Assembly (NCBI GenBank): GCA_017546705.1
Contig: JAFYSB010000046.1
Location: 1 to 35,781, forward strand
Direction: 5' to 3'
DNA: 35,781 nucleotides
Origin: Paludibacteraceae bacterium
GTDB lineage: Bacteria; Bacteroidota; Bacteroidia; Bacteroidales; Paludibacteraceae
This document shows positions 1 through 35,781 of the stretch, in pieces (position 1 is the stretch's first letter; every line of letters starts with the position of its first letter). The notes under the pieces were generated by a model. That model was not told the origin of the DNA. It did no database searches and saw only the letters and a program-made list of their open reading frames with translations. Both the position numbers and the translations under genes were made by a program.

Positions 1-152
1 CGAAAAATGGCGTTACAAATCGTTAGAAATTATAATGACAAGAAAAGCATAAAGAAAAGATTGTTTTATGCATCGTTAGATAGCACATATATGCTACAAC
101 TTGTGCAAAATTACAAATTTTGATGCGGTTGCCCTGCTTTTGTTGCGATTTT

Positions 153-184
153 TTTGAATATGTCAGAAAAAAGCAGTATATTTG
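153..184 (+). promoter_or_regulatory. Bacteroidota-type promoter for the amidase gene
   Basis: TTTG at 153-156 and TATATTTG at 177-184 are separated by 20 nt, matching the Bacteroidota sigma-ABfr consensus (TTTG, about 19 nt, TAnnTTTG). The gene's ATG follows at 209. The box overlaps the only further-upstream in-frame start, which rules that start out. Confidence 0.7.
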
Positions 185-208
185 CAGCAAATTTGTAAAT
201 CTATTGCT

Positions 209-1441
209 ATGCGACGAGTATTATTCATCTTTTTGACCTGCTGCATTTTTTCCTCTGCTTGGGCTTGCACCTCTTTTATCATATCTGGCAAAGCCACGCC
301 TTCAGGACGACCTATGATGTTCAAGCATCGTGATACCGATTGCCTTGACAATCGCATTGCCTATTTCCAAGGCGATAAATATGCGTTTATCGGACTAATG
401 AACGCGCCTACTTTGGATGGTGAGGTCTGGTCTGGGGTCAACGAAGCGGGCTTTTGCATAATGAATACTGCTTCTTATAACCTGCGCGAAGATTCACTCG
501 AATGCCAAATGGATCGCGAGGGTGAACTTATGTATCATGCTCTCGCCTCTTGTGCAACCATAGCCGATTTCGAGCAATGGCTCACTACCTACCCACAACC
601 GTGGGGCGTAGAAGCTAACTTTGGTATCATTGATGCGCAGGGTGGAGCAGCTTACTTTGAGATGAACAACTCTCGCTACATCAAATACGATGTCAATGCC
701 GAGCAATCGGGCTATCGGGTAGTTACCAATTTCTCTTTTGCAGGTAGATACGAGGATTATGAGGGCTACGAACGTTACCTCACAGCCTCTGCCATTATGC
801 AGGAGGCCTTCTCCCGCGAAAAAGAGATGACTGCGATCGATGCGCTCAATCTCTTCTCTCGTAAGTATCGCCATGAGGTATTAGGAGTAAATTACTATCA
901 AGAAAATGCACCTCAATATATTGTAGATCAAGATTTTATACCTCGTCGTATTACTTCAGCGGTTGTTGTTTTTGAAGGCGTGAAGGCAGGCAGCAACCCC
1001 TTGCACACGATCATGTGGACTGCTTTAGGATATCCCGCATGTGCAGTAGCGGTTCCGCTACTCGTGCATGGCGCGCACCTTCCTTATTATATGCTCGCGC
1101 GCGAGACTGCTGCCGCTCAAGCCAATGATTTACATAGCGAGATGTGCGATGCATCGCTTCGCATCAAAGACCAATGGGCTTTCCCTATGCATATTAGCAA
1201 TGGCAAGCGTTATGTGGCTCTTCAGACTATTCTCGTGGGCAATGAGAATAAACCTGCTCTTATGACATGTACCAATGATGTAGAGACTAAGATGCAATCC
1301 GATTTTCTACCGCTCTATCAGCAATGGACTACAGACAAGATTTCAGACGAAGAATTTTGGCAGTCATATGACCATATGGCTAATCGCTGGATGCAAACCT
1401 ACTACGATACTTTCCAGCCATATTTGTCAAACGAGAAATAA
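209..1441 (+). CDS. Secreted Ntn-type acyltransferase/amidase (peptidase C45 / linear amide C-N hydrolase-like)
   Basis: The product is 410 residues long. Residues 1-19 form a signal peptide ending AWA, and the next residue is Cys20 followed by Thr-Ser. In the penicillin acylase/C45/choloylglycine-hydrolase superfamily a cysteine exposed at the mature N-terminus is the catalytic nucleophile, so signal-peptide removal here would activate the enzyme in the periplasm or outside. The downstream motif GVNEAGFCIMN and a later FGIIDAQGGAAYFE segment fit the carcinine hydrolase / isopenicillin-N acyltransferase-like families, which cleave linear amide bonds. The substrate cannot be read from sequence. 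The start at ATG 209 was chosen because the upstream in-frame alternative at 182 lies inside the promoter. It has its own promoter and looks monocistronic. The Cys could be misread as a lipobox, but Trp at -2 argues against a lipoprotein. Confidence 0.75.
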   Translation: MRRVLFIFLTCCIFSSAWACTSFIISGKATPSGRPMMFKHRDTDCLDNRIAYFQGDKYAFIGLMNAPTLDGEVWSGVNEAGFCIMNTASYNLREDSLECQMDREGELMYHALASCATIADFEQWLTTYPQPWGVEANFGIIDAQGGAAYFEMNNSRYIKYDVNAEQSGYRVVTNFSFAGRYEDYEGYERYLTASAIMQEAFSREKEMTAIDALNLFSRKYRHEVLGVNYYQENAPQYIVDQDFIPRRITSAVVVFEGVKAGSNPLHTIMWTALGYPACAVAVPLLVHGAHLPYYMLARETAAAQANDLHSEMCDASLRIKDQWAFPMHISNGKRYVALQTILVGNENKPALMTCTNDVETKMQSDFLPLYQQWTTDKISDEEFWQSYDHMANRWMQTYYDTFQPYLSNEK

Positions 1442-1463
1442 TTTTCAAAAAATCGCACAAATA

Positions 1464-1495
1464 CTTGCGTATTTCAGAAAAATGTAGTACCTTTG
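1464..1495 (+). promoter_or_regulatory. Bacteroidota-type promoter for yceD-rpmF
   Basis: CTTG at 1464-1467 and TACCTTTG at 1488-1495 are spaced by 20 nt. The -7 box is perfect and the -33 box has one mismatch. The ATG of the DUF177 gene is 29 nt downstream. Confidence 0.7.
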
Positions 1496-1523
1496 CACGC
1501 TGATTTTGCAGAATTGTGAATAA

Positions 1524-1967
1524 ATGAGCGAGAAAGCACCGCATATCATCCTATTGGATAAATTGGAGCTGGGTGAGCATTTGTTTGATTTTCAGTTAGA
1601 TAATGCTTATCTTTCTTCGATTGAGAATACAGAGTTGTTAGGTGGTATGGTGGACGTTAAGGCGCGCCTATTGCTCCGTGAAACTGATTTTGCAGTGGAT
1701 TTGGATATCGTTGGGCAGGTGCAAGTTACCTGCGATCGTTGCCTCGATTCGATGGATGTGGATGTGGATATCTATGAGCAGGACATCGAGTTGGAGGATT
1801 CCACTCAGCAGCTCGACCTCGCATGGTTGGCTTATGAATTGATCATAGTGAATCTCCCGCTGGTGCATAGTCACCAAGATGGTGGTTGCAATCCCGAAAT
1901 GGATGCACTTCTCCAAGACCACCTCTGCACCGCGATGGATGAGGACGATGAATATAGCGAAGAGTAA
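1524..1967 (+). CDS. yceD: YceD/DUF177 family protein (23S rRNA accumulation)
   Basis: This 147-residue acidic protein carries the DUF177/YceD signature: a CDRCLD pair of cysteines near residue 71, and a C-terminal HSHQDGGCNPEMDALL segment with a further Cys. Members of this family are encoded next to rpmF across bacteria and plants and are implicated in 23S rRNA processing or accumulation. That neighbour is present here, with rpmF starting 91 nt downstream in the same direction, so the two are probably co-transcribed from the promoter at 1464-1495. The C-terminus is strongly acidic (DEDDEYSEE), as usual for the family. The start ATG at 1524 is preceded by an A/T-rich leader. Confidence 0.88.
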   Translation: MSEKAPHIILLDKLELGEHLFDFQLDNAYLSSIENTELLGGMVDVKARLLLRETDFAVDLDIVGQVQVTCDRCLDSMDVDVDIYEQDIELEDSTQQLDLAWLAYELIIVNLPLVHSHQDGGCNPEMDALLQDHLCTAMDEDDEYSEE

Positions 1968-2058
1968 TTACGTTGGCGCATTGTTATTCTGCGTGGCAAG
2001 GCTACAGCGCAAGGACCTTCTAATAAGATTAAAATAACTAATAAAACAATAAACAACT

Positions 2059-2244
2059 ATGGCACATCCAAAAAGAAGACAATCGCACACCAGACAAGCG
2101 AAACGTCGTACACATGACAAAGCTAAAATGCCAGCTTTGGCACTTTGCCCTAACTGTGGCGCTCACTACATCTACCACACCATCTGCCCAACTTGCGGAT
2201 ACTATCGTGGTAAATTGGCTGTAGAGCAAGCTGCTGAGGCCTAA
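2059..2244 (+). CDS. rpmF: 50S ribosomal protein L32
   Basis: This 61-residue basic protein opens MAHPKRRQSHTRQAKRR, the invariant L32 N-terminus. It carries a four-cysteine zinc knuckle, CPNC followed by CPTC, so it is the zinc-binding (C+) form. It is a structural component of the large ribosomal subunit. It lies 91 nt behind the yceD-like gene, the standard arrangement, and is followed by a hairpin at 2299-2335 that probably ends the operon. The A-rich leader before the ATG (AATAAACAACT) is typical of highly expressed Bacteroidota genes. Confidence 0.97.
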   Translation: MAHPKRRQSHTRQAKRRTHDKAKMPALALCPNCGAHYIYHTICPTCGYYRGKLAVEQAAEA

Positions 2245-2298
2245 GTGTTGCGATTCGGCGTATAACGTCGAGAGACGTATATGCCCCATTGACCCAAC

Positions 2299-2335
2299 AA
2301 TCATAGGCTCTGAGCAATGCTTAGAGCCTATGATT
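2299..2335 (+). terminator. Terminator-like hairpin after rpmF
   Basis: A 13-bp perfect stem (AATCATAGGCTCT at 2299-2311 with AGAGCCTATGATT at 2323-2335) encloses an 11-nt loop. Only a weak T run follows. A smaller imperfect hairpin (TATAACGTC/GACGTATA, 2261-2281) precedes it. Confidence 0.6.
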
Positions 2336-2370
2336 TGAAATACCGCCAAGACCTTTCTTGAAAATCAATC

Positions 2371-2398
2371 TTTAAACACTAAACACTCAACACTAAAC
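2371..2398. repeat. 7-nt tandem array (4 units) before the pseudouridine synthase
   Basis: Read on the minus strand this is GTTTAGT, GTTGAGT, GTTTAGT, GTTTAAA. The same heptamer family occurs in the opposite orientation between the esterase genes at 4700-4727 and 5841-5868. Confidence 0.8.
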
Positions 2399-2407
2399 AA
2401 GATTATT

Positions 2408-3469
2408 ATGTTTGATCCAAACAATCGCACCCCACGTCGTCAGGGTGGCTACCGTCAGGATGAGAATCCGCGTGAGCGAAATGGCGCAACTATGTATGCT
2501 GACGGAGCATCTATTCGTCCTCGTTTTAACCCATCTGTTACTCCTAATGAAGGCGGACGCAAACGCCAACGCTTCACCCGCACTGCTGGAGCTGCACGTG
2601 CGGAGAAGATCGAACCACGTCGCAACGCATTCCGCACCGAAGGAGGATATGACCAAACCAACGACAGAACTTTCCGTCCACGTCCTAAACACAATGCGGG
2701 AGTATATTCTCAACGCAAACGTCAGGAATATCAAACCAAATACGAAGACCCTACCAAGCCTATTCGCTTGAATAAATACCTCGCCAATGCTGGTATCTGC
2801 TCACGTCGTGAGGCAGATGATTTCATACAAGCAGGTGTGATCTCTGTCAATGGCGAAGTGGTGGATAATCTCGGAGCAAAGGTATTACCTACCGACAAAA
2901 TCATGTTCCATGACCAACCCGTTCGTCGCGAACGCAAAGTATATATCTTGCTCAACAAACCTAAGAACACCGTCACGACCACCGATGATCCAGAGGAGCG
3001 TCATACCGTGATGGATATCGTTCGCAATGCGTGCGCCGAGCGTATCTATCCTGTTGGTCGTCTCGATCGCAATACTACAGGCGTACTCCTGCTTACCAAC
3101 GATGGTGACTTGGCTGCTAAGCTCACTCACCCTAAGTTTGGTAAGAAGAAGATCTACGCGGTCACCCTTGATCGCGATTTCGAAGAGGCTGACGAGGCTG
3201 TATTGCGAGCAGGTGTGATCTTGGATGATGAGAAGATCGTACCCGATGCGCTGGAGTTCCCACAAGAGGACCGCAAGCATATCGGCTTAGAGATCCACTC
3301 AGGTCAAAACCGTGTAGTACGCCGTATGTTTGAGAAGGTAGGCTACAAGGTTACCAAACTCGACCGTGTGTCCTTTGCTGGACTCACCAAGAAGAATGTA
3401 GCACGTGGCAAATATCGCTTCCTCACTCCTAAGGAGGTAGCTATGCTTCAAATGGGCGCATTCGAATAA
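2408..3469 (+). CDS. rluB: 23S rRNA pseudouridine synthase, RluB/RsuA family
   Basis: This 353-residue protein converts uridine to pseudouridine in rRNA. Residues 1 to about 115 are a low-complexity, Arg/Asn/Gln-rich extension found in many Bacteroidota members and probably disordered. An S4 RNA-binding domain follows at about 118-175 (IRLNKYLANAGICSRREAD). The catalytic domain contains GRLDRNTTGVLLLTNDG with the expected nucleophile Asp220, and the C-terminal motif HSGQNRVVRRMFEKVGY. RluB acts on helix 89 of 23S rRNA, but the RluB, RluE, RluF and RsuA branches are hard to separate by eye, so the target is inferred from general resemblance. The start ATG at 2408 follows the heptamer array. 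A strong terminator lies directly after the gene. Confidence 0.88.
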   Translation: MFDPNNRTPRRQGGYRQDENPRERNGATMYADGASIRPRFNPSVTPNEGGRKRQRFTRTAGAARAEKIEPRRNAFRTEGGYDQTNDRTFRPRPKHNAGVYSQRKRQEYQTKYEDPTKPIRLNKYLANAGICSRREADDFIQAGVISVNGEVVDNLGAKVLPTDKIMFHDQPVRRERKVYILLNKPKNTVTTTDDPEERHTVMDIVRNACAERIYPVGRLDRNTTGVLLLTNDGDLAAKLTHPKFGKKKIYAVTLDRDFEEADEAVLRAGVILDDEKIVPDALEFPQEDRKHIGLEIHSGQNRVVRRMFEKVGYKVTKLDRVSFAGLTKKNVARGKYRFLTPKEVAMLQMGAFE

Positions 3470-3476
3470 TATCTTA

Positions 3477-3518
3477 CACAGGCGCAGGGCGAACTGCCTT
3501 ACGCCTGTGCTTTTTTTT
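3477..3518 (+). terminator. Rho-independent terminator after rluB
   Basis: CACAGGCG (3477-3484) pairs with CGCCTGTG (3502-3509), followed by C and eight T residues at 3511-3518. Confidence 0.9.
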
Positions 3519-3535
3519 GAAATAATTTGTCAAAC

Positions 3536-3571
3536 GACCTTAAAGTCCTTAATGACCTTAAAGTCCTTAAT
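3536..3571. repeat. 18-nt direct repeat (2 perfect units) upstream of the esterase operon
   Basis: GACCTTAAAGTCCTTAAT occurs twice back to back at 3536-3553 and 3554-3571, ending 9 nt before the ATG of the first esterase. Each unit is partly self-complementary (GACCTTAAAGTCC). If translated from an upstream TTG it would add an implausible repeat peptide before the signal sequence. Confidence 0.85.
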
Positions 3572-3580
3572 TTTAATTCT

Positions 3581-4699
3581 ATGAAAAAATCGTTATTCTT
3601 GGCTTTATGCCTCATCGCTTTCTCGTCTCTTTGCCTGATGGCAGAGACCATTCCTGCAACCGACACACGTATCACCTACGTAGGACGTACAGCTGTGGAA
3701 GGTACATCCGTCTCTTTTGACTGGACTGCCACCTATTTCCGTATCACCTTCTCTGGTCAATCTTTGACGATGAAAGCATCGGATACCAAGCGTAACTACT
3801 ACAATGTTTGGATTGACTCACCTACCAGCGCCGAACCACACCGCGTAATAGCAGTAGCGGGCAACGATACTGTAATCGAATTAGTGGATCCTACCTTCCT
3901 CAAAAAATCGCGCCGTGCTGTACATGAGGTCATTGTGCAAAAGCGTACCGAGGGCGAACAAGGTACTACTACCATTCACGAGTTCACCACCCTCAAGGGC
4001 ACTTTCTCTGCTTCTACTCCTTTGGCTGAGCGTCAATTGGAGTTCATCGGCGATAGCTATACTTGTGGCTATGGCATCGATGCTAAGAGCCGTTTGGAGA
4101 AGTTCACACCAGAGACCGAGAATGCATCTCGCTCCTATGCTGCCATCGTATCACGCTATTTCGGCGCTGACTATGTGGCAATAGCTCACTCGGGTATGGG
4201 TATTGCGCGCAACTACAACTCTAAGTTCAAAAACTGGTGGATGCCTGATCGCTATCTCCAAACCTACGATATGGACTCCACTCAAGCTAACCGCTGGAAT
4301 GCTGCAGAATCAGACTTCCATCCTGCAATGACCATCGTTTACTTGGGTGCAAACGACTTCTCTACCGCTTTGGCTCCTCGCTACGAGGATTTCCGCAAGC
4401 ACTACTATCGCCTCTTCGGCTATATCAAGGCCAACTATGGCGAGGATCATCCTATCCTCTGTGTAGCTACCAAGACCCACGAGTACCTATTCAACTACGT
4501 GCGCGACTTGGTCAACAACTGTGGAATGGAAAACGTACACTATCTAGGCTACTGCCCTGCACAGCATCTCCATACCGATGAGGACCTTGGTGCGGACGTA
4601 CACCCTAACTACAATGGTCAGCAGAAGAAAGCATATTCCATCATCCCTTACATCGCCACCATCACTGGCTGGGGATTGCAGGATATGCCTGTGAAGTAA
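3581..4699 (+). CDS. Secreted SGNH/GDSL esterase, CE2-like (paralogue 1)
   Basis: This 372-residue exported hydrolase has a signal peptide (MKKSLFLALCLIAFSSLCLMA), a jelly-roll-like N-terminal domain (about 25-145) and a C-terminal SGNH hydrolase domain. This two-domain layout is that of carbohydrate esterase family 2, whose members remove acetyl groups from xylan or glucomannan. Block I is FIGDSYTCGYG with nucleophile Ser159. The block III Asn is in YLGANDFS. The catalytic His341 is in GADVHPNYNG. The acid usually two to three residues before His is displaced, and CE2 enzymes are known that work with a Ser-His dyad. It starts a three-gene tandem cluster with spacers of about 31 nt. The start was set at ATG 3581, directly at the signal peptide, rather than at an upstream TTG inside the repeat. 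The exact substrate is inferred. Confidence 0.82.
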   Translation: MKKSLFLALCLIAFSSLCLMAETIPATDTRITYVGRTAVEGTSVSFDWTATYFRITFSGQSLTMKASDTKRNYYNVWIDSPTSAEPHRVIAVAGNDTVIELVDPTFLKKSRRAVHEVIVQKRTEGEQGTTTIHEFTTLKGTFSASTPLAERQLEFIGDSYTCGYGIDAKSRLEKFTPETENASRSYAAIVSRYFGADYVAIAHSGMGIARNYNSKFKNWWMPDRYLQTYDMDSTQANRWNAAESDFHPAMTIVYLGANDFSTALAPRYEDFRKHYYRLFGYIKANYGEDHPILCVATKTHEYLFNYVRDLVNNCGMENVHYLGYCPAQHLHTDEDLGADVHPNYNGQQKKAYSIIPYIATITGWGLQDMPVK

Positions 4700-4727
4700 G
4701 TTGAGTGTTTAGCGTTTAGTGTTTAGA
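4700..4727. repeat. 7-nt tandem array (4 units) between esterases 1 and 2
   Basis: The units read GTTGAGT, GTTTAGC, GTTTAGT, GTTTAGA. They fill the whole spacer between the stop of esterase 1 and the ATG of esterase 2. Confidence 0.85.
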
Positions 4728-4730
4728 GAA

Positions 4731-5840
4731 ATGAAGAATATTTTATTAGTGGCTTTATGCTTCATTGCCTTATCGCCTCTTCGCCTAATGGCAGAGACTA
4801 TCCCTGCTACTGATAGCCGTATCACCTTTGTGGGGCGTGCTATGGTGCAAGACGATGCGTATCGTTTTGATTTTCCATCGACCTATTTCCGTGTAGCATT
4901 TACGGGCAAGACCCTTGCTATGCGTGTTACAGATACCAAGCGCAATTTCTACGCCGTTTGGCTCAATTCGCCTACCTCTGCCGAGCCTACACATATTGTA
5001 GAGGTTAAAGGTACCGATACCATCATTGATTTGATTACTTTAGCAGATACCAAGACTTCCAAACTCAAAGAGCACCAAGTGGTTATCCAACGCCGCACAG
5101 AAGCTAATTGTGGTACCACTACTGTGCACGCTTTCATCACCGATGGTAAGTTCTTGCAAGCAGCGCCTCTCAAAGAGCGCCAGATTGAGTTCATTGGCGA
5201 TAGCTACACCTGTGGCTATGGCGTGGATGCTCCTAGTCGTCGAGATCCATTCAAGGATGAGACAGAGAACGCTTCGCGCACCTATGCCAGCATCGTATCG
5301 CGCTATTTCAATGCGGATTATTTCACCATTGCCCACTCGGGTCGCGGCATTACTCGCAATGCAGGCTCAGGTGTGCCATGGGAGGTGATGACCGATATCT
5401 ATCAATACACCCTCGACCGTGATTCGCTCTCGCGCTGGAATGTGTCGGATGCCGACTTCCGTCCGGCTATGACTGTGATCTATCTCGGTACCAATGACTT
5501 CTCGTCATATATGATGCCTGATTACAATAAGTTCCGCAAGGACTATATGCGTCTGCTGGGCTATGTCAAGGCCAACTATGGTGATGATCATCCTGTGCTC
5601 TGTGTGGCATCTAAGTCCAATGAGTATCAGTTTACCTACATTCGCAATGTGGTGAATAATTGCGGCATGAAGAATGTACATTATTTGGGTTACTGCCCAT
5701 CGCAGCACCTCTCTACCGACGAGGATTTGGGTGCTGGCTGGCATCCTAACTACAATGGCCAACAAAAAATAGCATATTCTATCATCCCTTATATCGCTAC
5801 GATTACGGGATGGGGATTGCAAGATATGCCTGTGAAATAA
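4731..5840 (+). CDS. Secreted SGNH/GDSL esterase, CE2-like (paralogue 2)
   Basis: This 369-residue paralogue of the preceding gene shares its signal-peptide text (LIALSPLRLMAETIPATDSRITFVGR), jelly-roll domain and SGNH domain. Block I is FIGDSYTCGYG with Ser158, block III is YLGTNDFS, and the catalytic His338 sits in GAGWHPNYNG. It differs most around residues 205-240, where paralogues 1 and 3 share GMGxARNYNSKF and this copy has GRGITRNAGSGVPWE. That loop follows the conserved block II glycine and probably lines the active site, so substrate preference may differ. The ATG at 4731 is preferred to an in-frame GTG at 4719 inside the heptamer array. Deacetylation of plant polysaccharide is the likely role. 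Confidence 0.82.
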   Translation: MKNILLVALCFIALSPLRLMAETIPATDSRITFVGRAMVQDDAYRFDFPSTYFRVAFTGKTLAMRVTDTKRNFYAVWLNSPTSAEPTHIVEVKGTDTIIDLITLADTKTSKLKEHQVVIQRRTEANCGTTTVHAFITDGKFLQAAPLKERQIEFIGDSYTCGYGVDAPSRRDPFKDETENASRTYASIVSRYFNADYFTIAHSGRGITRNAGSGVPWEVMTDIYQYTLDRDSLSRWNVSDADFRPAMTVIYLGTNDFSSYMMPDYNKFRKDYMRLLGYVKANYGDDHPVLCVASKSNEYQFTYIRNVVNNCGMKNVHYLGYCPSQHLSTDEDLGAGWHPNYNGQQKIAYSIIPYIATITGWGLQDMPVK

Positions 5841-5868
5841 GTTTAGTGTTTAGAGTTTAGTGTTTAGA
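5841..5868. repeat. 7-nt tandem array (4 units) between esterases 2 and 3
   Basis: The units are GTTTAGT, GTTTAGA, GTTTAGT, GTTTAGA, ending 3 nt before the ATG of esterase 3. The array is cleaner than the one at 4700-4727. Confidence 0.88.
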
Positions 5869-5871
5869 GAA

Positions 5872-7026
5872 ATGAAAAAGATTTTATTCTCGGCTTTATG
5901 CCTTATTGCTTTATCGCCTCTTCGCCTGATGGCAGAGACCATGCCTGCTAGTGACTCACGGGTGACCTATGTAGGTCGTACCCTGGTAGAAGGCACCGAT
6001 GTGTCCTACGACTGGACGGGCGTCTATTTCCGCCTATCTTTCTCGGGCAAGTCATTGACCATGCGTGCCACCGATACCAAGTGGGCGGAAAGTCCCGAAT
6101 GGATGGCAAAGCGCCACAACTACTTCAACGTCTGGATTGATGCGCCAATGAGTGCAGAACCTCATCGTGTGATTGAGGTGGCAAGTAGCGATACCATTAT
6201 CGAACTCATTGACCCTGCTTACCTCAAAGCATCCAAACTGAAGGAACACAAAGTGATCGTTCAAAAGCGCACTGAGGGCGAGCAAGGTAAGACCACCATC
6301 CACGAGTTTGCTACCGATGCCAAAGGTGTATTCTACCAAGCCGAGCCAATCCGTCAACGCCAATTGGAGTTTATCGGTGCCAGCTATGATTGCGGTTATG
6401 GTGTAGATGACCCAAGCCGTTTGGCTAAGTTCACCCCTGAGACAGAGAACGCTTCTCGTTCGTTCTGTGCCATCATCTCGCGCTATTTTGACGCAGATTA
6501 TGTAGTCGTAGCGCACTCGGGTATGGGTGCCGCACGCAACTACAACTCCAAGTTTGATGGCTATCATATGCCTGACCGCTACCTCCAGACCTTTGATATG
6601 GACTCTACACAAGCTACCCGTTGGAATGCTGCTGAGTCGGATATCCGTCCTGCGCTGACTTGTATCTATTTGGGTGGCAACGATTTCTCTGTAGCATTAC
6701 AACCATCCTACGAGAAGTTCCGCGATGGCTATTACCGCCTCATTCGCTATATCAAAGACAACTATGGCGAGGACCACCCAGTGCTTTGTGTGTCATCCAA
6801 ATCGCACAGCACCTTGTTGGATTATATGCGCGATATGGTAAATACCTGCCCAATGCCTAATGTACATTTCATGGCATGTTGTCCTGCGCTTTACCTTTCT
6901 ACTGATGAGGATCTCGGCGCAAGCATGCACCCTAACTATATTGGTCATCAGAAGTTCTCGTATGCCTATATCCCATATGTGGCTACTATCACTGGTTGGG
7001 GCTTGCAAGACAATCCTGTAAAATAG
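5872..7026 (+). CDS. Secreted SGNH esterase, CE2-like (paralogue 3, altered GDS motif)
   Basis: This 384-residue third copy has the same signal peptide and two-domain layout. It carries a short insertion near residue 75 (WAESPEWMAKRH) in the jelly-roll domain. Block I is altered: GDSYT becomes GASYD, so Asp is replaced by Ala170 while the nucleophile Ser171 stays. YLGGNDFS and His353 in SMHPNYIG are intact. In SGNH enzymes the block I serine is catalytic and the preceding Asp supports the loop, so activity may survive but with altered properties. It is the last gene of the cluster and ends in the bidirectional hairpin at 7098-7131. The cluster looks like repeated tandem duplication followed by divergence. 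Confidence 0.8.
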   Translation: MKKILFSALCLIALSPLRLMAETMPASDSRVTYVGRTLVEGTDVSYDWTGVYFRLSFSGKSLTMRATDTKWAESPEWMAKRHNYFNVWIDAPMSAEPHRVIEVASSDTIIELIDPAYLKASKLKEHKVIVQKRTEGEQGKTTIHEFATDAKGVFYQAEPIRQRQLEFIGASYDCGYGVDDPSRLAKFTPETENASRSFCAIISRYFDADYVVVAHSGMGAARNYNSKFDGYHMPDRYLQTFDMDSTQATRWNAAESDIRPALTCIYLGGNDFSVALQPSYEKFRDGYYRLIRYIKDNYGEDHPVLCVSSKSHSTLLDYMRDMVNTCPMPNVHFMACCPALYLSTDEDLGASMHPNYIGHQKFSYAYIPYVATITGWGLQDNPVK

Positions 7027-7097
7027 TTATTGGCACCGCACTATTACCGCACAATTCGTGGCGGTTATAGAACCTCGAAAAAAGAGGCTTGTGACTA

Positions 7098-7131
7098 AAA
7101 TAAATCCATCGCACTGGCGATGGATTTATTT
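7098..7131. terminator. Bidirectional terminator between convergent genes
   Basis: AAATAAATCCATCGC (7098-7112), loop ACTG, GCGATGGATTTATTT (7117-7131): a perfect 15-bp stem with A/T-rich outer arms. It sits between the end of esterase 3 (plus) and the end of the PHP-fusion gene (minus), so it can serve both. Confidence 0.85.
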
Positions 7132-7152
7132 ATACTCGATAGTGTTTTCTAC

Positions 7153-10100
7153 TTAATCTTTGATGAACTTCACCTGACGACCATCCACTGTCAGCAGGTA
7201 TATGCCTGTATGCAATTGGCTGACGGGTAGGGTGGTCATTGCGCCTTCCACTGGCTGACGCATCACCTCTTTGCCCGTAATGTCATATACACTAATCAGC
7301 TCTGCTGTATTGGCTTGATTCATCATCACCCTCAGCTCGTCGGTAGCAGGGTTGGGGAATACAAACACTTTCAGCTCCGTGTTGCCCGCCACATTGTCCA
7401 CATCGGTCATCGTGCTATCGGTAAAGCCAAAAGGTTGGGTACATGTCTCGCCGTAGGCATTGGTGATGAATGCGCGCACATATGCACCTTGATACCCTTC
7501 GTAGCAGAATGTATTGCCAATACCAACTACACTACTACGAGTGGATGAGGCAGAGTTGGAGGTCATATCCGTGCCATAGATCCATGATACCATGCCATTG
7601 GTTTCGATGGTGATGGTCTTATTGGCTTCATCCACTGCAATATTGGTGATGCGTGGTGCCTTGCCTTCGCCACTACCCTTTGGCTCGTAGCAGAAATAGC
7701 TCTCGCCTTTGCGAATCGCGTCTTTCAACTCGTCAGTAGTGAGATCTTCCATGAGCATCATGTTGTAGTTGCGGAAGAGTTGCTCATTGTTGTGCGTGTC
7801 ATCGCCTGAATAGCCAAACACAGGGCGCTCTGGCATGGTGCGCTCCAATATCTGATCCCACAAGATGCGGTCGTTAGGACGACGATTGCCTTGGTTATAT
7901 ACTTCCAAACCAACCAATGATGGGAAGGTCTTGAAGTTAGTCGCATGCCATCCTGGTCCGTCTTTCTGTGTCTCGCTGTAGGTATTATCAATGCTCCAAT
8001 ACTGTCCTGGGTGGTTTATGATCTGCATACCGCCTAAGGCGTAGGTGTAGGCATACGACTCTTGCAGCGAAGCAAACTCTTGTCCTTGACGACCAGTAAA
8101 GAAATCGTTGTGGTGGTTGTATTGTCCACCAGTGCGCTCACTCCAGGAGTTGGTGTTGTCCTTGCTGAGCTCGTTGCCAGGTACGGCCAACATTCCCAAT
8201 GCCTCTGGATCACGAGCAGGTACACTACTCATATATTGTGGGAACAACTGCCATGGATATGGGTTGTAGTCATGATCGGTCAGTGCGAGAATCTTATAGC
8301 CAGCTGCATGGTATTTATCCACTACATTGGCGGTTGTAAACTCATCAATAGCATCGTTCGATTGGGTGGTGTGTGTATGCATGTTGCTCTTGTATTGATG
8401 AATGGTAGACCAATCTACTTCACGATATGGATTTTGATGTAGTATAGGTATAATAGTTTGTCCATCCACTACTTTGGCAAACACCATTCGATGTGCTTTG
8501 GTAGTTGTGCCATTGAGTTCGATATCTAGATAGAAACCATAAATTCCAGTTGTAGGCGATTGGATAATATAATACTCTTCTCCGTTATTCCCTTTGGTGA
8601 GGGTGATGGCTTCCGATGGCTGGTTGTTGTGGTTCGTACGGAACTTTACGTTGTAACCATTTTTATTGGTAATTTTTACAGACATCTTGACCGGTGTTCC
8701 GGGATGAACAACGGCAGGTTCAACCTTGAAGTACTCTAAGTCGATGTCCGAACTTCCCCAAGCAGTTTCAGTGATGGTTAGTTTGTTTGTTAGGTAGGAA
8801 TATACCACCTTAGCTTTCAGGCAGTTATCAGATACCGTTGCATTTACCAACTCGCCCATGTCGCTACCTGAGTTCACACTGCCGTAGTGTACGGAGATAA
8901 CTTTGCTATCCGTAAGGCTGACCTCTGCGCTCACTTCGTAATTGTTCCCCACCGTCATGGTGATGCCATTGACCTTGAAGTTGGTAGATGATGCCGCTGA
9001 TTGCTCGTAGCTACCATCAGCGAAGACAGCTATGCGTTGCCACGAAGTGGTGCTACGTGTGTTCTTGAAGCCAATGTCTTTAGGCGAATCCATCAGCAGT
9101 TCGCCATCGCAATTGCTACTGTTGTTAAGGTTCCAATAGTAGGAATATTTCTTGCCGTCCACAGGAATCTCCTTAATCAGCAATTGCGCAGCAGTAGGCG
9201 TCTTGCCATCTTTGTAGAACGAGCCTTTTTGGGTAGGAGTACCCTCACATGTGAGCGTGGTAGTACCTTCACCTTTCATAAAATACCAAGTAATATCGGC
9301 ATTGTTCTGTATATGCAAAGCAGATTGTTTAGGCGCATAGGTGCTGTTCTGAAGTTTAGGAGTGTTCTTCGTTGTCAAAGGAAGTTCTCCCATCACATTC
9401 TTAAAGGCCTTTCCCCAAGTGCGGTCATCATGTGCACCATCTATTTCAAAGTTAGAAACAAGATAGTTCTTATTGTACAACCACTGGCTATAATAATCTA
9501 TCTCATCGGTTGTCCAATCAGTGTCTGCAGAGGTGGTTACAAAAGCGTAGTGCGTATCTTCAGGAGATAGTGCAAGTTCTTCATTCTCAACATAGTTTCG
9601 CATCTCTCTTGAGTTGTACCAGAAAGCAGGTGAGAACATCACACATCGTCCAAAAAGGTTTGGATATTTTATCGTGGCATAGAAAGCAAATAATCCTGCC
9701 ACGTCTGCACCCATGATGGAGCACACTGATTTTTCTGATGCAATTGCGTATTTTTGCTCGAATGCGGGCTTAAATTCTTCTACAAAACCTTTCAAGAATG
9801 CATCCGCCTGACCAGTACCTGCAAACTCCTCGTTCTCCCAAGGGGTAAACTCTGGTAGTTGAGCATAGATAACTGCTATAATGCCTACTTCTACTCCCTC
9901 CTTCTCTAATTCAGCCACGGACTCAGCTACTCCCCATGAGTCGGAGTAGAGGATACGGTCGCCCATCTCGGTGTCCGAACCAGCGTCGCGGTAGCGCTGA
10001 TGGCGACCGAACATGTAAGTTACATGATATTCTTTCGATGCATCATAGTTGCTTGGTAAGAGAATCTGCACAGGGTATTGTTTGCCTGCGATAGTCCAGT

Positions 10101-10485
10101 TTTCCACAATGCCAATGGCAGTATATACATTACGCCATTTAGCTACCACATCGGGATTGCCTACGATCTTGCGGTTTGCCATCTCGCCATCACTAGCGGT
10201 TACTTCTACATATTTCCAATCTGGACCACAAATGTATTTATAACCGTCTGATGCACTGATGTCTTCAGCAGTGATACCCGCTACGGTTACCACAAACTGG
10301 TTTTGTCCATTCACCTTGGTCATGGCAACACCAGAGCCCGCTGCCCAACTACTTAGTTCGGGCAATGCGCCTACTACATAACAATGTTGTGTACCTTCAG
10401 GCACATTCACGGTAAAAGTTACATCCGCAAGAATGGCACTAACGCATATCAATAAACTCGCGATAAGAAGTAAAGACTTTTTCAT
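7153..10485 (-). CDS. Secreted multidomain protein: CBM20-like, catalytically altered esterase, PHP phosphoesterase, T9SS tail
   Basis: The product is 1110 residues. Residues 1-20 form a signal peptide. Residues about 21-115 resemble a starch-binding CBM20-type module (VTFTVNVPEGTQHCYVVGALPEL). Residues about 118-370 resemble an esterase D/feruloyl-esterase alpha/beta hydrolase. Its nucleophile elbow, normally GxSxG, reads GADVAG with Asp261 where Ser belongs, although His352 (GAHDDRTW) remains, so it is probably not a classical esterase. Residues about 700-930 form a PHP domain with metal-binding motifs HTHTT, LTDHD, PGNELS, INHPG and FGYSGDD. PHP proteins hydrolyse phosphoesters using metal ions. 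Residues about 1040-1110 are a type A T9SS sorting domain (VFPNPATDELRV to GIYLLTVDGRQVKFIKD), so the protein should cross the outer membrane and be anchored or released. It is transcribed alone from the promoter at 10511-10541. Its substrate is unknown. Confidence 0.8.
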   Translation of the reverse strand: MKKSLLLIASLLICVSAILADVTFTVNVPEGTQHCYVVGALPELSSWAAGSGVAMTKVNGQNQFVVTVAGITAEDISASDGYKYICGPDWKYVEVTASDGEMANRKIVGNPDVVAKWRNVYTAIGIVENWTIAGKQYPVQILLPSNYDASKEYHVTYMFGRHQRYRDAGSDTEMGDRILYSDSWGVAESVAELEKEGVEVGIIAVIYAQLPEFTPWENEEFAGTGQADAFLKGFVEEFKPAFEQKYAIASEKSVCSIMGADVAGLFAFYATIKYPNLFGRCVMFSPAFWYNSREMRNYVENEELALSPEDTHYAFVTTSADTDWTTDEIDYYSQWLYNKNYLVSNFEIDGAHDDRTWGKAFKNVMGELPLTTKNTPKLQNSTYAPKQSALHIQNNADITWYFMKGEGTTTLTCEGTPTQKGSFYKDGKTPTAAQLLIKEIPVDGKKYSYYWNLNNSSNCDGELLMDSPKDIGFKNTRSTTSWQRIAVFADGSYEQSAASSTNFKVNGITMTVGNNYEVSAEVSLTDSKVISVHYGSVNSGSDMGELVNATVSDNCLKAKVVYSYLTNKLTITETAWGSSDIDLEYFKVEPAVVHPGTPVKMSVKITNKNGYNVKFRTNHNNQPSEAITLTKGNNGEEYYIIQSPTTGIYGFYLDIELNGTTTKAHRMVFAKVVDGQTIIPILHQNPYREVDWSTIHQYKSNMHTHTTQSNDAIDEFTTANVVDKYHAAGYKILALTDHDYNPYPWQLFPQYMSSVPARDPEALGMLAVPGNELSKDNTNSWSERTGGQYNHHNDFFTGRQGQEFASLQESYAYTYALGGMQIINHPGQYWSIDNTYSETQKDGPGWHATNFKTFPSLVGLEVYNQGNRRPNDRILWDQILERTMPERPVFGYSGDDTHNNEQLFRNYNMMLMEDLTTDELKDAIRKGESYFCYEPKGSGEGKAPRITNIAVDEANKTITIETNGMVSWIYGTDMTSNSASSTRSSVVGIGNTFCYEGYQGAYVRAFITNAYGETCTQPFGFTDSTMTDVDNVAGNTELKVFVFPNPATDELRVMMNQANTAELISVYDITGKEVMRQPVEGAMTTLPVSQLHTGIYLLTVDGRQVKFIKD

Positions 10486-10510
10486 AATGATTCGTTTTTG
10501 TAATTGCTTG

Positions 10511-10541
10511 CAAAGTTACAATAAAAAATCGAATATGCAAA
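10511..10541 (-). promoter_or_regulatory. Bacteroidota-type promoter for the PHP fusion gene
   Basis: On the minus strand TTTG (10541-10538), 19 nt, TAACTTTG (10518-10511): a perfect match to the consensus, about 25 nt before the ATG at 10485. Confidence 0.8.
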
Positions 10542-10579
10542 AAAAAATCCCACAAAAGTTATTTGTTCGTTGTGGGATT
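10539..10579 (-). terminator. Terminator for the ubiquitin-fusion gene, abutting the next promoter
   Basis: On the minus strand AATCCCACAA (10579-10570) pairs with TTGTGGGATT (10555-10546) and runs into nine T residues (10547-10539). The T run overlaps the -33 box of the downstream promoter. It lies about 200 nt beyond the stop of the ubiquitin-fusion gene. Confidence 0.75.
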
Positions 10580-10782
10580 CAAGCAACCTGCGGGCTACAC
10601 GACCACTTCGTGACCACTGTATCCTATCTATGAGCTTGAAAAAAGCTTTCTATGGCACTTATAAGGCAAGCGGGAAGTGATATCTCAATCGCTTCCCGCT
10701 TGTGTGATTTTTTTGAAAAAGGTTGAGTGTGCTGATGGTAATCTTAAAGAGCACCTAAACCTTGCTATAATCGTTTATAAAT
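10580..10782. other. Spacer / long 3' UTR downstream of the ubiquitin-fusion gene
   Basis: No gene is supported here. The spacer holds two 11-nt units (GTGGTCACGAA, GTGGTCGTGTA on the minus strand, 10596-10617) and the hairpin at 10667-10702. The remainder shows no clear signal. Confidence 0.6.
10667..10714 (+). terminator. Terminator-shaped hairpin oriented on the plus strand
   Basis: CAAGCGGGAAG (10667-10677) pairs with CTTCCCGCTTG (10692-10702), followed by TGTGA and seven T residues (10708-10714). The T run is on the plus strand although both flanking genes are on the minus strand. It may end an antisense transcript or simply be a hairpin in the 3' UTR of the upstream gene. Confidence 0.55.
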
Positions 10783-13700
10783 TTATAGCACAACTTTTTG
10801 AATTTCACCAGCGATTGTTACAAGATATACACCTACTGGTAATGAGATCTCAGATTGACGTCCTTGATAAATCAGTTTACCAGCTGCGTCCAATACATAA
10901 TAGTCGGTATTAGCTCCTTCTACATGCAATGTTCCACTATTTCCCCATACCCTTGCCTGAGAAATCATACTGCTTTCTATGTCGGTAGGAGTAGATGATT
11001 TCACTTGGAAATAAGCATATACTTCAATATCTTCGGTCGGATAGAATGCGCGTGGATTTTCGGTATTGCCATCACTCCACTCAAGGAATTCAAATCCTTC
11101 GATTGGCTCTGCCACTAAAATTATTTTCACACGTCCTTTTTCTGGCTCGCCAGAAGCTGCGACTACATTGAACGTTTCGATTTCGAACTCAGCAATAAAG
11201 AGACTATCTTTCTCCACAACCACTGAGCGTGGGTTATCGGTTACGCCGTCTGACCATTGTACAAAGCGATAGAACTCGTTTGCAACAGCAGTTAATGTTG
11301 CTTCCTCTGTATAAAGATATTCACCAGCACCTGTTACGTTACCCATAATCTCTTCATGTACATCGGTAGTAACAACATATGTGTTGGCAGCAAATTCTGC
11401 GGTATAGGTTACATCTTCGGTCACTACGATATTGCGAGGGTTATCGGTATTGCCATCATTCCATTGTACAAAATGATAGCCATAGTTGGCAACTGCTTCG
11501 ATGATGGCGTTGTCGTCATCACACACATTGCTTTGTACGATATGCGCTGCACCTTGCTGTTCGTTGGTGGTAGCAACGGTTAGCGTGTTTGCAGGAGCGG
11601 GTTCTTGAATGTTCATTCTATATCCATCTTCAATCATATGAGCCCATACTGAATTATCCATATATGCCTCCATCGTACCGCAAGGTATCATACAGAGTGA
11701 ATGAAACATGTCAAAAGACATTTCAGAGATAGTTGGAGGAATATTAGATAATAATACAATGGTATCCATATGGCACATCATAAATGCCATATCTTGAATC
11801 TCCGTAATTGTACTTGGAAGAGTCAGTATTGGGAAATAACAATCCGAGAATGCACGATGTTCTATTAATGTTACACCTTCAGGAATGCTAATAGATGTTA
11901 TCTCCCAACACATATCAAACGCACGCTCTCCGATTGCAACAACATTGAAAGTATATCCTTCATACTCTACGGAAGCAGGAATATTAACATCCCCATGATA
12001 AGAATGCATTGGATCTTCTTCATTGTACGTTACGGTAGCAGTTTTATTCTCTACATTGAAATTGTAATAGATGCCATCTACCAAGACATGTTGGGTTGGG
12101 ATTGGTGCAAATTCTGCCGTATAGGTTACATCAGCAGTAGCAGTTACGGTACGTGGGTTTTCGGTATTGCCATCGCTCCATTGAGTAAACTTGTAGCCCT
12201 CATTAGCAGTAGCTGTCAATGTTATATAATCACCCTCTACATACACACCTCCTCCAGTAACAACACCATTCTCAGCTACTGTTGTAATAGTATATTTCTT
12301 TTGGCTTTGCACCAAACGAACAACAAATCCAAATGCAATATTATTCTCTCCGTTAGGTACGATTCTATTACCTGTAAAGTGCAATAAAGCGGCATTCGTA
12401 TCTGATTTTTTGGTAGCAGCCCAATAATGTGTATAATCAGTAACTTGCGTTCCTGAACGCATACCTGCTTGTGGTAGGAAAACGGCTCCGTTGGCTTCCA
12501 TTATATTCCACTGGTCAAGCGTAAAGGACTGGTAATCTGCGAAATTGTCATTGTTAGTTGGATAACCACTTTTGAAGGTAATTCCACTAACACCTGTCCA
12601 ATTATCTGGTAAAAGAATCAATCCATTAACCCCTGCAACTTGCGCTACACCATACAATGCCCCTGCATTAGGACGTTGCGTAAATATATATATCCATTCA
12701 TCGCCCGTAGGTGTGCGCCATGTATTAGCAGGCGATTCACCTATTACATTGGTACCCCAATCCACGAAATCACCTTTATAATCATCCGTATTGGTAGATG
12801 TGCTAATGCCCCATTTGGTGTTAGGATTGCCATCTGTACTCCAACCAAACAAATCGACCACATCTGCCAATTCTGCGCCATTCGTATTAGCAGCCCCCAC
12901 GAAGTCGTATTGATATGTGGCAAAAGACCATGTATCGGTTGAACGAGTATAGCGTAAGTTTCCTCTTGAGAAATAAATCTGTGTATCATCTCCTACGGAG
13001 AACAGTCCATTTAATTGTTCTAATTTAGTAAATTCTGCCGTATAAGTTACATCGCTTGTGACAATTACGGTACGTGGATTGTCGGTATTGCCATCGCTCC
13101 ATTGGGTAAACTTGTAACCCTCATTAGCAGTGGCTTTGAGTGTGGTTTGTTCCCCCATTTTGAATACGCCACTACCCGCTACAGTGCCATGTGCTAGGTC
13201 TGAAGGAATCGCTAAGATTTGGAAGGTTTGCACGAATGCCTTGGCAAGACGGACAGAGAGACCGCTGTAGCGACCGCTGTAGTCCATGTACGCAGCGCCA
13301 GAGCGGAAGTTGAGGTAGTCCGCGTAGTCGCTATCGTACACGGTGGCAGACCAATAGCTGCCGTCGTCCTGCACATCGTGCACATCCGAGCCGTAGCGGT
13401 AGCCTGCGGCAGGCAGGAAGACAGCACCTGATTTCTCGAGTTTTGACCATTGGTCAGCAGTAAAAGTTTGATAAGCGGCATAATACTCGGTACCATAACT
13501 ACTATGGAAACCAGACTTGAAAGTCACACCTGCTGGGCAAGTCCAATTATCAGGCAAGAAGATTAAACCATTAACTCCGTTAACTTGAGCGACACCACAC
13601 AAATCATTGGCATTGGTACGACTATTTCGAAGATAATTCCACTCATCGTAGGTCAAAGTACGCCAAGTATTAGGAGCATCATTACCAATCGTATTTGTAC

Positions 13701-15774
13701 CCCAATCTACAAACGAACCACTATAATCATTATAATCAGTAGAAGTACTTACACCAAAATTATTGGCACTCGTACTCCATCCAAGCAAATCTACCCAACT
13801 ATCGTAATCGGCAGCGATATTGCTATTTGCTGCACCAATATAATCGGTTTGATTTTCTGCAAAACGCCATTCATCATTCTTTGGATGATACTGCAAGTTA
13901 CCCTTTGAGAAAGTCACTTGCTTGTCAGCGGACACAGAGAAAGAAGAAATGGATTGATTAGCTTCTTGATCTTCATCCAAAGATAATGTTAGTTGGAGTG
14001 TGAGGGTCACATTTTGCGAAGGCATTACAAAAGTGCTGTTATCAATCATAGGGACTGGCACTTTCAACGCACTTTTCAAAGATGCTGACGTAACCGTGTA
14101 ACCTCTTTTCACAACCAACTGCACCGTATCTGATACTGCATAAGAAGGGTTGGATGTAGTGACTAAATTTGGTTCATTGGATTGAATAGTCACCGTATAT
14201 TGTGTTTCATCCTTTTCTTGGTTTAAACTGAGCCACAAATCATCAAACTTAGGTCCGAAATTTCCGCCCCAAAATAAACAATCCTTCCCCTCAAAATAAA
14301 ACTTTGCAGAACGTGTACCTACAGGCAGCGGACATTGAGCAGCATAGGTATCCCATTCATAGTGGTATTCTTGAGTACCATCAGTAGTATAAGATACATT
14401 GTGCATTTCCAATTTTGCCAATTCAGTTCCATCTTCAGCGTAACAGTATGTCCATAAGCGGGTATAGCCTGTCTCATACCTATTTTGACCCACTCCAAGA
14501 TCGCTGTAAGCACGTCCAGAAACGTAAATATAAGGTTGATTATCAAGTTCCTCTACCGTAAATCCTTTTTCTACAAAATTCACTGTTTGTTCAGCACTAC
14601 AGTTCATATACGATGCATGCCAGTAATTCTCAGCAGTACTCCAATTACCAGAAACATTCCAACCATCGGAAGAATTATTGTTGCATGATGGGTTGGTGAG
14701 TAAGTTTTCGCCGTAGGTTGCTTTTGGAGTTTCAGGTTCTTCTGGAGTGGAAGGAGTGTCAACTTCGGGTTCCTTGGCAAGGCGCACAGAAAAACCGCAG
14801 TCACGAACGAGGTTGGTCTGCGGATTGAGGCAGTTGGATTGGAAGTCCACGCCGTACGCGTAGAACTCTTCGCGCCCTGTACTCGACCAATAGCGGGCGA
14901 TGTTGCCAAAATCGCCCACATCCGTACCCCAGCGGCCGCCGCTCGCTGGGAGGAACACTGCACCCGCCTGCTCCATCTTGGACCATTGCTCTGAAGTGTA
15001 AGTGTTATCACCATAGTTTGTGCCATTGCTATTATAGTAACATCTATCGTCCCATAATAAGCCATTCGTAGTACTTGCTACGAAACTTACACCAGCTGGA
15101 GTAGTCCAATTATCAGGTAAAATAATCGTACCATTTACACCATTAACGCTACCCAAAGCAAATAACGACTGTGCATTTGGACGATTATAGAAGATATACA
15201 TCCACTCATCCTTAGACAATGTACGCCATGTATCAGGAGCATCAGTACCGATTGTATTAGTGCCCCAATCGACAAATGTTTGATAAGCACTATAAAATGG
15301 ACTTGATTTAGTAGGCGCATCACCTGTTCCCCAGCCAAACAAATCTATCCAACCATCATAATCGGCTGCAATATTACTGTTTGCATCACCAATATAGTCG
15401 GTTTGATTCTCTGCAAAACGCCATTCATTATTTGCAGGGTGATATTGCAAATTGCCAGAAGAGAAGATAATCTGCTTATCCACACTTACAGAGAAAAGTC
15501 CAATGTTATAGAGATATAATGTGGCATCCTTTTGGACTGAATAATCCTGCAAAGTATTGCCATCTTCCAAACATTTACCTGCATAAATGAGTTGATAATA
15601 CACAGGCAAGGTTCCCTCTTTATCAAGAATCTTAGCCTTTACGTCTTCAATTCGATCAGTAGGTTCTACCTCTAAGGTAACGTGCCTACCATCAGGCATC
15701 TTAACGAAGATTTGCATCGCCGACAAGGAGAGCGTGATCATGACTGCCGACATAAGGAGTAATAGTTTTTTCAT
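10783..15774 (-). CDS. Ubiquitin-fold / FISUMP / FBA-like / BspA-LRR secreted surface protein with T9SS tail
   Basis: The product is 1663 residues from ATG 15774. An in-frame TTG two codons upstream is less likely because the ATG begins a clean signal peptide (1-19, [19 protein letters not shown]). Modules in order: ubiquitin fold 20-91; FISUMP 1 about 94-334; FBA-like domain about 354-517; a linker domain about 522-600; FISUMP 2 about 607-846; InlB-like B-repeat about 850-917; FISUMP 3 about 922-1157; B-repeat about 1160-1223; BspA-type leucine-rich repeat segment about 1229-1389; three more B-repeats to about 1593; T9SS sorting domain 1597-1663. All parts point to the cell surface. The ubiquitin part cannot be conjugated by the usual route because Gly75-Gly76 are absent, so binding or mimicry is more likely than modification. 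FISUMP and BspA modules are commonly adhesive. It has its own promoter (16055-16086) and a structured leader. The function as a whole is unknown. Confidence 0.85.
13240..13410 (-). other. Candidate DGR-type variable region in FISUMP domain 2
   Basis: This is the C-terminal part of FISUMP 2, residues about 789-846. Most codons end in C, and the variable positions are mainly TAC, GAC, AGC and CAC, the one-step products of AAC in a mutagenic template. Fixed positions are YWSAT, an Ala, a Phe, an Arg and [10 protein letters not shown] content jumps: 36 of 60 bases at 13261-13320 against 19 of 60 at 13681-13740 in the same domain. Confidence 0.5.
14226..14715 (-). other. F-box-associated (FBA)-like glycan-binding domain
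   Basis: Residues about 354-517 match the layout of eukaryotic FBA domains (PF04300, as in FBXO2/FBXO6) by recall. The N-terminal [16 protein letters not shown] parallels NLLRNPxGEExLxGW. ASYMNC with [10 protein letters not shown] parallels SSFEWC with [27 protein letters not shown] parallels FEHGGQDSxYWKGWFGA. FBA folds are galactose-binding-like beta sandwiches. A generic carbohydrate-binding module of the same fold is the main alternative. Confidence 0.55.
14773..14946 (-). other. Candidate DGR-type variable region in FISUMP domain 1
   Basis: This is the C-terminal part of FISUMP 1, residues about 277-334. It shares the fixed frame YWSST, Ala, Phe-x-Ser, Arg and GFSVRLAK with FISUMP 2 but is different at nearly every position between. 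It is GC-rich (38 of 60 bases at 14881-14940). The NNC codon bias is weaker than in FISUMP 2. Confidence 0.42.
15502..15717 (-). other. Ubiquitin-fold domain at the mature N-terminus
   Basis: Residues 20-91 align without gaps to ubiquitin 1-72, with 44 identities by hand. It begins MQIFVK and keeps TLEVEP, VKAKI, DKEG, the Leu43-Ile44 pair, AGK(48), LEDG, TL, DY and QK(63). Lys6, 27, 29, 33, 48 and 63 are kept and Lys11 is Arg. Leu8 is Pro, His68 and Val70 are Tyr, and the LRLRGG tail is replaced by NIGLFS. Confidence 0.93.
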
Positions 15775-15846
15775 ACTCAAAGATTTTTATGATTAATTAT
15801 ATTTCGTTTCTAAAAATAAAAAGCGTGTGCCTTCGTTCGCTTCAAT

Positions 15847-15982
15847 TTGATTTTCTGAGGTTCTCGACTACCTTAATCATTCAAATCTACGCACTGAAAA
15901 CTCACGCTGGAAACGCGAGCGTGCATAAACCGTACTTGAATGATTAATGATTTCTAAAAGTGTCGAGGTTTCAGAAAATCAA
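15847..15982 (-). ncRNA. Large self-complementary element in the 5' leader of the ubiquitin-fusion mRNA
   Basis: Three nested arms pair in register: TTGATTTTCTGA (15847-15858) with TCAGAAAATCAA (15971-15982), CTCGAC (15863-15868) with GTCGAG (15962-15967), and TTAATCATTCAA (15873-15884) with TTGAATGATTAA (15936-15947). An apical CACGCT/AGCGTG stem lies inside (15903-15923). It falls between the promoter at 16055-16086 and the start codon, so it should be transcribed as leader RNA. It could equally be a small inverted-repeat element (MITE-like). I do not recognise it as a known riboswitch. Confidence 0.6.
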
Positions 15983-16054
15983 GTTTGGGCTTATAACGCT
16001 ATATTAAATATGTCGGGCAACGCGGTGCGTTGCGAATTTTTCTATTTTCAACTG

Positions 16055-16086
16055 CAAAGGTACGATAAAATTTGCGGATATGCAAA
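16055..16086 (-). promoter_or_regulatory. Bacteroidota-type promoter for the ubiquitin-fusion gene
   Basis: On the minus strand TTTG (16086-16083), 20 nt, TACCTTTG (16062-16055): a consensus match. It lies about 280 nt before the ATG at 15774, implying a long leader that contains the structured element. Confidence 0.78.
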
Positions 16087-16161
16087 TTTTTGGTAAAATT
16101 CGTAAGCATTTTTCTAAAGGTTGAGGTCAGTACAAGTTTTGAAACATTAGTGAGAGTCGCT

Positions 16162-16205
16162 GAATAACCTAAGAATCACCTAAGAATCACCTATGAATAA
16201 CCTAA
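16162..16205. repeat. 11-nt tandem array (4 units) between the ubiquitin-fusion promoter and groEL
   Basis: The units are GAATAACCTAA, GAATCACCTAA, GAATCACCTAT, GAATAACCTAA. It sits between the promoter at 16055-16086 and the terminator of the groESL transcript. The rest of the 15775-16302 spacer is covered by the structured leader, promoter and terminator entries. Confidence 0.88.
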
Positions 16206-16222
16206 GATTTATAAAAGGAGAT

Positions 16223-16250
16223 AAAAAATCGCCCTAAAAGGCGATTTTTT
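16223..16250. terminator. Terminator after groEL
   Basis: AAAAAATCGCC (16223-16233) pairs with GGCGATTTTTT (16240-16250) around a 6-nt loop. The outer A/T tracts give a U run in either direction. It lies about 50 nt after the groEL stop. Confidence 0.85.
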
Positions 16251-16302
16251 GGTTGTTCTATATAATATAGATACTATAGATGTTTAGACCTTCTATATAA
16301 AA

Positions 16303-17931
16303 TTACATCATGCCGCCCATGCCACCTGCAGGCATAGCAGGCATAGGGTTTTCCTCTTTGATGTCGGTGATTACGCACTCGGTGGTGAGGAACATACCGG
16401 CGATGCTAGCAGCATTCTCAAGCGCTACGCGAGTTACCTTCGCTGGATCTACCACGCCTGCCTCCTTGAGGTTCTCATATACGTCCTTGCGGGCATTGTA
16501 ACCGAAGTCTGCTTTGCCTTGGCGCACTTTATCCACTACCACAGCACCCTCTTTGCCTGCGTTAGCTACGATTTGGCGAAGTGGCTCCTCTATAGCGCGA
16601 CGGATGATCTCGATACCAGTTTGCTCGTCCTCGTTCTCGCCTTTGAGGCCTTCGAGAGCTTCTTGTGCGCGGATATATGCTACGCCACCACCTGCTACGA
16701 TACCTTCTTCGATCGCTGCGCGAGTTGCGCTGAGGGCATCATCCACGCGGTCTTTCTTCTCCTTCATCTCCACCTCAGAGGCAGCACCCACATTGAGTTG
16801 GGCTACGCCGCCTGCGAGTTTAGCGAGACGTTCTTGGAGTTTTTCTTTGTCGTAGGTAGATTTAGTGGCAACGATTTGTGCTTTGATTTGTCCCACGCGA
16901 GCAGCGATAGCCTCTTTGTCGCCTGCGCCGTTCACGATGGTAGTGTTATCCTTGTTGACAGTGATGCTCTCTGCTGTACCGAGCATGTCGATGGTAGCGG
17001 TCTCAAGTTTGATACCCTTCTCTTCGCTGATAACGGTACCTCCTGTGAGGATAGCGATATCCTCGAGCATCTCTTTGCGGCGATCACCAAAGCCTGGAGC
17101 TTTCACTGCGCAGATCTTGAGTTGTGCACGAAGGCGGTTGACAACCAATGTGGTAAGTGCTTCGCTATCTACATCTTCTGCGATTACGAGCAATGGACGA
17201 CCACTTTGTACCGCTGGCTCGAGCACAGGAAGTAGCTCTTTGAGGTTGCTGATCTTCTTATCATAGAGGAGGATATATGGACGATCCATCTCTACCTCCA
17301 TGGTCTCGGTATTGGTTACGAAGTATGGGCTGATATAGCCGCGGTCGAACTGCATACCTTGTACTACGTCGATGGTCGTATCCATACCTTTGGCTTCGCC
17401 GATGGTGATGACGCCATCTTTGCTTACCATACGCATCGCGTCCGCAATGAGTTTGCCGATAGTAGCGTCGTTGTTCGCAGAGATGGTAGCTACTTGCTCG
17501 ATCTTGTCGAAGTCGTTGCCTACCTCTTCGCTTTGCGCTTTGATATTGGCTACGATAGCGCTCACAGCCTTATCCATACCGCGCTTGAGGTCCATAGGGT
17601 TGGCACCTGCTGTGACGTTCTTCAGTCCCACACCTACAATAGCTTGTGTGAGCACGGTAGCGGTGGTGGTACCGTCGCCTGCTTGGTCACCAGTTTTACT
17701 AGCCACTTCTTTTACGAGTTGTGTACCGAGGTTCTCTGCTGCGTCAGCAAGCTCAATCTCTTTCGCTACAGATACACCATCTTTGGTGATATGTGGTGCA
17801 CCGAACTTCTTATCGATGATTACGTTGCGACCTTTAGGGCCGAGGGTTACTTTGACTGCGTTAGCCAATTGGTCAACGCCACGTTTGAGGGCATCACGCG
17901 CCTCAATATTGTATGAAATATTCTTTGCCAT
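16303..17931 (-). CDS. groEL: Chaperonin GroEL (Hsp60)
   Basis: This 542-residue protein is full length for the family. It begins [28 protein letters not shown], contains the ATP-binding [12 protein letters not shown] and [10 protein letters not shown] motifs near residues 30 and 87, and ends in the flexible Gly-Met tail (PAGGMGGMM). It forms the tetradecameric folding cage with GroES in the cytoplasm. It lies 65 nt downstream of groES in the same direction, separated by a 9-nt repeat array. No CIRCE element (TTAGCACTC inverted repeat) was seen, so HrcA control is not evident here. Several long open frames antisense to it are by-products of its codon usage. Confidence 0.98.
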
Positions 17932-17941
17932 AGTTTCTTAG

Positions 17942-17994
17942 TTATTGGTCTAATTAGTCAAATTGGTCTAATTAGTCTGATTAGTCAAATTGGT
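17942..17994. repeat. 9-nt repeat array (TAATTRGTC family) between groEL and groES
   Basis: About six degenerate units of TAATTRGTC fill most of the groES-groEL spacer. In the sense of transcription they read GACYAATTA. Confidence 0.9.
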
Positions 17995-17996
17995 TT

Positions 17997-18272
17997 TTAC
18001 TTGAGGATTGCCAAGACATCGCTTTGGCGCATGATGAGGTATTTCTCGCCTTCGTATTCAAGTTCGGTACCTGCATATTTGCCGTAGAGTACGGTGTCGC
18101 CCTCAGAGAGGAGCATCTTTTCGTCTTTGGTTCCCTCGCCAGTAGCGATTACTTCGCCACGGAGTGGTTTCTCTTTTGCGCTATCAGGGATGATGATACC
18201 GCCGATAGTTTTCTCTTCTGCTGCCATTGGTTTTACCAATACACGGTCAGCTAATGGTTGAATTTTGCTCAT
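17997..18272 (-). CDS. groES: Co-chaperonin GroES (Hsp10)
   Basis: This 91-residue protein begins [30 protein letters not shown], with the mobile-loop region near residues 17-32 and the conserved [11 protein letters not shown] and [23 protein letters not shown] segments. It caps the GroEL ring during protein folding. It is the first gene of a groES-groEL operon. The probable promoter is at 18334-18365. Repeat arrays of the 9-nt family flank it on both sides, including in its leader. Confidence 0.97.
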
Positions 18273-18280
18273 AGTAATTT

Positions 18281-18314
18281 TTATTAGTCTTATTAGTCGA
18301 ATTAGTCTAATAGG
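18281..18314. repeat. 9-nt repeat array in the groES leader
   Basis: Four units (TTATTAGTC, TTATTAGTC, GAATTAGTC, TAATAGG) begin 8 nt upstream of the groES start codon, inside the 5' untranslated region. Confidence 0.85.
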
Positions 18315-18333
18315 TGTTATACAAACTCCGTGC

Positions 18334-18365
18334 CAAAGTCAATATGTGCTGATACTTACAACAAG
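18334..18365 (-). promoter_or_regulatory. Possible promoter for groES-groEL
   Basis: On the minus strand CTTG (18365-18362), 20 nt, TGACTTTG (18341-18334). Each box has one mismatch to the consensus but spacing and position fit. The -33 box lies inside the hairpin at 18360-18390. Confidence 0.5.
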
Positions 18366-18398
18366 GACTGCCAATTTGGCAGTCCTTGTTGCTTTTTT
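18360..18398 (+). terminator. Perfect long hairpin with plus-strand T run
   Basis: AACAAGGACTGCCAA (18360-18374) and TTGGCAGTCCTTGTT (18376-18390) form a 15-bp perfect inverted repeat, followed by GC and six T residues on the plus strand. Both neighbours are on the minus strand. It is probably the boundary between the M6 protease transcript and groES, though the U run is on the wrong side for that. Confidence 0.6.
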
Positions 18399-18399
18399 G

Positions 18400-18428
18400 G
18401 ACTAATTAGTCTTATTGGTCTAATAGGT
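18400..18428. repeat. 9-nt repeat array at the 3' end of the first M6 protease gene
   Basis: Three units of the TAATTRGTC family. The stop codon of the protease gene (18420-18422) lies inside the array. Confidence 0.85.
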
Positions 18429-21413
18429 TGTTCTATGGCCAAGAATGGTATAGATTTTTCCTTCACGCATGATTAATAGTTGTCCGTTTTGGATAATCTT
18501 TTGTACGCTTTGTGAAGGGGTGGTCGTATTATCGATGTCGGTTGTTGGGTTGCTTACTGTTACGACTATTTTTGTTGCGCGCACTTGTGAGTAAGTCGTA
18601 TTGAATGTCACGCTATTGGCATTGCCTTGCCATAGTCCTGTCTTACCAGAATAGCTATAATCATCTAAATAGCCGAATCCACCAGGACCATATTTGGCAT
18701 CATCGTTTGCGGTGCAAGTAAATTCGATGGATGTAATCGTACCCGTACCTACTGATATGGTGACATCCTGACTCTTGAAGAAGCGGAACTGATCAGCAGT
18801 GATACTGCCTTTTGAGCAGCAGATGCTGACATCTTGCTTATCGATGCAGAATTTGGTATCTGTAATCGCTTGGAAGTCAGATGGTATGAACACCACTTCT
18901 CCTTCAAAGAGTTCGGGCTCTTGTGGATCATTTGGTTCATTTGGATTTTCAGGATCTGTTGGCTCTTCTGGGTCCTCTGTATTGCCTGTTTCATCCAATG
19001 TGATATTTTTATAATCTCCCTCACCAGTTGCTTCGTCGTACAGATATTCGTATGCATATACTTCTACCACTTGATTATAGGTGTAGGTGGTTCCTTGAGT
19101 ATCGGTAAAGGTGCCTTGGAAGGAGTAGTTGCCATTGCCAGCTGCTTGCTGGATTGTGAGTGTGCCTACAAAGTCTTCTGCATATTCATCGCTGACAATC
19201 AATTCATCTGCCTTTGGCATGTATTCGGTGTAGAGCACATTGTATGTTCCACAAATAGCTGTTTTGCTATGTGACTCATTGACCATTACATATAGGTCAG
19301 GATAGATATAATCATTCGTATTATCATTCCATCCGCTATATAGGTCAAATACCCAATAGTCGCCATATTCGGCATCTGCTACAAAGACGGCATCTGCATA
19401 CCTCAGACCTGTGATCTCAGTACTGGTAGGTTCGCTAGGGTCGTTTGGCTCCTCTGGATCTGTTGGCTCCTCTGGCTCTTCACCTCCTTCATCGGTGCTG
19501 CCGCCGCTTACAGTCACTACCACCTTGGTGGCACGTACTTGCTTGCTTGTACTAAAAGTCACACTTTCTGTATTGCCAGTCCATGTACCTGCTTGGCCAG
19601 AAACGCTGTACGTGCCTTCGCTTGCGGTAAAGCAACCTGGGCCATACTTCTCACTACCGCTAGCAGTGCAAGTAAACTCAATCTTCGTGATTTTTCCGCT
19701 CGCTACAGAAATGGTGGCTTTTTCATTTGCAAAGAACCTAAACTGATTGGCATTTATCGTACCTTTTGTGCAATGCATGGTCACTCCTGATTTATCCACA
19801 CTAAACTCGGTATCAGAAGTAGCGTTGAAGTCGGATGGTATAAACACAATCTCCCCTGTAGGAGTCTCTGGATCGGTTGGATTCTCTGGGTCAGTAGGTT
19901 GCTCGGCATCGGGGTCGCTGATATAGGTCAGTGTGATGACGCCGTTCTTCTCGGTGATGTTCTTCAGCGGTTTACCACTCACGCCGTTCCAGGATGTTTT
20001 GTTTTTCGTGCCTGGGAAGGGGTCTGCCTCTGTGCCGAGTCCGCTGGTCTTACCTGATGCGGATACGATGGTGTAGCGTAGCGTGCCGTCTTGATCGTTT
20101 GGTCCGTTGTCATCCCATGCCGATTGATTGTATGCCACTTTCCAGATGACGAGTCCATGACCAGGCAGATGCTCATCCCAACCGCTTTGTTGGCGGTTCT
20201 CGATATAGTAAACGGTGTTGGTGTTGTTGTAGTTGACTAGCGAATTGCCCGTGGTGATCTGGTAGCCTTGATAGCCATCTTGTCCTGCAGCGATGAGCGA
20301 GATGTTTTGCGCCGTGTTACCTGGGTTGGTAGGAGTTTGCCAACCGAGGAAATACTTATCGAAGATGGTGTAGTTGGGTGGGGTATTACCGTTGTTGTTG
20401 TAGCCACCTCCATCCATGATGTGCCAACTACCTGGAGTCTTCTCGTCTTCATAGTTTTGTCCGTAGTCGATGTCGTAGAGGTCGGGTAGTCCGATGACGT
20501 GGCTAAACTCGTGAGCGATAGTGCCAATGGTAGTACGTACGTCCTTTATTTTGTTTCCAGCTTCGTTATAAATGCCGGTGATTTCACCAGAGCAAGCATA
20601 GTCGTTGACGATTTTGCCATCGAATTTTCGTTTGCTTTCGTTGTAGGTGCAGTTGCCATAATAGGCAGCGCTAGTAAGGTCCCAGTTGTGTGGCCAGATT
20701 GTGTTTTCTGCGCCGCCGTCAGCTTCGCCTAGTCCAGCGTAGATCACATATACGAAGTCCACGTAGCCATCATTGTTGTTGTCGTATTGGGTGAAGTCCA
20801 CGTTGTGTAGTGCATTGGCGATGCTACAAGCTTCTACGATCATGTCGCCTGGCAGTTTGTCGTTGCCCTCGCTATCGTTCGCGCCGTAGGTCTTCATGTT
20901 TTTGGCTAGGGTCACGGGGCCTACTACGTCAAACTGTGGGGTGTATTGTCCGTCGGACTGGTCGGAGAAGTATTGGCGTACCGAGCCGGTGGCGCCGTTG
21001 TAGGTGTAGCTATCGCTGTTCATCAGGTCGTTCATGGCCGACTGGGTGTTGGCAGCGTTGAAGCTGGCGTCCTTGAAGTTGACCAAGATGACTAGTCCGC
21101 GTGGTGCGAAGTTGCGGTCGCCTATGGCACGTTTTTGTTGTGATATGGCGCTCGCTTTTCGCCTCATAGCCTTCTCACCTTCTTGCCTTATTGCCTCATT
21201 GCTCAGCACTTGCCAATAGCCGTCAGCATTGCATCTGACGATGTTGCCGCTGCGGTCTTGCCAATAGTGGTAGAACTCGTCACCTGCGAGACGTAGTTGG
21301 ATGGTTGTACCATCAGGTTGCGTCTTGGTTTGCCATACTGGTCGTGCTGGCACAGCGTAGGTCATACTTGAGAATACAATACTTACGATAGTAGAAAGTA
21401 GTAATTTTTTCAT
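18420..21413 (-). CDS. M6-family secreted metalloprotease with T9SS tail (997 residues)
   Basis: A signal peptide (1-20) is followed by a pro-region and a catalytic domain containing HEFSHVIGLPDLYD: the zinc ligands His301 and His305, catalytic Glu302 and third ligand Asp311 of the M6 (immune inhibitor A-like) family. The conserved CSGEITG and WHIMDGGGYNN segments are also present. Downstream is an about 110-residue beta-rich domain present twice (EIVFIPSDFNA and EVVFIPSDFQA), with another beta domain between. They are joined by acidic Pro-rich linkers (EEPTDPEEPNDPSEP). The last 40 residues (KIIQNGQLLIMREGKIYTILG) are a short T9SS C-terminal signal, so the enzyme is likely surface-exposed. 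It follows a paralogue across a 154-nt repeat-rich spacer. Host or dietary protein cleavage is inferred. Confidence 0.87.
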   Translation of the reverse strand: MKKLLLSTIVSIVFSSMTYAVPARPVWQTKTQPDGTTIQLRLAGDEFYHYWQDRSGNIVRCNADGYWQVLSNEAIRQEGEKAMRRKASAISQQKRAIGDRNFAPRGLVILVNFKDASFNAANTQSAMNDLMNSDSYTYNGATGSVRQYFSDQSDGQYTPQFDVVGPVTLAKNMKTYGANDSEGNDKLPGDMIVEACSIANALHNVDFTQYDNNNDGYVDFVYVIYAGLGEADGGAENTIWPHNWDLTSAAYYGNCTYNESKRKFDGKIVNDYACSGEITGIYNEAGNKIKDVRTTIGTIAHEFSHVIGLPDLYDIDYGQNYEDEKTPGSWHIMDGGGYNNNGNTPPNYTIFDKYFLGWQTPTNPGNTAQNISLIAAGQDGYQGYQITTGNSLVNYNNTNTVYYIENRQQSGWDEHLPGHGLVIWKVAYNQSAWDDNGPNDQDGTLRYTIVSASGKTSGLGTEADPFPGTKNKTSWNGVSGKPLKNITEKNGVITLTYISDPDAEQPTDPENPTDPETPTGEIVFIPSDFNATSDTEFSVDKSGVTMHCTKGTINANQFRFFANEKATISVASGKITKIEFTCTASGSEKYGPGCFTASEGTYSVSGQAGTWTGNTESVTFSTSKQVRATKVVVTVSGGSTDEGGEEPEEPTDPEEPNDPSEPTSTEITGLRYADAVFVADAEYGDYWVFDLYSGWNDNTNDYIYPDLYVMVNESHSKTAICGTYNVLYTEYMPKADELIVSDEYAEDFVGTLTIQQAAGNGNYSFQGTFTDTQGTTYTYNQVVEVYAYEYLYDEATGEGDYKNITLDETGNTEDPEEPTDPENPNEPNDPQEPELFEGEVVFIPSDFQAITDTKFCIDKQDVSICCSKGSITADQFRFFKSQDVTISVGTGTITSIEFTCTANDDAKYGPGGFGYLDDYSYSGKTGLWQGNANSVTFNTTYSQVRATKIVVTVSNPTTDIDNTTTPSQSVQKIIQNGQLLIMREGKIYTILGHRTTY

Positions 21414-21436
21414 GATTTATTGTGTTTTTTTTGATT

Positions 21437-21570
21437 CGTGTGTCGGGAGTCGCGAGTCCAATATTTCTGGTTTGTGTCGGGAGTCCGGAGTCGGGATTCC
21501 ATTTTTTTTGTGTCGGGACTCGCGAGTCGGGAGAGCAACTGTCAACTGTCAACTGTCCACTGTCAACTCA
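21437..21570. repeat. Compound tandem repeats between the two M6 protease genes
   Basis: Three imperfect copies of TGTCGGGAGTCGCGAGTC (near 21440, 21475 and 21511) are followed by a five-unit 7-nt array (CAACTGT family, 21536-21570) that runs into the stop codon of the upstream protease gene. Confidence 0.85.
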
Positions 21571-23559
21571 CTTTTTATACACCGCGTAGTAGATGATGTT
21601 CTGTGTTACCGTTTTGCCTTCTGCTGAATCAAATAGGTCGGCAGGAGGGCAGAATGGGTTTTGGTAGTCCTTGATGGCTGTCCAGCCTACAAACTCCATG
21701 CCTGAGCAGGCATTAACTTCGGTGCTTGGCATAAGGAGCGCGTCGCCAGAGGTGTAGGCATGCGTAGCATTGGCATCGGTGAGTACTTCGCCGTTGGCGA
21801 TCCAGGTAACACGGAAGGTATTCGATTGCTCCTCTGGAATGATGTAAATCTCTATGTCGCCCTGTACGTTACTGATAGTGAGGGTGGTACCGCTATAGGT
21901 GAAGTTGCGTTCTACGCCATTTTGATCTACCTCAATCATTGTATTGTCTAACACATATCCTGAGTGCGGTGTGACGGTCAGGGTGAGTGTGCCGCCTTTG
22001 GCTATCTCGCCTGATTCGCTGCTGACGGTAGCGTTCTCGTAAGCTACTTCGTAGGAGCAGATGCTTTCATCTACCTCCTCTATATAACTGAGGGATATGA
22101 TACCATTCTTCTCCGTAATATTGAGCAATGGTTTATTGGTTACACCTTCCCAACGGGTAACTTTCTTGGTGCCAGGGAATGGGTCGGCAGCCGTACCGAT
22201 ACCTGTGGTAGCACCTGAAGCAGAGACTACTGCGTAGCGTATAGTGCCAAGTGTGGCATTTGGAGCATTATCATTCCATACTGATTGGTTGTACATGATT
22301 TTCCAAATCACCAATCCGTGTCCTGGTAGGTGTTTGTCCCAGCCCGATTGTTGGCGGTTTTCGATGTAGTATGCCGTAGTGGTACTGGTGGCAGCTAGTA
22401 GAGAGTTGTCAGAAGTAATTTGGTAGGCATTGTAGCCATCTGTACCTGCGGCTTTCAGTGAGAGGTTTTGCGCTGTAGCACCCAGATTAGTAGGTGTCTT
22501 CCACCTCAGGAAATACTTGTCGTAGATACTATAGTTGGGTGGTGTGTTACCGTCGTTGTTGTATGATCCACCATCCATCACGTGCCATGCACCAGGTGTA
22601 GCTTCGTCCTCGTAGTTCTGACCATAGTCGATGTCGTAGAGGTCAGGCAAACCAATTACGTGGCTGTACTCGTGAACGATGGTACCGATACCCGCACGTG
22701 CACCTGTTTGTCCGTCAATCTCACCCGAGCAAGCGTAGTTGAGAACACGTTTGCCATCAAATGTGGCGCGTGCGTAATATTGACTTTTATTAAATGATGC
22801 GTATCCTGAAGCTGCTGCACTATACACATCCCAACTGTGTGGCCAGATGGTGTTAGCGGCACCGCCATCGGCTTCGCCTTTGCCTGCGTAGATGAGATAT
22901 ACGAAGTCCACATAGCCGTCGCTATCATTGTCGTATTGAGTGAAGTCCACATTGTGCAGGGCGTTGGCGATGCTACAAGCTTCTACGATCATGTCGCCTG
23001 GCAGTTTGTCGTCGCCATTAGCGTCGTTGCCACCGTAGTAGGCCATATAGTTGGGTAGTGTGACAGGTCCTACTACATCAAACTGTGGGGTGTATTGTCC
23101 GTCGGACTGGTCGGAGAAGTACTTGCGTACGGAGCCGGTGGCGTCGTTGTAGGTATAGGAGTCGGCGTTCATGAGGTCGTTCATGGCCGACTGGGTGTTA
23201 GCAGCGTTGAAACTTACATCCTTGAAGTTGACCAAGATGACCAATCCTCGTGGGGCGAGATTAACAGATCCTACTGCTTTTTTGGGGCGCGACTGGAGCA
23301 TAGCTGATGCTTGTCGGCGTGCCTTGATGGTGGCGGGAGTAAGTTGGCTCTCCACCACGCGCCAGTAGCCTAGCGAGTCACATTTGACCACGTTGCCTGC
23401 TTGGTCTTGCCAGTAGTGGTAGAACTCGTCACCGATGAGGCGCACCTCAATGCTTGTGCCGTCTGGTTGTGTCTTGGTTTGCCAGCCGCGGTAAGCGGGT
23501 ACGGCAAAAGTACTGAGGGTGAGCAGGAGCAGGGTAAGGGATAGTAGTAGCTTTTTCAT
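21568..23559 (-). CDS. M6-family secreted metalloprotease (663 residues)
   Basis: This is a paralogue of the 997-residue enzyme. It has a signal peptide (1-19), the same pro-region and catalytic domain, and HEYSHVIGLPDLYD with ligands His296, His300 and Asp306 and catalytic Glu297. Identity to its neighbour is very high through the catalytic domain, while the C-termini are unrelated. This copy ends with an Ig-like domain and an InlB-type repeat (TFRVTWIANGEVL to NIIYYAVYKK), without a recognisable T9SS signal. The same kind of ending occurs on the endonuclease at 33455-34885. The pair probably arose by duplication with C-terminal exchange. The leader TAAGTTACCACC before the ATG is identical to that of the four-helix-bundle gene upstream. 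Confidence 0.86.
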   Translation of the reverse strand: MKKLLLSLTLLLLTLSTFAVPAYRGWQTKTQPDGTSIEVRLIGDEFYHYWQDQAGNVVKCDSLGYWRVVESQLTPATIKARRQASAMLQSRPKKAVGSVNLAPRGLVILVNFKDVSFNAANTQSAMNDLMNADSYTYNDATGSVRKYFSDQSDGQYTPQFDVVGPVTLPNYMAYYGGNDANGDDKLPGDMIVEACSIANALHNVDFTQYDNDSDGYVDFVYLIYAGKGEADGGAANTIWPHSWDVYSAAASGYASFNKSQYYARATFDGKRVLNYACSGEIDGQTGARAGIGTIVHEYSHVIGLPDLYDIDYGQNYEDEATPGAWHVMDGGSYNNDGNTPPNYSIYDKYFLRWKTPTNLGATAQNLSLKAAGTDGYNAYQITSDNSLLAATSTTTAYYIENRQQSGWDKHLPGHGLVIWKIMYNQSVWNDNAPNATLGTIRYAVVSASGATTGIGTAADPFPGTKKVTRWEGVTNKPLLNITEKNGIISLSYIEEVDESICSYEVAYENATVSSESGEIAKGGTLTLTVTPHSGYVLDNTMIEVDQNGVERNFTYSGTTLTISNVQGDIEIYIIPEEQSNTFRVTWIANGEVLTDANATHAYTSGDALLMPSTEVNACSGMEFVGWTAIKDYQNPFCPPADLFDSAEGKTVTQNIIYYAVYKK

Positions 23560-23574
23560 GGTGGTAACTTAGTG

Positions 23575-23631
23575 GACTAATTGGGCTAATTGGTCGGATT
23601 AGTCTAATTGGTCTAATTGGTCTAATTGGTT
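23575..23631. repeat. 9-nt repeat array between the M6 protease and four-helix-bundle genes
   Basis: About six units of the TAATTRGTC family occupy nearly the whole spacer. The last unit overlaps the end of the four-helix-bundle gene (stop at 23622). Confidence 0.9.
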
Positions 23632-24185
23632 TTGTTGGACTTGCGGTAATCGAGGCGGGCGCGGGTCATCTGCTCGCGGATACCACCCCCTGCAACAAAG
23701 TCCTTTTGCAGACGCTCTAGCAGTTTGCGCAGGAAGACATCAGTCTGATGAATGAGCGTGATGGCTATATTGGCGATGGTTTCTGCGGAACGTTCAGCGA
23801 TAGCTTCGCGGTAATATGCGGAGTCGTTGTGCGCGGTGCAAGCAGCGCGTGTCTGAACAGCTTTGGGATCATCGTATGCCCATTGTTCTAAGTGATTAAC
23901 GCGCAGATAGTCTTCGTAGTCCAATAGCAGCTCTTGCAAACTGGCGCGTGCTACATTCATCAGTTTAATCTCGGTTTCAGAGGACGTGGCAGCTGCGGAA
24001 GCACCTTCCGCGATATTCTGCTTTCCGCTTCGGGCGGATTGCACCATTTGGTCAATGGTGCGATCACCTTTGTCGAAATACTTATGCGCGAAGTAATAGG
24101 TGATATCGTAGATACACTCAGCTTTCTGGAATGCAATCAGATTACGATAATTACCCTTCGGCTTGAGGAAGGTGCCGGGTTGCAT
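23622..24185 (-). CDS. Four-helix-bundle protein with suffix domain (23S rRNA intervening-sequence protein family)
   Basis: This 187-residue cytoplasmic protein has no signal peptide. Residues about 18-120 match the S23/IVP four-helix-bundle family: the opening FQKAECIYDITYYF, then RTIDQMVQSARSGKQNIAEGASA, then SLQELLLDYEDYLR. The remaining C-terminal segment (about 120-187) fits the suffix domain seen in Bacteroidota members. The biochemical role of the family is not established. Relatives include proteins encoded inside 23S rRNA intervening sequences and the Avd accessory protein of DGRs. It sits between the secreted-protein genes in the same direction and may be part of their transcript. 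The stop lies at the edge of a 9-nt repeat array. An Avd-like role is possible but unsupported, as no reverse transcriptase is present. Confidence 0.8.
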   Translation of the reverse strand: MQPGTFLKPKGNYRNLIAFQKAECIYDITYYFAHKYFDKGDRTIDQMVQSARSGKQNIAEGASAAATSSETEIKLMNVARASLQELLLDYEDYLRVNHLEQWAYDDPKAVQTRAACTAHNDSAYYREAIAERSAETIANIAITLIHQTDVFLRKLLERLQKDFVAGGGIREQMTRARLDYRKSNKTN

Positions 24186-24193
24186 GGTGGTAA

Positions 24194-24313
24194 CTTATTG
24201 GGCGAATTTGGGGAATTAGTCGAATAGGAGTAATTAGTCTAATTGGTCGAATTAGTCGAATAGGGCTAATTGGTCTTTTGGGTCTTATTAGTCTAATTGG
24301 TCTAATTGGTCGA
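24194..24313. repeat. Longest 9-nt repeat array (about 12 units), overlapping a coding end
   Basis: About 120 nt of degenerate TAATTRGTC units, including divergent ones (GAATAGGGC, TTTTGGGTC). Its right end codes for the final residues and the stop of the 261-residue gene. Confidence 0.92.
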
Positions 24314-25073
24314 TGCTGCGGGTGCGGAAGACCGCATAGCCCGCAGCGAGGATGAGCATCAATGCCCAAGGCATGTCGCCCATAGGTACACCTGGCTCCT
24401 TAGGGTTGCTTGGTAGTCCGCCGTCACCGAATGGATTGTCGCCACCCTCTGCATTGCGACGGCCGCTGATCTTGTTGGCACCACCATTGATGCTATAGCC
24501 CTCGTCGTAGGTAGTAGTAGCCATAGGTGCTACAGAAGCATCAGCAGATGCAGACTTGCTGCTTGAGCGCATAGGTAATGCGTGAGCGGTGTAGGTGCTG
24601 GTGCCACTATTGGTTTGTGCAGCAGCTTGGGTGTCGCTGGTGCGTGTGGTGGCAGCTTGGCTATTGCGCTTAGGTGTAGGCAAGCTGACAGACACGGCTG
24701 CGGGTGCGGTGTTGCTGGTAGCAGCATGTGCGAGTTGCGCACTGCTGCCAGCACTGGTGCTGGCTCCACCACCAAAAGAGGTTACTTGAGGTTGGTGGAA
24801 GGTGGTGCTGCTGAACACACTACCAGAGGTGGTAGGAGTAGCTGACGCACTATGCTGTGGGCGTACAGCCTTGTGGTTAGCTTGATAGTCAGGTGTGACA
24901 GACTGGAAGGTGGCAGCAGGTACTACGCTGCTGCTGAGTTGTGCGGGTGTGGTGCTACCGATGGTTGCACTATAGCGTGCTGCGGGGGTAGCGATCCATG
25001 AAGTTCCAATACACAATACTACTACGAGACAAACTGTGATTGCGATGAGTGGAAGATATGTTTTGAGTTTCAT
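24288..25073 (-). CDS. Membrane-anchored Ser/Ala/Thr-rich protein of unknown function
   Basis: I do not recognise this 261-residue protein. A hydrophobic N-terminal segment (residues about 6-28, YLPLIAITVCLVVVLCIGTSW) is a signal anchor or signal peptide. Residues about 30-200 are low complexity, dominated by Ser, Ala, Thr and Gln. Near the C-terminus, GVPMGDMPW is followed by a hydrophobic stretch (ALMLILAAGYAVF) and basic residues (RTR). That arrangement recalls C-terminal sorting signals with a short motif, a membrane helix and a positive cluster. The last residues DQLDQLD are encoded by the 9-nt repeat array, and the stop TAA comes from a variant unit. It lies 51 nt after the 2245-residue surface protein gene and is probably co-transcribed with it. 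Confidence 0.6.
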   Translation of the reverse strand: MKLKTYLPLIAITVCLVVVLCIGTSWIATPAARYSATIGSTTPAQLSSSVVPAATFQSVTPDYQANHKAVRPQHSASATPTTSGSVFSSTTFHQPQVTSFGGGASTSAGSSAQLAHAATSNTAPAAVSVSLPTPKRNSQAATTRTSDTQAAAQTNSGTSTYTAHALPMRSSSKSASADASVAPMATTTYDEGYSINGGANKISGRRNAEGGDNPFGDGGLPSNPKEPGVPMGDMPWALMLILAAGYAVFRTRSIDQLDQLD

Positions 25074-25124
25074 AACGATAAAATATAATTCTTAGTTGTT
25101 GATTCTTATTTCAAAATGCTTAAT

Positions 25125-28100
25125 TTATTTCACGATTTGTCCGTTGCCGTTATATACGTTGCCATCGCGTAGTATATATAGGTGTCCGTTGTGTATGATC
25201 TTTTGTGCCTGTTTGTCTTGACCGATAGCGTTAGGCAGGTCGGTAGGTGCATTTTGGCGTGGTACCGCATAGATAGCGAAGCGGTTGTCGGCTTGTGTGC
25301 GCTCGCTGTAGAAGGTGTAGTCGCTGATGAGCAGGTTGGTGAGTTCGCCAGTCTGGTAGTCCACCAAGACGAGTTGCTCGTATTGCTCGTTGAGTAGGTC
25401 GATGCTGGAGGTTGCTTCGTTGAGGCGGAAGGTGTATTCACCTTGCTCAGGTGCGCGGTAGCCAACAGGTATCACTTGCATGTTGCTGCGGATAGCCAAT
25501 GCTTGGAAGGCGAGTGGGGTATTATCTGCCATCAGGGTATATACGCTGAGGTTGTATGCCGAGCCGAAGAGCTTCTCCAAGTCGCGTCCGATCTCGTATG
25601 CATCGCTGTAGCGGTCGCTGATGATGATACCTGTTTGGTCGGAGCTGTGGTTGTCGCTCAATGTGATATCTACATCCATCTTCACTGGGCGTTCCTCTGC
25701 GTTGCGAGCAGCGATGCTTGCAGGTGCTGTTTGACGACCTTCAGCAGCGAAGCTCATGGTACCACCTTTACCTACTTGCACGAAGAAACTGTATGCTGGG
25801 CTGAGAGTAGCGTCGCTGAGTTTGACTTGATTGTAATGCGCGAAGTTGTAGGTAGGGATAGTCACGTAAGGTACGTCTTCACCATCGTAGGAGTATTCAC
25901 CATTATTGATGCGGATTTCGCCATTGATGAATGATCCGTCGTTGCTTGCGTTTTCGCCTGCGAAGTTGGTGAGATATGGGTTCGCTACGAAGTTCCAACC
26001 AGCATGGCGTTGGTGCTCGGTGGCAGCTGCGCCTTTGTGTGCAACAACTTCAACTGCGTTGCGGGTGATGGTGTCTATCTGGAATTGCTCACCATTTGCG
26101 AGCCAATCGTTGCTGACGCTCATAGGGATACGGATAGTAGCAGTATCCTTGTCAGGATAGGTAAGCGCAGAGATGATATAACCTACACCAGGTTGTAATT
26201 TCTCGTTGCGGTTGAGTTGTACCCAGTTGTTGGTTTGGTCAACACCCTCTTCTGCGCGACGTGCGCCGTCGTAGGTCTTGATAGCAAAGTGGGTGCCATA
26301 TCTGGAAGCCGCTGCTAAGGTTGAGTCGAGATATTCAACGTTAGCATCAATGGTTGCTGCAAATGGTACTGCAAATGGATACCAACTCTTGCTGTTGACT
26401 ACCAAGTCGAGGTTGATCTTGTTGTTGTTTCTTACTAAGGTAGCACCTTCTGGGATATTGACAACTGGCATAGCGTATGTGCTATCTGCTTGCAAACCGC
26501 CCTTGAGGGTGAGGGAATTGATGGTGGTGGTACCTTCAGCCAATGTCAAGGTGTTGCCACCTGTTACTACAACGTCGGTTGTTGCTAAGTCGGCTATGCC
26601 GCTTTCATCGGTTGGAATAGTATTTGTATTCCATGTCCATTGTGCGTAGAGGGTGGTATTTTTTGTAACTTCAAATGAATCTCCTGGTTTGTAAGATTTA
26701 CCACTGTCATCAATCCAAGTGCCAGCGAAAGTACGGCCGAGTTCTTGAGGATCGGTAGTTGGTGTACAATCAGGAATGGTGTATGTGCTGAATTGAGGAA
26801 CTAGTCTTTCACCAGGATTTTCATCACAAGTAGTAGAATACCCACCAGTAAAGCCATAGTAGGTTACAAGGAAGTCACCGCAAGAAGTAGAGTAGTCGGT
26901 GTATGTTACTTCGCCAGATTGCCATACGATGGTAATGCTTGTGAGGTACATGGCACCGCTCTTAGAGCGCAAACCAATGTATTGATAATTACCATCGATA
27001 GTTAGCGGTGTAGAGGTGCCATTGGCAATAGAACCTAATAGAGAACCTTTTTTAGTATCATCGTATAGATCAGATGCTGCAGAATAAGCGGTGTTCTTTC
27101 CGTAAATATCCAGTGTTCTATCTGCTAACGTATTGGAATCCCATACGACTGTGATTGATTTGATAGAACCGCCAGATGTGGTGGTGACAATACCTGAATT
27201 ATTAGTACTACGTAGCTGAATTGCACTATATCCATTAGCAGAACTTCCGGCGTAAAGGGCATCAGATGTGTATTTCTTGTCAGTAAATGCCATGTAAGTA
27301 TTACCACTACTCTCCTTTCCGTTGATGGTGTGTGTTAGTTCATCCGTGATGTTTGCAGCTCCTGCTATATCTCCCTGTGCAAACACAGCGTAGTAGGTCG
27401 TATTTTCAGTTGGTACGATATCTTCGGTGATAGGATCGAAATCACTACCATCGCTCGCTATGTTACGAGTAGTGCTCCAACCCATGAATGTTTTTCCTTT
27501 GCAGCCATCAGGAGTAGCTGGAGTTGGGAGTTCGCCAAGTGCTTCGCCAATAGATTGACCATAAATGATGGGATTGGTAGTTTTGGTGGCACCTGCAATC
27601 CAAGTGATGGTTACTGCAACTTCTGTCGTGAAGGTTGCTTCAGCAGATATTTCACTATCAATAAATGTAGTACCATTGCCAATCGCTTGTACAGTCCATG
27701 TGTAAGCTGTCTTTTGTTTGAGTGAATGGGTGGTATAAGAATTGGTGTTGGTATTGTATTCTGTGCCATTAATCACTACCTTATAACTTCTTGCACCTGC
27801 TACTTCGTCCCATGTTAGGGTTGCGCTATTGTGTGTGATATCGGTAGTGTTGAGGTTAGTAGGAGTCTCCAGTTGTCTGCTTCCACAGGTGGTGGTATAG
27901 TCGGTGTAATAGCTTGCGCTACCACTGCTTGTTACAGCAATAGATTGGATACGACGGTTGCCCGATGAACCGTCGATAGTAAAGACTATAGAATTGGCTT
28001 CACCGCTCCAAGTGTCGGTAGAGAATGTACCCACATCCGTTGTGATAGCATTAGAACCATCGCTAGTACCAAATGTAATAACAATATTAGAAATAGTATT

Positions 28101-31100
28101 TTCAGAACTTACAGTAAATGTGTTTCCTCCGTATGCTCGGATAGCAGAACCAGAAGTATAGTATTTTGGTGCGTTGTTAGCATTTGTTCCTTTATTAAAA
28201 GTAACTGTGATGTCTCCTTCAGTAGCTAAACTTATTGGCTGTTCATTCGTATATCCCTTTTGAGAGAAATTCAATGTTGTTTCTGCACCTCCGTCAGATG
28301 AGGTCTTTGTAGCAAAGACTGCATAGTAAGTAGCGTCACTTGTTACAGTACCTTCTGCTTCTGTGAATAGAATATCGGTTCCGTGACGATAACCTAATTC
28401 ATCGGTCCAACCTACATGATCCATGCCGTCGCAAGGAGTGATATCTATTGATGGTAATGCGAGATCTTGACCATGGGTATAAGTAACTGGATTATCTTCT
28501 CCATTGACACTCCAGTTTACAGTATATGTTACATCACTCCATACAGCATGTAGGGTGACGTTGGCAGCGATGTTGTTGATGGTTTCGCCTGCTTGGTATT
28601 CCACCTCGCCATCTGCTGTTGTTGCCCAACCAGCAAAGGTGTTATTTGCCTTGGTAGGCTCAGTTTCGCAAATATCGAAGCTTCCGCCATTAGCTGCACA
28701 ACCATCGTCGCAACCGTGCCAGATTACTCCGTCAACGTAGTATTTTATAGAGAATAGAGTGGTGAAATTTTCACCAACTGCGTATTCACTACTGCTGTAG
28801 TTCGTGCCATCCCCTATAGCGCGCACTTTCCATGAGTTTTCATTTCCACCAGTAAGACCTTCGATAGTGATAGATGGTTCATCGGTGGTGTATGTTGTAT
28901 TGTGAGCGTTTAGTGTACGAACAACTTCGTAGCCAGTTGCGTTTTCAACTTCCTCCCAAGAGAGTGTTACACTTGAGCAAGTTAAATCTTCTACAGCCAA
29001 ACCAGCAGGTTCATCAAGTGCAGGAGCTGTAAAAGTACAAGTGGTTGTATAGCCAGTATAAGTGGGTGAGGCGCTTGATGACCATTCAATGGAGATACTA
29101 TTGAGGTATATAGCATTACTATAAGAACGCAAACCGATGTATTGGTAATCGCCATCAATGATTAATTCTGTAGAAGTGCCTTTGACAATAGAACCGAGTT
29201 TTGTACCTCGCGTATTTGCATCGTACAAGTCAGAAGCTGCAGTATATGCGGTATTCTTTCCGTAAATATCAAGCGTTCTTTCGTCTGTTGTATGGGAGTG
29301 CCAGTCGACAGTGATTGACTTTGCATAACCTCCAGATGTGGTGGTTACAATACCTGAAGTACTTTTGTCACTGCGCAATTGAATAACTCCCTTAGCTTCC
29401 TTGTTATTACCATTTGCTGAGTTACCCGCATACGCAGCGTCTGATGTGTATGATTTGTCGCTAAAGTCCTCATATGAGGTGTTTGTGTTTCCTTTTCCGT
29501 TGATTTCGTGCGTGAGAATATCGGTTGTGTTTTGGCCGTTGCCACTTCCAGTTAATGTAGCAAATACGGCATGGAATGTGGTATTCTTAAGTATTTGAGG
29601 AGATGTACCTGCAGAGGTGAATAAAACGCTTGGTTTGTTTCCGTCGCTTACCTCTTGATCGCTCCATCCTACGAAAGTCTTACCGCTACAATCCAGAGTT
29701 GGATTAGTAGGTAAGGTGCTTACTCGTTCGTTGTTCAATACGGTGGTTGATGGTTCACCATTAGTGTGTTCGTCTCCATCTACCATCCAAGTGATGGTAT
29801 GAATCTTTTTAGCAGCAATAGTAAACGTTACATTGCTCTTAATAACTCCTGTCAATGTGAGCACGCCTGTACTTTGATTCCATGTGTACTCGCATCCAGA
29901 GAAAGTAATTATCTTTGGCAACCCATATCCATCCTCTGGTGTAAACGTATATGCCAAATTCGCTGCACTTCCTGTATATGTGTATGTGGTAGGGATTTCA
30001 GGAGCAACAGTACAATGCTCTAATGTTGCTTTGATAGTATATTCGGCGATTGTCCACTTTGCGTAAAGGGTGATATCAGCAGTGATTGGTGTATTAAAAT
30101 CAAACTGATTTCCTGTACATTGCTGATTGCTATACCATCCACCAAAGGTGTAACCTGTTTCTTTTGGTTCTGTAGGTTCGCTAGCTGTTTCCCCGCTGGT
30201 GATAGTTTGTGCAGCAGGCGCTGTGCTATGTCCGTTGGCGTTGAACGTAACGGTGTAGGTTTCTACTGGAGTAGAATCGCTACAAGTTGTGATGTAGTTG
30301 TCGTAAGTAGTGGTTGAGCCACCGCCTGCAACAGTTTGTGTAAATGTAACTTTAATGTTAGAACTCTTACCTGTTGCGTTACCAATTTTTATTTGAAAAT
30401 ATCCATTACCAACTGTTGTACCGCTTGATGGTTGTTCAGAAGTTCCGTAGTAAGTAGTAAATGTTCCGTTCGTTTTTGTAATCTCAACTGATTTGATTGT
30501 TCCTAAATCAGTGCTATTAAAAATGTATCCAGTATTCTTTTGCCATTGCATAACACCTGATTGCAGCATAACCTGATTAGATGTCCATTTTACTTCCATA
30601 GTAGAACCATCAGAGGCTTCTGCAGTAGATGTTTTTTCGTTATTGTTAGCTGCATAAGATGTAGTATTAAAGTCTGCTGTTGTGATATTGAAAGAGAAAT
30701 CCTTCTCTTCGCCACCACCGCCAGTTGTGGTTGCTTCAGCAAAGACAGCATAGTAGGTAACAGCACCATTCACCGCAGGCATATTGTTGGCTGAAGTGTA
30801 TATCGTTTTTGCGCTGATATTATCTATTTTTCCATCCCATGTGGCAGTTGCCCAACCATAGAAGGTGTTACTAGTAGCATCACAACTGCTTGGAGTTGCA
30901 GGGAAAGTAGGTTTGCTACCTTCTGTAACTTGAGTTGTTTCATATACTTCACCATTTACATTCCATGTGACGGTGTATTTAGGGATTGCTTCGAAATTGA
31001 TGGTTATAGTACAATTTGAAGAGGGAGTAACGCTAAAGGTGTTATTATCATTATTTGTGACAACCGCTGTACCACTTGTCACAGTATAGCCCGCATCACC

Positions 31101-31862
31101 GCTTTTAACACGATAGCCAGCGTTTGGAGTAGCAGTGATAGTTGTACCACTCACAGAAACAGTTCCGTAACTATTGTTGTTACTTGTAGCTGTGATAGTG
31201 AATGAAGGGGCAGCAGCAGTTTTTTTTGTCCAAACAACTTTCAAAGAGTTTGTTGCATCTGCAGAAAGAGCCGTACTTGAAGTTTTTAGATTATACAAAA
31301 TGAAATAAGATACATCTTCGTTCGTATTAGTCCATGTCAATGTGGCTTGTCCACTTGAGGTAGGAGATGCCTTTGTTGCTGTACCACTAGGTGTTGTGGT
31401 ATTATTAGGATTACTATATGCAGTGGATCCAAAATAGACAACTGATCTATTATTTGTAGAACCATCGATTGTTCCTCCACTTACTGTAAGCGATACTTGT
31501 GAAATATAATATCCATCATAAGTTGTTGTGTTACGGCAACTAAAATTACTCGCTGCCGAACTTTGATTTCCGCGTACAGCACCAGTACTTCCATTGAATA
31601 CCTGCATCGCATATTTTACAGAAGTTGCATTGGTTGAGTTTGCAACAGCAGTTTTATCCGTACCTGCCGCAGAAAAGGAATTGGTCGTGTAACTTCCGAA
31701 ACCTTTTGCGAACATAATGTCGGTCTTTGTCTGTGCCCACGCGTTTGTGGTGACGGTAAGGGTTAGGAACATGACGAGCAAGAGGCGTATAGTCTTGCTA
31801 TACCCTTGCAATAGCGTTAAGAGATTGTTTGCCACTTGGGCAGAAAAAGTAGAATTTTTCAT
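25125..31862 (-). CDS. Giant secreted surface protein (2245 residues) with InlB-like repeats, fibronectin type III domains and T9SS tail
   Basis: A long signal peptide (about 1-43, ending TNAWA) is followed by many InlB-type B-repeats (GWxxxxxG with YYAVFA endings). Two fibronectin type III domains lie at about 956-1033 and 1336-1411. A repeated module of about 90 residues occurs at about 838-928 and 1558-1648 (GIVTTTSGGxxKSITV, ERTLDIYGKNTAY or DRTLDIYGKNTAY, YQYIGLRS), the product of an internal duplication. The C-terminal third (about 1740-2210) is a beta-rich region common in Bacteroidales surface proteins (WYPFAVPF, GWNFVANPYL). The end, KIIHNGHLYILRDGNVYNGNGQIVK, is a short T9SS signal. 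It is probably an adhesin or scaffold; no catalytic motif was seen. No consensus promoter was found in its upstream spacer. Confidence 0.82.
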   Translation of the reverse strand: MKNSTFSAQVANNLLTLLQGYSKTIRLLLVMFLTLTVTTNAWAQTKTDIMFAKGFGSYTTNSFSAAGTDKTAVANSTNATSVKYAMQVFNGSTGAVRGNQSSAASNFSCRNTTTYDGYYISQVSLTVSGGTIDGSTNNRSVVYFGSTAYSNPNNTTTPSGTATKASPTSSGQATLTWTNTNEDVSYFILYNLKTSSTALSADATNSLKVVWTKKTAAAPSFTITATSNNNSYGTVSVSGTTITATPNAGYRVKSGDAGYTVTSGTAVVTNNDNNTFSVTPSSNCTITINFEAIPKYTVTWNVNGEVYETTQVTEGSKPTFPATPSSCDATSNTFYGWATATWDGKIDNISAKTIYTSANNMPAVNGAVTYYAVFAEATTTGGGGEEKDFSFNITTADFNTTSYAANNNEKTSTAEASDGSTMEVKWTSNQVMLQSGVMQWQKNTGYIFNSTDLGTIKSVEITKTNGTFTTYYGTSEQPSSGTTVGNGYFQIKIGNATGKSSNIKVTFTQTVAGGGSTTTYDNYITTCSDSTPVETYTVTFNANGHSTAPAAQTITSGETASEPTEPKETGYTFGGWYSNQQCTGNQFDFNTPITADITLYAKWTIAEYTIKATLEHCTVAPEIPTTYTYTGSAANLAYTFTPEDGYGLPKIITFSGCEYTWNQSTGVLTLTGVIKSNVTFTIAAKKIHTITWMVDGDEHTNGEPSTTVLNNERVSTLPTNPTLDCSGKTFVGWSDQEVSDGNKPSVLFTSAGTSPQILKNTTFHAVFATLTGSGNGQNTTDILTHEINGKGNTNTSYEDFSDKSYTSDAAYAGNSANGNNKEAKGVIQLRSDKSTSGIVTTTSGGYAKSITVDWHSHTTDERTLDIYGKNTAYTAASDLYDANTRGTKLGSIVKGTSTELIIDGDYQYIGLRSYSNAIYLNSISIEWSSSASPTYTGYTTTCTFTAPALDEPAGLAVEDLTCSSVTLSWEEVENATGYEVVRTLNAHNTTYTTDEPSITIEGLTGGNENSWKVRAIGDGTNYSSSEYAVGENFTTLFSIKYYVDGVIWHGCDDGCAANGGSFDICETEPTKANNTFAGWATTADGEVEYQAGETINNIAANVTLHAVWSDVTYTVNWSVNGEDNPVTYTHGQDLALPSIDITPCDGMDHVGWTDELGYRHGTDILFTEAEGTVTSDATYYAVFATKTSSDGGAETTLNFSQKGYTNEQPISLATEGDITVTFNKGTNANNAPKYYTSGSAIRAYGGNTFTVSSENTISNIVITFGTSDGSNAITTDVGTFSTDTWSGEANSIVFTIDGSSGNRRIQSIAVTSSGSASYYTDYTTTCGSRQLETPTNLNTTDITHNSATLTWDEVAGARSYKVVINGTEYNTNTNSYTTHSLKQKTAYTWTVQAIGNGTTFIDSEISAEATFTTEVAVTITWIAGATKTTNPIIYGQSIGEALGELPTPATPDGCKGKTFMGWSTTRNIASDGSDFDPITEDIVPTENTTYYAVFAQGDIAGAANITDELTHTINGKESSGNTYMAFTDKKYTSDALYAGSSANGYSAIQLRSTNNSGIVTTTSGGSIKSITVVWDSNTLADRTLDIYGKNTAYSAASDLYDDTKKGSLLGSIANGTSTPLTIDGNYQYIGLRSKSGAMYLTSITIVWQSGEVTYTDYSTSCGDFLVTYYGFTGGYSTTCDENPGERLVPQFSTYTIPDCTPTTDPQELGRTFAGTWIDDSGKSYKPGDSFEVTKNTTLYAQWTWNTNTIPTDESGIADLATTDVVVTGGNTLTLAEGTTTINSLTLKGGLQADSTYAMPVVNIPEGATLVRNNNKINLDLVVNSKSWYPFAVPFAATIDANVEYLDSTLAAASRYGTHFAIKTYDGARRAEEGVDQTNNWVQLNRNEKLQPGVGYIISALTYPDKDTATIRIPMSVSNDWLANGEQFQIDTITRNAVEVVAHKGAAATEHQRHAGWNFVANPYLTNFAGENASNDGSFINGEIRINNGEYSYDGEDVPYVTIPTYNFAHYNQVKLSDATLSPAYSFFVQVGKGGTMSFAAEGRQTAPASIAARNAEERPVKMDVDITLSDNHSSDQTGIIISDRYSDAYEIGRDLEKLFGSAYNLSVYTLMADNTPLAFQALAIRSNMQVIPVGYRAPEQGEYTFRLNEATSSIDLLNEQYEQLVLVDYQTGELTNLLISDYTFYSERTQADNRFAIYAVPRQNAPTDLPNAIGQDKQAQKIIHNGHLYILRDGNVYNGNGQIVK

Positions 31863-31894
31863 ATTGTTGTTGTTTTATTATTATTCGCTTGGTT

Positions 31895-31938
31895 GTTGGT
31901 CTAATTGGAGTAATTGGTCTAATTAGTCGAATTGGTTG
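31895..31938. repeat. 9-nt repeat array upstream of the giant surface protein gene
   Basis: About five units of TAATTRGTC, starting 33 nt before the gene's start codon. Confidence 0.88.
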
Positions 31939-32028
31939 GTGTTGTGCTCCTTGCCCTGGTGGGGTGGGTTGTTATCCCTTATGTACCCTCGGTTGTCACT
32001 CGGGAATCCTACGGGGGACATACGGTGA

Positions 32029-32072
32029 GGTTCCAATCAGGTTCCAATCAGGTTCCAATGAGGTTCCAATCA
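32029..32072. repeat. 11-nt tandem array (4 units)
   Basis: GGTTCCAATCA four times, with one C-to-G change in unit 3. The unit length matches the 11-nt arrays at 16162-16205 and 33374-33428 but the sequence differs. Confidence 0.92.
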
Positions 32073-32121
32073 AATCAGGTGGCATACAAGGGGCAATACA
32101 CTGGGGGAATGCTTCTTGTAG

Positions 32122-32190
32122 GTTAGTCTAATTGGGCAAATTGGAGTAATTGGTCGAATTAGACTGATTGGGGGATTGGGTTGATTGGTT
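32122..32190. repeat. 9-nt repeat array after the BRO-N gene
   Basis: About seven degenerate units of the TAATTRGTC family, reaching the stop codon of the BRO-N/DinD-like gene at 32189-32191. Confidence 0.82.
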
Positions 32191-33040
32191 ATTCTTCCCC
32201 AGTGGCCAGCGGTAGTTCGTCGGGCGGAGTGGTGAAATGCACTGCACGCTTGTCGGAAATAACCGTCCTGCCTAACTCATGCTCCAACTGCTCGCGAGCG
32301 ACATGCGCCACATTGCCACCCCGCTGTGCGACTTGTGCATTGGCTTGGAAGCCTTGCGGGTTCTCGCGCTGACTCAACTCGGTGGCTGCTGCCTCCGCCA
32401 GACCATTGAGCATCAACTCCACATTGGTCATGTTATCTCGCAAATTCTCCTTGCGCAATCCCTTGTGCGCTTTGTACTCGCGGGTGGTCATACCACTCCA
32501 CGCCTTAGAGATGATATCCGTGAGTATCGCATAGTCACGCTCCTCAGTCATGCCACCACGTTTCCACTCATCCGTCAGCCCTTTGCGCACCTCAATAGTC
32601 TTGATGCGTTGGTTGATCCATGATTCGGAATAGCCCAAACGGCGATAGTCGCGGATAGCCTGCTCAATGCTCAACTCAGGGTCTTGCAACTGCTCTAAGC
32701 GTTGGCGTCCTACCTCAGCTAACCACAACTTGAACGGCTCCGCTTTCTTGCTAGGCACGGACTGAATCAAGCGGAAGAGCTGCTCGGTGGTGGCTACGTC
32801 GGTAAGGTATTTCTTGCCATCAGAAGAGGGTAATTTCAGTTGTCCTATATTTGCGGACAACTCACTTCCCTCTGTCTCTAATTTGGTTTTCAAATCATTC
32901 CAATACTTGCGGGGACGGGGGCTATCCGTCAGGACTTGGATAACGTCAACTACGGAGAAGAAGTATTGCTGCTTCTCTTCGTCCCAAAGGTAGCGCACTT
33001 GCTTGCCTTCGAATAGACTTATGTGGTTCTGATTGGTCAT
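32189..33040 (-). CDS. BRO-N domain / DinD-like protein
   Basis: This 283-residue cytoplasmic protein has an N-terminal BRO-N domain (about 8-115, VRYLWDEEKQQYFFSVVDVI to FRLIQSVPSKKAEPFKLWLAEVG), a presumed DNA-binding module of phage antirepressors and baculovirus BRO proteins. The C-terminal half (AILTDIISKAWSGMTTREYK, AHKGLRKENLRDNMTNVELMLNGLAEAA, then a Gln/Asn-rich stretch and GRTVISDKRA) follows the layout of DinD, an SOS-induced RecA-filament antagonist of E. coli, as best I recall it. A regulatory or DNA-damage role is therefore plausible but unproven. It has its own promoter (33211-33242) and a perfect palindrome about 22 nt before the start codon, which could be an operator. No prophage genes lie nearby. 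Confidence 0.78.
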   Translation of the reverse strand: MTNQNHISLFEGKQVRYLWDEEKQQYFFSVVDVIQVLTDSPRPRKYWNDLKTKLETEGSELSANIGQLKLPSSDGKKYLTDVATTEQLFRLIQSVPSKKAEPFKLWLAEVGRQRLEQLQDPELSIEQAIRDYRRLGYSESWINQRIKTIEVRKGLTDEWKRGGMTEERDYAILTDIISKAWSGMTTREYKAHKGLRKENLRDNMTNVELMLNGLAEAAATELSQRENPQGFQANAQVAQRGGNVAHVAREQLEHELGRTVISDKRAVHFTTPPDELPLATGEE

Positions 33041-33061
33041 CTGCTTTTGGCCTCATGTGTA

Positions 33062-33079
33062 TGCACGCGTAGGCGTGCA
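33062..33079. promoter_or_regulatory. Palindrome in the BRO-N gene leader (possible operator)
   Basis: TGCACGC, loop GTAG, GCGTGCA: 7-bp perfect arms, 21 nt upstream of the start codon. It may be a repressor site, possibly autoregulatory, or an RNA hairpin near the ribosome-binding region. The remainder of the 33041-33454 spacer holds the promoter, the hairpin at 33244-33277 and two repeat arrays. Confidence 0.45.
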
Positions 33080-33210
33080 CGTACAATATATAATAAAACA
33101 CACAGGCGGCATAGGGGGACTATACACGTCTGGTATTTAATCGACTGATATACAAGGCTTTGTCTTCATCAAACAGAGTGTCTTAACCGTTTTCTTTTGA
33201 AAAGACGCTA

Positions 33211-33242
33211 CAAAGGTACTAAGAATAATTGATATACGCAAA
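33211..33242 (-). promoter_or_regulatory. Bacteroidota-type promoter for the BRO-N gene
   Basis: On the minus strand TTTG (33242-33239), 20 nt, TACCTTTG (33218-33211), a consensus match. It implies a leader of about 165 nt. Confidence 0.75.
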
Positions 33243-33243
33243 C

Positions 33244-33277
33244 AAATCGCACAAAAATTTATAATTCTGTGCGATTT
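33244..33277. terminator. Hairpin directly upstream of the BRO-N promoter
   Basis: AAATCGCACA (33244-33253) pairs with TGTGCGATTT (33268-33277). It sits immediately before the -33 box, as in the terminator/promoter arrangement at 10511-10579. It probably ends the endonuclease transcript. Confidence 0.6.
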
Positions 33278-33289
33278 GTTATGATAGGG

Positions 33290-33336
33290 GGGATTGGTCG
33301 AATTGGTCGAATTAGTCGAATAGGGCGAATAGGTTC
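33290..33336. repeat. 9-nt repeat array downstream of the endonuclease gene
   Basis: Five units (GATTGGTCG, AATTGGTCG, AATTAGTCG, AATAGGGCG, AATAGGTTC), the rightmost member of the family in the window. Confidence 0.88.
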
Positions 33337-33373
33337 GATAATACTCGATCAACGGCAAAACTGCTTTGACAGT

Positions 33374-33428
33374 GATGTCTCATAGATGTCCCATAGATGT
33401 CTTATGGTGGTCGCGTAGTGGTCGCGAA
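33374..33428. repeat. 11-nt tandem arrays (3 + 2 units)
   Basis: Units GATGTCTCATA, GATGTCCCATA, GATGTCTTATG are followed directly by GTGGTCGCGTA, GTGGTCGCGAA. The second unit type also occurs, inverted, at 10596-10617. Confidence 0.85.
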
Positions 33429-33454
33429 ACAAACAAGACACTTATATAGCTCTG

Positions 33455-34885
33455 TTACTGCTTTTTGAATACGGCGTAATAGGTGGCGTCGGAGGTTACC
33501 TTTCCGGATGCCGTGGTGAAGAGGTCTGATGGTTGGCAGAATGGGTTGGAGTAGTTCTCCTCCTTGGTCCAGCCGACGAAAGTCCATCCGCTGCATGGGG
33601 TAGGGGCTGCGGGGACGCTGATGGTTTGTGTGCCGTTGATATTGTAAGTAGCGGTGTGGTGTACCGCGCCGTTAGCCATCCAAGTGACGGTAAAGGTGGC
33701 TGGGTCTGGTTCTGGGTCTGGCTCTGGCTCGGGGGTGTTGCCAGCGACGTCGGAGATGGTCATGTTGCCCGTTACGTTGGTGATGGTAAGGCGACCAAGG
33801 GTCTTGTCGTAAGTGTAGTTGGCACCTGTTACTTTGATATCTTGAGGGTGTGAGCCGTCGTTGTTGGTGAGGTAAGCAATGAAGCCATCGCTAAGGGTAT
33901 AGCGGTGAGCTGGCCACATGGTGGCAGCGGATGACTCGGTGACGGTGTGTACCGTTGTTGCTAATTTTTGGGTATTATGTTTGACCATTTGTAGGGCTAA
34001 CTCAGGGTAATCAATAAAGGGGTTGCGGTTGCCCTGGTAGTTCTGCGCGCCATCGTTGCGAACCATTTCAATAAGTGATGGGGGGTCTTGCATGTGCCAT
34101 TTGATTAATATGCGGAGTGATTCAAAGACTCCATCGTTACCTAGTTTGTCGAGCAATTGTGCGGCTCCATTGTAATAGGTTCCGCGAGAACCATTAGGGG
34201 CTTCCCCATACATCATGTAATAGTAGATAATGCATCGTGCTACATCTCCACGTGATGTTCCGAGGTTGATTTCTTTATAGTATGGGTGTGTGTTTTTTAC
34301 TGATTGTCCTGCTAAATCATGAGAATTAGGGTAGATGAAATTATCTGGGTCAAAATAGACTTTTGTGTCTTCTCCATATCCCAAGTTACCACGTTTAGAA
34401 TTGACTCCAGGGTGAAGGGGACGTACGCAATGCATGTCGTATCCCATGGGAATTTCTTTGTCGCTTCCTTTTGACTGTGGCCAGGTGTGCTCGCGGTCAT
34501 ATGTGTTTCCGCCATCCCATGTTCCATGAATGCGCGCTCCGTCATAGGCGTCTAAGATATAATCTTCGTTATCTGCGCGGTTGAGATCTTTATCGACCTT
34601 TACGTATTGTTCTTTTAACGCATCATAACTGTAACCTGAATTTTTATGTTTGCTGGTATTACCCATTAATGTGGTTAATTTGCTAAAAAGAGCATCTTCT
34701 GTTAGATTGTATAATGTGGCGTAGGTGTAATCGCCTGTATAATAGGCGGTTTGCTCGGTGGTGTAAGTAGTGTAGGCAGCTTTGCCTTCGTCGGAGCCCA
34801 CGTGCGCTTGCATGTCGATTTGGGCAAAGAGCGCCAACTGGAGGCACGAAAGAAGAGTCAGAAATAGTAGACGTGTATAATGCAT
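33455..34885 (-). CDS. Secreted endonuclease I family nuclease with C-terminal InlB-like repeat
   Basis: This 476-residue protein has a signal peptide (about 1-21, ending ALFA). The nuclease domain (about 60-300) carries the endonuclease I (EndA/NucM) signature YDREHTWPQS, with the conserved His133 expected to act with a metal ion. GNLGYGE and NSHDLAGQSVKNTHPYYKE follow, and then WHMQDPPSLIEMVRNDGAQNYQGNRNPFIDYPEL. These enzymes degrade extracellular DNA or RNA nonspecifically. After an Ig-like segment and a Pro/Glu/Asp linker (PEPEPDPEPDPA), the protein ends in an InlB-type repeat closing YYAVFKKQ, very like the end of the 663-residue M6 protease. No T9SS signal was recognised. It is transcribed alone from 34913-34944. 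Confidence 0.88.
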   Translation of the reverse strand: MHYTRLLFLTLLSCLQLALFAQIDMQAHVGSDEGKAAYTTYTTEQTAYYTGDYTYATLYNLTEDALFSKLTTLMGNTSKHKNSGYSYDALKEQYVKVDKDLNRADNEDYILDAYDGARIHGTWDGGNTYDREHTWPQSKGSDKEIPMGYDMHCVRPLHPGVNSKRGNLGYGEDTKVYFDPDNFIYPNSHDLAGQSVKNTHPYYKEINLGTSRGDVARCIIYYYMMYGEAPNGSRGTYYNGAAQLLDKLGNDGVFESLRILIKWHMQDPPSLIEMVRNDGAQNYQGNRNPFIDYPELALQMVKHNTQKLATTVHTVTESSAATMWPAHRYTLSDGFIAYLTNNDGSHPQDIKVTGANYTYDKTLGRLTITNVTGNMTISDVAGNTPEPEPDPEPDPATFTVTWMANGAVHHTATYNINGTQTISVPAAPTPCSGWTFVGWTKEENYSNPFCQPSDLFTTASGKVTSDATYYAVFKKQ

Positions 34886-34912
34886 AATTCAAATGTTTGT
34901 TTATTGAGAGCG

Positions 34913-34944
34913 CAAAAGTAGTAAAATTTCTTCGTACACGCAAA
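34913..34944 (-). promoter_or_regulatory. Bacteroidota-type promoter for the endonuclease gene
   Basis: On the minus strand TTTG (34944-34941), 20 nt, TACTTTTG (34920-34913), about 28 nt before the start codon. Confidence 0.8.
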
Positions 34945-35002
34945 CACGCGCGCATATTTTTTAGGGTGTATGTGGATTTTTTTTGAAAAAAATGCAAAAA
35001 TA

Positions 35003-35034
35003 TTTGGTCATGTGAAAAAAAAGTAGTAATTTTG
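35003..35034 (+). promoter_or_regulatory. Bacteroidota-type promoter for rpmB-rpmG
   Basis: TTTG (35003-35006), 20 nt, TAATTTTG (35027-35034), a perfect match to the consensus. It is divergent from the endonuclease promoter and gives a leader of about 125 nt. Confidence 0.82.
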
Positions 35035-35066
35035 CACGATTTTTCGCGTATAGTGTGGTGGAATAT

Positions 35067-35101
35067 AGTTGATAGTTGTCAGTTGACACTTGAAAGTTGA
35101 A
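35067..35101. repeat. 7-nt array (AGTTGNN, 5 units) in the rpmB leader
   Basis: Units AGTTGAT, AGTTGTC, AGTTGAC, ACTTGAA, AGTTGAA. It is the inverted counterpart of the CAACTGT array at 21536-21570. Confidence 0.75.
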
Positions 35102-35163
35102 GTGCGAGAAAGTGGGGGATAAATGGGATAATAAGCTGAAAATAAACTAAATACAAAAATAAA

Positions 35164-35412
35164 ATGTCAAAAATTTGTCAAATTACCGGCAAGAAAGCCA
35201 TGGTAGGATGCAATGTGTCACACTCAAAGCGCCACACAAAGCGTACATTTGATGTGAACTTGTTCCACAAGAAGTTCTACTGGGTAGAACAAGATGCATG
35301 GATCATGCTGAACGTGAGTGCAGCTGGTCTGAGAACAATTAACAAAATCGGCTTGGATGCTGCATTGAAGCAAGCAAGTGCGAAAGGGTACATTAAAATT
35401 TACGAATGCTAA
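35164..35412 (+). CDS. rpmB: 50S ribosomal protein L28
   Basis: This 82-residue basic protein begins [29 protein letters not shown], the conserved L28 opening with the NVSHSK motif. It continues through [31 protein letters not shown]. It is a structural part of the large ribosomal subunit. It leads an operon with rpmG 12 nt downstream and the DUF4295 gene. The start ATG follows the A-rich leader AATACAAAAATAAA, typical of ribosomal genes in this phylum. Confidence 0.97.
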
Positions 35413-35424
35413 GGAGGAATCGTC

Positions 35425-35613
35425 ATGGCAAAGAAAACTAAAGAGGCACGAGTACAAGTAATCTTGGAGTGCACAGAGCACAAGGCCAGCGGTATGCCAG
35501 GAACTTCGCGTTACATCACCACGAAGAACCGCAAAAACACTCCTGATCGTTTGGAGTTGAAGAAGTACAATCCGATCCTCAAGAAGTACACAGTACACAA
35601 GGAGATCAAGTAA
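35425..35613 (+). CDS. rpmG: 50S ribosomal protein L33 (zinc-free form)
   Basis: This 62-residue protein begins [20 protein letters not shown] and contains the conserved [19 protein letters not shown] segment. The paired CxxC zinc motifs are missing, with only one Cys remaining, so this is the C-minus form that does not bind zinc, as is usual in Bacteroidota. It starts 12 nt after rpmB and precedes the DUF4295 gene by 31 nt, so the three genes form one operon. An AAGGAGG stretch lies about 6-12 nt upstream of its start, an unusually clear Shine-Dalgarno sequence for this phylum. Confidence 0.97.
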
Positions 35614-35644
35614 TTAACCCCTAAATTAAGAAAGGCTTAGAACT

Positions 35645-35781
35645 ATGGCAAAGAAAGCGGTCGCTACATTGCACACTGGTAACGCAGGTCGTAACCACAC
35701 TAAGTGCATCAAGATGGTGAAGAGCCCTAAAACGGGTGCTTACATCTTCCAAGAGGAAATCGTTGAGAACGAGAAAGTTGC
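35645..35781 (+). CDS. DUF4295 domain protein, 3' end cut by the window
   Basis: The visible 45 residues begin MAKKAVATLHTGNAGRNHTK and continue CIKMVKSPKTGAYIFQEEIV. This matches the small (about 50 residue) basic DUF4295 family that follows rpmB-rpmG in Bacteroidota and usually precedes ftsY. The family is confined to this phylum and is thought to be ribosome-associated because of its context and composition. The frame is still open at the window edge, and only a handful of residues should be missing. Confidence 0.9.
   Translation, partial: MAKKAVATLHTGNAGRNHTKCIKMVKSPKTGAYIFQEEIVENEKV

Follow-up and report, generated by a model that had tools for sequence, protein, structure and literature searches.

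Here we describe a gene whose predicted mature product opens with a ubiquitin domain, together with a structured RNA element ahead of it, on the minus strand of a 35,781-nt stretch of DNA (contig JAFYSB010000046.1 of assembly GCA_017546705.1, Paludibacteraceae bacterium), which as a whole we call the window. The open reading frame, 10783-15780 (-), is uninterrupted and has its mechanical start at a TTG two codons upstream of the ATG at 15774; the latter is the likely translation start, giving a protein of 1,663 aa. The features, read in the direction of the gene, are as follows.

15812..16013, minus strand: structured leader RNA element, 38 nt ahead of the ATG (fold z-score, covariation, model matches)
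10783..15774, minus strand: whole gene, 1,663 codons plus stop, with ATG at 15774 and stop at 10783
15718..15774, minus strand: predicted signal peptide of 19 residues, ending exactly ahead of ubiquitin Met1 (translation, sequence pattern only)
15502..15717, minus strand: ubiquitin domain, residues 20-91, lacking the Gly-Gly tail and carrying trichomonad-type residues (Pfam PF00240 and residue comparison)
14770..15501, minus strand: FISUMP-like module 1, residues 92-335 (TIGR02145, 15.7 bits, below the cut-off of 41.65)
13239..13947, minus strand: FISUMP-like module 2 (TIGR02145, 17.1 bits, below the same cut-off)
12306..13008, minus strand: FISUMP-like module 3 (no library match; alignable with modules 1 and 2)
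12100..12294, minus strand: InlB-type B repeat (Flg_new_2), the best among four stretches (Pfam PF18998, E=4.4e-48 for the whole protein)
11680..11937, minus strand: BspA-type leucine-rich repeat (Pfam PF13306, E=3.1e-14)
10792..10923, minus strand: C-terminal end with weak resemblance to the T9SS type A sorting domain (TIGR04183, 15.4 bits, E=0.036)

The N-terminal domain is a real ubiquitin domain, located by its sequence at the predicted mature N-terminus of a protein that is predicted to be exported. Residues 20-91 are placed in the ubiquitin family by Pfam (PF00240, 61.6 bits against a cut-off of 25.4, E=6.1e-17), and the gap-free alignment with human ubiquitin given in a preliminary description of this DNA, with 44 identities over positions 1-72, proved exact (44/72, and also 44/69 over positions 1-69). 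A phmmer search of the PDB gives it roughly 84 bits against human ubiquitin. It is the sole PF00240 match in its own genome (E=1.8e-18; the assembly is about 90% complete), and none of 14 control genomes contains a PF00240 match. AlphaFold, given a 27-row alignment, placed strands and helix in ubiquitin order with block-mean pLDDT of 68-94 across residues 1-70; the module behind the ubiquitin is poorly modelled (whole-model mean pLDDT 58), and the packing between ubiquitin and module 1 is not usable. The residues that the preliminary description had listed as kept or lost were also correct on residue comparison: K6/27/29/33/48/63 and I44 are retained, L8, H68, V70 and Gly-Gly are gone, and K11R, R42Q, Q49C and R72I are further changes. 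Its claim that a conjugation tail is missing agrees with positions 70-76, which read YNIGLFS, lack the C-terminal Leu-Arg-Gly-Gly of conjugating ubiquitin and continue into module 1. Met1 can likewise stay as the predicted mature N-terminus, as MQIFVK begins at residue 20 (nt 15717), directly after the signal-like 19-residue peptide; this peptide was called from visual inspection and a hydrophobicity rule, and its -3 residue is Leu, as against the classic small residue.

The fusion to surface-type modules noted earlier is borne out by the FISUMP-like modules, the InlB-type B repeats and the BspA-type leucine-rich stretch. The FISUMP label survives as a resemblance (15.7 and 17.1 bits) and fails as a family assignment, since both scores lie below the TIGR02145 cut-off of 41.65 and module 3 has no match. 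Many relatives of these modules are found in the same genome, yet it encodes a single ubiquitin. At its C-terminus, the protein stays below the cut-off of 23 for the T9SS type A sorting domain, with 15.4 bits for TIGR04183 at a lax threshold that also yields matches in 13 of 14 control genomes (one over the cut-off); its own anchoring is therefore less certain than that of its relatives. The genome does contain the T9SS component SprA_N (E=2.1e-175; 0/14 control genomes), the one T9SS part searched for.

Considering that the window and many of its relatives are metagenome assemblies, one reading of so eukaryotic a domain would be an assembly chimera or eukaryotic contamination, the probability of which we consider negligible. 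Two further MAGs of the window's genus, titled Paludibacteraceae and here called L026 (RGIG3996, from roe deer caecum) and L027 (RGIG8554, from water deer caecum), share with the window the join of signal peptide, ubiquitin and first module, and over residues 1-69 the window differs from each of them by eight synonymous changes and one non-synonymous change. Furthermore, the domain is flanked by a bacterial signal peptide and bacterial modules, and the same order of parts is found on pRUMAL01, a plasmid, deposited as complete, of the named strain Ruminococcus albus 7. Because two further assemblies carry the same join, a chimera at about 15.5 kb is not borne out and, with the R. albus 7 plasmid fusion, can be ruled out for practical purposes. 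Around the gene, seven collinear blocks (89.5-98% identity) link L026 with L027, interrupted mid-gene where their modules differ. Between the window and these two MAGs, over the 12-17 kb compared, similarity is limited to parts of the gene plus some 230 nt ahead of it. The window gene adjoins a groEL-like gene, whereas a priA-like gene lies upstream of the L027 gene by our reading of the neighbours, and the unit is therefore located at different genomic places.

The upstream part of this unit, common to the window, L026 and L027 together with the gene, is a leader stretch with a fold z of -5.8 for 15775-16050. Neither this leader RNA nor the protist-type residues discussed below figured in the preliminary description. 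By DNA similarity, the leader has six matches in its own genome, one of them a 35-nt fragment, and is present in 47 of 61 genomes of the genus. Other copies are followed by a same-strand ORF in 37 of 38 cases, within 110 nt in 32 of 38; on the opposite side an ORF lies within 110 nt in 7 of 38. Judged by eye, 31 of the 38 downstream ORFs start with a secretory or lipoprotein signal. In an alignment of 39 copies (34 selected copies, four from the window's own genome and the window itself), 98.6% of cells pair under a structure derived from that same alignment, and slid controls pair at 30-43%. Compensatory change is seen in 20 of 51 leader pairs, as compared with a shuffled mean of 10.5, and none of 500 shuffles is as high on any of five measures. 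A model of the element, R1, finds 15 matches in the window's own genome and matches in 58 of 101 family genomes and 26 of 33 genera; at E<=1e-4, by E-values that are rough, it matches 20 of 119 order genomes, with the window's own and one other family member included. In Rfam, 15400-16310 had no match above a gathering score; the sole match in five further leader loci was DUF805b, which in two of them lies immediately 3' of the element. An invertible promoter, considered for the upstream inverted repeats, was rejected for a leader RNA, which is preferred because the arms covary in the 39 copies and 37 of 38 other copies precede a same-strand ORF. One CGCT could pair either with the conserved 5' AGCG or with the AAGCG that precedes CACGCTTTTT, so that the element may act like a terminator switch.

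Beyond this locus, a scan of 84,980 species genomes with two short patterns returned 530 stretches, 478 of which were confirmed as relatives; the best 80 of the 478, ranked by likeness to the window domain and therefore leaning towards its clade, were examined. The preliminary description had regarded the fused architecture as unusual, an impression that does not hold: the domain is followed by more than 20 residues past position 76 in 78 of these 80 (20 or fewer in two, more than 600 in 11), and together with the 478 relatives this rules out a one-off architecture. At successive ranks around the window, own genome included each time, PF00240 matches occur in 5/101 genomes of the genus, 3/200 of the family, 5/393 of the order (three of them over the cut-off) and 6/395 of the phylum. 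By rules of our own for signal peptides, 75 of the best 80 relatives have a signal-like hydrophobic run just ahead of the domain; the remaining five are L037, L056, L066, L078 and L100, the last three having at most 12 residues upstream. Small or aliphatic residues at -1/-3 are found in 77 of the 80, and the domain begins with Met in 78. Single members are labelled 'ubiquitin family protein' in databases.

These relatives differ in what follows the domain. Pfam matches over the best 80 comprise Autotransporter (18), Flg_new_2 (7), SLH (6), IPTL-CTERM (5), OMP barrel (3), LRR_5 (2) and T9SS tail (2); NCBIfam matches comprise autotransporter barrel (11), midcut-by-XrtH (7), IPTL-CTERM (6), choice-of-anchor U (4) and T9SS (2). 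In both scans the ORFs began at Met1 and were limited to 900 aa, so that nine of the 80 were truncated (L026, L027, L032, L053, L067, L080, L083, L094 and L096). The ORFs of six of the 80 run off their contigs. C-terminal patterns of our own, including the rule behind the sortase count, added 10 sortase-like ends, seven of IPTL/PEP type and three other C-terminal membrane stretches. If the Autotransporter, SLH, T9SS, IPTL/PEP-type and sortase-like sets do not overlap, 43 of the 80 have an anchor and 37 have none, a total summed from separate Pfam and pattern counts between whose members overlap is possible. In many members, N-terminal ubiquitin is thus joined to predicted surface-holding devices belonging to different lineages, and such recurrence on unlike anchors suggests that surface display has been selected for. 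The L[RK]GG motif is kept in five of the best 80 (L056, L080, L089, L097 and L098).

One member resides on a plasmid of a named strain, pRUMAL01 of R. albus 7, whose product WP_013483628.1 consists, like the window protein, of a signal-like peptide, ubiquitin and then an exported module. The preceding gene encodes a relative of that module without ubiquitin (38% identity, E=2e-21), and the next gene a weaker module relative (E=4e-4), so that this protein has homologous neighbours lacking the domain. It is unlike the window protein in carrying standard-type residues at all eight diagnostic positions (see below) and in its short, different module. The plasmid search returned this match and one weaker Pseudoalteromonas match. 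No phage or viral carriage was found for the window domain in viral contigs, in a search covering close relatives only, or in phages, nor for the domain of L034 in a phage collection.

The alphaproteobacterial MAG L034, titled without a habitat, links the window domain to a particular kind of eukaryotic ubiquitin. Among the 60 PDB matches listed for the window domain, the best single-domain score belongs to 5xy3 chain m, with 100.7 bits as compared with about 84 for human ubiquitin; multi-copy chains score higher through their added copies. Structure 5XY3 is the Trichomonas vaginalis ribosome, according to PMC8860606. With this chain the L034 domain scores 146.0 bits, as compared with 145.9 for a sequence identical over 1-71 and 128.5 for human ubiquitin; identity of L034 with T. 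vaginalis ubiquitin over 1-71 is inferred from equal bit scores, which would tolerate a conservative change, trial copies with one change scoring 142.2-145.4 against 145.9. The T. vaginalis protein is part of the eukaryote's own ubiquitin system. L034 differs from human ubiquitin at 8 of 69 positions (H12, T20, R22, D25, N54, Q57, S60 and D64), and the window has all eight of these diagnostic residues, although 19 of 71 positions separate it from L034's trichomonad-type sequence. Among the best 80 relatives, at least five diagnostic residues occur in 30 and at most two in the other 50, with none between. When 89 ubiquitin rows were placed in a tree, a branch supported at 99/97 and recovered in 100% of 200 bootstrap trees set the window and those 30 relatives (31 tips) apart from the rest; the tree has 74 columns, 50 of its 85 inner branches are drawn open, and the bootstrap is not fully settled. 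The tree thus puts the window domain inside a supported clade with T. vaginalis-type residues. After L026 and L027, the domain is closest to that of L028, which comes from a Clostridia MAG of water deer rectum (96/93). The clade spans Pseudomonadota, Bacillota and Bacteroidota, and a gut site is named in six of its 30 titles (L026, L027, L028, L040, L053 and L054), the other titles naming none. Taken together, we infer that some bacterium probably took this domain from a parabasalid protist and that it was then probably passed between phyla; the comparison covered eukaryotes with a solved ubiquitin, and a different donor that shares these eight residues is therefore possible.

The ubiquitin domain is under strong selection. 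Between the window and L026, dN/dS is 0.029 for the domain and 0.321 for the remaining protein, and between the window and L027, 0.028 and 0.223, the domain values resting on few changes (eight synonymous, one non-synonymous). The domain had the lower value in all 10 pairs, chosen by us, in which both parts could be counted. Within the clade, majority-residue conservation is 0.954 for the Phe4/TEK/D58 face (computed with diagnostic positions left out; the face also holds Q62, S65 and T66), 0.948 for the core, 0.829 for other exposed positions and 0.627 for the Ile44/Ile36 face; the corresponding values in the other 50 relatives are 0.965, 0.953, 0.890 and 0.816. The faces follow textbook patch lists. 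On permuting the face labels, none of about 20,000 permutations in the clade and a fraction of 4.5e-4 in the other 50 matched the observed pattern, neither being a clean probability because the patch lists were fixed after the per-position counts had been seen and the rows are related. The least conserved residues of the clade are R42, Q49, P37 and V70, and the seven lysines are kept at 93-95%. This pattern, as read from the alignment, speaks for a partner on the face opposite Ile44 and against an Ile44 decoy. Elsewhere in the family, some exported ubiquitins are nearly human (L059 at 68/69, L074 and L075 at 67/69), the L059-L074 pair having a dS of 1.59; these near-human forms may in part reflect repeated acquisition in recent times.

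Bacterial intracellular ubiquitin-like conjugation systems are cytoplasmic and have ubiquitin-like domains with conjugation genes alongside; the window domain differs from these in its predicted export and in lacking a conjugation tail. The closest described system is BfUbb, the product of ubb in Bacteroides fragilis, a eukaryotic-like ubiquitin with a signal sequence directly ahead of Met1 and no terminal glycines, which was found in supernatants (PMC3352274, PMC5705921). The likeness to BfUbb proposed earlier holds on these two traits. BfUbb is a secreted, stand-alone mature protein of 76 residues with 63% identity to human ubiquitin (compared here by its description), whereas the window protein is predicted from sequence to be exported, has 44/72 identity to human and trichomonad-type residues, and continues for about 1,570 further residues. 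Passages in three further papers (PMC10892293, PMC8003559, PMC12853789) mention only BfUbb or its toxin role. BfUbb is the one exported bacterial ubiquitin that we found in the open-licence literature, which yielded no account of a surface-anchored family of bacterial ubiquitins.

The reading that we favor, at a probability of roughly 0.6, is that the window domain is a recognition head incapable of conjugation, shown at the cell surface, that belongs to a widespread family of exported ubiquitins and is of trichomonad type. The layout would comprise a signal peptide, ubiquitin with Met1 as the mature N-terminus, a variable stalk and often a lineage-specific surface anchor, such that after export a free N-terminal ubiquitin would be displayed outside the cell. 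Because the RLRGG tail has become a linker, the domain cannot be conjugated; instead it may bind a partner through the Phe4/TEK-box/D58 face, as its conservation suggests, while the modules behind it could keep it surface-bound or bind further ligands. A molecule made by another microbe, or by a eukaryote sharing the habitat, is the probable partner, and for the exported-ubiquitin family as a whole we lean slightly towards eukaryotic partners because L059, L074 and L075 stay almost identical to human ubiquitin. Counted against the recognition head are the five relatives that keep Gly-Gly and the 37 that, by the counts above, show no anchor among the best 80. A broader picture, which is tentative and falls somewhat short of even odds, would have many phyla display a eukaryote-derived ubiquitin on their own anchors as a strongly selected mimic engaging protist or host molecules via Phe4/TEK/D58, with one sub-clade, with members in animal guts, having obtained its version from trichomonad protists and shared it across phyla.

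Other explanations start from the same observations. A contact-dependent antibacterial weapon, in which a BfUbb-like head inhibits related bacteria and the fusion retains it on the producer's surface, is possible, if rather unlikely. The BfUbb layout is matched in its signal sequence, in similarity starting directly after it and in the absent terminal glycines (PMC3352274, PMC5705921), and the window domain is diverged (44/69) and strongly selected. According to PMC5705921, BfUbb kills some B. fragilis strains, its producers are said to need no immunity protein, and bovine ubiquitin, identical to human, is inactive in the same assay; near-human exported ubiquitins are therefore unlikely to be BfUbb-like weapons, an argument that leaves the diverged window domain unaffected. 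A peptidyl-prolyl isomerase decides sensitivity through its Tyr119 (Jiang et al. 2024, as cited in PMC12396204). A 1,663-residue protein would nonetheless make a poor diffusible toxin, and the family is present in many phyla. That the domain is instead an inert cap, a very stable N-terminal fold protecting or solubilising the exported protein with no specific partner, would suit a genome rich in FISUMP-like module relatives with one ubiquitin only, as well as the R. albus 7 protein beside its ubiquitin-free homologues; modules without ubiquitin in both genomes do mark the domain as optional. A cap would need fold stability alone, yet one exposed face is as strict as the core while another drifts, and the domain changes at a far lower rate than the remaining protein, which makes this idea improbable. 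Even less credence is due to a decoy competing for eukaryotic ubiquitin-binding or E1/E2 surfaces via the Ile44/R42/R72 side. Recombinant BfUbb did inhibit ubiquitination in vitro (PMC3352274), and the lysines are well kept; however, L8, R42, Q49, H68, V70 and R72 are all changed in the window domain, and conservation within the clade is lowest on the Ile44/Ile36 face. The earlier suggestion that the domain could occupy some of the usual ubiquitin-binding surfaces is weakened by the same contrast of faces, 0.627 as against 0.954. Its companion suggestion, that ubiquitin chains might be attached to the domain, finds no support in these data.

With these results, exported ubiquitin moves from one described species, that of BfUbb, to hundreds of predicted occurrences across bacteria, often with a surface anchor. 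Its protist-type branch crosses phyla, and the family illustrates clearly how a core protein of eukaryotes can enter bacteria, where ubiquitin stays strongly selected without its conjugation tail and with a defined conserved face. This raises the testable question of what ubiquitin binds outside the cell, for which R. albus 7 provides a named strain with a related protein.

Upstream of the gene for the ubiquitin-bearing protein lies a leader RNA with strong covariation, further copies of which were recovered at 38 loci (L112-L115 and L126-L159); the Rfam search of the window element returned no match. In two of the five loci scanned, the leader is followed immediately by the Rfam cis-regulatory RNA DUF805b:

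Window 15812-16013, minus strand: leader RNA, about 200 nt
L126, 1460-1494: DUF805b, just downstream of the leader RNA
L115, 945-979: DUF805b, just downstream of the leader RNA

The 3' end of the leader looks like an intrinsic terminator, and this terminator-like end could compete with the outer helix. A search of 101 genomes of the family with the leader model gives hits in 58 of them, and the genes that follow the copies are exported-looking in most cases (31 of 38, judged by eye). Within the window's own genome, a T9SS sorting-domain match lies no more than 5.5 kb after five of the 15 leader copies, on the same strand; three of these matches score above the family cut-off and two below, the window gene being one of the latter.

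The gene itself appears in two same-genus deer caecum genomes (L009 and L010), which share 89.5-98% identity over the flanks and both ends of the gene, whereas blastn leaves the middle of the gene without alignment, a pattern that points to module shuffling within the gene.

Exported ubiquitin-like proteins also take other forms. A second, more divergent subfamily, found in the window's genus and order (L004 and L016), begins MQIYIDVPEQD, likewise directly behind a signal-like peptide. Additionally, one single-contig genome (G980) has a pair of short exported ubiquitins separated by roughly 0.4 kb (L023 and L025), one of which has a one-residue insertion near position 8. Among the best 80 of 478 confirmed relatives, seven match the NCBIfam 'midcut-by-XrtH' model (NF033207), possibly linking exported ubiquitins to exosortase-type processing.

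A further arrangement is found on a plasmid of Ruminococcus albus 7:

L184 (pRUMAL01), 2372-4182: run of exported-looking proteins

Here one protein carries an N-terminal ubiquitin and its homologous neighbours carry none, so that the run offers, in a named strain, a natural comparison of such proteins with and without ubiquitin.
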